Shown in pieces: positions 1-64,000 of a stretch of 64,000 nucleotides of DNA. The position numbers and the translations under genes were made by a program. Origin of the DNA: Massilia sp. YIM B02443 (GTDB lineage: Bacteria; Pseudomonadota; Gammaproteobacteria; Burkholderiales; Burkholderiaceae_D); assembly GCF_030411955.1 (NCBI RefSeq), contig NZ_JASNRA010000008.1, positions 62,001-126,000 of the forward strand, in the 5' to 3' direction. A model generated the notes under the pieces. It was not told the origin of the DNA. It did no database searches and worked only from the letters and a program-made list of their open reading frames with translations. How positions within the stretch are numbered: position 1 is the stretch's first letter; the number at the start of each line of letters is the position of its first letter.

Positions 1-3248
<3,248 letters not shown>

Positions 3249-3306
3249 TGGTGGGGTTTTCCTGGAAGTGCGGCTTGACAGGCCGTTGACTGTTGGGCGG
3301 TCTGCC

Positions 3307-3312
3307 ATTATA
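3307..3312 (-). promoter_or_regulatory. -10 element of the metH promoter
   Basis: TATAAT read on the minus strand, about 60 bases upstream of the metH ATG. The -35 is not obvious. The spacing would give a 5' UTR of roughly 50 nt. Confidence 0.5.
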
Positions 3313-3501
3313 CGGCATGCCGCCGGGATGGCTTCGGGACGGCCGTCGTGACAATCTGTGTATGTATCCTTATGTATTCACGGGCTTCTGTGTTACACGG
3401 CGTTACAAATAGCGGCACAACCGCAATCTTTACGATACATAACGCGACGACAATCAAAGTCCGCCTCCGTGGAGAGGCGAACGTAGAGATGGGATAATCG
3501 C

Positions 3502-3732
3502 ATGAACAAAGAATACCAACCGGATTGGGATCAGCCTATGGACCGCAACCCGGAGTCGGGCGTAGCATCGAAGCCTCAAGCCGCCAGCAATGGCGTGAAA
3601 CAGATCGTCACGATCCGCCTGGACGTGGACATGCTCGATTGGTTCAAGTCGGCAGGTCCCGGTTACCAGACCCGTATCAATCAGGTGCTGCGTGAGCATA
3701 TGGATGCGCAGCGTGCTGGACGTTCGGAGTAA
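3502..3732 (+). CDS. BrnA-like antitoxin-family protein without a partner toxin
   Basis: 76 residues. The C-terminal half (RLDVDMLDWFKSAGPGYQTR then INQVLREHM) resembles the ribbon-helix-helix DNA-binding part of BrnA antitoxins (RLD.DVL.WFK..G.GYQTRIN). In the usual system BrnT ribonuclease lies directly upstream of brnA, but here the upstream gene is metH on the other strand, so no toxin partner is present. The protein may act alone as a small DNA-binding regulator. The ATG lies 3 bases after GATAAT, and GAGATGG about 11 bases upstream could be a weak ribosome binding site. A hairpin with a T tract follows the gene. Family membership is inferred from motif pattern only. Confidence 0.7.
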   Translation: MNKEYQPDWDQPMDRNPESGVASKPQAASNGVKQIVTIRLDVDMLDWFKSAGPGYQTRINQVLREHMDAQRAGRSE

Positions 3733-3794
3733 GTTGTTCTGAATGCGGTGCTGGTGCAGCCAGCGCCGGGGCGACATTCGTTGGCCCATCAACG

Positions 3795-3836
3795 TCATCC
3801 CCGTGCAGGCGTCGCCTTCGCGGGGATGATGTTTTT
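3795..3836 (+). terminator. Rho-independent terminator after the BrnA-like gene
   Basis: TCATCCCCG (3795-3803) pairs with CGGGGATGA (3821-3829), with a smaller AGGCG/CGCCT hairpin in the loop, followed by TGTTTTTT. Confidence 0.8.
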
Positions 3837-3845
3837 TGGCTGACG

Positions 3846-3878
3846 AAAAAAAACGACGCGCATTGTGCGCGTCGTTTT
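3846..3878 (-). terminator. Terminator of the fmt-def unit (bidirectional)
   Basis: ACGACGCGCA (3853-3862), loop TTG, TGCGCGTCGT (3866-3875). On the minus strand the stem is followed by eight U, and on the plus strand by TTTT, so it can stop transcription from both sides. Confidence 0.85.
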
Positions 3879-3907
3879 GGTTCAGCAATGGATCCGACGA
3901 TCTGCGA

Positions 3908-4855
3908 TCAAGCGAACCGCAATCCCGCCAACGGGAAACTTTTGAGGAACTCCGTCGCTGCCAGACGCTTGCCGCCCGGCTTTTGCAATTCGTTCAAGCG
4001 CAACGCACCGTCACCGCAAGCGACCACGATCCCCTGCGCATCGGCCTGCAGCACCTCGCCCGGCGCGCCGCTGCCGGCAACCGCCTGCGCCTGCCAGATC
4101 TTGACCGCGACACCTTCCACCACGCCATTTGCGCCCGGGAACGGATTGAACGCGCGGATCTTGCGCGCCAGCACCTCAGCCGGCAAGGCAAAGTCCAGCT
4201 TCGCTTCTTCCTTGCTGATCTTGGCCGCGTAGGTCACGCCTTGCTCCGGCTGCGGCGTTGCCGGCAGTTCGCCGGCCCCCATCTTGCGCAGCGCCGCGAC
4301 GATCATGCGACCGCCCAGCTCGGCCAGCTTGTCGTGCAGGCTGCCGGTGGTGTCGCCATCCTCGATCGGCAAGCGTTCGATCAACAGCATCGGCCCGGTA
4401 TCCAGGCCTTCTTCCATCTCCATGATGGTCACGCCGGTCTCGACATCGCCCGATTCGATCGCGCGGTGGATCGGCGCGGCGCCGCGCCAGCGTGGCAGCA
4501 GCGAACCGTGGATATTGATGCAGGGACGGATGTCGAGCGTGCTGCGCGGCAGGATCAGGCCGTAGGCGGCGACCACCATCACGTCGTATTCGATCGACTC
4601 CAGCAGTGCGTGGGCGGCGCGCGCTTCTTCGGCGCGCTGCGGGTCCTTGCTGTCGGTGCGCAGCGACAGCGGCTGCGCCACCGGCATGCCGTGCGCCACC
4701 GCATATTGTTTCACAGCAGATGCCTGCAACTGCATGCCGCGCCCGGCCGGGCGGTCGGGCTGGGTCAGGACCAGCGGGATCTCGAAGCCGGCCTCGTGCA
4801 GGGCGCGCAGGGCGACAGCGGCGAACTCGGGAGTACCGGCGAAAACGACTTTCAT
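3908..4855 (-). CDS. fmt: Methionyl-tRNA formyltransferase
   Basis: Formylates initiator Met-tRNA with 10-formyltetrahydrofolate. 315 residues, the usual length. The Rossmann-like N-terminus begins [12 protein letters not shown]. The catalytic segment [16 protein letters not shown] supplies N114 and H116, and D152 follows in LDTGPM. The C-terminal OB-like tRNA-binding domain is complete. The gene lies 13 bases downstream of def on the same strand, the standard def-fmt pairing: Fmt adds the formyl group that Def later removes. A strong terminator follows it. Confidence 0.97.
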
Positions 4856-4868
4856 GCAGCCGCCGCGA

Positions 4869-5408
4869 TCAACGGCGCGCCGAACGCTGGGCGGCGTCGC
4901 GCGCCATGCCGCGTTCTTCCTTCTGCAGCTTGGCCTTGATGCGGTTGCGCTTCAGCGGCGACAGGTATTCCACGAACACCTTGCCCATCAGGTGGTCCAT
5001 CTCGTGCTGGATGCACACGGCCAGCAGGCCATCGGCGTCGATGTTGAATTCCTTGCCGTCGACATCGAAGGCACGCACCTTGACCTGCGCCGGGCGCTCC
5101 ACGCCGTCGTACACGCCGGGCACCGACAGGCAGCCTTCGTCGTAGACCTGCTTTTCGTCGCTGGCCCAGGTGATCTCGGGATTGATGAACACGATCAGCT
5201 TGTCCTGCGCTTCGCTGACGTCGATCGTCACCACGCGCTCGTGCACGTCGACCTGGGTCGCGGCCAGGCCGACGCCGGGCGCGTCATACATGGTTTCCGC
5301 CATGTCGGCCACCAGCTTGCGCAGGCGATCGGTGCCGAATTCGGTAACCGGCGCGGCGATCTTGTGCAGGCGCGGGTCGGGGTAGCGGAGGATATTCAGT
5401 AAGGCCAT
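4869..5408 (-). CDS. def: Peptide deformylase
   Basis: Removes the N-formyl group from nascent proteins. 179 residues from the ATG at 5406-5408. The reading frame stays open upstream to 5516, but the chosen start gives the standard N-terminus [14 protein letters not shown]. All three signature motifs are present: GVGLAATQ (45-52), EGCLSVP with metal ligand C93, and QHEMDH with H135, E136 and H139. No strong ribosome binding site is visible before this ATG, so the exact start is slightly uncertain. First gene of the def-fmt unit, divergent from lysM. Confidence 0.96.
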
Positions 5409-5714
5409 AGTCAGTTCGGTTTCGAATGGATAAACAGCTGTGATTCGCAGCAGTGATGACAGCACATCAAGGGCGCGTGCATAAATGCAAACGCTACAAC
5501 GGGAACGCTCCGCCAAACGGCAGATATTCTTGCTAGTTCAGGGATTTATGTGCAGAATTTGATTCAATACGGCAACCCTTTTCAGGACAGGGAGCGGTAC
5601 CATCATGCTGTCACAAGTGTGTTGTCTCTTGCGTATCAGCCGGGGCGAAAGCGCCGCACGGCCGGTGATAGGTGATCGTTCAATTCCCAACGCCGCACAT
5701 AACGGACGTCTTCA
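5409..5714. other. Divergent intergenic region between def and lysM
   Basis: About 300 bases that must hold promoters for both flanking genes. No -10/-35 pair is convincing. The only recognisable object is a 37-codon open frame at 5605-5718 whose stop overlaps the lysM start. Confidence 0.5.
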
Positions 5715-5718
5715 ATGA
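5605..5718 (+). CDS. Possible 37-codon leader ORF coupled to lysM
   Basis: An ATG at 5605 opens a 37-residue frame (begins MLSQVCCLLRISR). Its TGA at 5716-5718 overlaps the lysM ATG at 5715-5717 in an ATGA arrangement. GGGAG lies about 10 bases upstream as a plausible ribosome binding site. The arrangement would allow translational coupling to lysM. The peptide matches nothing I know, and such frames occur by chance in high-GC DNA, so this stays a low-confidence call. Confidence 0.25.
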   Translation: MLSQVCCLLRISRGESAARPVIGDRSIPNAAHNGRLQ

Positions 5719-6830
5719 AAAATTTTAGCACAGTCGCGACGCGCGCTGCTGCCGTCGCGCTGGTCGCCGTTGCCGCCTTCAGCGCACCTTCCGCCCACGC
5801 GCAAGCTCCCGGCTGCACCTTCCGCCCCGATGCCCCCGACCAGCACGTCGTGGTCAAGGGCGATACCCTGTGGGATATTTCCGGGACTTTCTTGCGCAAC
5901 CCATGGTGCTGGCCGCAAGTCTGGGGCATGAACCGCGACGAAATCCGCAACCCGCACTGGATCTATCCGGGCCAGATCGTGTACTTCGACCGCGCGCGCG
6001 GCCGCCTGTCGCTGAACCGTCCCGGCAGCGGCGCCGCTGGCGACGGCCGCGGCGAGCCGCCCGTGCTGCGCCTGTCGCCGCAGGTACGCAGCGAGTCGCT
6101 CGAGCAGAGCGCGGTGCCGGCGATCCCGGCCGGCGCGATCGAACCCTACCTGACCCAGCCGCTGGTGGTCGAGGCCGACGAGCTGGCCGGCGCGCCGCGC
6201 ATCGCCGCGTCGCAGGAGGGCCGCGTCTACCTGGGCGAGGGCGACCGCGTCTACGTGCGCGGCAACCTGAAGGGCAGCACCAGCTTCCAGGTGTTCCGCC
6301 CCGGTAACCCGTTGCGCGACCCGCAGAGCGGCAAGGTGCTGGCGCACGAGGCCGCCTACCTGGGCAGCGTCAAATTGATCAGCGAAGCCAGGCCCGGCGT
6401 CGACGTTCACACCTTCGTGGTAAGCAATACGCTGCAGGAAATGGGCGTCGGCGACCTGCTGGTGCCGGCCTCGCCGCAGCCGGTGCGCAACTACGTGCCG
6501 CATGCGCCGCTGGCGCCGGTCGACGCGCGCATCATGTCGATCTATGCCGGCGTCACCTATGCCGGCCAGAGCCAGGTGGTGACTGTCAATCGGGGCACGC
6601 TTGACGGACTCGATATCGGCGCCGTGCTGCAGCTCTATCATCTCGGGAAGACGGTGCCCGACCCCGAGAGCAAAGGCTTCCTCGGCATGGGCCGGTCGAC
6701 GCTCAAGCTGCCCGACGAGCAATACGGCAGCCTGTTCATCTTCCGCGTGTTCAACAATGTGTCGTACGGCTTGATCATGCAGGTAACGGCGCCGGTGCAG
6801 GTGGGCGACGTCGCCAAATCACCGGAGTGA
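5715..6830 (+). CDS. Secreted LysM-domain peptidoglycan-binding protein
   Basis: 371 residues. A Sec signal peptide occupies about residues 1-30, ending near SAHA-QA. One LysM domain follows at about 43-91 (HVVVKGDTLWDIS to IYPGQIVYFD), so the protein should bind peptidoglycan in the periplasm. The remaining ~270 residues have no motif I recognise and look like the family that sits beside dprA in many Burkholderiales. Only 7 bases separate it from dprA, and the GGAG serving dprA overlaps its end. Its function is unknown beyond wall binding. Confidence 0.9.
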   Translation: MKNFSTVATRAAAVALVAVAAFSAPSAHAQAPGCTFRPDAPDQHVVVKGDTLWDISGTFLRNPWCWPQVWGMNRDEIRNPHWIYPGQIVYFDRARGRLSLNRPGSGAAGDGRGEPPVLRLSPQVRSESLEQSAVPAIPAGAIEPYLTQPLVVEADELAGAPRIAASQEGRVYLGEGDRVYVRGNLKGSTSFQVFRPGNPLRDPQSGKVLAHEAAYLGSVKLISEARPGVDVHTFVVSNTLQEMGVGDLLVPASPQPVRNYVPHAPLAPVDARIMSIYAGVTYAGQSQVVTVNRGTLDGLDIGAVLQLYHLGKTVPDPESKGFLGMGRSTLKLPDEQYGSLFIFRVFNNVSYGLIMQVTAPVQVGDVAKSPE

Positions 6831-6837
6831 ATTCGCC

Positions 6838-7995
6838 GTGCAGGACACGGAGCCTCACATCGCCACTGCAGCATCCGGCGCCAGGCCGCCTGACCGGGCG
6901 GCCCTGATCGCCGACTGGCTGCGCCTGGAGCAGGCCGACGGCGTGGGGTGCCGCAGCGCGCACCTGCTGCTGTCCGTGTTCGGTTCTCCCGGCGCGGTGC
7001 TACGCGCCGGCCAGGCGGCGCTGGCCGCGCATGTTTCATCTTCCCAGGCGCAGGCCTTGTGTGCGCCGCCCACGCCCGCATTCCACGTGCTGGTCCAGAC
7101 CACGCTCGACTGGCTGGCCCGCCCCGGCCACCACCTCATCACCTTCCACGACCCCGACTATCCGGCAGCGCTGGCCGAGATCCCCGATCCGCCCCTGCTG
7201 CTGTATATCAGTGGCCGCCGTGAACTGCTGGCGCGGCCGCTGGTGGCGGTGGTCGGCAGCCGCAACGCCAGCGTGCAGGGCAAGCTCGACGCCGAATCGT
7301 TTTCCGCCGCGCTTTCTGCCGCCGGCCTGTGCGTGGTCTCGGGGCTGGCGCTGGGGATCGACACCGCGGCCCACGAAGGCGCGCTGCGTGGCGCCGGTTC
7401 GACCATCGCCGTGGTCGGCACCGGCCTCGACCGCGTGTACCCGGCGCGCAACCGCGCGCTGGCGCACCGCATCGCCGCGCACGGCTGCCTGGTCAGCGAA
7501 TATGCGCTCGGCACGCCGCCGCTGGCGGCCAACTTCCCGCGCCGCAACCGCGTGATCAGCGGGCTGGCGGCCGGGGTGCTGGTGGTCGAGGCCGCGGCCC
7601 AGTCCGGTTCGCTGATCACGGCCCAGATGGCGGCCGAGCAGGGCAGGGAGGTGTTCGCGCTTCCCGGCTCGATCCATTCGGCGCTGGCCAAGGGCTGTCA
7701 TCGCCTGATCCGCGACGGCGCCCAGCTGGTCGAGACGGTGGAAGAGGTGCTGGAAGCGATGCAGGTGTCGCCGCTGGCGGCGCCGGTGGCCGCCCGCGCG
7801 GGGGATGCCGGCGCCGATGCCGGCGACGAGGATGCGCTGCTGCTCGCATTGGGCGTCGAACCGGTGGCGCTGGACGACTTGCTGGCGCGCCTGGGCGGCG
7901 ATGCGGGCGACCTCGGCGGCCGTTTGCTCGGCCTGGAACTGGCCGGTTTGGTGGCGCAATTACCCGGCGGAAGGGTGCAGCGAATCTGGCGCTAA
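6838..7995 (+). CDS. dprA: DNA-processing protein DprA
   Basis: Loads RecA onto incoming single-stranded DNA during natural transformation. 385 residues from a GTG start, with GGAG at the end of lysM as ribosome binding site. A SAM-like helical region comes first, then the Rossmann-fold core with VGSRNAS, SGLALGIDTAAH and GTGLDRVYPARN, then a C-terminal winged-helix-like domain. Core and C-terminal domain are intact. Probably co-transcribed with lysM. By itself it does not prove competence, since dprA is nearly universal. Confidence 0.95.
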   Translation: MQDTEPHIATAASGARPPDRAALIADWLRLEQADGVGCRSAHLLLSVFGSPGAVLRAGQAALAAHVSSSQAQALCAPPTPAFHVLVQTTLDWLARPGHHLITFHDPDYPAALAEIPDPPLLLYISGRRELLARPLVAVVGSRNASVQGKLDAESFSAALSAAGLCVVSGLALGIDTAAHEGALRGAGSTIAVVGTGLDRVYPARNRALAHRIAAHGCLVSEYALGTPPLAANFPRRNRVISGLAAGVLVVEAAAQSGSLITAQMAAEQGREVFALPGSIHSALAKGCHRLIRDGAQLVETVEEVLEAMQVSPLAAPVAARAGDAGADAGDEDALLLALGVEPVALDDLLARLGGDAGDLGGRLLGLELAGLVAQLPGGRVQRIWR

Positions 7996-8209
7996 CAGGC
8001 CTAAATTGCAGCAAAAAAATGATCCACTCGCATAAAAAGCTTGTGCTTCATTTCACCCAGTTTATAAATTGTATGTTCTTGTTTTTAATAGGAATTGGGT
8101 AAGCTGGTAGATCGGATAAGGCCGCGATACAACGTTTTTTCCAGCAGGCAGCGAAGCGAGCGTGCTGCACTTGTACCTCGGCGAGCTTAGCTGCTACAGT
8201 AGCGTCACT

Positions 8210-8668
8210 ATGTTCGACATCCTGGTCTATCTCTACGAGACGTACTACCGTCCCGACGCCTGCCCCGAGCCGGCAGCCCTGGCTCGCAAGCTGTCCGCCG
8301 TCGGCTTCGACGACATCGAAATCTCGGAAGCCCTCGACTGGCTGACCGGGCTCACCGACGCGCCCTTGCCCGAGACGATCGATGCTTCCACCGGTACCCG
8401 CTACTACGTGGACGAAGAGTACATCGAGCTCGGCAGCGCTGCGATCGGCTTCATCGCCTTCCTCGAAAGCGCCAAGGTGCTCGGTCCCATCCAGCGCGAG
8501 ATCGTGATCGAGCGCGCGCTGGCCTGCGACGAGTCGCCGATTGCCCTGAGCAAGCTCAAGATCATCGTGCTGATGGTGCTGTGGAGCCAGGGCAAGGAGC
8601 CGGACGCGCTGATGTTCGACGACCTGTTCGGCGACGATGACGAGCAGGAACCGCGCCTGCTGCACTGA
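8210..8668 (+). CDS. smg: Smg family protein (DUF494)
   Basis: 152 residues starting [13 protein letters not shown], the typical Smg N-terminus. The frame is open upstream to 8162, but the ATG at 8210 gives the family start. Smg proteins are encoded between dprA and a topoisomerase gene in many beta- and gammaproteobacteria, as here. Their biochemical role is unknown. The C-terminus is acidic (FGDDDEQEP). About 210 bases of AT-richer DNA separate it from dprA, so it may have its own promoter. A terminator follows at 8709. Confidence 0.92.
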
Positions 8669-8708
8669 TTCTTCACGGGACGACGCCGTCGTCCCCGCAA
8701 CACACGAC

Positions 8709-8734
8709 AACGGGGCCTGCGCGCCCCGTTTTTG
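8709..8734 (+). terminator. Rho-independent terminator after smg
   Basis: AACGGGGC (8709-8716), loop CTGCGC, GCCCCGTT (8723-8730), then a T-rich tail. Confidence 0.85.
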
Positions 8735-8987
8735 CTTTTCTTGCGCTCTATTTTTGCGCAGAAATTGCTGTTTTCCTCAGGCACCAAGCGGCGTGTCTGC
8801 ACCACATTGCGGCGTAACCCCTACTTGCGGGGAGCGCGAGAACACGCTTATCATTGGCCGCTTAATTGGGATTGTTACCAACCAGACACTATGGACGTTT
8901 TCGCCGTATTGTCTGTGAGCATGTATGATGCCCGGGCATCGTGCCCCGGGCAAAACACACTATATAAAGAGCAAGACGAGAAACACT

Positions 8988-11660
8988 ATGACCAAATCCC
9001 TCATCATCGCCGAGAAGCCATCGGTCGCGAACGACATCGCGAAGACGCTCGGCGGCTTCACCAAGCACGATGAGTACTTCGAGTCCGACGACTACGTCCT
9101 CTCGTCCGCCGTCGGCCACCTGCTCGAGATCGCCGTGCCTGAGGAATACGACGTCAAGCGCGGCAAGTGGAGCTTCACCCACCTGCCGATGATCCCGCCG
9201 TACTTCGCGCTGAATCCGATCGCCAAGACCGAATCGCGCCTCAAGGTGCTCAACAAGCTGATCAAGCGCAAGGACGTCACCACCCTGATCAACGCATGCG
9301 ACGCGGGGCGCGAGGGTGAACTGATCTTCCGCCTGATCGCGCAGAATGCAAAAGCCAAGCAGCCGGTCAAGCGCCTGTGGCTGCAATCGATGACGGCCAA
9401 CGCGATCCGCGAAGGCTTCGCCAACCTGCGCAGCGACGACGAGATGCTGCCGCTGGCCGACGCCGCCCGTTGCCGCTCCGAAGCCGACTGGCTGATCGGC
9501 ATCAACGGCACCCGCGCCATGACCGCGTTCAACTCGAAGGAGGGCGGCTTTTACCTGACCACCGTCGGCCGGGTCCAGACCCCGACCCTGTCGATCGTGG
9601 TCGAGCGCGAAGAAAAGATCAAGAAGTTCGTGCCGCGCGACTACTGGGAAGTGCGCGCCGAGTTCGTGTGCGCCGCCGGCGTCTACGAAGGCCGCTGGCT
9701 CGACACCAAGTTCAAGAAAGACGAGAACGACCCCGAGAAGCGCGCCGAGCGCCTGTGGAGCAAGGCCGCCGCCGACTCGATCGCCACCGCCTGCCGCGGC
9801 AAGCAGGGCGTCGTCACCGAGGAATCGAAGCCGACCACCTCGATGGCGCCGGCGCTGTTCGACCTGACGTCCCTGCAGCGCGAGGCCAACGGCCGCTTCG
9901 GCTTCTCGGCCAAGAACACCCTGGGCCTGGCCCAGGCGCTGTACGAAAAGCACAAGGTATTGACGTACCCGCGTACCGATTCGCGCCACCTGCCGGAAGA
10001 CTATATCGGCACCGTGAAGAGCACGCTCGACGCGCTGGCCGAGACCAACAACTACAATCAATTCGCCAAGCAGATCACCAAGGGTGGCTGGGTCAAGCCG
10101 AACAAGCGCATTTTCGACAACACCAAGATCTCGGACCACTTCGCCATCATCCCGACCGGCGTGATCCCGAAGAACCTGTCCGAGCCGGAACAGAAGCTGT
10201 ACGACCTGGTCACGCGCCGCTTCCTGGCGGTGTTCTTCCCGGCCGCCGAGTTCCTGGTCACCACCCGTTTCACCGAAGTCTCGGGCCACCAGTTCAAGAC
10301 CGAGGGCAAGGTGATGACCAACCCGGGCTGGCTGGCGGTGTACGGCAAGCAGGACGACAAGGACGGCGCCAACCTGGTGCCGGTGGCCAAGGGCGAGAGC
10401 GTGCTGGCCGACAAGCTGACGGCCAACGGCCTCGTCACCAAGCCACCGGCGCGCTACAACGAAGCGACGCTGCTGTCGGCGATGGAAGGCGCGGGCAAGC
10501 TGGTCGACTCGGACGAGCTGCGCGACGCCATGGCCGGCAAGGGCCTGGGCACGCCGGCCACGCGCGCCGCCATCATCGAGGGCTTGCTGACCGAAAAGTA
10601 CCTGCTGCGCGAAGGGCGCGAGCTGATGCCGACCGCGAAAGCGTTCCAGCTGATGACCTTGCTGCGCGGCCTGGGCGTGAACGAACTCACCGCGCCCGAG
10701 CTGACCGGCGAATGGGAATTCAAGCTGTCGCAGATGGAAAAGGGCAAGATCTCGCGCGAAGAGTTCATGCGTGAAATCGCGCAGATGACCCAGATCATCG
10801 TCAAGCGCGCCAAGGAATACGACAACGATACGATTCCGGGCGAGTACGCGACCCTGGTCAACCCGTGCCCGAACTGCGCCGGCGTGGTCAAGGAAAACTA
10901 CCGCCGCTTCGCCTGCACCAAGTGCGACTTCTCGATGAGCAAGACGCCGGGCAGCCGCCAGTTCGAGATCGAGGAAGTCGAGGAACTGCTGAAGAACCGC
11001 ACCATCGGTCCGCTGCAGGGCTTCCGCTCCAAGATGGGCCGTCCGTTCGCGGCGATCCTGCGCATCGTGCGCGACGAAGAGATCAAGAACTTCAAGCTCG
11101 AGTTCGACTTTGGCCAGGACGACGAGAGCGAAGAGGGCGAAGGCGTCGACTTCAGCGCCCAGACCCCGCTCGGCCCTTGCCCGAAGTGCACGGGCGGCGT
11201 GTACGAAATGCCATTGGCCTATGTTTGCGAGAACAGCGTGGCCAAGCCGAAGACTTGCGACTTCCGCAGCGGCCGCATCATCCTGCAACAGGAAATCCTG
11301 CCCGAGCAGATGGCCAAACTGCTCAACGAAGGCAAGACCGACCTGCTGCCGGGCTTCGTGTCGCAGCGCACCCGGCGCGCCTTCAAGGCTTTCCTGGTGC
11401 GCGGCAAGGATGGCAAGATCAGCTTCGAGTTCGAGGAGCGCAAGGCCAAGCCGGGCGCCAAGGCCAAGGGCGCCGATGCCGCCAATGGCGCCGACGGCGC
11501 AGCGGCCGACGGTGCGGATGGCGCGGCGATTGCCGTGAAGCCGGCGCGCAAGGCCGCCGCCAAGGCCCCGGCCAAAGCCGCTGCCAGGAAGCCGGCGGCC
11601 AAGCCGGCTGCACGCAAGGCGCCGGCGAAAAAGGCGACCGCGGCCGTCGCCAAGAAATAG
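8988..11660 (+). CDS. topB: DNA topoisomerase III with zinc fingers and a Lys/Ala-rich tail
   Basis: Type IA topoisomerase that relaxes or decatenates DNA by cutting one strand. 890 residues from the ATG at 8988 (MTKSLIIAEKPSVA); an earlier in-frame ATG at 8925 lacks family sequence. TOPRIM motifs are EK near residue 9 and DAGREGE at 105-111. The catalytic Tyr is about residue 327 in LTYPRTDSRHLP. Two C-terminal zinc-binding segments follow near residues 627 (CPNC...CTKC) and 731 (CPKC). The last ~80 residues are Ala/Lys/Pro repeats like histone H1 tails. The protein is much longer than the 653-residue E. coli TopB because of this C-terminal extension, which is usual in Burkholderiales. Confidence 0.95.
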   Translation: MTKSLIIAEKPSVANDIAKTLGGFTKHDEYFESDDYVLSSAVGHLLEIAVPEEYDVKRGKWSFTHLPMIPPYFALNPIAKTESRLKVLNKLIKRKDVTTLINACDAGREGELIFRLIAQNAKAKQPVKRLWLQSMTANAIREGFANLRSDDEMLPLADAARCRSEADWLIGINGTRAMTAFNSKEGGFYLTTVGRVQTPTLSIVVEREEKIKKFVPRDYWEVRAEFVCAAGVYEGRWLDTKFKKDENDPEKRAERLWSKAAADSIATACRGKQGVVTEESKPTTSMAPALFDLTSLQREANGRFGFSAKNTLGLAQALYEKHKVLTYPRTDSRHLPEDYIGTVKSTLDALAETNNYNQFAKQITKGGWVKPNKRIFDNTKISDHFAIIPTGVIPKNLSEPEQKLYDLVTRRFLAVFFPAAEFLVTTRFTEVSGHQFKTEGKVMTNPGWLAVYGKQDDKDGANLVPVAKGESVLADKLTANGLVTKPPARYNEATLLSAMEGAGKLVDSDELRDAMAGKGLGTPATRAAIIEGLLTEKYLLREGRELMPTAKAFQLMTLLRGLGVNELTAPELTGEWEFKLSQMEKGKISREEFMREIAQMTQIIVKRAKEYDNDTIPGEYATLVNPCPNCAGVVKENYRRFACTKCDFSMSKTPGSRQFEIEEVEELLKNRTIGPLQGFRSKMGRPFAAILRIVRDEEIKNFKLEFDFGQDDESEEGEGVDFSAQTPLGPCPKCTGGVYEMPLAYVCENSVAKPKTCDFRSGRIILQQEILPEQMAKLLNEGKTDLLPGFVSQRTRRAFKAFLVRGKDGKISFEFEERKAKPGAKAKGADAANGADGAAADGADGAAIAVKPARKAAAKAPAKAAARKPAAKPAARKAPAKKATAAVAKK

Positions 11661-11692
11661 GGCGGTCGGTTTTCCGTCCATGCGACGGACAT

Positions 11693-11724
11693 AAAAAAAA
11701 CCGCGGCTTGCCGCGGTTTTTTTT
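11693..11724. terminator. Bidirectional terminator between topB and the antitoxin-like gene
   Basis: Eight A, CCGCGG, CTTG, CCGCGG, eight T. It is symmetrical, so it can terminate topB (plus) and the minus-strand gene at 11748-11954. Confidence 0.9.
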
Positions 11725-11747
11725 ATGCTGGAACGCGCGCCGCGCGT

Positions 11748-11954
11748 TTAGTCCTGCCACTCCTTCAGCGCCACGATCGCGGCTTCCCCGTTGTGGATCG
11801 CCTTGACGCGCCGCACCACTTCGTTCTGCCACGCTTCGTCGGCGTCCTGGTCGGCGCCATCGATATCCTGCAGCAGCACGCGCAGCACTTCGTTCTTTTC
11901 CGAGACGCTCAGCATCTGGATCTTTTCGGTGATTTCTACGACCAGGTTCGACAT
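11748..11954 (-). CDS. Putative addiction-module (Unstab_antitox-like) small protein
   Basis: 68 residues (MSNLVVEITEKIQMLSVSEK...AWQNEVVRRVKAIHNGEAAI). The pattern of an N-terminal helix, then AW..E...R...I..GE near the C-terminus, resembles the putative antitoxin family whose partners are usually RelE-type toxins encoded next to it. No toxin gene is adjacent: the neighbours are topB and a large ABC permease. A strong ribosome binding site (GGGAGGAAGATC before ATG) argues that it is expressed. It could be an orphan antitoxin or a domesticated regulator. Assignment rests on sequence pattern only. Confidence 0.65.
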   Translation of the reverse strand: MSNLVVEITEKIQMLSVSEKNEVLRVLLQDIDGADQDADEAWQNEVVRRVKAIHNGEAAIVALKEWQD

Positions 11955-12008
11955 GATCTTCCTCCCGCAATTTTGTCTCGAATTTTTGGCTCGATCATAG
12001 CGCGAAGA

Positions 12009-15000
12009 TTACAAGTTGTCGACGCCGACCATATTGTCCGACGGTTTGCGGTCAATCAGCTTGTTGTCGGGGTCGATCCCGGCGCGCGCCGGCGGCGCAT
12101 TGACCACCAGCGTCACCGTCTGCCCGGCCTGCGCCACCAGGCGCCGCTCGCGCGCCAGCGGCCGGCCGGTAGCGTCGTCGACGCCGAATTCGACCCAGTC
12201 GCGCAGCACCAGCGGCTGCTCTTCGCCGCTGTCGAGCACGCGCACCTTGCCGGCGTGGGCCTGGATCGTGACTTCGTAGCGGCCGTCGGCGCGGCGCCGC
12301 GCGACGGCGCTGTCGGCGCGGTTCTCGTACAGCACGATCGCGTCGAACAGGTCGTCGATCAGGTAGGCCTTCTCCGGCGCCGCGATCTGGCGCAGCGCGT
12401 CCGCCAGGCCGGCGGCCGTGGGATAGGGCGCTCCCTTGTAGGCGTGACTTTCGAGCAGCTCGCGCAGCACGGCGTTGACGCGCGCCTCGCCCAGCAGGTC
12501 GGCCAGCAGGTACAGCGCCAGGCCGCCCTTGCGGGTGGCGGCGTAGTCCTGGCCGCGCCCGAGCGCCAGCGGCAGCTCGCGCCGGCGTTCCTGGGCGCGT
12601 CCGGACAGGTAGGCGTCCAGGTCGTGGCGCAGGAAGCGCCGCATGTGTTCCGGGCCGAAGGCGCGCCGCATCGTCATCAGCGCCGTGTACTCGGCCAGGC
12701 CGCCGGTCAGCACCCCGGCGCCCGGACCGTCCGCGGGCGCCAGCTGCAGGCCCCACCACTGGCGCGCGGTCTGCTGCGCGCTGGCGTAGAACGGATAGTC
12801 GATGTCCCTGGCCGAACCGGTGTCGACGCGGGCGATGAAGGCGCCGCTCTCCACGAACGGGATCAGGCCCGGATAGGTCGGGACCTCGCCGGCGCCGCGC
12901 GCGTATTCGGCGATGCGCAGCTCGCGCAGCGGATAGCGTCCATAGTTGCGCGCGCCGTAGTCCAGGCCGGCCTGGGCGCCGCGGATCATGCGCTCGACGT
13001 TGGCCGCATGGCTGGGGTGGTGGAACACGTCGATCGACACGTCCTGCCAGCGGTCGTGGCGCACCTCGTAGCGCGCCGACTGGAAGGCATAGGCGTTCGG
13101 CATCGGGCGGTCGGTGCGGTATTCGAAGTGGCGCCGGCCGCCGTCGACCCATTCGCGTTCGAGCGTGCCGGGCGCGATCGCGATCTGGTCCGGGCTGGTG
13201 CTGACCACGGCGTGGAATCCGATCCAGTCCGGCTCACCATCGTGCGCGCCGGCGGCGCGCGCGGGCAGGCCGAAGCGGCGCCGGTCGCGCTCGTCGCTCA
13301 GCTCGACCGAGCGCTGGTAGCCGATGCGCGGCAGCACCGCATCGGTGAACAGGGTGCCGTTGGCCAGCACCGGCAACTGGCTGCCGGCGCCGAACAGGCC
13401 GCGCGGCGCGTAGCCGAGGTCGAACGCGAAGACCATGCGTTCGCCCGGCGCCAGCGGCGTGGCCAGGCGGTAGTGATAGAAGCCGCGTTCGCGGTCGGCC
13501 AGCACCAGACTGGCGCTGTGCGATGGGGCGAAGCGTGGCGTGAACCCGGCGCCGCGGTCCTGATACAGCACCAGGTCGGCGATCGGCTGCGCCGTGCGGT
13601 TCTCGAGCCGGTAGGTGCCCTTGACCGTCATCGCGCGCGCTTCCGGCCGCAGCGCCACGCGCAGGTCGACGTCGGCCACGCGCGGCTGCGCCAGCGTGGC
13701 GAAGCGCGCGTAGCGCTGTTCGTAACCGGCGCGCAGGCTGTCCTGCCCGTGCGCGCTCAGGTAGCCGCCGGCCGCCAGTTCCCACGCCAGGAAGGCGCCG
13801 CCGCCGCCCAGCAGCGCCAGGCCCAGCGCGAAGGCGCCGGCGACCGGCGGCGCCAGGTTCAGGCGCGCCAGGCGCAGGCGCTCGCGCCAGCGGGTGTCGA
13901 CGCCGCGCGGCCACAGCAGGCGCGCCAGCGCCAGCAGGATCAGGGCCGCGCCGCTCCAGTACAGCAGGAACAGGCGCTCGCGCAGCAGGTAGTGGCCAAA
14001 GCCGTTCAATTCGGAATACTGGAAGCTCGGCGTGAAGGCGTAGCGCAGCAGCGGGTGATCGAGGCTGGTGCCGGACAGCGCCAGCATCGCCAGCAGCCAG
14101 CCGGCCAGTAAAAAATTGGCCAGGTATTTGTGGTTGACGATGGCGTGCACCGCGATCGCCAGCACCGCGACCAGCGCATACTGTGGCAGCACCAGCGTGA
14201 ACAGCGCGTGCAGGTACAGGCCCGGCTCGAGGCCGAACCAGCCCTTGAACGTCTGGATCAGCATCCCGACCACCATCGCCAGCAGCAGCAGGCAGGCCTG
14301 CAGGCCGACCAGGGCCAGGGTCTTGGAAGCGAGCGGCAGCCAGCCCGCCACCGGCAGCGCGTCGACCATCTGGGCGATGCGGGTCTCGCGTTCGCGCCAC
14401 GCCAGCTCGCCCGCGAACAGGATGGTGGCGGCCAGCATGAATGGCGCCAGCGTGGCGCGGATCAGCCCCAGCACGAGATAGGTGAGCGGCCAGGCGCCGG
14501 CGCCGTTCACCGGACTGAGGTCGATGGCGCCGGCGCCCAGCGTCAGCACCGCGCCCAGGGCCAGCGCGGCGAAATAGATGTTGCCGAGCAGTCCGCGCAA
14601 CTCGCCCCAGGCCGAGCGCAGCGCCAGCAGCAGCATGCTGCGCGCCGCGAAGTCGGGCGCGGCCTGGGTGTCGCGCGCGGCCCGCGTCAGCGTGGGCGCG
14701 GTAGTGGCCGATGCGGCCGATGCAGCAACGGCGCGCGCGCGCGCATCCTGGGCGCCGATGAAATGAAAGCGCCAGTAGCCGAGCAGCAGCGCCAGCAGCG
14801 CGAAGCCGCCCCACAGCAGGCGGTTGAGCAGGTACACGCCTTCCAGGTCGACCGGGCGCAGGTTGCGCTCGGCCAGCGGCCAGTATTCCGTCAGGCGGAT
14901 CAGGGCGGTGGTGCCGAACGGATCGATCAGGGCGGCGAAGGTCTTGAAATCGAGGTCGCGCGCCAGCGACGGCGCCACGATGTAGCCGATGGTCATGACC

Positions 15001-15566
15001 ACCGCCGCCACGTACACCGGCAGCATGCGCCGCGTCAGCGCCGCCAGCACGAAGAAGATGGCGCCGAAGATGAACAGGTTGGGCAGCAGCGTGAACAGGT
15101 AGGGCTTGACGAAGGTGGCCAGGCTGGCCGGCCCGATGCGCTCGGGCGCGATGCCGGGCACGTAGCCGCCCAGCCAGCTGCCGATCACGATGCTGGAAAA
15201 TACCAGCGCCAGCGTCGCGAACGCGCCCAGGAAGCGTCCGAACACGTAGTCGGTCTTGCGGATCGGGGCGCTGAAGAAGAAGTGGTGCATCTCGTGCTCG
15301 AAGTCCTGCTGCACCGCGCGCCCCATCACCGCCGCCACCACGATCGAGCCGAGCGAACCGAGCACCGCGCAGGTGAGGGCGATCTGGCGCGGCGCGTTGA
15401 TCAGCACCTGGCCGCCGAAGGTCACCGCCAGGTCGCGCAGGGCGCCGCCGGCGGCTGCGATCCACAGCATGCCGAGGGCCAGGAACACCGTGAAATAGAC
15501 CCACGTCGAGAGCAGGCGCAGGCGCTGCGCCGCCTCGAAGCGGGCGATGACGAAGAGCGCGCGCAC
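12009..15566 (-). CDS. ABC transporter permease fused to a degenerate M1-aminopeptidase-like domain
   Basis: 1,185 residues from a GTG start 2 bases after the stop of its ATPase gene. The first ~580 residues hold two sets of membrane segments, an ABC-2-type permease organisation. The rest is an extracytoplasmic region shaped like M1 aminopeptidases. In active M1 enzymes the zinc site is HExxH-x18-E. Here the segment before QWWG reads QQTAR (931-935) and the position 18 residues later is Thr (954) followed by GG; the nearest Glu is in GLAEY (959). All zinc ligands are therefore missing and the domain should be catalytically dead, perhaps a binding module. No frameshift is present, so it looks maintained. 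Confidence 0.88.
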
Positions 15567-15568
15567 GG

Positions 15569-16462
15569 TCAGCAGTTCCCGGCCGCCGGGTTGTGCAGGC
15601 CGGCGATGGTGGCGAAGTACACGTCTTCCAGGCTGGCGCGGGCCGGTTCGAAGCCGTCGCCCGGGTCATCCTCGGCGTAGACGTGGATCAGGGTGCGCCC
15701 GCTCAGCAGGCGGGTCGAGATCACGGTGTGGCGCGCCTGGTAGTCGGGCAGTTCGGCCTTGGTCACGAAGCGGGCCCAGATGAAGTCTTCGATCCCGTAG
15801 ATCAGTTCCTGCGGCTCGCCGCACAGCAGCACCTGGCCCTTGTTGATGATCGCCATGCGCGCGCACAGGTCGGCCACATCGGACACGATGTGGGTCGAGA
15901 GCAGCACGGTGCGCTCTTCGCCGATGTCCGACAGCAGGTTGTGGAAGCGCACCCGCTCCTGCGGGTCGAGGCCGGCGGTGGGCTCGTCGACGATGATCAG
16001 GCGCGGGTCGCCCAACAGCGCCTGGGCGATGCCGAAGCGCTGGCGCATGCCGCTCGAGAAGGTGCCGAGGCGCTGCTCGCGCACTTCCCACAGGTTGGTC
16101 TGCTGCAGCAGGCCGTCGACCACCTCGCGCCGGCGGCCCTTGTGCGACAGGCCCTTGAGTTGGGCGAAGTGGTCGAGCAGCTCGAGCGCGCTGACGCGCG
16201 GGTAGACGCCGAAGTCCTGCGGCAGGTAGCCGAGCAGGCGCCGCACCGCGTCCTTTTCGTCGAGCACGTCGATATCGTCCAGGAACACCGAGCCGGAATC
16301 GCATTCCTGCAGCGTGGCCAGGATCCGCATCAGCGTCGATTTGCCCGCGCCGTTGGGACCGAGCAGGCCGAACATCCCGGGCGGGATGTTGAGCGTGACG
16401 CGGTCCAGCGCGACCACGCCGTTGGCGTAGGTCTTGGACAAATGACGGATCTTTAATTGCAT
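15569..16462 (-). CDS. ABC transporter ATP-binding protein (partner of the M1-like permease)
   Basis: 297 residues from the ATG at 16460-16462, chosen because AGGAG lies 7 bases upstream; a GTG 15 bases earlier is possible. Walker A is GPNGAGKST (35-43), the signature is FSSGMRQR, Walker B is LIIVDEP and the H-loop is STHIV. It powers the permease encoded 2 bases downstream. The substrate is unknown; the ATPase resembles those of CcmA/drug-export ABC-2 systems. The C-terminal ~80 residues after the H-loop region are variable. Confidence 0.93.
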
Positions 16463-16714
16463 GACGGCTCCTGACACCTGAGCGCCGGTCCTGTCATGGT
16501 GGACCGCCGCACTGTTGCTTTAGTTTATTTTGGCGCACTTCTACACACTTGCATTCTATTAAAAAGCCACGGCCGGGTCGGGCCCGCTGCGACACACGGG
16601 CCAAACCGCGCCCCAGACTGCATTATCGGGGGACCAGGATGCGGCTGGGCTTTCTTTGCGTAATTTTTCTTCAAGCGCGCAGGCGTGCGTCCTTGAAATG
16701 TGGATAATTGCCTC

Positions 16715-17161
16715 ATGAACCCTGCCACCCAAGACAAGCTGCTGCTCCTGATGCGCGAAGGGCGTTCGCGCGCCGAATCGACCGACTGGTTCCGCGTCGC
16801 GCTGGGGCTGGTCTACCTGGCGAACCTGATGACGGAAGAGGCGATCGATTTCAAGCAGGTCGACCGTGCCTACAACCGCTTCATCTACCACACGCTGGGG
16901 CCGGGCCACACCATCACCAGCGTGCTGCAGTTCATGAGCGGGGCCAGGGTGGTGCCGACGGTGGAGTGCGAGCGCTTCATGGACGCGTTCCGGCGCCAGT
17001 TCCCGGACGTGCCGCAGGCGTCGATCCCGTTTTTGCTGGAGCTGAACCTGGGTGTGGCCAAGAATATCTCGGGCATCGAGCCAGAGGGGCCGGTGGCCGA
17101 CTGGATTGCGCGCAGCAAAGGCCAGGCGTCGGGCGAGGCGCCCGAGCCCGGCTCCCCATAG
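16715..17161 (+). CDS. Conserved-looking hypothetical protein, possibly translated from a leaderless mRNA
   Basis: 148 residues from the ATG at 16715 ([19 protein letters not shown]). An earlier in-frame ATG at 16700 is less likely because GATAAT (16703-16708) lies between them and ends 6 bases before the chosen ATG, as in leaderless promoters; no Shine-Dalgarno sequence is visible. The protein is soluble and mixed alpha-helical, without a signal peptide or metal motif. I do not recognise the family. It lies just upstream of coq7, which has its own TATAAT. Confidence 0.7.
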
Positions 17162-17174
17162 CAGGGCCCAGGTC

Positions 17175-17180
17175 TATAAT
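17175..17180 (+). promoter_or_regulatory. -10 element of the coq7 promoter
   Basis: TATAAT 34 bases before the coq7 ATG, in the context GTCTATAATGGCGG. The erpA promoter has the nearly identical GTCTATAATGGGCGG. The -35 is weak. Confidence 0.5.
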
Positions 17181-17213
17181 GGCGGTTTTCGGCGACTACA
17201 CAGCGAGAACCCC

Positions 17214-17858
17214 ATGATTGCACACCGTTTCATCAGCCCCCTGGACCATCTGATCGTCGGCTTCGACAAGGCCTTGCGCGTGGTGGGCGGCGTGGCCGCG
17301 ATGTCGCGCCCGAATCCGGGCGCGCTGGCGGTCGACAGCGAATTGAGCGACGCCGAGCGGCGCCACGCCGCGGGCCTGATGCGGGTGAACCATGTGGGCG
17401 AAGTGTGCGCGCAGGCGCTGTACGACGCCCAGGGCAGCTTCGCCAGCACCCCGGCCCTGCGCGCCCAGTTCGAGCAGGCCGGCCGCGAGGAAGAAGACCA
17501 TCTGGCCTGGTGCGCCCAGCGCCTGTCCGAACTCGGTTCGCAGCCGAGCGTATTGAATCCGCTGTGGTATGCCGGCGCCTATGCGATGGGCAGCGTGGCG
17601 GCCAAGCTGGGAGATAAAGTGAGCCTGGGCTTCGTGGTCGAGACCGAGCGCCAGGTCGAGGCGCACCTGGACAGCCATCTTGAACTGCTGCCGCCGCAGG
17701 ACGCCAAGTCGCGCGCGATCGTGGACCAGATGCGGATCGACGAGATCGAGCACGCCGATGCGGCGCAGGCGATGGGGGCGGCGGAGATGCCGCTGCCGGT
17801 CAAGCTGGCGATGCGGGCGATGGCGAAGGTGATGACGACGGCGGCGTATCGGGTTTGA
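17214..17858 (+). CDS. coq7: Demethoxyubiquinone hydroxylase Coq7
   Basis: Di-iron monooxygenase that hydroxylates the demethoxylated ubiquinone precursor late in ubiquinone biosynthesis. 214 residues from ATG 17214; the frame is open much further upstream but family sequence begins here ([14 protein letters not shown]). The Glu/His iron ligands are in [28 protein letters not shown] and DEIEHAD, all intact. The protein is expected at the inner-membrane surface. It is a single-gene unit followed by a palindromic hairpin. A TATAAT element lies upstream inside the end of the preceding gene's spacer. Confidence 0.95.
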
Positions 17859-17905
17859 TGAAGGCGCTCGCGTCACGTTGTCGCCATTCTTCCGCTAAAT
17901 GAAAA

Positions 17906-17937
17906 ACCGTCATTCCCGCCTGCGCGGGAATGACGGT
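17906..17937. repeat. Palindromic hairpin of the CATTCCCGC type (terminator or intergenic repeat)
   Basis: ACCGTCATTCCCGC (17906-17919), loop CTGC, perfect complement at 17924-17937. A 14-bp stem between convergent coq7 and the OsmC gene, flanked by A and T runs, so it can serve as a two-way terminator. The GTCATTCCCGC motif is of the kind often repeated in Burkholderiales intergenic DNA. Confidence 0.75.
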
Positions 17938-17978
17938 CTTTAAGATAAAGGTGTAATCGAGCGCTGTCGATCACGGCC

Positions 17979-18401
17979 TCAAACCTCGACGATTTCCACC
18001 GAATGCGTGATCTCGGCCATCTGCGCCAGCATGATCGACGCCGAGCAATACTTGTCGTGCGATAGCGTCACCGCCCGCTCCACCGCTGCCGGCTTCAGGT
18101 TGCGCCCGCTGACCACGAAGTGGAAGTTAATCCTGGTGAACACCTTCGGATCGACTTCCGCGCGTTCGGCCTGCAGCGTCACTTCGCAGCCGCGCACGTC
18201 CTCGCGGCCGCGCTTGAGGATCAGCACCACGTCGTACGCGGTGCAGCCGCCGGTCCCGACCAGCACCAGCTCCATCGGACGCGGCGCCAGGTTGTGGCCG
18301 CCGCCCTCGGGCGCGCCATCCATCGTCACCATGTGACCGCTGCCGGTCTCGGCCCGGAAACTCATGCCCGACGGGCCGTTCCAGCTGACTTTCACTTCCA
18401 T
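17979..18401 (-). CDS. OsmC/Ohr family protein
   Basis: 140 residues, the full length for the family. OsmC-type proteins reduce organic or inorganic peroxides with two cysteines. Here they are in GTGGCTAYD and DKYCSAS, both in the expected positions. The sequence is closer to the YhfA-like branch (METKVSW-type N-terminus) than to Ohr. It stands alone and is convergent with coq7. A repair or antioxidant role in the cytosol is likely; the specific substrate cannot be told. Confidence 0.9.
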   Translation of the reverse strand: MEVKVSWNGPSGMSFRAETGSGHMVTMDGAPEGGGHNLAPRPMELVLVGTGGCTAYDVVLILKRGREDVRGCEVTLQAERAEVDPKVFTRINFHFVVSGRNLKPAAVERAVTLSHDKYCSASIMLAQMAEITHSVEIVEV

Positions 18402-18496
18402 TTCAATTCTCCACGTTGAGCGATCGCGCCCGGTTTTTCATGTGCTCGATTGTACGGCAGGCGCCGGCGTCGTGCCGGCCGCCGGCCACCTGGTCC

Positions 18497-19681
18497 TTAC
18501 ACCGCCAGCACGTAGCGCTCGCTCTTCATGCGCCAGCTGGCAAACGCCACCACCAACAACGCCGGGATCAATGAACTGAAGAAGGTCAGCACGAACGGCA
18601 GCGCCCCCAGCTCGCTGCTCTTGGCCAGCTCCTTGAGCAGGGTCTGGTTCGACAGCGTCGGCACCAGGTACATCCACGACGCCGTCTTGAGTTCCAGCGC
18701 CGATACCGCGAAGCCCGGGATCAGGGGAATGATCATCACGAAGCTGAGCGTGGTCTGGGCTTCCTTGAACGACTTGGCGTTCATCGCCAGCGCGATGTAC
18801 AGCGCGCCCGAGAGCAGCGACAGCGGCGCCGTCACCAGGCACACCAGCAGCATCTCGCCCCAGCCCAGGCTCCACGACATGCCGATTTCCTCGAGCGGCA
18901 TCCAGGCCAGGATCGCGTGCGCCAGCAGCAGCTCGAGCGTCACCCCGACCACCGCCGGCACGCTGGCGGCCAGCCATTTGCCGCACACCAGCTCCCAGGT
19001 GCGGATCGGCTGCGCCATCAGCACCTCGAGCGAGCGCCGTTCGCGCTCGCCGGCGGTGCTGTCCACGGCGGCCGACATGGTCAGCATGAAGGCCGGGAAG
19101 AACAGGATGCCGATGATGCCGCCGATGACCATCGCCGAGCGCGAGGCGTTGGTGCCGGTGTCGTAGCGCTGCACCTGGATCGGCGACAGCGTGGCCGGCG
19201 ACACGCCGTGCGCCAGCAGGCGCGCGCTGGCGATGTTGGAACTGTAGGCCTGCAGCACCTCTTCGATCTGGCGCCGCTGCGGCCCGCTCTCGGCGGCCGA
19301 ATCGAACCACAGGTCGATGCGCGCCGGGCGCATGGCGCCGTAGTTCTCGACGAAGTCATCGGACAGGCGCAGCACCGCCGCCGTCTTGCGCGCATGGAGC
19401 AGGGCGGCGATCGCTTCCTCGTCCATCGGCGCCACCTGGTTGACGGTGACGTTCTTCTGGCGCAGCTGCGACACCAGGGTCGGGGCCTGCGCGCCGCCGA
19501 TGATCGCCAGCTCGATGCCTTCGCGTTCGGTGCGGGTGTTCTTGTCGATCATCTGGTGCATCACGTAGCCGATCAGCACCGGGTACATCAGCGTGAACAG
19601 CAGCAGCAGGCTCAGGGTGCGCTTCTCGCGCAGGGTTTCGCGCAGCTCTTTCCAGAACACGATCCGGATCTTGGATTTCAT
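18497..19681 (-). CDS. ABC-2 type permease, NatB-like
   Basis: 394 residues from the ATG at 19679-19681, which overlaps the stop of the upstream ATPase gene (ATGA). One membrane segment near residues 22-42 (TLSLLLLFTLMYPVLIGYVM) is followed by a ~150-residue extracytoplasmic domain, then five C-terminal membrane segments from about residue 170. This is the NatB arrangement of sodium/drug ABC exporters. The longer frame upstream is an artefact of overlap with the ATPase gene. With its partner it forms a two-gene exporter; the substrate is unknown. Confidence 0.9.
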   Translation of the reverse strand: MKSKIRIVFWKELRETLREKRTLSLLLLFTLMYPVLIGYVMHQMIDKNTRTEREGIELAIIGGAQAPTLVSQLRQKNVTVNQVAPMDEEAIAALLHARKTAAVLRLSDDFVENYGAMRPARIDLWFDSAAESGPQRRQIEEVLQAYSSNIASARLLAHGVSPATLSPIQVQRYDTGTNASRSAMVIGGIIGILFFPAFMLTMSAAVDSTAGERERRSLEVLMAQPIRTWELVCGKWLAASVPAVVGVTLELLLAHAILAWMPLEEIGMSWSLGWGEMLLVCLVTAPLSLLSGALYIALAMNAKSFKEAQTTLSFVMIIPLIPGFAVSALELKTASWMYLVPTLSNQTLLKELAKSSELGALPFVLTFFSSLIPALLVVAFASWRMKSERYVLAV

Positions 19682-20409
19682 GCGATGCCTTCCTCGGTGC
19701 CGACCAGGCTCACGAATGCGTCTTCCAGGCTGGCGATGCCGGTGCGGCGGCACAGGTCCTGGGGCGAGCCCTGGGCCACGGTATGGCCCTTGGCGATCAC
19801 GATCACGTCTTCGCACAGGGCCGTCACTTCCTGCATCACGTGGGTGGCCATGATCACGCAGCAGCCGTCTTCGCGCAGCGCGTTCAGCGCGGTGCGCAGG
19901 GCGCGCGTGCTCATCACGTCCAGGCCGCGGCTCGGTTCGTCGAGCAGCAGGTGGCGCGGACGGTGCAGCAGGGTGCGCGCCAGCGCCACCTTGATGCGCT
20001 GGCCCTGCGAGAAGCCCTTGGTGCGGCGTTCCATGATCTCGTCCATGCCGAGCAGCTCGGACACTTCGCCGATGCGCGCGCGCAGCAGGGGGCGCTGCAT
20101 GCCATTGAGTTCGCCGAAATACTCCAGGTATTCGCGCGTGGTGAGGCGTTCGTACAGCCCGAACTGGTCGGTGAGAAAACCGATGTTGCGGCGCACCGCC
20201 ATCGGATCCTTCTCGGGATCGACGCCGCCGATCAGGATCGCGCCGTGGTCGCGCCTGAGCAGGCCGACCAGGGTGCGCAGCAGGGTGGTCTTGCCGGCGC
20301 CGTTGGGCCCGAGCAGCGCGGTGATCTGGCCGTCGCGCGCGGTGAAGGAAACGCCGCCCAGCGCCTGCACGGCGCCGAACTGCTTGCGTACATCATGGAC
20401 TTCGATCAT
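19678..20409 (-). CDS. ABC transporter ATP-binding protein, NatA-like
   Basis: 243 residues from ATG 20407-20409 (MIEVHDVRKQFGAVQAL). Walker A is GPNGAGKTT (34-42), the signature FSQGQRIK, Walker B LLLDEPSRGLD, and the H-loop ATHVMQEV. The signature has Q where many have G (SGGQ). It is translationally coupled to the NatB-like permease. It follows the peptidase gene by 28 bases on the same strand and may share its transcript. No clear ribosome binding site is visible before the ATG. Confidence 0.92.
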   Translation of the reverse strand: MIEVHDVRKQFGAVQALGGVSFTARDGQITALLGPNGAGKTTLLRTLVGLLRRDHGAILIGGVDPEKDPMAVRRNIGFLTDQFGLYERLTTREYLEYFGELNGMQRPLLRARIGEVSELLGMDEIMERRTKGFSQGQRIKVALARTLLHRPRHLLLDEPSRGLDVMSTRALRTALNALREDGCCVIMATHVMQEVTALCEDVIVIAKGHTVAQGSPQDLCRRTGIASLEDAFVSLVGTEEGIA

Positions 20410-20437
20410 GGAGGGTCCGAACGTGGATTCGAGGGAT

Positions 20438-21880
20438 TCAGGGTTGCGGCCCGGCGGCGCCGAGCTGGAACGTGGGCGCCGGGATCTCGGCCAGACAGGC
20501 GGTGTCGAGTTTTTCCTGCGGACGGTCGAGGAAGGCGCGCAGCAGGCGCGGCGCGCAGCCCAGCTGCGAGACGCCGTGGCCGGCATTCGCCACCACCACC
20601 TGCTGGGCGCGCGCCATGTGTCTGGCGGCGCTGGCGGCGCGGTGCGGCGGCGTTACCGGATCGAGCGCGCCCGAGAGCAGCAGGGCCGGCGCCTCGATCC
20701 GGGTCGGCGCCGCATACGGCACCGGCGCCACGTTGACGGTCTTGCACAGCGCCGGGATCTTCTCGGCCAGCGGGCGGGTGAGCACGGCGTCGTCCTGCTC
20801 GAGCAGTTCCGGCGTCATGCGCGGCACGTCCTCGGCGCACACCACGGCGAAGTGCAGCAGCATGGCCATGCTGGCGTCGCCGCCGAAGTCGCCGGCCAGG
20901 TTCTGGCGCGCGATGAAGGGCTGCCAGCGGCCGCGGGCGGCGCTGTGCAGCAGGAACGGCAGGCGGCGCGCGTCGCCCGGCGAATACAGGATGTTGTGCA
21001 CGGTGCCGAGGAAGCGGCTGCTGGTCAATGTGAAGTCGACCTGCTGCGCGGTGCGCGGATCGGGCAGCGACAGCTTGATGCCGCCGGCGTCGAGCTTTTT
21101 CACGAGGGCGTCGAACTCGCCGCGCAGTTGCGGGAAGGCCTTGCTGCAGCCGGCGTCGCGCTCGCACTGGGTGAACAGGGCGTCGAGCGCGGCCTGGCCG
21201 TCGCGGCCGCCGGCCGGAATCACCTGCTCGGGCGCGGCCACGCCGTCCAGCACCAGGCTGCGCACGCTGGCCGGATAGGCGCGCGCGTAAGCCTGGGCCA
21301 GGCGGGTGCCGTAGGAACCGCCCCAGACGTTGACCCTGGCGTAGCCGAGGGCACTACGCACCTGTTCCAGGTCGCGCGCGGCGGCGGCCGTGGTGTAGGC
21401 GCCGAACGGCGCCTTGCTGGCGCGGATGCAGGCGCGTAGCTCTTCTTCGAGCTGCTCTTCGCTCATCAGTTCGTGTTCCGGCTTGCTCTCACAGCTGAGC
21501 TTGCCCGACAGGCCGGTGCCGCGCTGGTCGATGAAGACGATGTCGCGCGTGGCGCGCACCCGGTCCAGCGCGGCCGGCAGCAGCATCAGCACGTCACTGC
21601 CGGCCTGGCCGGGGCCGCCGGCCAGCACGAACAGCGGATCGTTGCGCGTGCCCTGGCGGAAGGCCGGGGCCACGGTGACGTGCAGTTTCAGCGTGCCGGC
21701 GCCTGGCTTCGCATAATCGAGCGGGACCGTCAGCTTGACGCAGCGCAGGGCTTCGGTGGCGCCGGGCAGATGGCAGCTGCGTTCCTGTTTGGCAGGAGCG
21801 GCGGCGCTCTGGGCCGCGGCATGGGTCAGGCCTGCGGTCAGCCACGCCAGTGCAGTGAGCAGAATCTGGGATTTCTTCAC
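20438..21880 (-). CDS. Secreted alpha/beta hydrolase, prolyl/tripeptidyl aminopeptidase type (S33)
   Basis: 480 residues from a GTG at 21878-21880 with AAGGAG 5 bases before it. The signal peptide ends near residue 23 (THAAA-Q). The alpha/beta-hydrolase core has oxyanion-region GGPGQAG and catalytic S189 in GGSYGTRL. The Asp is in SGALDPVTPP and the His in NAGHGVS, with a TAP-like C-terminal domain. Expected to cleave N-terminal peptides in the periplasm or outside the cell. It precedes the NatAB-like genes on the same strand. Whether the three act together is unknown. Confidence 0.88.
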   Translation of the reverse strand: MKKSQILLTALAWLTAGLTHAAAQSAAAPAKQERSCHLPGATEALRCVKLTVPLDYAKPGAGTLKLHVTVAPAFRQGTRNDPLFVLAGGPGQAGSDVLMLLPAALDRVRATRDIVFIDQRGTGLSGKLSCESKPEHELMSEEQLEEELRACIRASKAPFGAYTTAAAARDLEQVRSALGYARVNVWGGSYGTRLAQAYARAYPASVRSLVLDGVAAPEQVIPAGGRDGQAALDALFTQCERDAGCSKAFPQLRGEFDALVKKLDAGGIKLSLPDPRTAQQVDFTLTSSRFLGTVHNILYSPGDARRLPFLLHSAARGRWQPFIARQNLAGDFGGDASMAMLLHFAVVCAEDVPRMTPELLEQDDAVLTRPLAEKIPALCKTVNVAPVPYAAPTRIEAPALLLSGALDPVTPPHRAASAARHMARAQQVVVANAGHGVSQLGCAPRLLRAFLDRPQEKLDTACLAEIPAPTFQLGAAGPQP

Positions 21881-22035
21881 AACATCTCCTTCATGTTGCG
21901 ACGATAGTATGGTCGCGGTGTTTCTGCGGTCAACCGATTGTTTCAAGGCCGCATCAAGGAATGCACAGTGGATGAAGCGCATAGAAAACGGCGCGCGAGA
22001 AAAACGACAACAGGGTGACCGCATTCACGTACGGA

Positions 22036-22065
22036 TTGACTCGCAAGCCATTGTTCGGTTATGAT
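22036..22065 (+). promoter_or_regulatory. Sigma-70 promoter of rplM-rpsI
   Basis: TTGACT (22036-22041), an 18-base spacer and TATGAT (22060-22065). Transcription would start near 22072, leaving a leader of about 105 nt before rplM. Confidence 0.75.
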
Positions 22066-22108
22066 CGTCGGCTTTCCGTTTGCTCAGGAAAAGACAATAA
22101 GGCCGAGT

Positions 22109-22140
22109 CCGCTGCGGGTTGTAACAAACCTGCGGGGCGG
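22109..22140 (+). promoter_or_regulatory. Hairpin in the rplM leader (candidate L13 autoregulation site)
   Basis: CCGC-T-GCGGGTT (22109-22120), loop GTAACA, AACCTGC-GGG-GCGG (22127-22140). Two stems are separated by an asymmetric internal loop. There is no U tract, so it is not a terminator. L13 is known to repress its own operon in E. coli by binding mRNA; whether this hairpin is the site is inference. Confidence 0.4.
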
Positions 22141-22177
22141 AACCACCATTTGAGCAATTTTAATTTTTGGAATAAAC

Positions 22178-22606
22178 ATGAAAACTTTTTCCGCTAAGGG
22201 CCACGAAGTCCAGCGCGACTGGTTTGTCATTGACGCGACGGACCTGGTCCTCGGACGTGTTGCCAGCGAAGTGGCACTCCGACTGCGCGGCAAGCACAAG
22301 CCGGAATTCACCCCGCACGTCGACACCGGTGACTTCATCGTTGTGATCAATGCAGGCAAACTGCGCGTGACCGGCACCAAGGCCACCGCAAAAACGTACT
22401 ACCGTCACTCGGGCTACCCGGGCGGTATCTACGAAACCAACTTCCTGAAAATGCAACAGCGTTTCCCAGGTCGCGCACTCGAGAAGGCCGTCAAAGGCAT
22501 GCTGCCTAAGGGCCCGCTCGGCTACGCCATGATCAAGAAGCTGAAAGTGTACGCGGAAGGCACCCACCCGCACGCTGCTCAGCAACCACAAGCACTGACC
22601 CTCTAA
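22178..22606 (+). CDS. rplM: 50S ribosomal protein L13
   Basis: 142 residues, full length ([20 protein letters not shown]). Contains the conserved [16 protein letters not shown] segment and ends near HPHAAQQPQ. First gene of the standard rplM-rpsI operon, with rpsI beginning 9 bases later. It is driven by the sigma-70 promoter at 22036-22065 through a structured leader. Assembles early into the large subunit. Confidence 0.98.
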
Positions 22607-22615
22607 GGAACTGAC

Positions 22616-23008
22616 ATGATCGGTAACTACAACTACGGCACCGGCCGTCGCAAGAGTGCAGTCGCTCGCGTGTTCATCAAATCGGGCACCGGCCAGATCA
22701 TCGTGAACGGTAAACCGGCATCGGAATACTTCTCGCGTGAAACCGGCCTGATGGTGATCCGTCAGCCGCTGGAACTGACCGGCAACGTCGAACGTTTCGA
22801 CATCAAGGTCAACGTGCACGGCGGTGGCGAATCGGGCCAGGCTGGCGCCGTCCGTCACGGCATCACCCGCGCTCTGATCGACTACGACGCAGCACTGAAG
22901 GGCGATCTGGCACGTGCCGGCTTCGTCACCCGTGACGCGCGTGAAGTCGAGCGTAAGAAAGTCGGCCTGCGTAAAGCACGTCGCGCGAAGCAGTTCTCGA
23001 AGCGTTAA
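22616..23008 (+). CDS. rpsI: 30S ribosomal protein S9
   Basis: 130 residues. Begins with [14 protein letters not shown] and ends in the basic tail [13 protein letters not shown] that reaches the P site. A GGAACTGAC segment serves as the ribosome binding site. Co-transcribed with rplM, and a strong terminator follows. Confidence 0.98.
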
Positions 23009-23043
23009 TTCGTTTCACCATTGCAGCCTTGTGCTGCAATACG

Positions 23044-23078
23044 AAAAAACCGCCGCCCTTGTGCCGGCGGTTTTTTTT
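23044..23078 (+). terminator. Rho-independent terminator of rplM-rpsI
   Basis: Six A, then AACCGCCG paired with CGGCGGTT and a run of eight T (23071-23078). Confidence 0.92.
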
Positions 23079-23177
23079 CGTCCCCCACTTTGCTTATTTG
23101 TGCGTGGGAAAGGAAACGGGGGCGGCCGGGGCTGCATAGTAGACTTCGCAGCACCTCAACCTTCCTGGAATCCTGTA

Positions 23178-24224
23178 GTGAACACACCCACGAAAAAGCT
23201 CAGTCTCGGCCTGCAGGGCGGCGGTTCATATGGCGCCTTCGGCTGGGGCGTCCTCGACCGGCTGCTGGAGGACGAGCGTTTCGACATCACGGCCGTGTCT
23301 GGTACCAGCGGCGGCGCCATCAATGCAGCGGTGATGCTCGACGGCTTTGCCCAGGGTGGCGGACGCGAAGGCGCGCGCCAGGCCCTGCACCGGTTCTGGC
23401 AGACGCTCGGCACCATGAGCCTGTTCAGCCCGATGCGCCGCACGCCGGCCGACTACCTGGCCGGCCAGGGCTCGATGCAGGCCTCGCCCGCCTACCACCT
23501 GCTGCAGCTGATGAGCGCGGTGATGCCGCCGCCAATGACCCAGGTCAGCATCAATCCCCTGTGCACTCTGCTCGGCTCGCTCATCGATTTCGGGCGCGTG
23601 CGCAGTTGCGCAGAGATCGGCCTGTTCGTCACCGCCACCAATGTGCGCACCGGCAAGGGCAAGATTTTCACACGCGATGAGATGGATGCCTGCCGCCTGG
23701 CGGCCTCGGCCTGCCTGCCGCAAGTGTTTTCCGGCGTCGAGGTCGAGGGCGAAACGTATTGGGACGGCGGCTTCGCCGGCAATCCCTCGCTGGCGCCGCT
23801 GGCCAGCGGGGGTGGGGCGGGCGACATCCTGATCGTCCAGAACAACCCGATCGCGCGCAACCGCCTGCCGCTGAGCGTGGCCGACATCGCCAACCGCGCC
23901 AGCGAGATCGCCTTCAATACCGCCTTCATCCGCGAGATCAGCGCGATCCAGCATTTCGGCATGCTGCTCGACGAAGAGCAGGCTGAACAGACCCATGCGG
24001 CGGCGGTGCGCCTGCACATGGTCACCGGCAACGGCGAGCTGCAGAACCTCGACATCTCGAGCAAGTTCAACAATGAGTGGCCGTTCCTGCAGCATCTGCA
24101 CGCGGTCGGACGCCAGGCTGCCGGCGACTGGCTGGCGCAACACGGCGAGCAGGTCGGCCTGCAGTCGACGCTGGATGCGCGCGCCATCTTTTATCCGGAA
24201 ACCATGGTGGATGCGCCGGCCTGA
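23178..24224 (+). CDS. Patatin-like phospholipase
   Basis: 348 residues from a GTG at 23178 (MNTPTKKLSLGLQGGGSYGA), preceded by GGAA. The frame is open far upstream, but that part encodes no patatin sequence. Oxyanion loop GGGSYGAFGWG, nucleophile S44 in SGTSGGAI, and catalytic D196 in WDGGFAGNP complete the Ser-Asp dyad. Such enzymes hydrolyse phospholipid or acylglycerol esters. No signal peptide is visible. The stop codon lies inside a GC-rich hairpin (24213-24238). Confidence 0.92.
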   Translation: MNTPTKKLSLGLQGGGSYGAFGWGVLDRLLEDERFDITAVSGTSGGAINAAVMLDGFAQGGGREGARQALHRFWQTLGTMSLFSPMRRTPADYLAGQGSMQASPAYHLLQLMSAVMPPPMTQVSINPLCTLLGSLIDFGRVRSCAEIGLFVTATNVRTGKGKIFTRDEMDACRLAASACLPQVFSGVEVEGETYWDGGFAGNPSLAPLASGGGAGDILIVQNNPIARNRLPLSVADIANRASEIAFNTAFIREISAIQHFGMLLDEEQAEQTHAAAVRLHMVTGNGELQNLDISSKFNNEWPFLQHLHAVGRQAAGDWLAQHGEQVGLQSTLDARAIFYPETMVDAPA

Positions 24225-24329
24225 TGCCAGGCCGGCGCCGGCCGGTGCGCGGCCATCTGGTCAGGCTGTTAAAATTGCGCTTTCGTCCTGCAGCATCGGC
24301 AGGAAACCAATTTTCTAGAAGGAATGGAC

Positions 24330-25367
24330 ATGATCAAAGTTGGCATCGTTGGCGGAACCGGATACACGGGCGTGGAATTGCTGCGGCTGCTGGCCGTTCA
24401 CCCTGACGTGCAACTGACCGCGATCACCTCGCGCAAGGAAGACGGCATGCCGGTGGCCGACATGTTCCCGTCGCTGCGCGGCCGCGTCGACCTGGCGTTC
24501 TCGAGCCCGGACAAGGCCGACCTGAAATCGTGCGACGTGGTGTTCTTCGCCACCCCGCACGGCGTGGCGATGGCCCAGGCGCCCGAGCTGCTGGCGGCCG
24601 GCGTCAAGGTGATCGACCTGGCGGCCGACTTCCGCCTGAAGGACCGCGCCACCTTCGAGAAATGGTACAAGATCGAGCACACCGCGCCCGAGCTGATCGA
24701 GGAAGCGGTATATGGCCTGCCGGAACTGAACCGCGACGACATCAAGGGCGCGCGCCTGGTCGCCAATCCGGGCTGCTACCCGACCACCATGCAGCTGGGC
24801 TTCTATCCGCTGCTGAAAGCCGGCATCATCGACGCCGGCAGCCTGATCGCCGACTGCAAGTCGGGCGTCTCCGGCGCCGGCCGCAAGGCCGAGATCGGCA
24901 CGCTGTTCTCGGAGTCGAGCGACAACTTCAAGGCCTATGGCGTGCACGGTCACCGCCACACCCCGGAAACCTCGGCCCAGCTGGCCCGCTTCACCGAGCA
25001 GAAGGTCGGCCTGATCTTCACCCCGCACCTGGTGCCGATGATCCGCGGCATGCACGCGACCCTGTACGCGCGCCTGACGAAGGAGATCGACAACGCCGCG
25101 CTGCAGGCCCTGTTCGAAGAGCAATACAAGGACAGCGAGTTCGTCGACGTGATGCCGTTCGGCGCGCACCCTGAGACCCGCTCGACGCGCGGCTCGAACA
25201 TGCTGCGCCTGGCGCTGCACCGTCCGGAAGGCAGTAACATGGTCGTGATCCTGGTGGTGCAGGACAACCTGGTCAAGGGCGCTTCGGGCCAGGCGGTGCA
25301 GTGCATGAACCTGATGTTCGGCCTGGAAGAGTCGACCGGGCTCAAGCAGATTGCACTGTTGCCATAA
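24330..25367 (+). CDS. argC: N-acetyl-gamma-glutamyl-phosphate reductase
   Basis: Third step of arginine biosynthesis, reducing N-acetylglutamyl phosphate with NADPH. 345 residues. The ATG at 24330 is preferred over 24324 because AGAAGGA is then 6-7 bases away instead of adjacent. GGTGYTG is the NADPH loop, C149 in NPGCYPT is the catalytic cysteine, and HRHTPE contains the catalytic His. The argC-bactofilin-erpA-anmK order is typical for Burkholderiales. Confidence 0.97.
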
Positions 25368-25499
25368 ACTTCAATCCCGGGTGGCCACGCGACGCAGATC
25401 AAGGCGAGCACTGTTGAGCAGGGTAAATTGATCGTTGGACTTAATCGAGTTCAACGGTCAATCCGCGCCAGGCGCGCTCTTTTCTGCAGAGGTGGTTCC

Positions 25500-25910
25500 A
25501 TGTTCGGTCGACAAGCCAAAAGCGAAATTGACAGCCTGGTCGGGATCTCGGCCCGCATCGAGGGCGACCTGAAGTTCAGCGGCGGATTGCGCATCGACGG
25601 CGAGGTGCACGGCAACGTGGTCGCGCTGGACGGCGCCGACAGCATGCTGATCGTGTCCGAACACGCGCGCATCGAGGGCGAGGTGCGCTGCGCCAGCCTG
25701 GTGGTGAACGGCTTCATCGCCGGGGCCGTTTATTCGTCGGAACTGCTTGAATTACAGCCGAAAGGCCGCATACATGGGGATGTACACTACCGCCTGCTCG
25801 AAATGCACGGCGGCGCGCTCGTCACCGGCAAGCTCACCCACGAGCCGCAGCCGGCCTACGATGAGCCGGTGTTTCATCTGACCGACATTGTCGAAGGGTC
25901 GGCAGCATGA
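25500..25910 (+). CDS. Bactofilin family cytoskeletal protein
   Basis: 136 residues from ATG 25500 (MFGRQAKSEIDSLVGISARI). The central repeat-like stretch FSGGLRIDGEVHGNV...IEGEVRCASLVVNGFIAGAV is a bactofilin beta-helix. Bactofilins polymerise without nucleotide at the inner membrane and help position cell-wall enzymes. The sequence upstream to 25428 is open but lacks family residues. It sits 132 bases after argC. The M23 peptidase at 27618, on the other strand beyond anmK, is the kind of enzyme such scaffolds act with, though no direct link is shown. Confidence 0.93.
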   Translation: MFGRQAKSEIDSLVGISARIEGDLKFSGGLRIDGEVHGNVVALDGADSMLIVSEHARIEGEVRCASLVVNGFIAGAVYSSELLELQPKGRIHGDVHYRLLEMHGGALVTGKLTHEPQPAYDEPVFHLTDIVEGSAA

Positions 25911-25925
25911 CTTTCCCCAACCGTC

Positions 25926-25931
25926 TATAAT
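25926..25931 (+). promoter_or_regulatory. -10 element of the erpA promoter
   Basis: TATAAT 32 bases before the erpA ATG, in the context GTCTATAATGGGCGG shared with coq7. No strong -35. No IscR-like site was recognised. Confidence 0.5.
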
Positions 25932-25962
25932 GGGCGGAGTTTGATCTTTCAGGAGTTTTCCC

Positions 25963-26331
25963 ATGAACGCAGTCGCAGAAGTGCTTGAGCACGACACTAT
26001 TCCCGTACCAATCAACTTCACCGACAGCGCCGCAGAGAAAGTTGCACAGCTGATCGAAGAAGAGGGCAATCCCGATCTGAAACTGCGCGTCTTCGTGCAG
26101 GGCGGCGGCTGCTCGGGCTTCCAGTATGGCTTCACCTTCGACGAGATCGTCAACGATGACGACACGACGATGGAAAAGAACGGCGTCCAGCTGTTGATCG
26201 ATTCGATGAGCTACCAGTACCTGGTCGGCGCCGAAATCGACTACAAGGATGACCTCGAAGGCGCGCAGTTCGTGATCAAGAATCCGAACGCCACCTCGAC
26301 CTGCGGTTGCGGTTCGTCGTTCTCGGCCTGA
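25963..26331 (+). CDS. erpA: Iron-sulfur cluster insertion protein ErpA
   Basis: A-type carrier that passes 4Fe-4S clusters to target enzymes. 122 residues with the three cluster cysteines C50 (GGGCSGF), C114 and C116 (TCGCGSSF). AGGAG lies 7 bases before the ATG. Its own TATAAT and a hairpin downstream suggest a single-gene transcript. The N-terminal ~18 residues extend before the fold, as usual in betaproteobacteria. Confidence 0.96.
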
Positions 26332-26369
26332 GTTCCACGCCACGCCACCCGGATCGTTCCGGGTAGTCG

Positions 26370-26399
26370 ACGGCCCGCTGCAAGCGGGCCGTTTGCATT
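26370..26399 (+). terminator. Terminator-like hairpin after erpA
   Basis: ACGGCCCGCT (26370-26379), loop GCA, AGCGGGCCGT (26383-26392), then a poor T tract (TTGCATTT). Confidence 0.6.
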
Positions 26400-26425
26400 T
26401 TGGCAGCGTGCGCGATGGGGGTGCA

Positions 26426-27523
26426 TCATGCAGGATACAGCGCGCCCAGCACGCGCAGGCCGCGGGCGCCGGTGACCGCCGGCAGATTGCCCGGCTCGCG
26501 CTGCAGGCAGCGCCAGCCCAGCCAGGCGAAGGCCAGCGCCTCGACCCGGTTCGGGGCCACGCCCAGCGCCGCCGTCGATTCCACTTTCACGCCGCCCAGC
26601 TCGGCGCCGATGGCGCGCAGCAGTGCGCCGTTATAGGCGCCGCCGCCGCAGACGTAGACTGCGTCCGGCGTCACGCCTTCGCCCTGGATCGCTTGCGCGA
26701 TGGTGGTCGCGGTCAGGCGCAGCAGGGTTGCCTGGACGTCGGCCGGCGCCAGGTCCGGATGCTGCCCCAGCTTGTCATTCAGCCACTGTTCGTGGAACAG
26801 GTCGCGGCCTGTGCTCTTGGGCGCCGGCTGGCGAAAATAGGGTTCGTCGAGCAGCGTGGCCAGCAGCGCCGGATCAACCGCGCCCGAAGCGGCCCAGGCG
26901 CCATCCTGGTCATAGGCGCGGCCGTGGTGGCGCGCGATCCACAAATCCATCAAGACATTGCCTGGGCCGGTATCGAAACCGGTCACGCGCCCATCCGCGT
27001 GCAGCACGCTGATGTTGCCGATGCCGCCGATGTTCACCACCACCCGGCTGGTGCCCGGCGTGCCGAAGGCCGCATGGTGGAAGGCCGGCACCAGCGGCGC
27101 GCCCTGGCCACCGGCGGCGACGTCGCGGCTGCGGAAGTCGGCCACCACGTCCAGTCCGGTCAGCTCGGCCAGCAGCGCCGGGTTGTTGGTCTGGCGCGTA
27201 AAACCCAGTTCGGGGCGGTGGCGGATGGTCTGGCCGTGGGCGGCGACCGCCGTGACCGGGCCGGGGCTGGACGGCAGCAGGGCGCGCACGCAGTCGGCGT
27301 AGACCAGGGCCAGGCCGTTGGCGGCCAGCGCTTCCCGCTCCAGTTCGTTCGGGCCGGCGGCCTGCAGCGCCATCAGTTCGGCGCGCAGTTCCGGCGGGAA
27401 GGGGGTGAAGGCGGCGGCCAGGGTCTGGATCGCGCCGTTGGAAAAGTCGGCCAGCACGCCGTCGACGCCGTCGAGGCTGGTGCCGGACATCAGGCCGATG
27501 AAGAGGGAAGGTGTCGCGTTCAT
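26426..27523 (-). CDS. anmK: Anhydro-N-acetylmuramic acid kinase
   Basis: Recycles cell-wall anhydro-MurNAc by opening and phosphorylating it to MurNAc-6-phosphate. 365 residues from ATG 27521-27523. The N-terminal FIGLMSGTSLDGVDGVLADF is the family signature with the ATP-binding GTSxDG. VNIGGIGNISVL and TGPGN follow. The gene is on the same strand as, and downstream of, the M23 peptidase gene at 27618-28985, but a terminator separates them. Both act on peptidoglycan. Confidence 0.96.
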   Translation of the reverse strand: MNATPSLFIGLMSGTSLDGVDGVLADFSNGAIQTLAAAFTPFPPELRAELMALQAAGPNELEREALAANGLALVYADCVRALLPSSPGPVTAVAAHGQTIRHRPELGFTRQTNNPALLAELTGLDVVADFRSRDVAAGGQGAPLVPAFHHAAFGTPGTSRVVVNIGGIGNISVLHADGRVTGFDTGPGNVLMDLWIARHHGRAYDQDGAWAASGAVDPALLATLLDEPYFRQPAPKSTGRDLFHEQWLNDKLGQHPDLAPADVQATLLRLTATTIAQAIQGEGVTPDAVYVCGGGAYNGALLRAIGAELGGVKVESTAALGVAPNRVEALAFAWLGWRCLQREPGNLPAVTGARGLRVLGALYPA

Positions 27524-27552
27524 TGTTTTTCCGCCTGCGTTGGATGCGCCCA

Positions 27553-27593
27553 AAACAAAACGCCCTCCGGCATTTGCATGCGACGGAGGGCGT
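27553..27593 (-). terminator. Terminator of the M23 peptidase gene
   Basis: On the minus strand: ACGCCCTCCG, a 14-base loop, CGGAGGGCGT, then TTTGTTTT. It lies between the peptidase gene and anmK. Confidence 0.85.
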
Positions 27594-27617
27594 CGGTGTT
27601 GCGTTGTTACAACTGGA

Positions 27618-28985
27618 TCAGCGCGCCGCCATGCCGTTGCCGCTTGGCGCCAGCAGCGAGAAGCGGTGGTTCATCTCGGCAGCTGCCATGCGGAAGCGTG
27701 CCAGTTCGGATTGGCTCAGCGGTTGCTGGACCAGCGACTTGAACTTGTTCGGATCCTGGGCCACGCCTGCGACACGGAATTCGTAGTGCAGGTGGGCGCC
27801 GGTCGACCAGCCGGTCGAGCCGACATAGCCGATCACCTGGCCCTGGCTGATCTTGGCGCCTTTTTTCATGCCCGGAGCGATGCGGCTCATGTGGGCGTAG
27901 GCGCTGCTGTAGTTCGACCAGTGCTTGAGCACGACCATGTTGCCGTAGCCATTGCCGTTACCGGCGAAGTCGACGGTAGCGTCGGCGACGGCGCGGATCG
28001 GGGTGCCGGTCACGGCCGCGTAGTCGATGCCCTTGTGCGCTTTCCACTTGCCCGAGATCGGGTGGGTACGCATCGAGAAGCCCGACGAGATCCGCGAATA
28101 CTGCAGCGGCGACTTGAGGAAGGCCTTTTTCAGCGCCTTGCCGTCCAGGCTGTAGTAGCCGCCTTGCTTGCTGATCGGATCTTCGTACCACACCGACTGG
28201 TAGCTGGTGCCGCGGTTGACGAATTCGCCGGCCAGGATGCGCCCGGTCTTCACCAGTTCGCCGTCCAGCCAGAAGGTTTCGTACACCACGTTGAAGCGGT
28301 CGCCGCGCTTGACGTCCGAACGGAAGTCGATGCTGGTCGAGAACATCTCGATGATCTCGCCGACCACCGAATCAGGGATGGTGCCGCCGTCCATATTGGC
28401 GTCGTCGGTTGCTGCGTACAGCGACGAGGCGATCTCGCGCGAACGCATTTCGACGCGACGCTCGAGCTTGGCCGGCTGGTCGAGGGCGACGAACTTCTCG
28501 CCCTTGCGCTCGACCGTGATGGTGCGCGCGTTGCCGCTCTTGCCATCGACGACGGTGGCGCTCATCGACAGCAGCATGCCGTTCTCGTCGGTCTCTGCCT
28601 GGATGCGCTTGCCGTTAGGCAGCGACAGCAGGCGACGGGCGACTTTGTCGGAACGAACGAACTTCTGGGCTTGGGCGTCCTCGATGCCGAGGCGGGTGAA
28701 GATCGAGCCGAGCGAATCGCCGCGGCGGATGCGTTCTTCGTGGATGAATTGCTGCTCGTCTTGCTGGAGGGCGGCAATCTGGTCGGCCAGGTTCGGCAGT
28801 TCCAGGTCTTGTGCCACCGACTGGACGGGCAGGTCGGAAGGATCGGATGCGATCGGGGCCACAGCCACGGCGCCAAAGGCGCACATGCTGAGGAAGACGG
28901 CGCCGGCGCCGAGCATGCGGGCCTTGCGGGTCTTCGGCACCAGCTGCAGCAGGCCGTTTTGGGTGATTTTCTGTATAGGGTTCAT
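27618..28985 (-). CDS. M23 family (LytM-type) peptidoglycan endopeptidase
   Basis: 455 residues from ATG 28983-28985 (MNPIQKITQN). One N-terminal membrane segment is at about 27-48 (ARMLGAGAVFLSMCAFGAVAV). A LysM/OapA-like region follows (IRRGDSLGSIFTRLGI), then a middle domain, then the M23 domain with GKWKAHKGIDYAA (HxxxD), AYAHMSR and GAHLHYEF (HxH). All zinc ligands are present, so it should cut peptide cross-links in the periplasm during cell elongation or division. Divergent from tyrS, with ~150 bases between them. Confidence 0.94.
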   Translation of the reverse strand: MNPIQKITQNGLLQLVPKTRKARMLGAGAVFLSMCAFGAVAVAPIASDPSDLPVQSVAQDLELPNLADQIAALQQDEQQFIHEERIRRGDSLGSIFTRLGIEDAQAQKFVRSDKVARRLLSLPNGKRIQAETDENGMLLSMSATVVDGKSGNARTITVERKGEKFVALDQPAKLERRVEMRSREIASSLYAATDDANMDGGTIPDSVVGEIIEMFSTSIDFRSDVKRGDRFNVVYETFWLDGELVKTGRILAGEFVNRGTSYQSVWYEDPISKQGGYYSLDGKALKKAFLKSPLQYSRISSGFSMRTHPISGKWKAHKGIDYAAVTGTPIRAVADATVDFAGNGNGYGNMVVLKHWSNYSSAYAHMSRIAPGMKKGAKISQGQVIGYVGSTGWSTGAHLHYEFRVAGVAQDPNKFKSLVQQPLSQSELARFRMAAAEMNHRFSLLAPSGNGMAAR

Positions 28986-29132
28986 GCAATCAGTTAAAAT
29001 TTGCGGCTGAACTTTCAAGGGCCATGTTCTTATCGATTCGTAAAGTTTTCTTTAGGAAACGAAAACAGGATCGTGAATTATACCAAAAGAAGTGGTCCTA
29101 CAACCGTTTTAGCCAATTTCCTACAAGATTCT

Positions 29133-30398
29133 ATGACTTCCAAAGTTGCTTCCGGTAACGGTGCCCCGGCGAATTCGCCTGTTTCCTTGCCGTTGACCGA
29201 CAAGGTGCGCGAGGCGCTCGCCATTGCCAAACGCGGCGCCGATGAACTCCTGATCGAGAGCGAATTCGCCCAGAAACTGGCGCGCTCCGAGCAGACCGGC
29301 AAGCCACTACGCATCAAGCTCGGCCTGGACCCGACCGCGCCCGACCTGCACCTCGGTCACACCGTGGTGCTGAACAAGCTGCGCCAGCTGCAAGACCTGG
29401 GCCACCAGGTGATCTTTTTGATCGGCGACTTCACCTCGATGATTGGCGACCCGTCGGGCCGCAACGCCACCCGTCCACCGCTGACCCGCGAGCAGGTCGA
29501 GGAAAACGCGATGACGTACTTCCGCCAGGCGTCGCTGGTGCTTGACGCGGCGCGCACCGAAATCCGCTACAACTCGGAATGGTGCGACCCGCTCGGCGCG
29601 CGTGGCATGATTCAATTGGCCTCGCGCTACACCGTGGCGCGCATGATGGAACGCGACGACTTCACCAAACGTTACAAGAGTGGGACTCCGATTGCGGTGC
29701 ATGAGTTCCTTTATCCTTTGATGCAGGGCTATGATTCGGTTGCTTTGCAGTCGGATCTGGAACTCGGCGGTACCGACCAGAAATTTAATCTGCTGGTCGG
29801 CCGTGAATTGCAGAAAGATTACGGCCAGGAGCCGCAGTGCATCCTGACCATGCCGCTGCTGGAAGGCCTGGACGGCGTCGACAAGATGTCCAAGTCGAAA
29901 AACAATTACATCGGCATCACCGAGGCGCCGAACACCATGTTCGCCAAGCTGATGAGCATCTCGGACACGATGATGTGGAAGTATTTCGACCTGCTGTCGT
30001 TCCGCTCGATCGACGAACTGGCCAAATTGAAGGCCGAGGTCGACGGCGGCGCCAACCCGCGCGACGCGAAAGTTGCGCTGGGCAAGGAAATCGTCACGCG
30101 TTTCCACTCGGCCCAGGCGGCCGACGACGCGCTGGCCGACTTCGTCAACCGCAGCAAGGGCGGCATCCCGGACGACGTGCCGGAAGTCGCGCTGTCGGGC
30201 GCGCCGCTGGGCCTGCCGCAACTGTTGAAACAGGCTGGCCTGTGCGCCTCGACCTCGGAAGCGATGCGCATGGTCGACCAGGGTGGCGTGCGCATCGACG
30301 GCGCCGTGGTCAGCGACAAGGGTCTGCAGATCGACGCCGCCACCTTCGTGGTGCAGGTCGGCAAGCGCAAGTTCGCGCGCGTCACCTTGTCCGCATGA
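29133..30398 (+). CDS. tyrS: Tyrosyl-tRNA synthetase
   Basis: 421 residues from ATG 29133 ([12 protein letters not shown]). The class I signatures are HLGH (73-76) and KMSKS (about 251-255). The S4-like RNA-binding domain is at the C-terminus ([18 protein letters not shown]). The KMSKS form and length match the TyrZ-like branch common in betaproteobacteria. Translationally coupled to dtd: its TGA overlaps the dtd ATG. Confidence 0.97.
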
Positions 30399-30853
30399 TT
30401 GGCCTGCTGCAACGCGTGAGCGAAGCGGCGGTGCGCGTCGACGGCGAGACCGTCGGCGCCATCGGTCCCGGCCTGATGGTGCTGGTATGCGCTGAAAAGG
30501 GCGACAGCGAGCGCGAAGCCGACCAGTTGCTCACCAAACTGCTGGGCTACCGGGTCTTCTCGGACGAGGCCGGCAAGATGAACCGCAGCGTCACCGATAC
30601 CGCTGGCGGCCTGCTGCTGGTGCCGCAGTTTACATTGGCGGCCGATACCCGCTCCGGCACCCGGCCGTCGTTTTCGCCGGCCGCCGCGCCGGAAGACGGG
30701 CGGCGCCTGTTCGACTATCTCGTGCGCCAGGCGCGCGAGCGGCATGGCATTGTCCAGACCGGCGTATTCGGCGCCGACATGCAGGTGTCTCTGGTGAACG
30801 ATGGGCCGGTCACGTTCTGGCTGCGGTTTGATCCGGTCGGGGCATCGCGCTGA
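30395..30853 (+). CDS. dtd: D-aminoacyl-tRNA deacylase
   Basis: Removes D-amino acids wrongly attached to tRNA, notably D-Tyr-tRNA, which fits its overlap with tyrS (ATGA). 152 residues, full length. The proofreading site uses the SQFTL and NxGPVT motifs. The second is present as NDGPVTFWL; the first reads PQFTL (77-81), with Pro in place of the usual Ser. The substitution may be tolerated, since backbone atoms do much of the work in this family. Confidence 0.95.
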
Positions 30854-30900
30854 AACCCGCGCCGGCCGCCACGGTCAAAATTACCAGCCAGGGAGGAACC

Positions 30901-31578
30901 ATGCGAATCTGGAGCGATTCATTCACCGACGGCGCGGAAATCCCCGCCGCCTGCGCGTTCGCGGTCAGCGATCCTGACACCCACGTCAAGCTGTCGAGCA
31001 ACCGCAACCCCCACATCGCCTGGGACGACGTGCCGGCCGGCACCCAGTCGCTGGTGCTGATCTGCCACGATCCCGACGTGCCGTCCGATGGAACCGACGT
31101 TAACAAGGAAGGGCGCCGCGTGCCGGCCTCGCTGCCGCGCGTCGACTTCTTCCACTGGACCCTGGTCGACATTCCGGTCTGCCTCAAGTCGCTGGCAGAA
31201 GGCATGTTCTCGGACATGGTCACGCCGCACGGCAAGCCCGGGCCGCTGGTGCCGTTCACCATCAAGAACGGCACCGAGCACCAGCTGCGCCATGGCGTCA
31301 ACGACTACACCGGCTGGTTCGCGCAAGACCCCGACATGGCCGGCGAGTTCTATGGCTACGACGGTCCCTGTCCGCCGTGGAACGACGAGCGGGTGCACGC
31401 CTATATCTTCACGCTGTACGCGCTCGACATCCCGCGCCTGCCGCTTGACGGCCGCTTTACGGGGCAGGAGGCGCGCATGGCGATCCGTGGCCATATCCTG
31501 GACGAGGCGCGCATCTTCGGCGTGTATTCGCTCAATCCGGCGCTGGAAGCCAATGGCGCGGCCGACCAGCTGAAGTAG
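30901..31578 (+). CDS. YbhB/YbcL-type phosphatidylethanolamine-binding protein
   Basis: 225 residues with GGAGG 4-5 bases before the ATG. PEBP-like features are LICHDPDVPSDG (the DPD ligand site), FFHWTLVDIP and GYDGPCPPW. Bacterial members are cytosolic or periplasmic proteins of unclear function; no signal peptide is seen here, so it is probably cytosolic. It is somewhat longer than E. coli YbhB (158), with insertions around residues 65-80 and 105-120. It follows dtd by 47 bases and may be read through from tyrS-dtd. Confidence 0.9.
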   Translation: MRIWSDSFTDGAEIPAACAFAVSDPDTHVKLSSNRNPHIAWDDVPAGTQSLVLICHDPDVPSDGTDVNKEGRRVPASLPRVDFFHWTLVDIPVCLKSLAEGMFSDMVTPHGKPGPLVPFTIKNGTEHQLRHGVNDYTGWFAQDPDMAGEFYGYDGPCPPWNDERVHAYIFTLYALDIPRLPLDGRFTGQEARMAIRGHILDEARIFGVYSLNPALEANGAADQLK

Positions 31579-31598
31579 GTCCGCCGCTTTACACGCGT

Positions 31599-31636
31599 GC
31601 TCGTCAACCCGGCTTCCTGAAGCCGGGTTGACGAGC
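31599..31636. repeat. 17-bp perfect inverted repeat between the PEBP and histidine phosphatase genes
   Basis: GCTCGTCAACCCGGCTT (31599-31615), loop CCTG, perfect complement (31620-31636). No T tract follows on either strand, so it is either a weak terminator or an intergenic repeat unit. Confidence 0.75.
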
Positions 31637-31686
31637 GTGCTTCAACACTACCCGATCATGCCCCGAGGTTCGGGCACTGGAACCTC

Positions 31687-32370
31687 ATGTCGTCGACTGT
31701 CGAACACGCGCCGCCGGGCGCCACCACCATCCTCCTGATCCGCCACGGCGAAACCGCCTGGAATGCCGAACGCCGGCTGCAGGGGCATCTGGATATCGCG
31801 CTCAATGCCGAAGGCGAGCGCCAGGCGGCGGCGCTGGGACGGGCACTGGCGGGCGAGCGGATCGACCTGGTGCTGTCGAGCGACCTGGGGCGGGCGCGCC
31901 AGACGGCCGAGGCGATCGCGCTGGCGCGTGGCCAATCGTCGGATAGTGTCCTGCGCGATCCGAAGCTGCGCGAGCGCTGTTATGGCGGCTTCGAAGGACT
32001 GCTGTACAGCGAAATCGCGGCGCGCTTTCCGCTCCAGTTTGCGGCCTGGCAGGCGCGTAATGTAGATGCCGAACTGCCGCCAGGGGAGAATTGCGGGGAG
32101 ACCTTCCGTCAGTTCTTCGACCGGGCATTGAGCGCGATCCTGGGGCATGCGGGACAGCATCCGGGCAAGACGCTGGCGCTGGTGGCGCACGGCGGGGTGC
32201 TCGAGTGCGCTTATCGTGCGGCGCTCGGGCTGCCGCTGGAGACGCCGCGCGACTTCAAGATCCACAACGCGAGCGTCAACCGCTTCGTGGTGCAAGATGG
32301 AAAGTTGACCTTGCTGAGCTGGGGTGAGGTAGAGCACCTGCAACGCAAAGTGCTGGACGAGCTGTCGTAG
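31687..32370 (+). CDS. Histidine phosphatase family protein (phosphoglycerate mutase-like)
   Basis: 227 residues. LLIRHGETAWN provides the phospho-accepting H20, and the second catalytic His is in LALVAHGGVLE. This places it in the two-histidine phosphatase superfamily together with cobC/gpmB-like enzymes. The sequence does not decide between phosphoglycerate mutase and a general phosphatase; cofactor-dependent mutases have a different C-terminal tail, so a phosphatase is more likely. It begins 50 bases after the 17-bp inverted repeat. GGAA before the ATG is a modest ribosome binding site. Confidence 0.9.
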   Translation: MSSTVEHAPPGATTILLIRHGETAWNAERRLQGHLDIALNAEGERQAAALGRALAGERIDLVLSSDLGRARQTAEAIALARGQSSDSVLRDPKLRERCYGGFEGLLYSEIAARFPLQFAAWQARNVDAELPPGENCGETFRQFFDRALSAILGHAGQHPGKTLALVAHGGVLECAYRAALGLPLETPRDFKIHNASVNRFVVQDGKLTLLSWGEVEHLQRKVLDELS

Positions 32371-32588
32371 CCGGTAGTGCTGTCTCCAATGCCGGGTTTG
32401 GCAGTATGGAGACCTTGCGTCATTGCGTAAACACGCGGCCGTTGTTGCTGTCCGATCGCACCAGCAAACCCCTTTTTTAGCACGTTGCCAATATCGCACG
32501 CGCAACAATCGAAAAAATTGTGCTGATAATTTGAGCAGCGCTTGGGGTAAAATAGCAGGTTCCCGAGAAACTTTTGTGATTTTCTTCT

Positions 32589-33614
32589 GTGCAAATCGGT
32601 CCTTATCATCTGCGAAATAACGTCTTCGTCGCCCCCATGGCCGGGGTGACCGACCGGCCGTTCCGCCAGCTGTGCAAGCAGCTTGGCGCCGGCTACGCGG
32701 TGTCCGAGATGGCGGCGTCGAATCCGCGCCTGTGGGCCAGCGAAAAGACCTCGCGCCGCACCGACCACGCGGGCGAGATGGAACCGAAGGCGGTGCAGAT
32801 CGCCGGCGCCGATCCGAAAGACCTGGCTGACTGCGCGAAGTTCAACGTCGAGCGCGGCGCCCAGATCATCGACATCAATATGGGCTGCCCGGTCAAGAAG
32901 GTCTGCAACAGCTGGTGCGGTTCGGCCCTGCTGCAGCACGAAGACCTGGTCGAGCGCATCCTGCACGCCGTGGTGGAAGCCGTCGACGTGCCGGTGACGC
33001 TCAAGTTCCGTACCGGCTGGGACCGCCAGAACAAGAACGCGCTGCGCATCGCGCGCATGGCCGAGCAGGCCGGCATCCAGATGCTGACACTCCACGGCCG
33101 CACCCGCGCCGACGGCTACAAGGGCGAGGCGGAGTACGACACCATCCGCGCCGTCAAGGCGGAGGTAGCGATTCCGGTGGTCGCCAATGGCGACATCACC
33201 ACGCCCGAAAAGGCCAAGTTCGTGCTCGACTACACCGGCGCCGACGCCGTGATGATCGGCCGCGCCGCCCAGGGCCGGCCCTGGATCTGCCGCGAGATCG
33301 ACCACTACCTGCGCACCGGCGAACACCTGCCGGCGCCGCTGGTGGAAGAAGTGCGCGCGCTGATGAACGAGCACCTGCCGGCGCACTACGCCTTCTACGG
33401 CGACTTCATCGGCGTGCGCAGCGCGCGCAAGCACATCGGCTGGTACGTGCAGGATCTGCCGGGTGGGGAAGAATTCCGCCAGCGTATGAACCTGCTGGAA
33501 TCGACCACCGAGCAATTGGCCGCAGTCGATGCCTTTTTTGAATCGCAACGGCGGCATGGCGAGCGGTTACAATACCGCCCCGCGCATCCTGCCCTCGACG
33601 CGATCGCGGCATAG
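32589..33614 (+). CDS. dusB: tRNA-dihydrouridine synthase B
   Basis: FMN enzyme that reduces uridine to dihydrouridine in the tRNA D-loop. 341 residues from a GTG start giving MQIGPYHLRNNVFVAPMAGV, the usual DusB start. The catalytic C106 is in NMGCPVKKVC, and LTLHGRTRAD and VVANGDI contribute to FMN binding. Followed by fis in the conserved dusB-fis order. About 215 bases upstream are AT-richer and probably contain the promoter of this growth-rate-regulated unit. Confidence 0.95.
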   Translation: MQIGPYHLRNNVFVAPMAGVTDRPFRQLCKQLGAGYAVSEMAASNPRLWASEKTSRRTDHAGEMEPKAVQIAGADPKDLADCAKFNVERGAQIIDINMGCPVKKVCNSWCGSALLQHEDLVERILHAVVEAVDVPVTLKFRTGWDRQNKNALRIARMAEQAGIQMLTLHGRTRADGYKGEAEYDTIRAVKAEVAIPVVANGDITTPEKAKFVLDYTGADAVMIGRAAQGRPWICREIDHYLRTGEHLPAPLVEEVRALMNEHLPAHYAFYGDFIGVRSARKHIGWYVQDLPGGEEFRQRMNLLESTTEQLAAVDAFFESQRRHGERLQYRPAHPALDAIAA

Positions 33615-33696
33615 CAGGCACCAGAAGAAGAACAACAGGGGACGCGCTGCGCGAGAGCGGAGCACTTATCAACACCAGGATGAAGCAGCAGAAGAC

Positions 33697-33930
33697 ATGA
33701 GCAAAGAAAGTATCCAGGAAGTCGTCCAAAAGAGTCTTGAAGACTATTTCAACGATCTGGGCGAGCAAAAGCCGTCCAATATCTACGACATGATGGTGCT
33801 GACCGTCGAAAAGCCGGTCCTCGAGGTCGTGATGTCGCGCGCCGACGGCAACCAGTCGCACGCGGCCCAGATGCTGGGCATCAACCGGAACACTTTGCGC
33901 AAGAAACTGCAGGAGCACGGGCTGCTCTAA
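33697..33930 (+). CDS. fis: Nucleoid-associated regulator Fis
   Basis: 77 residues from ATG 33697 ([19 protein letters not shown]). Slightly shorter than the 98-residue E. coli protein, as usual in betaproteobacteria, which lack most of the N-terminal beta-hairpin arm. The C-terminal helix-turn-helix ([18 protein letters not shown]) is nearly invariant. Placed 82 bases after dusB and probably co-transcribed, then purH 88 bases later. Fis activates rRNA and other growth genes and bends DNA. Confidence 0.95.
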
Positions 33931-34018
33931 GCGTGGCATGTCGTGGCCGCGCGTCGTGGCGTGTGGCCAATCCAGGTCCGCACTCCCGCCGCACGAATTA
34001 CCAACCATAGGCCACACC

Positions 34019-35605
34019 ATGATCAAACAAGCTCTGATTTCCGTTTCCGACAAAACCGGCGTGCTCGATTTCGCACGTGCGCTGAGCGCGTTGGGCGTCA
34101 ACATCCTGTCCACCGGCGGCACCGCCAAGCTGCTGCAGGATAACGGCGTGCCGGTGACCGAAGTCGCCGACTACACCGGCTTCCCGGAAATGCTGGACGG
34201 CCGCGTCAAGACCCTGCACCCGAAAGTGCACGGCGGCATCCTGGCCCGCCGCGACTTCCCCGAGCACGTCGCCAAGCTGGAAGAGCACGGCATTCCGCAG
34301 ATCGACATGGTGGTGGTCAACCTGTACCCGTTCCAGCAGACCGTTGCCAAAGAACAGTGCTCGCTGGAAGACGCAATCGAGAACATCGACATCGGCGGCC
34401 CGACCATGCTGCGCTCGGCGGCCAAAAACCACCGCGACGTGGTGGTGATCGTCGACCCGCTTGATTACGGCGTGGTGCTGGCCGAAATGAAGGGCGCCGG
34501 CGAAGCGACCGGCCCGGTCAGCTATGAGACCAAGTTCCGCCTGGCCAAGAAAGTGTTCGCGCACACCGCGCAATACGACGGCGCCATCACCAACTACCTG
34601 ACCAGCCTGGGCGAAGACCGCGCGCACGCGACCCGTTCCAGCTTCCCGCAGACCCTGAACATGGGCTTCGAGAAAGTGCAGGACATGCGCTACGGCGAGA
34701 ACCCGCACCAGGGCGCCGCGTTCTACCGCGACATCGTCACCATCGACGGCGCGCTGGCCAACTACACCCAGCTGCAGGGCAAGGAACTGTCGTACAACAA
34801 CATCGCCGACGCCGACGCGGCCTGGGAATGCGTCAAGTCGCTCGGCGGCCTGGGGCAATCGGCCGGCTGCGTGATCGTCAAGCACGCCAATCCGTGCGGC
34901 GTGGCGATCGGCGTCGATGCGCTGGACGCCTACTCGCGCGCGCTGCAGACCGACCCGACCTCGGCGTTCGGCGGCATCATCGCCTTCAACGTCGAAGTCG
35001 ACGGCAAGGCGGCCGAAGCGCTGGCCAAGCTGTTCGTCGAAGTGCTGATCGCGCCGTCGTTCACCGCTGAAGCGCGCCAGATCATGGCGGCCAAGCAGAA
35101 CGTGCGCCTGCTGCAAATCGCCCTGGGCGCCGGCCAGAACGCCTACGACGTCAAGCGCGTCGGCGGCGGCCTGCTGGTGCAGTCGCCGGATGCGAAGAAC
35201 GTGGAACTGGGCGACGTGCGCGTGGTCAGCAAGAAGCAGCCGACCCAGCAGCAGCTGCAAGACCTGATGTTCGCCTGGCGCGTGGCCAAGTTCGTCAAGT
35301 CGAATGCGATCGTGTTCTGCGGTAACGGCATGACGCTGGGCGTCGGCGCCGGCCAGATGAGCCGCATCGACTCGGCCCGTATCGCCTCGATCAAGGCCCA
35401 GAACGCCGGCCTGTCGCTGGCGGGTTCGGCGGTGGCGTCGGATGCGTTCTTCCCGTTCCGCGACGGCCTGGATGTCGTGGTCGACGCCGGCGCAACCTGC
35501 GTGATCCACCCGGGTGGCTCGATGCGCGACCAGGAAGTGATCGACGCGGCCGACGAACGCGGCGTGGTGATGCTGTACACCGGTACGCGTCACTTCCGTC
35601 ATTGA
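34019..35605 (+). CDS. purH: Bifunctional AICAR transformylase / IMP cyclohydrolase
   Basis: Last two steps of IMP synthesis. 528 residues from ATG 34019 ([20 protein letters not shown]). The cyclohydrolase half has STGGTAKLL and [15 protein letters not shown]. The transformylase half has [12 protein letters not shown] with the catalytic Lys-His pair and ends in GTRHFRH. Both halves are intact. Follows dusB-fis and precedes a multi-hairpin intergenic element. Confidence 0.97.
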
Positions 35606-35623
35606 TCAGCAGTCAGCAGTAAC

Positions 35624-35745
35624 GTAGGGTCGGCCTCGGCGGCCCCGCGCGCCGCCGCCGACGCGTTCAACCGGCATTGAAATGGATGCCGTGCTTGCAT
35701 TCAACCGGTCGTTGAACGCGTCGGCGGGAAACCCGCCAACCCTAC
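35624..35745. repeat. Multi-hairpin palindromic intergenic element
   Basis: Outer arms GTAGGGT (35624-35630) and ACCCTAC (35739-35745) enclose 16-bp perfect arms at 35656-35671 and 35711-35726 (CGCCGACGCGTTCAAC and its complement). Smaller hairpins lie inside: GGCGGG-AAA-CCCGCC (35723-35737), CGGCAT/ATGCCG (35672-35677/35686-35691) and TTCAAC/GTTGAA (35700-35716). It fills the purH-ruvC gap. The layout resembles REP/BIME-type repeats more than a simple terminator. Confidence 0.75.
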
Positions 35746-35840
35746 GGACATCAAACAGGATGTAGTCCAATTGGATACGCACCTGTGTTTTTGCACAGTA
35801 TTTTTCCCACGAACACCCCCAGCCGGGGTAACATTCCATA

Positions 35841-36380
35841 ATGATTATTCTCGGCATCGACCCGGGCCTGCGCACGACGGGGTTCGGCGTCATTGAAAAA
35901 CACGGCGCCAAGCTGCGCTACATCGCTTCGGGCACCATCAAGACCGGGCTCGAGGGCGCGCTGCCGCCGCGCCTGAAGATCATCCTGCACGGCGTCAGCG
36001 AAATCGTCGCCACCTACCGCCCCCAGTGCGCGGCCATCGAAAAAGTGTTCGTCAACGTGAATCCACAATCCACGTTGTTGCTGGGCCAGGCGCGCGGCGC
36101 CGCGATCACTGCGCTGGTCGGCGCCGACCTGGACGTGGCGGAGTACACTGCGGTGCAGGTCAAGCAGGCCGTGGTCGGCACCGGCAAGGCGGCCAAGCCG
36201 CAGGTGCAGGACATGGTCGCGCGCCTGCTCAAGCTGCCGGGCTTGCCGGGCAGCGACGCCGCCGACGCCCTCGGCGTGGCGATCTGCCACGCCCACGGCA
36301 TGGACACGCTGGCGTTGCTGGGCTCGCTGTCGCCCGACATGCAGGCGCTGCGCATGAAGAACAGCCGTCTCGTCTCTTAA
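35841..36380 (+). CDS. ruvC: Holliday junction endonuclease RuvC
   Basis: Resolves Holliday junctions as a dimer. 179 residues. The RNase H-like fold begins [17 protein letters not shown] with catalytic D7; further acidic residues lie in IEKVFVN and in [18 protein letters not shown]. First gene of the ruvC-ruvA-ruvB cluster, all on the plus strand with 33- and 12-base gaps, so nuclease and branch-migration motor are made together. A LexA box was not recognised upstream. Confidence 0.97.
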
Positions 36381-36413
36381 GCGTTTAAAGAAAACATCCA
36401 AGGAACACCCCAG

Positions 36414-36992
36414 ATGATCGGTCGCCTCTCCGGAACCCTGCTCGAAAAAACGCCGCCACACGTGCTGGTCGACTGCAACGGCGTCGGCTATGAAGTCGAC
36501 GTGCCGATGAGCACTTTCTACAACCTGCCGCATACCGGCGAAAAAACCGTGCTGTTCACGCACCTGGTGGTGCGCGAAGACGCCCACCTGCTGTTCGGCT
36601 TCGGCACCGCGTCCGAACGCGCGCTGTTTCGCCAGCTGATCAAGATCACCGGCATCGGCGCGCGCATGGCGCTGGCGATCCTGTCCGGCATGACGGTGGC
36701 CGAGCTGTCGCAGGCGGTCACGCTGCAGGAAACCGGGCGCCTGGTCAAAGTCCCCGGCATCGGCAAGAAGACCGCCGAGCGCCTGCTGCTGGAACTGAAG
36801 GGCAAACTCGGCGCCGACATCGGCGTCACCGCAGGCGCCGCGCGCGACGACACCCAGACCGACGTCCTGAATGCGCTGGCCGCGCTCGGCTACTCCGACA
36901 AGGAAGCGCTGCTGGCGACCAAGAACATGCCGGCCGGTTCGAGCGTCTCGGACGGCATCAAGTTCGCGCTGAAGGCGCTGTCCAAGGCTTAA
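36414..36992 (+). CDS. ruvA: Holliday junction branch migration protein RuvA
   Basis: 192 residues. The OB-fold N-terminus ([20 protein letters not shown]) is followed by two helix-hairpin-helix motifs ([13 protein letters not shown] and [17 protein letters not shown]) that grip the junction, and by the C-terminal domain that contacts RuvB ([13 protein letters not shown]). Full length. Second gene of ruvCAB. Confidence 0.97.
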
Positions 36993-37004
36993 GGCAAATA
37001 CGAT

Positions 37005-38072
37005 ATGAGTATCCAGACCGACAGTTTCACCGAGCAGCGCATCATCGATGCGGCGCCATCCTCGCCCAACGAGGAAGCGATCGAACGCGCCTTGCGGCCG
37101 AAGCAACTGGACGAATACGTCGGCCAGGAAAAGATCCGCGACCAGCTCGAAATCTTCATCAGTGCCGCGCGAAAACGACGCGAAGCGCTGGACCACACGC
37201 TGCTGTTCGGCCCGCCGGGTCTGGGCAAGACCACGCTCGCCCACATCATCGCGCGCGAGATGGGCGTCAACCTGCGCCAGACCTCGGGCCCGGTGCTCGA
37301 GCGTCCGGGCGACCTGGCCGCGCTGCTCACCAACCTCGAGCCGAACGACGTGCTGTTCATCGACGAGATCCACCGCCTGTCGCCGGTGGTCGAGGAGATC
37401 CTGTACCCGGCGCTCGAGGACTACCAGATCGACATCATGATCGGCGAAGGCCCGGCCGCGCGCTCGGTCAAGCTCGACCTGCAGCCGTTCACGCTGGTCG
37501 GCGCCACCACCCGCGCCGGCATGCTGACCAATCCACTGCGTGACCGCTTCGGCATCGTGGCGCGCCTCGAGTTCTATAACGTCGAGGAACTGACCAAGAT
37601 CGTGGCGCGCAGCGCCGCGCTGCTCGAAGCGCCGATCGACCAGGACGGCGCGCGCGAAGTGGCCAAGCGTGCGCGCGGCACGCCGCGTATCGCCAACCGC
37701 CTGCTGCGCCGCGTGCGCGATTACGCCGAGGTCAAGGGCAATGGCGAGATCACGCGCGAGATGGCCGACCGCGCCCTGAAGATGCTGGACGTCGACACCG
37801 TCGGCTTCGACGTGATGGACCGCAAGCTGCTGGAAGCGGTGCTGTTCAAGTTCGCCGGCGGCCCGGTCGGCATCGGCAACCTGGCGGCGGCGATCGGCGA
37901 AGCGGCCGACACCATCGAGGACGTGCTGGAACCCTACCTGATCCAGCAGGGCTACCTGCAGCGCACCCCGCGCGGGCGCATCGCCACGCCGCTGGCCTAC
38001 CACCACTTCGGCGTCGCCGCGCCGCGCATCAGCCCGACGGGCGACCTGTGGGACAACCTGCCGCCGGCATAA
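37005..38072 (+). CDS. ruvB: Holliday junction DNA helicase RuvB
   Basis: 355 residues. AAA+ ATPase with Walker [10 protein letters not shown] (about residues 68-76), Walker [10 protein letters not shown], sensor 1 GATTRAG and arginine finger in [10 protein letters not shown] winged-helix C-terminal domain binds DNA. Drives branch migration with RuvA. Last gene of ruvCAB, starting 12 bases after ruvA. Confidence 0.98.
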
Positions 38073-38089
38073 GCCGGTCATAGCGCACC

Positions 38090-38101
38090 TGACATTTGTC
38101 A
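38090..38101 (+). promoter_or_regulatory. Palindrome TGACATTTGTCA upstream of the amidohydrolase operon
   Basis: A 12-base inverted repeat with a 2-base centre, 80 bases before the amidohydrolase ATG. It could be the operator of the DesR-like regulator encoded in the same operon. Its core also fits GACAnnTGTC found before blaI at 55 kb. Confidence 0.4.
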
Positions 38102-38180
38102 TCCAGGATTGATGGCAAGCGCTTCTGCCGCCGCGGCGGCGGACTGCGCATACTGGTTTCACACAACCCGTGAGGAAACC

Positions 38181-39992
38181 ATGTCCACTCCAGTCCTGAA
38201 AGCAGTACTTGCCGCTGCCGGTTTTACGCTATCCACCCTGGCGCTGGGCGCCGCCACCCTGGTCGAGAACGTGCGCGTGTTCGACGGCAAGAGCATGCAC
38301 GAGCGGCGCTCGGTGCTGTTCGATGGCGGCGTCATCGTCGACGCCGATTTTCGCGGCACGGCGCCGGCCAACGCGCGTATCGTCGTCGGCGCCGGACGCA
38401 CCCTGCTGCCGGGCCTGATCGACGCCCACACCCACGCCTTCAAGCAATTCGACCTGCCGCTGATGTTCGGCGTCACCACCCAGGTCGACATGTTCACCGC
38501 CGTGCCCGTGATGCAAGAGGTCAAACGCAGCATGGCGGCCGGCACCAATGCCGGCGCGGCCGACATGTTTTCGGCCGGCACGCTGGCCACGGCGCCGAAC
38601 GGCCATGGCACCCAGTACGGCTTCCCGATCCCGACCCTGACTCGCCCGGACCAAGCCCAGGCTTTCGTCGACGCGCGCATCGCCGAAGGTTCGGACTTCA
38701 TCAAGATCGTGCTGGAACAAGGGGGCAAAGGCACCAGCAAGATGAAGTCGCTCGACGTCGCCACTGCCGGCGCACTGATCGAGGCCGCGCACCGGCGCGG
38801 CAAGCTGGCCGTGGTCCACGTCAGCAACGAGGTTGACGCGCGCGCCGTGCTGGAAGCCGGCGCCGATGGGCTGGTGCACCTGTTCCTGGGCGCCGCGCCG
38901 CAGCCGGAGGCGGTCGCCAGCCTGGCGCGGCTGGCGAAAGCCAGGAACGCATTCGTGATCCCGACCTTCGCCGTGCTGGAAAGCATGGCCGGGGTGCGTG
39001 GCGACGACCTGCTGGCCGATCCCGGCCTGGCAGCGCTGGTCAACCGCGAAGGCGCCGCTACGCTCAAGGCACGCTACGGCGCGCAGGCCAATCCGCAACA
39101 GCTGGCCACGCCGAAGGCGGTCACCGCGGCGCTGCACCGGGCCGGGGTGCCGCTCCTGGCCGGCACCGACGCCGGCAATGCCGGCACCCTGTACGGCATC
39201 AGCATGCACCGCGAACTGGCGGCTTTGGTCGAAGCCGGCCTGAGTCCGTCCGCGGCGCTGGCCGCCGCCACCAGCGCGCCCGCCGCCGCCTTCAAGCTGG
39301 GCCGGCGCGGCTGCATCGCCACGGGGTGCAAGGCCGACCTGCTGCTGGTCGACGGCAATCCGGCGGCGGACATCAAGGCCACGCGCCGCATCGTCGAAGT
39401 CTGGAAGGACGGGCAGAGCACGGCCGCCTTGCGCGACGCCAAACGCCAGCAAGTGGCGCGCGAACTCGGCGGCGCCACGCGCCAGGTCTTGCCACCGGAC
39501 GGCCGCATCAGCGATTTCAGCGCCGCCCGCCTCGCCGGTCCCTTCGGCAGCGGCTGGGTGCCGTCGACCGACCAGTTCGCGGGCGGCAAGTCGAGCGTCA
39601 AGCTTGACGTCCTGCCGGCGCTGCCCGACGGCCAGGCGCCGCTGGCGGTGCAGGCGACGGTCGCGCCGGGCCTGCCGTTCGCCTGGTCCAGCGTGGCCTT
39701 CATGCCCGGCGCCCAGCCGATGGGGGCGGCCGACCTGAGCGCGGCCAAGACCCTGCGTTTCCGGGTGCGCGGCGACGGCAAGACCTACCAGGTGCTGATG
39801 ATGGGCGCCGGTAACATGCGGCCCAGCAGCGTGGCGTTCGTCGCCAAGGCCGAGTGGGAAGAAATCAGCATTCCCTTGAACGCCTTCGCCGGCATCGATC
39901 CGGCAGCGGTGGCCATGCTAGCATTCAGTGCCGGACCGCAACCGGGCGAGTATCGCTTCGAACTGGTGGACGTGCGCCTGCTGGAACAATAA
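38181..39992 (+). CDS. Secreted amidohydrolase fused to a CIA30-like domain
   Basis: 603 residues from ATG 38181 with AGGA 5 bases upstream; sequence further upstream in frame is not protein-like. A signal peptide covers about residues 1-23. The metal-dependent amidohydrolase domain follows, with DAHTHA for the HxH metal ligands, a Lys in FIKIVLEQ, HVSNE, and the Asp in LAGTDAGNAG. From about residue 440 a second domain (KTLRFRVRGDGKTYQVLMM...FELVDVRL) resembles CIA30/galactose-binding-like folds. This pairing suggests a carbohydrate- or ligand-binding module on a periplasmic hydrolase. The substrate is unknown. 16 bases separate it from the sensor kinase gene. Confidence 0.88.
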   Translation: MSTPVLKAVLAAAGFTLSTLALGAATLVENVRVFDGKSMHERRSVLFDGGVIVDADFRGTAPANARIVVGAGRTLLPGLIDAHTHAFKQFDLPLMFGVTTQVDMFTAVPVMQEVKRSMAAGTNAGAADMFSAGTLATAPNGHGTQYGFPIPTLTRPDQAQAFVDARIAEGSDFIKIVLEQGGKGTSKMKSLDVATAGALIEAAHRRGKLAVVHVSNEVDARAVLEAGADGLVHLFLGAAPQPEAVASLARLAKARNAFVIPTFAVLESMAGVRGDDLLADPGLAALVNREGAATLKARYGAQANPQQLATPKAVTAALHRAGVPLLAGTDAGNAGTLYGISMHRELAALVEAGLSPSAALAAATSAPAAAFKLGRRGCIATGCKADLLLVDGNPAADIKATRRIVEVWKDGQSTAALRDAKRQQVARELGGATRQVLPPDGRISDFSAARLAGPFGSGWVPSTDQFAGGKSSVKLDVLPALPDGQAPLAVQATVAPGLPFAWSSVAFMPGAQPMGAADLSAAKTLRFRVRGDGKTYQVLMMGAGNMRPSSVAFVAKAEWEEISIPLNAFAGIDPAAVAMLAFSAGPQPGEYRFELVDVRLLEQ

Positions 39993-40008
39993 GAATACGG
40001 AGCCAACC

Positions 40009-41148
40009 ATGATGACCACCATCCGGCAAGCGCTGGCGCGGCCCTGGATCCCGCCCGACTACGGCAAGTTGCAATACCTGTGGCTGCTGTCGCTGGGCTA
40101 TATGTTCTGGAAGTTTGCCTACGTGACGCCGGAACCGCTGGAACTGGTGCTGCTGGCGCTGACCATCGCCTTGTTCATTGCGCTGTACTGCGTCAGCTTC
40201 TGGGCGCGCGGCTGGCAGGTGGCGGCTTGCGCGGCGGCCAGTTGCCTGATCGGGGTGCTGTGGACGCCCTGGAACGCGGGCGCCGCCAGCTTCTTCATCT
40301 TCGCCTGCGCCATGTGCGCCAGCCTGCCGACGGCGCCGCGCGCGGTCGGCGCCATGCTGGCCGTGATCGCCTGCGGGGGCGCGGCTTCGTTCCTGGCCGG
40401 TCCGATGCAGATGGTGTTCCTGCTGCCGCTGCTGCTGGTCGGGCTGCCGGTGGGGCTGTCGACCATGATGGACGTGCGCATGCGCGCGTCGCGCCGGCAG
40501 CTGATGCGCAAACAGGAAGAGGTGGAGCACATGGCGCGCATCGCCGAACGCGAACGCATCTCGCGCGACCTGCATGACCTGCTCGGCCATTCGCTGTCGC
40601 TGATCGCACTCAAGGCCGAGCTGGCCGGCAAGCTGGCGCCGCACGACATGCGCGCCTGCGCCCGGGAAGTCGCCGACATCGAAGCGGCCGCGCGCGCCGC
40701 GCTGGCCGAGGTGCGCACCGCCGTGAGCGGCTACCGCGACAGCGGCCTGGCGCAAGCCCTGGCCAGCGCCCGCGCCAGCCTGCTGGCGGCCGACGTGGCG
40801 CTGGACGAACGGGTCGAGCGGGTCGAACTGGCGCCGGCCGCCGAGCACGTGGTGGCGCTGGCCGTGCGCGAGGCGGTGACCAACATCATCCGCCACGCGC
40901 GCGCCTCGCGCTGCACGCTGACGCTCGGACGCGAGCAGCATGGCGGCCAGGCGCGCGCCGTGCTGCGCGTGCTGGACGACGGCCGCCTGCGCAGCACCGA
41001 CGACCTGAAACCCGGCAATGGCCTGGACGGCATGCAGGCGCGCGCGGCGGCGCTGGGCGGACGCTTGTCCCTGCGCGCCGGTGCTGGAGCCGGAACAGGG
41101 GCCGGCCTGGCGCTCGAGCTGCAGGTGCCGCTGGAGGCGGCGGCATGA
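40009..41148 (+). CDS. DesK-like membrane sensor histidine kinase
   Basis: 379 residues from the first of two adjacent ATGs, with GGAG 6 bases upstream. Four to five membrane segments fill residues 20-155. The dimerisation helix carries the phosphorylated H189 in RDLHDLLGHSLSL, typical of the HisKA_3 type. The ATP-binding domain has REAVTNIIRHA (N box) and a DDG...GNGLDGMQ glycine-rich stretch. Its stop overlaps the start of the response regulator. No extracytoplasmic sensor domain, so membrane state or a membrane-embedded signal is the likely input. Confidence 0.92.
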   Translation: MMTTIRQALARPWIPPDYGKLQYLWLLSLGYMFWKFAYVTPEPLELVLLALTIALFIALYCVSFWARGWQVAACAAASCLIGVLWTPWNAGAASFFIFACAMCASLPTAPRAVGAMLAVIACGGAASFLAGPMQMVFLLPLLLVGLPVGLSTMMDVRMRASRRQLMRKQEEVEHMARIAERERISRDLHDLLGHSLSLIALKAELAGKLAPHDMRACAREVADIEAAARAALAEVRTAVSGYRDSGLAQALASARASLLAADVALDERVERVELAPAAEHVVALAVREAVTNIIRHARASRCTLTLGREQHGGQARAVLRVLDDGRLRSTDDLKPGNGLDGMQARAAALGGRLSLRAGAGAGTGAGLALELQVPLEAAA

Positions 41149-41750
41149 TCCGCATCCTGATCGCCGAAGACCAGAAACTGGTGCTGGGCGCCCTCAGCGC
41201 ACTGCTGCGGCTGGAGCCGGATTTCGAGGTGGCCGGCGGCGCCGCCGACGGCCGCGAGGCGCTGGCGCTGGCCGAACAATTAGTTCCCGACATTGTCCTG
41301 ACCGATATCGAGATGCCGCACCTGACCGGCATCGAACTGGCCCAGGCGCTGGCCCAGCGCAAGCTGGCCTGCAAGGTGGTGGTGGTGACTACCTTCGCCC
41401 GGGGCGGCTACCTGCGGCGCGCGATGCAGGCCGGCGTGCGTGGCTACCTGCTCAAGGATGCGCCGGTCGAGGCGCTGGCGCAGGCGATCCGCGCCGTGCA
41501 TGGCGGCGGCCGTGCGATCGCCCCCGAGCTGGCGCTGGAAAGCTGGAACAGCGGCAACGATCCGCTGACCGAGCGCGAACGGCAAGTCTTGCGCCTGGCG
41601 GGGGAGGGACGCAGCAGCGGCGAGATCGCGCGCCAGGTGCACTTGTCCGAAGGGACGGTGCGCAATTATCTGTCGGAAGCAATCAGCAAGCTCGGCGCCG
41701 GCAATCGGGTTGAGGCCTACCGCATGGCGCGCGACGCCGGCTGGCTGTAG
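41145..41750 (+). CDS. DesR-like NarL/FixJ-family response regulator
   Basis: 201 residues, overlapping the kinase stop by 4 bases. The receiver has the acidic pair E8-D9, phospho-acceptor D54 in IVLTDIEMPHLTG, a conserved Thr in VVVTTFAR and Lys in YLLKDAP. The LuxR-type DNA-binding domain follows (LTERERQVLRLAGEGRSSGE). It probably controls its own operon, including the amidohydrolase gene, and TGACATTTGTCA at 38090 is a candidate site. Confidence 0.93.
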   Translation: MIRILIAEDQKLVLGALSALLRLEPDFEVAGGAADGREALALAEQLVPDIVLTDIEMPHLTGIELAQALAQRKLACKVVVVTTFARGGYLRRAMQAGVRGYLLKDAPVEALAQAIRAVHGGGRAIAPELALESWNSGNDPLTERERQVLRLAGEGRSSGEIARQVHLSEGTVRNYLSEAISKLGAGNRVEAYRMARDAGWL

Positions 41751-41773
41751 CGAAAGGCCGGAGCACCGCCGGC

Positions 41774-42196
41774 TCAGGCGCGCGGCAGGGCGCGCAGCTG
41801 CGGTTCGCGCGGTTCGCGCCGGCGCAGCGGCCGATGGCCCTGGGCGCGCACCACGCGGTATACCAGGGTCAGGTACACCACCAGCGCCAGGCCCAGCATC
41901 AGGCTGCACATCCACAGCAGCGCCGGCGCGCCGCCCTGCCACAGGATGGCGGCACTGGCCAGCGAAGGCGGCGCCAGCAGCAGCGCGGCGAGCAAGCGCA
42001 GCATCGGAACGCGGCGCATGCGATGGCCGGCCATGCCGATCAGGAAGAAGGCGTCCGAGGCCAACGCCATACAGGCCAGGAAGGCGGCGGCAAAGCGGGC
42101 GTCCGGGCTCGCGGCGCCGACCGGGAACAGGATCATGGGTGGCGCCACCAGCACCAGGATGCCGGCGGCAAGGCAGACAAAACGCAGGAACATCAT
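41774..42196 (-). CDS. Small four-segment membrane protein (paralogue A)
   Basis: 140 residues from the first of two adjacent ATGs; AAGGAA lies 5 bases upstream. Four hydrophobic segments (FVCLAAGILVLVAPPMILF; FAAAFLACMALASDAFFLIG; LLAALLLAPPSLASAAIL; LWMCSLMLGLALVVYLTLVY) end in a basic cytoplasmic tail rich in Arg. Family not recognised. It is clearly related to the protein at 42408-42932: same segment order, AGHRMRRV against TGHRMKSD, and the same tail style. Convergent with the response regulator gene. Confidence 0.8.
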   Translation of the reverse strand: MMFLRFVCLAAGILVLVAPPMILFPVGAASPDARFAAAFLACMALASDAFFLIGMAGHRMRRVPMLRLLAALLLAPPSLASAAILWQGGAPALLWMCSLMLGLALVVYLTLVYRVVRAQGHRPLRRREPREPQLRALPRA

Positions 42197-42294
42197 GACG
42201 GTTCCTTGCGCAACGCACGATGAGGATTTGTCGGATTCATGGCAAGTCACGGGAAAACGGCCTGCCGGAATGGCAGTCGCGCCACGATATCACA

Positions 42295-42310
42295 TAGTCA
42301 ATATTGACTA
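42295..42310. promoter_or_regulatory. 16-bp perfect palindrome TAGTCAATATTGACTA
   Basis: Lies between the two paralogous membrane-protein genes, about 100 bases before paralogue A. Both strands contain TTGACTA, so it could be an operator overlapping a -35 element. It is AT-rich in GC-rich surroundings. Confidence 0.45.
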
Positions 42311-42407
42311 ATGAGAATGTGCCAATCGGGCGCGGCCGATTTGTCACTTCCGGTGAGAAAATTTGTCGTGAAATTGTCGCGCGTACCCGGCTGAGCAAGC
42401 CGTCGCG

Positions 42408-42932
42408 CTAGCGGATGACGCGCGAAGCCGGCTGGCCATAGCGGCTGCCGGGCGCGGCCTTGCGCCGCAGCGGTGTCCACTGGATCGGACGCGGCGCCCG
42501 TTTCGGCACGATCTTTTTTTGCGGCACGTGCATCAGTGGATAGATGAAAGAAAAATAGAGCAGCACCGTCAGCACCAACAGGAAAGTGCACAGGTAGACC
42601 ATCATCATGTTGCTGGCGTGCCAGATGACGATGGCGCTGGCGCCGAACGGCACCATCAACAGCAGCGCCGTGAGCGAGCGCAGCAGGTGGTCGCTCTTCA
42701 TGCGGTGCCCGGTCATCGCCACCAGGAAAAAGCCGCTCGAGGCCAGCGCCAGGCCGACCAGCACGATATACGGTTCGGCCCAGTCGGGAATCCCGTGCGC
42801 GGTCGAGGCCAGCAGCGCGGCCGGCAGCAGGATGCCGAACACGCCGCCCGCCAGGCTCAGCAGGCGCAGCACGCGCATCGCCCGTCCGCGAAAGACGGGG
42901 CGCGCGGCGCGGGAGACGGTGTTCGAGGGCAT
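42408..42932 (-). CDS. Small four-segment membrane protein (paralogue B)
   Basis: 174 residues if it starts at 42932 (MPSNTVSRAARPVF); a start at 42878 (MRVLRLLSLAGG) would align better with paralogue A and give 156 residues. Neither start has a good ribosome binding site. Four membrane segments and an Arg/Lys/Pro-rich C-terminal tail are visible. Tandem duplication with paralogue A is the simplest origin. No function can be assigned. Confidence 0.75.
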   Translation of the reverse strand: MPSNTVSRAARPVFRGRAMRVLRLLSLAGGVFGILLPAALLASTAHGIPDWAEPYIVLVGLALASSGFFLVAMTGHRMKSDHLLRSLTALLLMVPFGASAIVIWHASNMMMVYLCTFLLVLTVLLYFSFIYPLMHVPQKKIVPKRAPRPIQWTPLRRKAAPGSRYGQPASRVIR

Positions 42933-43011
42933 GCTGTCGGGCGGATCGGATCAAAAAGTATTGACCACAGCATAGCCGACAACCGGCGTCGTGGGAACAG
43001 CGCTACGTTTG

Positions 43012-43353
43012 CTAGTGCCCGACGCTCTTCGAGAACAGGTTGATCACCATGACGCCGCCGACGATCATCGCCAGCCCGGCGATGGCCGCCAGGTCCAGCG
43101 TCTGCTTGAACCAGAACCAGCTTACCAGCGAAATCAGCACGATGCCGACCCCGGACCAGATCGCGTAGGCGATGCCGGTCGGCAGCACGCGCAGGCTGAA
43201 GGTGAGCAGGTAGAACGACAGCGCATAGCAGCCGACCGTGACCAGGCTCGGCAAGGGACGGGTGAAGCTGTCGGAGGCTTTCAGGGCGGTGGTGCCGATC
43301 ACTTCGGACACGATCGCCAGTCCGAGGTAGAGGTAGGCCTGGTTCAGGGTCAT
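43012..43353 (-). CDS. emrE: SMR-family multidrug efflux protein EmrE
   Basis: 113 residues, four membrane helices. The essential membrane Glu is E17 in VSEVIGTTALK, matching E14 of E. coli EmrE. PTGIAYAIWSGVGIVLISL is nearly identical to the family consensus. A proton antiporter for quaternary cations, working as a dual-topology dimer. Single gene rather than a two-gene SMR pair. Confidence 0.95.
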   Translation of the reverse strand: MTLNQAYLYLGLAIVSEVIGTTALKASDSFTRPLPSLVTVGCYALSFYLLTFSLRVLPTGIAYAIWSGVGIVLISLVSWFWFKQTLDLAAIAGLAMIVGGVMVINLFSKSVGH

Positions 43354-43414
43354 TGAAACGGATGCAAAAATGATGGCGGCGCGTCGCCGAGCCGCCGGTG
43401 AGATGTTCTGATGC

Positions 43415-43864
43415 TTATTGCTCGCGCACCCAGGTCTGGCTGCGGCCGAACATCGGGGCGCCGATATAGCCGCGCACTTCGAGCTTGCTGCCGTTGTCCT
43501 TCAGCGTGGCCTTGCTCTTGTAGGTCTTGCCGGCTGCCGGGTCGAGGATCTCGCCGCCGCTGTAGTCGTTGCCGTCCTTCTTCAGGCCCGACAGGATGGT
43601 CATGCCGATGATCGGCTGGCCCTTGCGCGTGTCGCTGCATTTCACGCATGTCGGATTCTGGTCCTGGTCGGCCGGGCGGTACAGTTTTTCGATCTTGCCG
43701 GTCAGGATGCCCGCGTCTTCGGTGATGCGCACCAGCGCCTTCGGCTTGCCGGTTTCGTCGTCGATGGTTTTCCAGGTGCCGACCGGCGAGGCGTTCTGGG
43801 CCAGGGCAGCGGCGGACAGGGCGAACAGGGTGGCGGCCAGGCCGGCCTTGGTCAAGTGGCGCAT
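43415..43864 (-). CDS. Secreted DUF2147 protein
   Basis: 149 residues from ATG 43862-43864 with GGAG upstream. The signal peptide ends near residue 22 (AAALA-QN). The mature part starts with SPVGTWKTIDDETGKPKALVRI, the DUF2147 signature, and has a two-Cys CVKCSD segment that may form a disulfide. DUF2147 is a small beta-barrel periplasmic domain of unknown role, frequent in betaproteobacteria. Confidence 0.9.
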   Translation of the reverse strand: MRHLTKAGLAATLFALSAAALAQNASPVGTWKTIDDETGKPKALVRITEDAGILTGKIEKLYRPADQDQNPTCVKCSDTRKGQPIIGMTILSGLKKDGNDYSGGEILDPAAGKTYKSKATLKDNGSKLEVRGYIGAPMFGRSQTWVREQ

Positions 43865-43966
43865 GGTAAGTCTCCAGTGTTGTTGTTGGTAAGCCGAGTG
43901 TAGCAAACCCTGCCGCCCGCCGGAGAGCCGGAAATCAGAGGATTCCTTCCACGGCGGCGCCGGCCG

Positions 43967-44161
43967 TCAAGGCGCGTTGCGCACGTCTTCCGCGGTCACC
44001 TGGTGGCGCCGTTCGGCCGGCCGGGTCAGCACGCGCAGGCTGACTTCGAGCGGCACGCCCTGCTGGGCCAGCTGGTGCGCGGCGGGGCGCAGTTGGTCGG
44101 CGGCGTCGTGCATCACGGCGTCGATGAGAAGGGCGGTCTTGTAGTCGGTTCGGCGGTCCAT
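43967..44161 (-). CDS. Small hypothetical protein
   Basis: 64 residues starting MDRRTDYKTALLIDAVMHD, with TAGGAT about 8 bases upstream. Predicted helical and soluble, without Cys. It contains VPLEVSLRVLTRPAERRHQ. The composition is protein-like and the start is well placed, so I think it is real, but I do not recognise the family. It diverges from the symporter gene at 44319. Confidence 0.6.
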   Translation of the reverse strand: MDRRTDYKTALLIDAVMHDAADQLRPAAHQLAQQGVPLEVSLRVLTRPAERRHQVTAEDVRNAP

Positions 44162-44318
44162 GGCGCGATCCTACCATGGCGCACCGATTGTCGGGCGGCA
44201 CGAAAATTGCTGGACGAACATTCAACTTCCTGTATCTTTGCAATGTTCCCGTTGCACTGTTTTTCAACATAGTCATAAGGCAGATGGCTTTGCGCCACTG
44301 TCATAACGAAAGGTGGAG

Positions 44319-45794
44319 ATGATTGATCTGGTGAATGCCATCAACGGCGTGGTCTGGAGCCCGGCGCTGATTGCCCTGTGCCTGGGCGTCGGCCTGTATT
44401 TCTCGGTGCGCTCACGCTTCCTGCAGGTGCGTCACGTGGTGGAAATGACGCGCCTGATGCGCGAAGGTAAAAGTTCGGAGCAGGGCGTGTCTTCGTTCCA
44501 GGCGCTGGCCATGACCCTGGCCGGACGCGTCGGCACCGGCAATATCGCCGGCGTCGCCACCGCCATCACCTTCGGCGGCCCGGGCGCGGTGTTCTGGATG
44601 TGGATGATGGCCTTCCTCGGCGCCAGCTCGGCCTATGTCGAATCGACGCTGGGCCAGGTCTACAAGGAACAGGTCGGCAAGCAGTATCGCGGCGGCCCGG
44701 CCTTCTATATCGAAAAAGGCCTGGGCATGAAGTGGTATGCCTGGACTTTCGCCATCGCCACCCTGTTCGCCACCGGCCTGCTGCTGCCGGGCGTGCAGTC
44801 GAACTCGATCGCCGAAGGCCTGCGCACCGCAGCCGGCATCGACCCGACCTGGACCGGCATCGGCCTGGCGCTGGTGCTCGCCTTTATCATCTTCGGCGGC
44901 GTCAAGCGCATCGCCCACTTCGCCGAGATCGTGGTGCCGTTCATGGCGCTGGCCTATATCCTGGTGGCGTTCGTGATCGTGGTGATGAATATCGAAGCGC
45001 TGCCGGGCGTCATCAAGCTGATCGTCACTTCGGCTTTCGGCCTGGATTCGGCGTTCGGCGCCATCCTCGGCCTGGCCATCATGTGGGGCGTCAAGCGTGG
45101 CGTGTATTCGAACGAAGCCGGGCAGGGCACCGGCCCGCACGCCTCCTCGGCCGCCGAGGTCAGCCATCCGGCCAAGCAGGGCCTGGTGCAGGGCTTCTCG
45201 GTGTACATCGACACCCTGTTCGTGTGCTCGGCCACCGCCTTCATGCTGCTGATCACGGGCCAGTACAACGTCGAGGCGCCGGACGGCACTCCGATGTTCG
45301 TCGGCGTGCAGGGCGTGGCGTCCGGTCCCGGCTACGTCCAGACCGCGCTCGAGAACGTGATGCCGGGCTTCGGCGCGCTGTTCGTCGCCATCGCACTGCT
45401 GTTCTTCGCCTTCACCACCATCGTCGCCTACTACTACATCGCCGAAACCAATATCGCCTGGATGGACCGCGAAGGCCGCCACCCGTGGCTCAACGTGCTG
45501 CTCAAGCTGTGCATCGTGGCGGCCACCATCTATGGCGCGGTGAAGACCGCCGACGTGGCGTGGGGACTGGGCGACATGGGCGTCGGGCTGATGGCCTGGC
45601 TCAACCTGATCGCGATCCTGCTGTTGCACAAGGTGGCGTTCAAGTGCCTGCGCGACTACGAGGCGCAGAAGGCGGCCGGCAAGGATCCGGAATTCGATCC
45701 GCTGGCGCTGGGCATCGAGAACGCCGACTACTGGGAACGGCGCGCGGCGGCACTGCGCGCCGGCGACGCCGCGAAGAGCGACCGCGCCGCCTGA
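44319..45794 (+). CDS. Alanine/glycine:cation symporter (AGCS family)
   Basis: 491 residues. ATG 44319 is preferred to GTG 44313 because AAGG is then well spaced. About 10-11 membrane helices. The family signature is the stretch GRVGTGNIAGVATAITFGGPGAVFWMW, with cation and substrate residues in the first helices, followed by YSNEAGQGTGPHASSAAEVSHP. It takes up alanine or glycine with sodium or protons. Stands alone between a small hypothetical gene and a convergent regulator gene. Confidence 0.95.
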   Translation: MIDLVNAINGVVWSPALIALCLGVGLYFSVRSRFLQVRHVVEMTRLMREGKSSEQGVSSFQALAMTLAGRVGTGNIAGVATAITFGGPGAVFWMWMMAFLGASSAYVESTLGQVYKEQVGKQYRGGPAFYIEKGLGMKWYAWTFAIATLFATGLLLPGVQSNSIAEGLRTAAGIDPTWTGIGLALVLAFIIFGGVKRIAHFAEIVVPFMALAYILVAFVIVVMNIEALPGVIKLIVTSAFGLDSAFGAILGLAIMWGVKRGVYSNEAGQGTGPHASSAAEVSHPAKQGLVQGFSVYIDTLFVCSATAFMLLITGQYNVEAPDGTPMFVGVQGVASGPGYVQTALENVMPGFGALFVAIALLFFAFTTIVAYYYIAETNIAWMDREGRHPWLNVLLKLCIVAATIYGAVKTADVAWGLGDMGVGLMAWLNLIAILLLHKVAFKCLRDYEAQKAAGKDPEFDPLALGIENADYWERRAAALRAGDAAKSDRAA

Positions 45795-45822
45795 CCGGCT
45801 TGCGCCGGCGGCCGCAGCGACG

Positions 45823-46785
45823 TCAAGCGCCGGCCGCTGGCGCCACGTAGCGCATCGCCACGTTGCAGCGTTCGTAGCGCGCGCCATAGCGCGCCATGAT
45901 CTCGGCGTCGTGGCGGAAGCCGGCCTTTTCGTACAGGTGCACGGCGGCGGCGCACTTGGCATTGCTGAGCAGGTAGAGCGGCTCGGCCCCGAGCGCCATG
46001 GCGCGCCCGATCATCGCCGCCAGCAGGAACTCTCCCGCCTTCAGGCCGCGCGCGCTCTTGCGCACGCCCATCTTGGTCAGTTCGAAACCACCCGCGCCGG
46101 TCTTCTGCAGCGCGCAGGTGCCGACGATGCCGAGCCCCTCGGCCTCGACGAACAGGATCTCGCCGCCGGGCTCGATGATGCTGGCGCGCGGATGCTGCAG
46201 CACCTCGCGGTCGGTATCCTCCAGGCTGAACATCTCGTTGATCCACTCGGCGTTGATGTCGTGGAAGTGGCCGGCCAGGTCGTCGCTGAATGCGCGGATG
46301 CGCAGCAGCTTGGGCGTGGACTGGGCCGCCAGCACCTCGAGCGGCGTCGCTTCCAGCGCGTCTTCCAGCTGCGCCAGCTGGCGCATGAAGTCATCGGCCT
46401 GCCCGCCCAGCAGCGCCAGTACGGCTTGGCCCACCTGCGGCATCACCTGCATCCTGGTGCACGCCAGCGCGGCCTGGCCGGCCTCGGTGAGCGACACCGT
46501 GCGCTGGCGCCCGTCCTCGCCTTGCTGGGATTGCGCCAGGCCCAGTTCGATCAGCTGGCCGATGCCGCGCGTCGCCCCCGGCTGGCTGATGCCCACGAAC
46601 TGGGCCACTTCGCCGATCGTCATCGCGCGCTCGCCGAGCGCGGCGAGTAGGGGGATCTGGGCCGGCTGCAGCGTCAATCCCGCCGACGTTGCGACCTTCG
46701 CCGCGCCGGCCTGCAGCCGTTCGCCCAGGCGTTTCAGACGGCTTCCTAAAAACACTGCCCCATGGTCGCGCAGGATGTCGTCCAT
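45823..46785 (-). CDS. MarR-type regulator fused to a GNAT acetyltransferase
   Basis: 320 residues from ATG 46785, chosen because GGAG lies 9 bases upstream; an ATG at 46800 has none. Residues ~1-150 are a MarR winged helix (TIGEVAQFVGISQPGATRGIGQL). The rest is a GNAT domain with KMGVRKSARGLKAGEFLL for acetyl-CoA binding and ending YEKAGFRHD. Such fusions are known; the acetylation target is not. A 12-bp palindrome lies 20 bases upstream and is a likely autoregulatory site. Confidence 0.9.
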   Translation of the reverse strand: MDDILRDHGAVFLGSRLKRLGERLQAGAAKVATSAGLTLQPAQIPLLAALGERAMTIGEVAQFVGISQPGATRGIGQLIELGLAQSQQGEDGRQRTVSLTEAGQAALACTRMQVMPQVGQAVLALLGGQADDFMRQLAQLEDALEATPLEVLAAQSTPKLLRIRAFSDDLAGHFHDINAEWINEMFSLEDTDREVLQHPRASIIEPGGEILFVEAEGLGIVGTCALQKTGAGGFELTKMGVRKSARGLKAGEFLLAAMIGRAMALGAEPLYLLSNAKCAAAVHLYEKAGFRHDAEIMARYGARYERCNVAMRYVAPAAGA

Positions 46786-46804
46786 TTTTGCTATCTCCAT
46801 AACG

Positions 46805-46816
46805 TGTTATATAACA
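46805..46816. promoter_or_regulatory. Palindrome TGTTATATAACA before the MarR-GNAT gene
   Basis: 12-bp perfect inverted repeat just upstream of the gene; MarR regulators bind AT-rich palindromes of this kind. It may also hold the promoter (-10 like TATAT/TATAAC). Confidence 0.5.
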
Positions 46817-46865
46817 GTGTATGTAAACCGTCGGAGGGTTGTCAATGCGCCTGATCCAAGGTGAT

Positions 46866-47483
46866 TCAGTCGGCGTCGACGGCGAAATACGAGAGGAACA
46901 TGGAGACGGCGGCGTCGATCACCCGCTCCTGCTCGACCTGCGCCAGCGGCGCAGCGCCCATCGCGATCTGGGGCCAGAAGGCGAAGGTCTTGACCTGGCC
47001 CTGCAGCAGGGTGGCGGCGAAGGCCGGGTCGCCGGGCCTAAGCCGGCCGTCGTCCTGCGCGGCGCGGATCCAGCGCGTCACGCCTTCTTCCAGTTCGCCA
47101 AGACGGGCCAGGATCGGCAGCGTGCGCTCGGGCGCGTGGATCGCCTCGCCGATCGCCACCCGCGCCAGGTCCAGGAAGTCGCGGTCGGCCAGGCTGCGCA
47201 TCTTCTGGCGCATCAGTTCCTCGAGCTGTTCGCGCAGGCTCAGGTCGCGCCGGTAGCTTAATTCCAGCATGCCGGCGCTGCTCTCGAACATCTGCAGGAT
47301 GGTTTCGGCGAACAGCGTTTCCTTGCTGGGGAAATGGTTGTAGACGGTGCGCTTGGACACCTCGGCCAGCGCGGCGATGCCATCCACGCTGGCGTTTTCG
47401 TAGCCGTGGATACGGAATTGTTCGGCGGCAGCGGCGAGAATCGCGCTGCGCTTGCGGTCGGTGAGGCGGGTAGAAGCGGTCAT
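46866..47483 (-). CDS. TetR/AcrR-family transcriptional regulator
   Basis: 205 residues. The N-terminal helix-turn-helix is complete (ILAAAAEQFRIHGYENASVDGIAALAEVSKRTVYNHFPSKE split over two helices). The C-terminal ligand domain is of the TetR_C type seen with AcrR-like regulators. Divergent from the metallo-hydrolase gene at 47581, with a 19-bp palindrome in between. It most likely represses that gene and itself; the ligand is unknown. Confidence 0.94.
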   Translation of the reverse strand: MTASTRLTDRKRSAILAAAAEQFRIHGYENASVDGIAALAEVSKRTVYNHFPSKETLFAETILQMFESSAGMLELSYRRDLSLREQLEELMRQKMRSLADRDFLDLARVAIGEAIHAPERTLPILARLGELEEGVTRWIRAAQDDGRLRPGDPAFAATLLQGQVKTFAFWPQIAMGAAPLAQVEQERVIDAAVSMFLSYFAVDAD

Positions 47484-47524
47484 GACTGAATTTTACACTC
47501 AGTAGTTTACTTCCTCAATTTTCG

Positions 47525-47543
47525 ACACTACACTGTGTAGTGT
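47525..47543. promoter_or_regulatory. TetR operator palindrome ACACTACAC-T-GTGTAGTGT
   Basis: Perfect 9-bp arms around one central base, in the 97-base gap between tetR-type and metallo-hydrolase genes. Size, symmetry and position fit a TetR-family operator controlling both directions. Confidence 0.7.
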
Positions 47544-47580
47544 AGTTTTAACGAATTCACCACGCGAATCCATCGAGACC

Positions 47581-48657
47581 ATGCGCTTATTCTTCGCCAC
47601 CTTCATTCTGAGAGCACTTCTTATCATGGCTGCCTGCACCTCCATCGCCGCGACCGCCAACGGGTCCGCACAAGCATCCCCGCAATACCACGACGGCAAG
47701 TTCCGCAACCCTGTGCCGCTGCGCCAGTACAGCTTCGGCGAGATGGCGGGCCTGTGGTGGAAGGCCATGATCGACAAACCGGCCGGCACCGTCCCCAAGG
47801 GCAAGGTTCCGGTGCGCGCGCTGAGCCGGGCCGCAGTGCTGGACGCGCCCGACAACACCCTGTACCGTCTCGGCCACTCGACCATGCTGATCAAGCTGGC
47901 GGGCGAGTTCTACCTGACCGATCCGGTGTTTTCTGAGCGCGCATCGCCCGTGCAATGGGCCGGCCCGGCGCGCTTCCATGCACCGCCGATCACGATCGAC
48001 GAGCTGCCGCCGATCAAGGCCGTGATCTTGTCGCACGACCATTACGACCATCTCGACTACGCCGCCATCAAGCAGCTGGCGGCCAAGACCGAGGTGTTCC
48101 TGACCCCGCTGGGTGTGGGCGACCGCCTGGTGAAGTGGGGTGTCGACGCCGCCAAGGTGCGCCAGTTCGACTGGTGGCAAGAGACCAAAGTCGGCCAGGT
48201 CACCCTGGTGGCGACGCCGGCCCAGCACTTCTCGGGCCGTACGCCGACCGACCGCGACTCGACGCTGTGGGCCTCGTGGGTGATCCTGCACGACGACCTG
48301 CGCCTGTTCTTCAGCGGCGACACCGGCTACTTCAAGGGCTTCAAGGAGATCGGCGCCAAGTACGGCCCGTTCGACGTCGCGCTGCTCGAGACCGGCGCCT
48401 ACGACAAGATGTGGCCCGACGTGCACATGCAGCCGGAACAGACGCTGCAAGCCTTCATGGACCTGAACGCCGGCTGGCTGCTGCCGGTGCACAACGGCAC
48501 CTTCGACCTTGGCATGCACCGCTGGCAGGATCCGTTCGAGCGTATCGTGGCGTTGGCGCAGCAGGGCAATGTGCGTTTGACCACGCCCGAGATGGGGGAG
48601 GCGCTCGACCTCAAGCGCCCGCATGCTGGGCAGGCGTGGTGGCGCAGCGTGGATTGA
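47581..48657 (+). CDS. Exported MBL-fold metallo-hydrolase (NAPE-PLD/UlaG-like)
   Basis: 358 residues. The N-terminus has a hydrophobic stretch with MAAC near residue 19, a possible but imperfect lipobox. The metallo-beta-lactamase fold carries HDHYDHLD (H152, H154, D156, H157), HFSGR, SGDTGYF and HNGTFDL, so both metals can bind. Closest in style to NAPE-PLD-like phosphodiesterases. Under control of the divergent TetR-type gene. It might degrade a lipid-like or lactone compound, which is inference from the family. Confidence 0.9.
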   Translation: MRLFFATFILRALLIMAACTSIAATANGSAQASPQYHDGKFRNPVPLRQYSFGEMAGLWWKAMIDKPAGTVPKGKVPVRALSRAAVLDAPDNTLYRLGHSTMLIKLAGEFYLTDPVFSERASPVQWAGPARFHAPPITIDELPPIKAVILSHDHYDHLDYAAIKQLAAKTEVFLTPLGVGDRLVKWGVDAAKVRQFDWWQETKVGQVTLVATPAQHFSGRTPTDRDSTLWASWVILHDDLRLFFSGDTGYFKGFKEIGAKYGPFDVALLETGAYDKMWPDVHMQPEQTLQAFMDLNAGWLLPVHNGTFDLGMHRWQDPFERIVALAQQGNVRLTTPEMGEALDLKRPHAGQAWWRSVD

Positions 48658-48884
48658 GTGCGGCTGACGACATCGGCCCACATACTGCGTGCAGATAGGT
48701 GGATGAGCAAGCAAAAGAAATACCCTGCGGGCATCATCTCGCCATCAAACAATTTCGAACATCACTCGCCGATCGACTATGTCCTGAATCACCGACTCAT
48801 GCGAATACGGAAGTTCAATGGCATGGACAGTCCGATCGGTATTTTTTGAATCGGTCAGCTGTGAGGATTTGAATGCCGGCCTTG

Positions 48885-49151
48885 CTAAATCAACGACACA
48901 CCGACCACCACAGTCAACACCAAGCCTGTGAACATTCCCAGCAGACTAGCGAGTGTAGTGCGCGTTGACAAACCGACAGCCAGCGCGGTGACAAAAAGTA
49001 CGGCGATAACAATGATCCCAATGAGAGGCAATAAAATGCCTACATTGGCCCCGAAATCCATGTGTTCCAGAACCATTAAACCGATGGCGGCGATTGCTGG
49101 TGCTGCGCAAATCCAACTGTAAAATGCTTTTGTAGAAGAGTGATTCGACAT
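48885..49151 (-). CDS. Small membrane protein in the low-GC islet
   Basis: 88 residues from ATG 49149-49151 (MSNHSSTKAFYSWICAAP). Three hydrophobic segments: WICAAPAIAAIGLMVLEHM, NVGILLPLIGIIVIAVLFVTAL, LLGMFTGLVLTVVVGVSLI. No family recognised. The codon use is more AT-rich than that of the neighbours. The frame continues upstream to 49244, but that part is not protein-like. It could be a holin- or immunity-like membrane protein; there is no evidence for either. Confidence 0.6.
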   Translation of the reverse strand: MSNHSSTKAFYSWICAAPAIAAIGLMVLEHMDFGANVGILLPLIGIIVIAVLFVTALAVGLSTRTTLASLLGMFTGLVLTVVVGVSLI

Positions 49152-49333
49152 AGTCTCTGATTGTTCCTCGACGGTTAATTTGATGCCGGAATGGACTCGC
49201 CACGTGTCTTTCGAGATAACAGATTTGGCGCGCTGTTCTTGCAACGATATTTACCACAGCCTGAAGCGTACGTAAGGCGCTCGGCCATCAGTTATCGCCC
49301 GACGAAACCTTGAGAACCTGCCATTTTTTTCAG

Positions 49334-49714
49334 CTACCCGACATTGATCGGCGCCGTGATCCGGTGACCATGTGAATTGAAGAAGCTCCCGCCTGCAAAC
49401 GCTTCGGGAGAACATTCAACAAATTCTTTTGCCGTAGCGGTCGTCAGTGAATGCTTTTTCTCCGGTGATACTCTAACGCGCCACCACCGACCAGACTGAC
49501 GATAATGCGGCCATTCGATCTGATAAGTGAGCCACAGATCACCACAATGCTTGCACGTTAAAACAGAGACATCGGCGCCGTGAGTGTCTTCACCAATTTC
49601 CAAAGTTGTGTAGTTCTCGAAGTGAAACGGCGGTTCCGTACAGGAGCATGGCCATAGTGGTGCCGTTTTATCTACCCGTCCAAGGAGATTCAAGAACCAT
49701 TTGATAACTTCCAT
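49334..49714 (-). CDS. Hypothetical cysteine-containing protein in the low-GC islet
   Basis: 126 residues (MEVIKWFLNLLGRVDKTAPL). Two Cys pairs (WPCSCTEP and LTCKHCGDLW) may form a zinc ribbon. Aromatic-rich middle (YQIEWPHYRQSGRWWRVRV). Family not recognised. The base composition is well below that of the flanking genes and the ribosome binding site is poor. Size and islet context are compatible with an accessory or immunity gene, but nothing in the sequence shows it. Confidence 0.6.
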   Translation of the reverse strand: MEVIKWFLNLLGRVDKTAPLWPCSCTEPPFHFENYTTLEIGEDTHGADVSVLTCKHCGDLWLTYQIEWPHYRQSGRWWRVRVSPEKKHSLTTATAKEFVECSPEAFAGGSFFNSHGHRITAPINVG

Positions 49715-49827
49715 GTGGTTATTTTTTTAGGAACTGAACAAGAATGGTCAGGGTGACTTCCGGTCGATTATAGATGTGCGGATGACTTAATAGGGGATGG
49801 CGCCGTAAAGAAGAGCAAAGATTCATA

Positions 49828-50268
49828 TCAGGCGCCCGGAAACACCACGCGCTCCGGTGACTTGGCCGCGCCGAACCCGGCAATGGTCTCCAACAGTACC
49901 TTGGCCCGAAACGGCTTCAGGATCACCCGGCTGATTTTGCGATCACGTAGCTCGCTCAACAATTCAGGCGTGGCCTGGTCGGCCATGATCGCAATCGGGA
50001 TGTCCTGCCTGCCGGCGTCGCCGAAGCGCAGCTGGTCGATCAGGCTCAGGTCGTAGCGGCGCGCGCTGCCGCTGCCGCGGCATTCGACGGCGATCACGGC
50101 GCCGTGGTAGGTGCGCGAGCGCAGCATGCGCAGCGCGGCTTCGGTGCTGGCCGCCTCGTGCACCTGGGCCAGGTTCATGCTGCGCGCGGTCATCACCACT
50201 GTGCGCCGCAGCAGCGCCTCCGGTTCAACCAGCAGAATCTGCGCACCGCTCTTTATTTGCTCAGCCAT
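49828..50268 (-). CDS. Degenerate receiver-domain protein
   Basis: 146 residues with the CheY-like pattern: ILLVEPEALLRR (E15, E17 in place of the Asp pair) and the C-terminal ILKPF (K118). The phospho-acceptor Asp is missing: the strand reads AVIAVECRG, with E62 near that place, and the Thr/Ser position is Ala. Likely a phosphorylation-independent pseudo-receiver. It overlaps the upstream GAF gene by 8 bases, so the two are translationally coupled. Confidence 0.8.
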   Translation of the reverse strand: MAEQIKSGAQILLVEPEALLRRTVVMTARSMNLAQVHEAASTEAALRMLRSRTYHGAVIAVECRGSGSARRYDLSLIDQLRFGDAGRQDIPIAIMADQATPELLSELRDRKISRVILKPFRAKVLLETIAGFGAAKSPERVVFPGA

Positions 50269-50788
50269 TGGCGGCCTCGCTTGCGCGCCGCATCTCCATC
50301 ACGACCAGGTCGCGCAAGGTGCCGAGGATGCCCAGTTCGAGGGCGTCGAGCGTGCGTGGCCGGCGGTCGATCAGGCACAGCGTGCCCAGGCGGATGCCGG
50401 GCGCGGTGGTGAGCGGGGCGCCGGCGTAGAAGCGGATGTGGGGAGCGCCGACCACCATCGGGTTGTCGGCGAAGCGCTCGTCGCCCTGCGCATCGGGGAT
50501 CACCAGGATGTCGTCGCGCAGGATCACGTGCGAGCAGAAAGAGTGCTCGCGGCCGGTCTCGCACAGGTCGGTGCCGACGCTGGCCTTGAACCACTGGCGG
50601 TTGGTGTCGAGCAGGCTGACCAGCACGATCGGGACGTCGAATTCGTTGGCCGCGAACTCGACGATCTTGTCGTAGCGTTCTTCGGGCGGCGTATCGAGGA
50701 TCAGCAATTCGTACAGCGCGGCCAGGCGCTCGGCCTCGTTGTCGGGAATGGGAGCGGCTTGCATCTTCGTGGATCGGACGGTCGTCAT
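50261..50788 (-). CDS. GAF-domain sensor protein
   Basis: 175 residues if started at 50788; 50764 (MQAAPIPDNEAERL) is equally plausible. One GAF domain covers nearly the whole protein, beginning LAALYELLILDTPPEERYDKI and with CSHVILRDD and YAGAPL. No output domain follows. Such stand-alone GAF proteins usually act with partner sensors; the partner here may be the overlapping pseudo-receiver. The bound ligand is unknown. Confidence 0.85.
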   Translation of the reverse strand: MTTVRSTKMQAAPIPDNEAERLAALYELLILDTPPEERYDKIVEFAANEFDVPIVLVSLLDTNRQWFKASVGTDLCETGREHSFCSHVILRDDILVIPDAQGDERFADNPMVVGAPHIRFYAGAPLTTAPGIRLGTLCLIDRRPRTLDALELGILGTLRDLVVMEMRRASEAANG

Positions 50789-50913
50789 TCGGGATGTAGC
50801 TAATATAGCAGACCACGATTCCAGCGGCGGCTGTCGGGACTGGGTTCAGCGCAGAGCCGGCAGGATCCGACCGCGCAGGCCCGGGCGCAGCATCGCGCGT
50901 TCCGGTAACGGTT

Positions 50914-53052
50914 TCATAGCGTTTGCTCCCAGGTCAGGCGCCAGGTGGTGGCCGGGCGATACAGCGTGGTGCGCAGCAGTGGGCTGCTGCCGTCGAAGAA
51001 ACTGCTGTCGCGGGTGTCGCGGCGCAGCAGGTCGCTGGCCGACAGGCGCAGGCGCGATGTGGCGTCGCGCCGCCAGACGGCGTACAGGTCGAGCTGGCGC
51101 GTGCTGCCTTCTTCGTTGAACACCCATGCGCCGGCGCGGTAGGCGGCGCGCCCGCGCAGGGTGAAGCTGCCGCCCAGGTCGAGGCGGGCGCGCTCCAGCG
51201 TGGTGTCGAGCCCGAGGTTGCCGCTCCAGGCGGGCTGACCGGCGATGCGGTTGCCTGGCCCCGCCAGGCTGTCGATGCGCGACCAGTTGCGCGCCAGGTT
51301 GACGCGCGCGCCGAGCTGTCCGCGCCGCGTCTTGCCTTCGAACTCGAGGCCGCGCACGGTGGCGTTGCCCGCGTTGTCCGGACTGGCAGTCCACACACCG
51401 TCGTCCAACGCGACGCGGGTCAGCGTGATGTCGCGGATGCGTTTATGAAAGGCGGTGAGGGCGATCATGTCGTCCTTGCCCATGCTGCGCTCCCACGCCA
51501 GGTCGATGCCCAGAGCGAGTTCGGGACGCAGGCGCGGATTGCCCAGCTGGTCCGGATTGGTGGGATTGTTGTTATTGTCGACCGCGTAGCGGCGCGGCAT
51601 CAGCTGCACGATGTTCGGCGCTTTATAGGTGCGGCTGACGGCCAGCCGCAAGCCGTCCTGCGCCGCGCCTTCGGCGGACGGCGCGCGGTACAGGGTCTGG
51701 AAGATCGGGCTCCAGGCGCCGGCGTCGACGTCGACCGCCGCCGCCGCATTGCCCTGGCCCGTGGTGCGCAGGTCTTCGCGGCGCAGGCCGGCGTAGGCCG
51801 ACCATGCCGGCGTGATGTCCCATTCGTCCTGCACGAAGAAGGCGGTACGTGTCACGGTGGCGCGGTAGTCCTCGTCGCTCTCGAGCAGCAAGGTTCCGGC
51901 CGGATCGCGGCGCTGCTCGCGGCGGTATTCGTCGCGCCGCTTGCGGCCCGCTTCCCAGCCCGCCGCCAGCGTGTGATTGCCCCACAGCGGCCGGCGCCAG
52001 CTGCCGTTGAAGACCCCTTCGCGCTCGCTCGGGCCCGAGGCCACCCGGCGCGTTTCGAGCAGGGTGTCTTGCAGGTCCATGCCGCGGTAGTCGAAATCGG
52101 CGTCGCGCGTCACGTGAAAACCCGCCAGCTTGAGCGCTAGGCGTGCACCACCTTCGAGCCGGCGCGTCAACGCCAGTTCGGCATACGCGCGCGCGGCGCG
52201 CGCGGCGTAGCGCTGGCCGGCACGGGGAAAGGCGGTGGCGCTGCCGGCCCGGGTGGTCTCGTCCTCGCTCTTGACGTTGTCGATGCGGCGCCGGCGCAGG
52301 TAGCCTTGCAGGCTGACGTTGTCGAGCGCATCGCGCTGCCATGCCAGGCGCGGCGCCAGTTCCAGCACGTCTTCCACCTGGCGGTCGGTCCAGTCGGTGC
52401 GGCGCAGCAGGGGCGGATTGCTGCCTTCCTCGAACGTGATGGCGCTGATCGGATTGCGGTTGCGCCTGAGCGTGACGTTCGCGCCATACGACAGCGCGCC
52501 GCTGCGCGCGCTGTGCTGGGCCAGCAACTGCGGTGCGGCGTCGCCGTCGGTCACGGACAGTCCCGGCTTGATCTCGGTGCCGTTCGCGCCGCCGCCCGTG
52601 CGTTTGAGGATCACGTTGATGGTGCCGGCCATGGCCTGGCCGCTGGTCTCGGCGGTGGCGGTGCGGCGGATCTCGATGCGCTCGATCAGGTCGGGACTGA
52701 GCGATTCGAGCGAGAAGCCGGCCGGCGCCGGCAAGCCGTTGAGCAGGATCGCAACGTGCTCGCCGCCCATGCCGCGCATGCGGATCGTGGCCGGCTTGCC
52801 GGGGCCGGATTCGAGCGTGATGCCGGGCTGGCGCTTGAGCACGTCGGCCAGGCTGGCGTCGCCCTGGCGCGTCAGCTCGTCGCGCCCGACGACGATCGCG
52901 CTCGTGGTCGATCCGGTGCGGGTGTCGGCCGAGGCGCTGACCAGCACCTGTTGCGGCGGCGCGGCTTCGGTTTGCGGCAGGGACTGGGCCAGCGCACAGG
53001 CGTGCGCCGCCAGCAGCAGCGCGCCGGCGCTGCCGTTTCGGTTGATTCGCAT
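50914..53052 (-). CDS. TonB-dependent outer-membrane receptor
   Basis: 712 residues. The signal peptide ends near residue 22 (ACALA-QS). The plug domain (LADVLKRQPGITLESG, IRMRGMGGEHVAILLNG, RIEIRRTATAETSG) is followed by a 22-strand-type barrel. The C-terminus TWRLTWEQTL is barrel-like but ends in Leu rather than the usual aromatic residue. It lies 18 bases after the M56-M23 gene and is therefore the likely output of the BlaI-type circuit. Substrate unknown; no siderophore-specific motif seen. Confidence 0.9.
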   Translation of the reverse strand: MRINRNGSAGALLLAAHACALAQSLPQTEAAPPQQVLVSASADTRTGSTTSAIVVGRDELTRQGDASLADVLKRQPGITLESGPGKPATIRMRGMGGEHVAILLNGLPAPAGFSLESLSPDLIERIEIRRTATAETSGQAMAGTINVILKRTGGGANGTEIKPGLSVTDGDAAPQLLAQHSARSGALSYGANVTLRRNRNPISAITFEEGSNPPLLRRTDWTDRQVEDVLELAPRLAWQRDALDNVSLQGYLRRRRIDNVKSEDETTRAGSATAFPRAGQRYAARAARAYAELALTRRLEGGARLALKLAGFHVTRDADFDYRGMDLQDTLLETRRVASGPSEREGVFNGSWRRPLWGNHTLAAGWEAGRKRRDEYRREQRRDPAGTLLLESDEDYRATVTRTAFFVQDEWDITPAWSAYAGLRREDLRTTGQGNAAAAVDVDAGAWSPIFQTLYRAPSAEGAAQDGLRLAVSRTYKAPNIVQLMPRRYAVDNNNNPTNPDQLGNPRLRPELALGIDLAWERSMGKDDMIALTAFHKRIRDITLTRVALDDGVWTASPDNAGNATVRGLEFEGKTRRGQLGARVNLARNWSRIDSLAGPGNRIAGQPAWSGNLGLDTTLERARLDLGGSFTLRGRAAYRAGAWVFNEEGSTRQLDLYAVWRRDATSRLRLSASDLLRRDTRDSSFFDGSSPLLRTTLYRPATTWRLTWEQTL

Positions 53053-53070
53053 GGTGATTACAGGTCCGGG

Positions 53071-54666
53071 TTACAGATCGGTAGGAAGGGGATTGCCCTG
53101 CGCGCTGCGCTGGGCCAGCGCTTTCGGCGTGGCGTGCCCGAGCAGGTGCGGCAGCACCAGGCGTGGATCGAGGCGGCGGCCGTCCTGCCAGTATTCCAGG
53201 TGCAGGTGCGGACCGGTGGCCTTGCCGCTGGCGCCGGCCGTGCCGAGCGCTTCACCGGTGGCCACCAGCTGGCCGGGTACGACGTCGATGCGGTCGAGAT
53301 GGATCAGCAGCGAACTGCGCCCGCCGCCGTGGCCGACGCGCACGTAATGGCCCCAGGCGTCGTCGAAGCCGGCTTCGAGCACCGCCCCGGCGGCGACCGC
53401 ATGGACCGGCGTGCCGCGCCGCGCCGCAAAGTCGATGCCGCGATGGCCCTGCGGCCGGCTGGGACTGCGCACGCCGTACAGGCTGGTGACGCGCGGCTGC
53501 GGCATCGGGTATTGCCAGGCTTCGTGCACGTGCGCCGGCGCTGGTGCGTTGGCGACGGCATGCGCCGCCGGCGCCTGCGCCACTGGGGCCGAGGAGAAGG
53601 CCGGCTGCAATGCCGCGCCGATCAGGACGATGCCCGCCGCGCCGGCGCCGGCCAGTGCGCGAGCGCGCCCGGACAGGCGCTGCGGGCCCGCCATGCGCAT
53701 GCGCTGGACGCGCTCCGTCATGCCGCTGCCGGCGGCGCCGAAGGCCGCGCCCCAACTGGCGCCGGCCGGGCCTTGCCACGAAGCCTGCACCCGCAGCTGC
53801 GCCACCAGGGCCGCCGCATAGCTGCGGCGTTCGACGGACGCACGCCCGGCCAGCACCGCATCGTCGCATCCGAGTTCCACCGCTTCGCGCAGGGCTTCAT
53901 CCAGGCGGCGCAGGGGACGGTTGAACCAGAACGCCAGCGCCAGGGCGCTTGAAATCGCCAGCCACAGCGGATCGGTGCGGCGCCAGTGGGTCAGTTCGTG
54001 TTCGACGATCAGCTGCTGCTGCGCGACGTTCATCGCGGACAGGTGCGTCGGCAGCAGCAGGCAAGGGCGGCGCACGCCATGCAGCAGCGGCGAGACCTGC
54101 AGCGTGGTGGTGCGCACCGCCAGGCCCGCGGCCGCGATCCGTGCCCGCTGCGACGGCGTCATCGCGCTGCAGGCCTGCAGCTCGGCGTCGTTCATCAGGC
54201 GGCTATGCGCCTGCATCAGCGCCTGCCAGCGGCGCGCGCCATGCCAGCGGCGTGCCGATTGCAGCGCCAGGGCGGCCAGGTAGACGGTCAGCCAGGCGGC
54301 TGGCAGCCAGTGCAGCAGCGTGGCGTTGAATTCCGGCTGCGGCACTGCGCCGGATGCCAGCGGCGCCGCTGCGTCGGCGTCGGCGAAGGACGCCGGCATC
54401 GCGGCCGGCGCCGCCATTGGCCCGGCATCCGGCACGGCCACGTCGAGGGTCGGCGCCAGCGCACTGCGCGGCACGGGAACCAGCGCCAGCAGGAACACCA
54501 GCACCACGGCGGCCTGGGCCAGCAACCAGATGCTGCGATGGGCGCGCAGCGCAGGCCAGCGCAGGCAGGCAGCGCGCAGCACGATGGCCAGCGACCCAGC
54601 GAGCACCAGGCTGCCGGCGCAGGCCGCGCCGAAGCGCGCCAGCATCAGCCACAGGTCGGCGCTCAT
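53071..54666 (-). CDS. M56-M23 fusion: BlaR1-like membrane peptidase with a LytM domain
   Basis: 531 residues. Membrane segments at about 8-32, 45-63, 116-136 and 337-357. The M56 zinc site is VEHELTH (H223, E224, H227) with ELGCDD near 264-269. After the last membrane segment comes a periplasmic M23 domain with GHRGID (H408, D412), IHLD (H456) and PHLHL (H487, H489), all metal ligands intact. BlaR1 normally has a penicillin-binding sensor in this place. By analogy the M56 part would cleave the BlaI-type repressor encoded immediately upstream, whose stop overlaps this ATG. The M23 part may sense or cut peptidoglycan. Confidence 0.9.
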   Translation of the reverse strand: MSADLWLMLARFGAACAGSLVLAGSLAIVLRAACLRWPALRAHRSIWLLAQAAVVLVFLLALVPVPRSALAPTLDVAVPDAGPMAAPAAMPASFADADAAAPLASGAVPQPEFNATLLHWLPAAWLTVYLAALALQSARRWHGARRWQALMQAHSRLMNDAELQACSAMTPSQRARIAAAGLAVRTTTLQVSPLLHGVRRPCLLLPTHLSAMNVAQQQLIVEHELTHWRRTDPLWLAISSALALAFWFNRPLRRLDEALREAVELGCDDAVLAGRASVERRSYAAALVAQLRVQASWQGPAGASWGAAFGAAGSGMTERVQRMRMAGPQRLSGRARALAGAGAAGIVLIGAALQPAFSSAPVAQAPAAHAVANAPAPAHVHEAWQYPMPQPRVTSLYGVRSPSRPQGHRGIDFAARRGTPVHAVAAGAVLEAGFDDAWGHYVRVGHGGGRSSLLIHLDRIDVVPGQLVATGEALGTAGASGKATGPHLHLEYWQDGRRLDPRLVLPHLLGHATPKALAQRSAQGNPLPTDL

Positions 54667-55049
54667 GCCTCGTCCCCCGGCCAGTCCTGCAGCAGATTGT
54701 CGAGGCGTTCGAGCTCCTGCTGGTCGACCAGTTTGCTGCCGGTGAACATCGCCACCGACAAGGGCGCTTCCATCTCCATCACGCGCACGCTGAAGTCGCG
54801 CGCGAACGCGGCCAGCGTGCCGACCTTTTCCAGCAGCGGACGGTACACCTGAATGCCGTCCTGGGACGCTTGCGCCACCATGCCCTTGTCAAGCATGCGT
54901 TCCAGCGTCTTGCGGGTCGACGAAAACGACCAGCCCAGTTCATCTTCGACGCGCGCATGCAGTTCGCGCGCAGTCAAAGGCGCCTGGCGCCACATCGCCT
55001 TCAAGAGGCTCAGTTCGGTGGGAGAAGGAATCGTGGACGTCGCTTGCAT
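54663..55049 (-). CDS. BlaI/MecI/CopY-family repressor
   Basis: 128 residues from ATG 55047-55049 with AAGGAGG 4-5 bases before it. Winged helix from about residue 8 (SPTELSLLKAMWRQAPLTARELH) and a C-terminal dimerisation and cleavage region. Forms an overlapping pair with the M56-M23 gene (ATGA). Two GACAnnTGTC sites lie 29 to 79 bases upstream and are probably its operators, giving autorepression. In BlaI the cleavage by BlaR1 relieves repression; here the same is inferred. Confidence 0.92.
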   Translation of the reverse strand: MQATSTIPSPTELSLLKAMWRQAPLTARELHARVEDELGWSFSSTRKTLERMLDKGMVAQASQDGIQVYRPLLEKVGTLAAFARDFSVRVMEMEAPLSVAMFTGSKLVDQQELERLDNLLQDWPGDEA

Positions 55050-55077
55050 GGTGCCTCCTTGATGTTGCAAACGATTA

Positions 55078-55128
55078 TGCGACACTTGTCACATGCACCG
55101 CAAGGGGTTTATGCGACATATGTCGCAT
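55078..55128. promoter_or_regulatory. Twin operators of the BlaI-type repressor
   Basis: Site 1 TGCGACACTTGTCACA (55078-55093) and site 2 ATGCGACATATGTCGCAT (55111-55128), an 18-bp perfect palindrome. Both share TGCGACAnnTGTC; centres are 34 bases apart, about three helical turns. BlaI/CopY boxes are TACAnnTGTA, so this looks like a family variant with G/C at the outer positions. Confidence 0.7.
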
Positions 55129-55151
55129 GCATGGGAGGCGCCCGGCAGACC

Positions 55152-55180
55152 AAAAAAAACGCGGCCACCCGGGCCGCGTT
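55152..55180 (-). terminator. Rho-independent terminator of valS
   Basis: On the minus strand AACGCGGCC, a 5-base loop, GGCCGCGTT and eight U. Confidence 0.88.
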
Positions 55181-55200
55181 CCGTTCAAGCTCGAAGAAGC

Positions 55201-57999
55201 TTACGCCGCTGCCAGCTTGGCCAGCTGTTCCTGCATCTTCTCCAGCGTCGCCGAGAAGTTCGCCACGCGTTCCTTCTCCTGCGCCACCACGGCCGCCGGC
55301 GCGCGGGCGACGAAGCTCTCGTTCGACAGCTTGCCGTTGGCCTTGGCGATCTCGCCCTGCAGGCGCGCGATCTCCTTCGACAGGCGCTCGCGTTCGGCAG
55401 CGACGTCGATCTCGACCTTCAGCATCAGCTTGGTGGTGCCGACGATCGACACCGCGGCCGGCGATTCCGGCAGCGCATCGACGATCTGCACCTCGGCCAG
55501 TTTGCCCAGCAGCTGGATGTACGGCGCGAACACCGCCATGTTGGCGCGGTCCGCCTCGTTGCCCGGCTCGACGATCAGCGGCACGCGCACCGACGGCGAC
55601 AGCGACATCTCGCCGCGCAGGTTGCGGGTGGCGTCGGTCAGCGCCTTGAACTGCTCCATCCAGGCTTCGGCCTCGACGTCGATCAGCGACTCGTCGGCGA
55701 TTGGGTACGGCTGCAGCATGATGGTGTCGCCCGTCTTGCCGGCCAGCGGCGCGATGCTCTGCCACAGCGCTTCGGTCACGAACGGGATGATCGGATGCGC
55801 CAGGCGCAGGATCACTTCCAGCACGCGCAGCAGGGTGTGGCGGGTGGCGCGCTGCTGCGCCTCCGAACCTTGCTGCACGCTGACCTTGGCCACTTCCAGG
55901 TACCAGTCGCAGTACTCGTCCCAGACGAACTTGTAGATGCTCGATGCGATGTTGTCGAAGCGGTAGTCGGCGAAGCCCTTGGCGATGTCCTGCTCGACAC
56001 GGTTCATCAGCGAGATGATCCAGCGGTCGGCCGGGGACAGATCTTCAGGCTGCGGCTGGCCGCAATCCTTGCCCTCGGTATTCATCATCACGAAGCGGGT
56101 CGCGTTCCACAGCTTGTTGCAGAAGTTGCGGTAGCCTTCGGCGCGGCCCAGGTCGAAGTTGATGTTGCGGCCCAGCGAAGCGTAGCTGGCCATCGTGAAG
56201 CGCACCGCGTCGGCGCCGAACGCCGGAATCCCATCCGGGAATTCCTTGCGCGTCGCTTTGGCGATCTTCTCCGCCGCGCGCGGGTCCATCAGGCCGGTGG
56301 TGCGCTTGGCAACCAGCTGCTCCAGGTCGATGCCGTCGATCAGGTCGATCGGGTCGAGCGTATTGCCCTTCGACTTCGACATCTTCTGGCCCTGCGAGTC
56401 GCGCACCAGGCCGTGCACGTACACGGTCTCGAACGGCACCTTGCCGGTGAAGTGGCTGGTCATCATGACCATGCGCGCCACCCAGAAGAAAATGATGTCG
56501 AAGCCGGTCACCAGCACCGACGATGGCAGGAACATCTTCATGTCCGGCGTTTCTTCCGGCCAGCCCATGGTCGAGAACGGGACCAGCGCCGACGAGAACC
56601 AGGTGTCCAGCACGTCGTTGTCGCGGGTCAATTCACCGGTGATGCCTTGCTCGGCCGCCTTGGCTTTGGCTTCTTCTTCGCTGCGCGCGACCACGATGCG
56701 GCCGTCCTCGGCGAACCAGGCCGGGATCTGGTGGCCCCACCACAGCTGGCGCGAGATGCACCAGTCCTGGATGTTGCCCAGCCACTGGTTATAGGTCGTG
56801 CTCCAGTTCTCGGGCACGAACTTGATCGAACCGTCGGCGACTTTTTCCAGCGCCACTTCGGTGATCGACTTGCCCGGATTGAAGGTGCCTTCCGGGGCCG
56901 GCTTGGTCATGGCGACGAACCACTGGTCGGTCAGCATCGGCTCGATGACGACGCCGGTACGGTCGCCGCGCGGCACCATCAGCTTGTGCGGCTTGACCTG
57001 CTCGAGGAAGCCTTGCGCCTCCAGGTCGGCCACGATCTGCTTGCGCGCGGCGAAGCGGTCCAGGCCCTGGTACTGGGCGGGCGCATTCTCGTTGATCTTC
57101 GCGTCGAGCGTGAAGATGTTGATCGGCTCGAGGCCGGCGCGCTGGCCGACCGCGTAGTCGTTGAAGTCGTGCGCAGGGGTGATCTTGACGCAGCCGGTGC
57201 CGAATTCCTTGTCGACGTAGCTGTCGGCGATGATCGGCACTTCGCGGCCGGTCAGCGGCAGGGTCAGAGTCTTGCCGTGCAGGTGGGTGTAACGCTCGTC
57301 GGTCGGATCGACCGCCACGGCGACGTCGCCCAGCATCGTTTCAGGACGGGTGGTGGCCACCGTCAGGCGTCCGCTACCGTCGGTGAGCGGGTACTGGATG
57401 TACCACATCGAACCGTCTTCTTCCTGCGAATCGACTTCCAGGTCCGACACCGCGGTGCCCAGTTTCGGATCCCAGTTGACCAGGCGCTTGCCGCGGTAGA
57501 TCAGGCCCTGCTCGTACAGGCGCACGAAGACCTCGACCACGGTCTTCGAGCGCGGCTCGTCCATGGTGAAGTATTCGCGCTTCCAGTCGGGCGAGGCGCC
57601 CAGGCGGCGCATCTGGCCGGTGATGGTGTTGCCCGACTGTTCCTTCCATTCCCAGACTTTTTCCAGGAACTTCTCGCGGCCGAGGTCGTGGCGCGAGATC
57701 TTCTGGGCGTCGAGCTGGCGCTCGACCACGATCTGGGTCGCGATGCCGGCGTGGTCGGTGCCCGGCACCCAGGCGGTGTTGTGGCCGCGCATGCGGTAAT
57801 AGCGGGTCAGGCCATCCATGACGGTCTGGTTGAACGCGTGGCCCATGTGCAGGGTGCCGGTCACGTTCGGCGGCGGCAGCTGGATGCTGAACGATGGCTT
57901 GCCCTCGTCCATGGTGGCGCTGTAGTAACCGCGCTTTTCCCACTCGGCGCGCCAGAATTGTTCAATGTCGGCTGGCTCGAAAGACTTGGCTAATTCCAT
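55201..57999 (-). CDS. valS: Valyl-tRNA synthetase
   Basis: 932 residues, full length. Class I signatures HMGH (51-54) and [10 protein letters not shown] (near 537). The editing domain has [15 protein letters not shown] and the start is [16 protein letters not shown]. The C-terminal coiled coil ([22 protein letters not shown] split into heptads) is intact. Single gene with TATAAT 36 bases upstream and a terminator after it. Confidence 0.98.
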
Positions 58000-58337
58000 G
58001 ATGTGGTGGCGTGTGAATTTTTGCGAAAAAAAACATTATAGGTCACCTTGCAGCGCCAGCCTATCTCGCCGGCACGGATGCAACGCGCTTGCGCAGCATG
58101 TCGGTGCAATCCTGTGGGATTCCTTTGATTTGCCTCTAAACGCCCCGTTTAGCGGGCCAAATCGCGACAGCCTCGACGAATCGCACTCTTCGCTCCCGCT
58201 GTCAAACCCGGACAAGGGTTTTTAGAGGAGGGGATCGTTCTGTCCATAAACAAGAGCGCGCAGCCGTGCAGGAAGGCGGGCATCGCCTTATCTCCGGTGG
58301 CGGCGCAAGCGATGAATGCTGTTACAAGGAGAACACC
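58000..58337. other. Intergenic region between valS and the metzincin-like gene
   Basis: About 340 bases with divergent promoters. The left side has the valS -10. A short AAACCC/GGGTTT hairpin lies near 58205-58222. No tRNA, small RNA or riboswitch that I recognise. Confidence 0.5.
58035..58040 (-). promoter_or_regulatory. -10 element of the valS promoter
   Basis: TATAAT on the minus strand, about 36 bases before the valS ATG. The -35 is weak. No T-box-like leader is possible in this short UTR. Confidence 0.5.
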
Positions 58338-60515
58338 ATGGCACCATTGGATCCTACCGGGCTCGAGTCCGTCGTCGATGAGATTCAGGACGACGCCAGT
58401 CCGCAGCAAACTGGTACGCAGATGAGCTACGAGGAAATCTCGAACCTGACGAACGGCGAACTGGGGCTGGGCGAGCACGACGAAGAAGCGCCCGGCGTCG
58501 CGGCCGAAGGCACGCCGTATCTACCGCCGCAACCGCTACCGATTCCGACCCCGAAACCGCCGATCCCGATCCCGCCGATCCCGATCCCGGTCATCAAGAA
58601 GGCGGTCAGCGGCTGCTACAAGGGCGCGCTGGGCAGCTTCCAGGTCGAGCTGCGGGTCGACGTCGACCGCGGCCGCACCATGAAGCGCGTCAGCGGCGAC
58701 TTTTACCAGACGGTCGGCAAGACCACCACCTATTTCGGCTCCTTCACCGTGGACAGCCCGGCGATCACGGTCACCGCGACCCGCATCGTGGCGCGCGGCC
58801 TGGGCCGCTTCACGTTCTCGGCCGGCGCGCCGGTGGTGCAGGTCACCATCCCGCGCGTGAGCCTGTTCCTGCCGCAGGCGCCGGCCAGCCTGCAGTTCTA
58901 TACCGTCACCAATGCGCCGGGCGCCAACTACCATTGCCCGTTCACGACCTCGCGCTACCGCACGGTGCGCATCGAAACCGACCGCGTGTCGGACGTCACC
59001 ACGCCCGTGTTCAGCAGCTATAACACCGGTTCGCTGCCGTCGGGCGGCGCGGCGCGCTCGATCAGCGTGGTGAGCGCCTTCGGCGAAGCCGGCATCGGCA
59101 TGTCCACCGTCCCGGGCGGCGTTGTCGACATCAGCGGTGCAGGCGCCGGCGCCAGCTGGAGCAACGCCGAGCTGCATGCTTCGATGCAGACCCAGTTCTC
59201 GCTATGGGCCGACGTGGCCCAGTGGTGCGTGTGGGAGCTGGTGGCGCAGAACCACGACCTGGGCAGCGGGCTATACGGCATCATGTTCGACCAGCAGGGC
59301 AAGCAGCGCCAGGGCTGCGCCGTGTTCCATGCAGGGATCGGCGGCACCTCGGCCGAGCAGCTGCGGCTGCAGCTGTACACCTACGTGCACGAACTGGGGC
59401 ACTGCTTCAACCTGATGCACTCGTGGCAGAAATCGTATGCCTCGCCGCCCAAGGCCAACCGCCCCAGCGCGCTGTCGTGGATGAACTACCCGTGGTACTA
59501 CCCGAGCGGCGGCGCATCGGGCTTCTGGAACAGTTTCGACTTCCGCTTCGACGACGAAGAGCTGATCCACCTGCGCCACGGCTTCCGCAACGACGTCATC
59601 ATGGGCGGCAACAACTTCACGGCCGGCGCTTCGCTCGGCAGGGAAGTGATGGCCGACGCGATCGAGGACGAATCGGGCCTGCGCTTCGAGATCTCGACCC
59701 ACCAGAAGAGCTTTGCGCTGGGCGAGCCGGTGGTGCTCCAACTCAAGCTGCAGGCCAACGACATGCGCGGCCGCCGCGCCCACAGCTGGCTGCATCCGAA
59801 TTGCGGGCTGGTGAAGGTCATCGTGCAAAAGCCGAGCGGCGAGGTGAAGGCCTACGAGCCGATGATCGACCACCTGGTGGGCGAACGCGCCACGGTGTTG
59901 AAGGCGAACGACGCGATCCGCGACAGCGCCTACATCGGCTACGGCAAGGACGGCTTCTATTTCGACCAGCCGGGCCAGTACCGGGTGCGCGCGGTGTATG
60001 CGGCGCTGGACGGCTCGCAGGTGCTGTCCGACCTGATCACGATCCGGGTGCGCTATCCGGTCAGTGCCGAAGAAGACCGGATGGCCGAACTGTTCCTGGG
60101 CGACGACCAGGGCGCGCTGCTGTACCTGCAGGGTTCGGACAGCGAAGCGCTGCGCGCCGGTAACGAAGCGTTCGAGGAAGTGCTGGACCGCTTCGGCGCC
60201 CATCCGATGGCGACCTATGTGCGCATGATCAAGGGCGTCAACCTGGGCCGCACCTTCAAGACCGTGGGCGCGGGCGGGCAGGCTGCGGCCAGCGAAGGCA
60301 AGCCGCTCGGCGTGCGCGAAGCCAGGCCGCAGGAAAGCATCGCGCTGCTGTCGAACGTGACCGCATCAGCGGTGCTCGATCCGGTGACCCAGGACCAGGC
60401 GCTGATGATGCTGTCGAGCGTGCAGAAGGCGATCGGCGACGACAAGGGCGCGAACGCGACCCTGAGCCAGCTGTCGGTGTCGTCCGCGGCGGCGTCGACC
60501 GCCCGCAAGCCATGA
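58338..60515 (+). CDS. Metzincin-like metalloprotease-related protein, family unknown
   Basis: 725 residues from ATG 58338 with AAGGAG 6 bases upstream. The first ~60 residues are acidic and disordered. A proline-rich linker follows at 61-86 (repeats of PIPIP). HELGHCFNLMH (351-361) fits the metzincin HExxHxxxxxH zinc site, though Asn replaces the usual Gly, and SWMNYPWY (380-387) is a fitting Met-turn. The C-terminal ~300 residues have a beta-rich region and a helical tail. There is no signal peptide, so either it stays inside or it uses a non-Sec route. I do not recognise the whole-protein family. 7 bases separate it from a secreted small protein. Confidence 0.8.
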   Translation: MAPLDPTGLESVVDEIQDDASPQQTGTQMSYEEISNLTNGELGLGEHDEEAPGVAAEGTPYLPPQPLPIPTPKPPIPIPPIPIPVIKKAVSGCYKGALGSFQVELRVDVDRGRTMKRVSGDFYQTVGKTTTYFGSFTVDSPAITVTATRIVARGLGRFTFSAGAPVVQVTIPRVSLFLPQAPASLQFYTVTNAPGANYHCPFTTSRYRTVRIETDRVSDVTTPVFSSYNTGSLPSGGAARSISVVSAFGEAGIGMSTVPGGVVDISGAGAGASWSNAELHASMQTQFSLWADVAQWCVWELVAQNHDLGSGLYGIMFDQQGKQRQGCAVFHAGIGGTSAEQLRLQLYTYVHELGHCFNLMHSWQKSYASPPKANRPSALSWMNYPWYYPSGGASGFWNSFDFRFDDEELIHLRHGFRNDVIMGGNNFTAGASLGREVMADAIEDESGLRFEISTHQKSFALGEPVVLQLKLQANDMRGRRAHSWLHPNCGLVKVIVQKPSGEVKAYEPMIDHLVGERATVLKANDAIRDSAYIGYGKDGFYFDQPGQYRVRAVYAALDGSQVLSDLITIRVRYPVSAEEDRMAELFLGDDQGALLYLQGSDSEALRAGNEAFEEVLDRFGAHPMATYVRMIKGVNLGRTFKTVGAGGQAAASEGKPLGVREARPQESIALLSNVTASAVLDPVTQDQALMMLSSVQKAIGDDKGANATLSQLSVSSAAASTARKP

Positions 60516-60522
60516 TGCGATC

Positions 60523-60939
60523 ATGGCGTGCAAGATGTGGAAAGTGATGGCCATGCTGGCGCCGCTGCTGTCATCGACAGCGGCGGCGCCGGCATCGGCC
60601 TGGTCCGGGGTTCCTGTCGTAACAAGCGAGAAGGCGAGGGCGGTCATGACGTTACGCGTAAGGCTGGGCGAAGGCTTCCAGAACAACACCGTGAGCGTGC
60701 GGGTCGATGGCAAGGAGGTGTTCAGCAAATCGGGGGTGAGCACCGACTGGACCATCTCGCGCGCCGACGCGGTCGATGTGAAAACCGGGGCCGCCAGCGT
60801 GCAGCTCGACGTGGCGGTCGAAGGAGGACCGCGGGTGGCGCGCTCGATCGACCCGGCACGGACGCCGTTCGTCGAAGTGCGGCTGGTGAACGATGAGCTG
60901 CAGTTGCTGCCGATGGGAGAGGAGCCCCCGATGCTGTAA
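60523..60939 (+). CDS. Small secreted protein downstream of the metzincin-like gene
   Basis: 138 residues. A signal peptide of about 26 residues (MACKMWKVMAMLAPLLSSTA then APASA). The mature part is beta-rich (VMTLRVRLGEGFQNNTVSV, VDGKEVFSKSGVSTDWTI, AASVQLDVAVEGG), suggesting a small immunoglobulin-like or beta-sandwich fold. No family recognised. It starts 7 bases after the metzincin-like gene, so the two are probably co-transcribed. It could be a partner, substrate or inhibitor; none is shown. Confidence 0.7.
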   Translation: MACKMWKVMAMLAPLLSSTAAAPASAWSGVPVVTSEKARAVMTLRVRLGEGFQNNTVSVRVDGKEVFSKSGVSTDWTISRADAVDVKTGAASVQLDVAVEGGPRVARSIDPARTPFVEVRLVNDELQLLPMGEEPPML

Positions 60940-60970
60940 ATTTTTTTGCAATCTGTTCGATCAACAGGGC

Positions 60971-60976
60971 TATAAT
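60971..60976 (+). promoter_or_regulatory. -10 element of the thiC promoter
   Basis: TATAAT with TTGCAA about 19 bases upstream (long spacer). The transcript would begin near 60983, just before the TPP riboswitch. Confidence 0.55.
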
Positions 60977-61002
60977 TCCCGTGCTGCCTTCTTGGCAGCA
61001 AA

Positions 61003-63098
<2,096 letters not shown>

Positions 63099-63302
63099 AT
63101 GACGCGGATCGAAGTCAACGGCGCGCCATGCAGCGTGCCGCCCGGGCAGACCTTGCTTGGCCTGCTCGAGCAGCTGGGCCTGAGCGGGCAGGGCATGGCG
63201 CTGGCGGTGAACCGCGAAGTGGTGCCGCGCCAGCAGTGGCTGGAACGCCATCTGCAGCAGGACGACAAAGTGGATATCGTGCGCGCCATCGGTGGCGGCT
63301 GA
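63099..63302 (+). CDS. thiS: Sulfur carrier protein ThiS
   Basis: 67 residues. Ubiquitin-like fold with the required C-terminal Gly-Gly (AIGGG). The C-terminal glycine is thiocarboxylated to deliver sulfur for the thiazole ring. ATG directly follows the thiC stop. Its partner ThiG begins 11 bases later. Confidence 0.95.
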
Positions 63303-63313
63303 GAGGAGACAAG

Positions 63314-64000
63314 ATGAATGCAATGACTGAACTGAAGAACGACGCGCCCTTGAACATCGCGGGCCGCACCTACAACTCGCGCCTGCTGGTCGGCAGCGGC
63401 AAGTACCGCGACCTGGCGCAGACCCGCGCGGCGACGCTGGCCGCCGGCGCCGAGATCATCACGGTGGCGATCCGGCGCGTGAATATCGGCCAGGACCCGA
63501 ACGCGCCCAGCCTGCTGGACGTGCTGCCGCCGTCCGAATTCACGATCCTGCCGAATACCGCCGGCTGCTACACGGCCAGGGACGCGGTGTACACGCTGCA
63601 GATGGCGCGCGAGCTGCTCGGTGGCCACAAGCTGGTCAAGCTGGAGGTGCTGGGCGACCAGAAGACGCTGTTCCCGCACATGCCCGAAACCCTGGCGGCG
63701 GCGGAAACGCTGGTGCGCGACGGCTTCGACGTGATGGTCTACTGCAGCGACGACCCGATCCAGGCGCGCATCCTGCAGGAGATCGGCTGCGTGGCGGTGA
63801 TGCCGCTGGCGTCGCTGATCGGCTCCGGCATGGGCATCGTCAATCCGTGGAACCTGTCCCTGATCGTCGAGCAGGCCACGGTGCCGGTGCTGGTCGACGC
63901 CGGCGTCGGCACCGCGTCGGATGCGGCGATCGCGATGGAGCTCGGCTGCGACGGCGTGCTGATGAACACCGCGATCGCCGGCGCGCAAGACCCGGTGCGC
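63314..64000 (+). CDS. thiG: Thiazole synthase ThiG (3' end beyond the right edge)
   Basis: 229 codons are visible. The ATG at 63314 has AGGAG 6 bases upstream; a second ATG 9 bases later is possible. Starts [20 protein letters not shown]; the Schiff-base Lys is in [23 protein letters not shown] and [20 protein letters not shown] follow. A TIM-barrel that forms the thiazole phosphate from ThiS-thiocarboxylate, DXP and dehydroglycine. The last ~35-45 residues are off the edge. Confidence 0.96.

Follow-up and report, generated by a model that had tools for sequence, protein, structure and literature searches.

To our knowledge, little is settled about how Gram-negative bacteria perceive, from across the inner membrane, the condition of their peptidoglycan. 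BlaR1 cleaves BlaI upon a signal, and a three-gene set from Massilia sp. YIM B02443, a bacterium from soil, raises the question of whether a switch of this kind could be turned towards the cell wall itself. The set lies within 64,000 nucleotides of contig NZ_JASNRA010000008.1 (hereafter the window), where protease, repressor, operator and output are packed into about 4 kb, and constitutes a compact, testable candidate for cell-wall sensing. All three genes are on the reverse strand: blaI, encoding a BlaI/MecI-type repressor of 128 aa (54663–55049); a gene for a 531-aa M56-M23 fusion with four membrane helices, a gluzincin and a C-terminal M23 domain (53071–54666; Pfam, AlphaFold model and alignment); and a gene for a 712-aa TonB-dependent receptor (50914–53052; Pfam and model). 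The initial annotation had described three genes on one strand with an overlapping ATGA and an 18-base gap, which is borne out by the coordinates (blaI and fusion overlap at 54663–54666; fusion and receptor are separated by 53053–53070).

The fusion unites Peptidase_M56 (8.8e-26) and Peptidase_M23 (3.8e-27) matches in a single protein. A PF00905 penicillin-binding sensor domain was not found in it at E 0.01; residues 407–501 instead form the Peptidase_M23 domain (53164–53448, reverse strand), with H408, D412, H456, H487 and H489. AlphaFold helices at 3–36, 44–62, 115–154 and 333–353 agree with four membrane segments, residues 8–317 of the model align with the cryo-EM structure of Staphylococcus aureus BlaR1 (8exs; Z 16.2, 254 residues, rmsd 5.2) and residues 376–508 with M23 proteins (Z up to 20), while the profile match to BlaR1 8exp reached E 3.5e-7. 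Thus the likeness to BlaR1 first read from HELTH and four membrane segments was confirmed by alignment, model and fold comparison, and Pfam and alignment agreed that an M23 domain with intact HxxxD and HxH replaces the penicillin-binding sensor. As modelled, the fusion is a BlaR1 scaffold carrying M23 where the penicillin sensor would sit. The available text of PMC9834060 discusses H201, E202, H205, D210, E242, D246, Y261, R294 and the autocleavage residue Phe284 of BlaR1; their counterparts in the fusion, matched by spacing and profile alignment to 8exp, are in the same order H223, E224, H227, D232, E264, D268, Y283, R319 and F309. Those of the gluzincin motif (H223ExxH227...E264xxxD268, with HELTH), namely H223, E224, H227, E264 and D268, are kept in all 63 fusions and D232 and R319 are invariant across 29, whereas Y283 and F309, invariant in 11 fusions, fall outside the invariant and 90% columns of the 29.

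The repressor (Penicillinase_R, PF03965, 1.6e-18) aligns with MecI so that the residues MF stand where the BlaI cleavage bond sits. BlaI was found beside 61 of the 63 fusions, the remaining two being at contig ends, and a Phe occupies P1' of the putative cleavage site in 60 of these 61 loci. Its start is more likely the ATG at 55049, behind a Shine-Dalgarno-like AAGGAGG (55054–55060, reverse strand, read by eye), which would give the 128 aa; the listed GTG at 55085 was set aside because it falls within an operator.

Paired palindromes had been reported ahead of blaI, and two dyads are indeed present there: O1, a perfect 18-base dyad ATGCGACATATGTCGCAT (55111–55128, no strand assigned) with 0 mismatches to TGCGACANNTGTCGCA, and O2, an imperfect dyad ATGCGACACTTGTCACAT (55077–55094, likewise unstranded), 34 bp from O1. 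O2 overlaps the likely promoter (55074–55103, reverse strand), which by eye reads TTGCGG (55103–55098), 18 bp and CATAAT (55079–55074); a simple sigma-70 consensus scan gave no promoter over threshold. Lying in the repressor's own promoter, the dyads are predicted BlaI operators. With as many as 2 mismatches allowed, the window contains three matches to the 16-mer core where 0.44 would be expected, two of them being O1 and O2; one of 100 shuffled windows reached three. At the same tolerance, TGCGACANNTGTCGCA occurs in 60 of the 61 fusion loci where BlaI was found and in 29 of 30 penicillin-type loci, versus 4 of 64 other M56 loci, and 24 of the 25 fusion loci with two such sites have them 33 or 34 bp apart. 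The 805 kb around the 63 fusions held 93 operator-like sites, 79 of them within the blaI promoter and none (0/93) in the gap before the receptor. Genome-wide, the pattern was hardly commoner than its reversed control (20 versus 13 sites at 1 mismatch in 8 genomes), and the case for the operator is made by site positions and perfect copies, not by genome-wide frequency. Operator, recognition helix and cleavage-site Phe are common to fusion-linked BlaI and the BlaI of Oxalobacteraceae penicillin-type sets.

Relatives were sought in several ways. A single-protein search of genome contigs found no fusion, whereas an alignment-based contig search yielded 101 confirmed loci, of which the best 80 were kept. 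An order-level search with the whole fusion scored 4 candidates per genome and was swamped by M23-only proteins, so it is uninformative on absence; it was replaced by a search with an M56-only profile that scored at most 5 candidates in each genome, with four weak M56-profile places (G1155, G902, G1232:C13 and G1194:C2:909684) left out. The proposal had made its standing depend on conservation of the three-gene order, and within Oxalobacteraceae it survived, because a homologous receptor is the next or next-but-one gene in all 51 distinct fusion loci examined. Tabulating the neighbours of other M56+M23 proteins, as had also been suggested, upheld the receptor association in this family and for the most part did not beyond it, where 3 of 12 fusions precede a homologous receptor and nine have other neighbours or none. 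With a profile of the window receptor's family as control, a match lay within 2.5 kb downstream of 54/63 fusions, 0/39 penicillin-type and 0/75 other M56 loci. Remoter receptors follow two penicillin-type genes (L121 and L123; 26–27%), and a weak match also follows the other-type M56 genes L215 and L216. The set is kept across many Oxalobacteraceae, named species such as Massilia aurea AT3.2 (L055) included.

We consider it fairly probable that the set is a BlaR1-like switch with an exchanged sensor, in which the state or fragments of the cell wall derepress the operon itself and with it the receptor. Uninduced, BlaI dimers would occupy both operators of their own promoter, as the operator positions suggest, and keep blaI, the fusion and the receptor off. 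Placed after membrane helix four, and hence periplasmic if BlaR1 is a guide, the M23 domain may bind cell-wall peptide, either in stretched or damaged peptidoglycan or as freed fragments, and binding would be relayed across the membrane to the M56 protease. Since the fusion has the catalytic residues of BlaR1, we infer that M56 would then cut BlaI ahead of the conserved Phe; the operon would be transcribed and the receptor would reach the outer membrane. Adjoining peptidoglycan enzymes may be co-made in some lineages. What is observed is architecture, operator, gene order and conservation. These support the earlier reading in part; its M23 sensor, peptidoglycan ligand and receptor output are putative, like the cleavage and induction predicted here.

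Peptidoglycan-type genes near the set or the receptor (Transgly, Acyl_transf_3, MipA, M23 and polysaccharide deacetylase) are recurrent, not constant, and Peptidase_S13 precedes the receptor in four sensor-less genomes. An early view linking almost every accessory gene to the wall was given up, since some neighbours (MFS, patatin, CTP transferase and MOFRL) are not wall genes. Outer neighbours vary from genus to genus in Oxalobacteraceae while the receptor stays, and this, with its presence in 51/51 fusion loci, speaks against the receptor being a passenger of a sensor that regulates itself alone, as does the sensor of a different lineage adjoining the same receptor kind in L041 and L042. We regard that reading as most improbable, even though, among the 24 genomes of the genus that have a close receptor orthologue, 17 have no sensor, which also counts against the main reading. 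No operator was seen near sensor-less receptors in the 16 of these genomes fetched, and the same locus exists in both forms, an amylase gene leading to blaI in L036 and directly to the receptor in L329, L330 and L333. The first receptor tree left out some receptors by a distance rule, of which a later tree added only that of L037.

It may be that the signal comes instead from wall-active peptide antibiotics or bacteriolytic enzymes and that the outputs destroy or expel them, a defence circuit that we hold possible, if doubtful. The neighbours of fusions outside Oxalobacteraceae would fit it, including a PF00144 serine hydrolase with an esterase (L261), an M1 peptidase with an esterase (divergent in L204; L225), an M1 peptidase (L226) and an RND pump (L283), and so would the second, beta-lactamase-type circuit of the same genome; yet what stays beside the fusion throughout Oxalobacteraceae is an import receptor, a possible entry route for antibiotics, and the window's operon contains no destroying or expelling enzyme. 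Alternatively, M23 could be a working wall endopeptidase, membrane-tethered and governed by M56, so that the fusion is the effector and the receptor is co-made for another reason. All five M23 residues are intact in the window and in 60/63 fusions, as an enzyme would require, and its nearest folds take in endopeptidases such as ShyA, but H408, which we take to be a zinc ligand of M23 enzymes, is absent from 3/63 (G012, L080 and L089) with the operon retained, PF00905 holds the same place behind helix 4 in penicillin-type relatives and the partner BlaI keeps its cleavage-position Phe, all of which makes this reading unlikely to us. Very unlikely, in our view, is a zinc or metal circuit with M23 reading periplasmic zinc and the receptor taking up a metal complex. 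In its favour, M56 and M23 are each zinc-site domains, BlaI matches CopY weakly (33 bits, under the model's cut-off) and heme and siderophore receptors are the nearest receptor folds; against this stand the loss of H408 and the wall genes among recurrent neighbours. The receptor has Plug (PF07715, 1.3e-18, residues 48–144) and TonB barrel (PF00593, 4.8e-28) matches and a plug and beta-barrel fold in the model, but the structure search returned several ligand classes without separating them, and because TonB receptors share one fold across all ligand classes the fold match is uninformative.

A further version of the sensing switch, rather unlikely in our estimation, has M23 reading own or foreign muropeptides and the receptor importing fragments. 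The M56-M23 form would be the older design, and Oxalobacteraceae penicillin sensors would have arisen from it by exchange of M23 for a penicillin-binding domain behind helix 4. With both circuits thus left on a single operator, one regulon could respond to wall fragments and beta-lactams alike. The M56 comparison set comprised 62 of the 63 fusions (all but L204, which did not pass the coverage filter), with 39 penicillin-type rows and 35 of the 70 others; the later tree took in 14 of the 39 penicillin-type rows and omitted the long-branch fusions L261, L207, L283, L277 and L289 and the fragment L040. In these sequences Oxalobacteraceae M56-M23 and penicillin-type proteins tend to nest, a lean and no proof because an AU test did not reject the former as a single clade apart from the latter (p 0.108).

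These results suggest that the M56 scaffold accepts several plug-in sensors, the penicillin sensor among them, and that their exchange had a likely direction; they also predict cross-talk between wall sensing and the beta-lactam response where a genome has both circuits. The Massilia genome has such a second set (L043), BlaI – M56/PF00905 – metallo-beta-lactamase superfamily – PF00905, whose BlaI is 67% identical, with a similar operator (two mismatches) and a related M56 half; it differs in its penicillin-binding-type sensor and beta-lactamase-type neighbours. A third, BlaI-M56-TonB_C (L044), shares BlaI and M56 but has a TonB C-terminal domain, without M23, and an upstream dyad of at least 14 bases was not reported for it. 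In the sections available, Razew et al. 2022 (PMC9662197) mention the M23+M56 architecture in InterPro, M23 matches with an extra catalytic domain, M56 included, being under 1%, and treat it without a signalling role, operon or receptor; the available part of PMC2529317 has nothing bearing on such a circuit. Titles and opening abstract lines of the papers found yielded no description of a BlaI / M56-M23 / TonB-receptor circuit. Compared with BlaI-BlaR1 and MecI-MecR1, the set has the same BlaI-type repressor, a membrane gluzincin of the same fold, promoter dyads and the cleavage-position Phe, whereas it bears M23 in place of their penicillin-binding sensor and a TonB receptor as the next gene in place of a beta-lactamase or PBP2a output. 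It is a previously undescribed variation on BlaI/BlaR1, in which a wall ligand would set off the cleavage of the repressor.

The order that the initial annotation had read on one strand is borne out by coordinates and Pfam domains: on the minus strand of the window, blaI (54663-55049; Penicillinase_R) is followed by the gene for an M56-M23 fusion (53071-54666; Peptidase_M56 and Peptidase_M23) and by a TonB receptor gene (50914-53052; Plug and barrel), with the ATGA overlap, the 18-base gap and paired dyads, putative operators known from sequence, at 55077-55094 and 55111-55128. ATG at 55049 is the likelier start of BlaI because GTG at 55085 falls within an operator.

We searched for other M56-M23 proteins and tabulated their neighbours, as that annotation had proposed, and obtained 63 distinct fusions. 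The fusion was found in eight of the 62 same-genus genomes, the window's own counted. A contig scan across genomes, of which the best 80 of 101 loci were kept, placed those 80 in Massilia, Duganella, Janthinobacterium, Pseudoduganella, Telluria, Rugamonas, Solimicrobium and other Oxalobacteraceae; they include a MAG labelled Burkholderiaceae (L111), not counted as a fusion, although L111 and L105, whose M56 genes are truncated at contig ends, may be further fusions. After duplicate loci are merged, Oxalobacteraceae contribute 51 fusions (48 scan rows, L076, the window genome G000 and genome G012). A homologous receptor follows in 51/51, a transglycosylase gene intervening in one locus (L041 = L097), and BlaI lies upstream in 49/51, the other two (L040 = L091, and L092) being at contig ends, while the outer neighbours of the set vary from genus to genus. 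A wider search, with M56 only in 369 class and 398 phylum genomes and with the fusion of genome G418 as query in the 119 genomes of its family, gave 83 loci; M56 and M23 share one frame in 12, which is not usable as a rate because the fusion query supplied four of them. BlaI adjoins all 12 and this receptor three (L209, L226, L263). The fusion therefore extends beyond Oxalobacteraceae; conservation of the three-gene order in relatives held in that family and, as regards the receptor, mostly did not in the wider search. A receptor of this family lies within 2.5 kb downstream of 54/63 fusions, of 0/39 M56 genes with a PF00905 sensor (penicillin-type) and of 0/75 other M56 genes, and is a constant neighbour of the fusion only in Oxalobacteraceae and some others.

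An AlphaFold model built from 29 fusions (mean pLDDT 85.5, pTM 0.63) predicts helices at residues 3-36, 44-62, 115-154 and 333-353 of the window fusion. In VIA-align, residues 8-317 of the model match S. aureus BlaR1 (8exs) at Z 16.2, with an rmsd of 5.2 over 254 residues; residues 376-508 match M23 proteins, among them EnvC, DipM and ShyA (Z 19-20). By alignment, the window fusion has every BlaR1 residue discussed in the portion of PMC9834060 that served as reference set, and F309 is the Phe at the BlaR1 autocleavage position. M56 residues H223, E224, H227, E264 and D268 and M23 residues D412, H456, H487 and H489 are invariant across the 63 fusions. The M23 ligands claimed for the window protein are indeed present, H408 being retained in 60/63 fusions overall (Q in G012, L in L080 and L089). 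We take H408, D412 and H489 to bind zinc, as in M23 enzymes.

The wall theme among neighbouring genes is strong but not uniform. Same-strand genes adjoining the Oxalobacteraceae sets, scanned or matched, encode Transgly (L041, L037), Acyl_transf_3 (L037, L076, L103), MipA (L042), M23 (L085, scanned; L081, L084, L092, L095 and L096, by match) and a polysaccharide deacetylase followed by a sigma factor (L074); MFS (L039), patatin (L073), CTP transferase (L069), MOFRL (L099) and a 66-aa frame without assigned family (L091) count against the theme. Outside the family we found a deacetylase (L207), M1 peptidase with esterase (L204, divergent; L225), M1 after the receptor (L226), PF00144 with esterase (L261), an RND pump (L283) and pirin (L289), and no adjoining same-strand gene in L227, L228 and L277. 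In L204 (6299-9014) the M1 peptidase/esterase genes diverge from the BlaI-fusion pair with an operator region in common; in L283 (5707-8058) the fusion carries about 300 extra residues and an AcrB-type pump gene comes next. Window positions 58422-60515 encode a 697-aa protein carrying the metalloprotease-like motif HELGHCFN, to which no Pfam family matched at 1e-3.

At up to two mismatches, the 16-mer TGCGACANNTGTCGCA stands upstream of BlaI in 60/61 fusion loci, in 29/30 penicillin-type loci having a found BlaI (9/39 have none found) and in 4/64 other M56 loci (L105, L111, L215, L216; 11/75 have none found). Two sites are present in 25 fusion loci, and in 24 of these they are 33 or 34 bp apart. 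The blaI promoter holds 79 of the 93 sites found in 805 kb around the 63 fusions, and none lies between fusion and receptor. In eight genomes, one mismatch gave 20 sites versus 13 for the reversed control; all eight perfect sites and 4/12 others are at fusion or penicillin-type blaI promoters, where genomes G006, G007 and G061 have no one-mismatch site. L215 and L216 combine BlaI and M56 with a distant TonB receptor; their operator, TACGACAATTGTCGCA, is related, and the set may be a parallel circuit.

The recognition helices of BlaI are nearly identical between fusion and penicillin-type loci. The window's own genome has a penicillin-type locus (G000:C8, L043 5535-9355) that encodes BlaI, an M56 protein whose sensor is of PF00905 transpeptidase type, a member of the metallo-beta-lactamase superfamily and another PF00905 protein, judged by eye to be of class D type; a third BlaI-M56 set (G000:C14, L044 6601-8273), with a TonB C-terminal domain, is a separate M56 type. 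In four same-genome pairs, BLAST alignment of fusion with penicillin-type M56 stops at fusion residue 305, 314, 354 or 391, and helix 4 ends in LQPA common to three pairs, the fourth penicillin-type protein having FQPA. In an M56 tree of 56 fusions and 14 of the 39 penicillin-type rows, the penicillin-type clade is nested within Oxalobacteraceae fusions, beside L061 and L074 (97/94), with six M56-M23 proteins from other families outside; an AU test did not reject the alternative to this nesting (p 0.108). With M23 fusions as outgroup in either tree, the sequences lean towards M23 as the older sensor.

Close receptor orthologues (at least 53% identity) occur in 24/62 same-genus genomes, seven with and 17 without the fusion. 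No operator (up to two mismatches) lies near the receptor in 16 of these 17, those fetched; in L328 one site lies 3 kb from a sensor-less receptor. Four of 16 sensor-less loci (L319, L320, L321, L327) have a D-Ala-D-Ala carboxypeptidase gene before the receptor (Peptidase_S13, 1.2e-79 for L319, the others assigned by similarity), adjoined by a LytS-like kinase and LytTR regulator, a further link between receptor and wall. Sensor presence requires four changes on a 64-row receptor tree; at an amylase locus the receptor has the blaI-fusion pair in L036 and lacks it in L329, L330 and L333; and the L041 and L042 receptors group with five sensor-less ones (SH-aLRT 95), their sensors grouping with L103 (100/99). 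The pair therefore seems to be gained and lost beside a lasting receptor; in the complete Oxalobacteraceae loci that were examined, no pair was found without the receptor.

The set is best read as a BlaR1-like switch, in which M56-M23, with a wall-binding sensor, would govern its own operon and the receptor. Its main rival, defence against wall-active peptides, overlaps with it. The M23 and M56 domain pairing is mentioned in a database survey (PMC9662197), and no description of the circuit was found in the literature searched, where subscription journals were mostly absent. The window set is not assigned to the class of the BlaR1 beta-lactam receptor; we file it under the BlaI/M56 kind, as a variant whose circuit is apparently undescribed in the literature searched.
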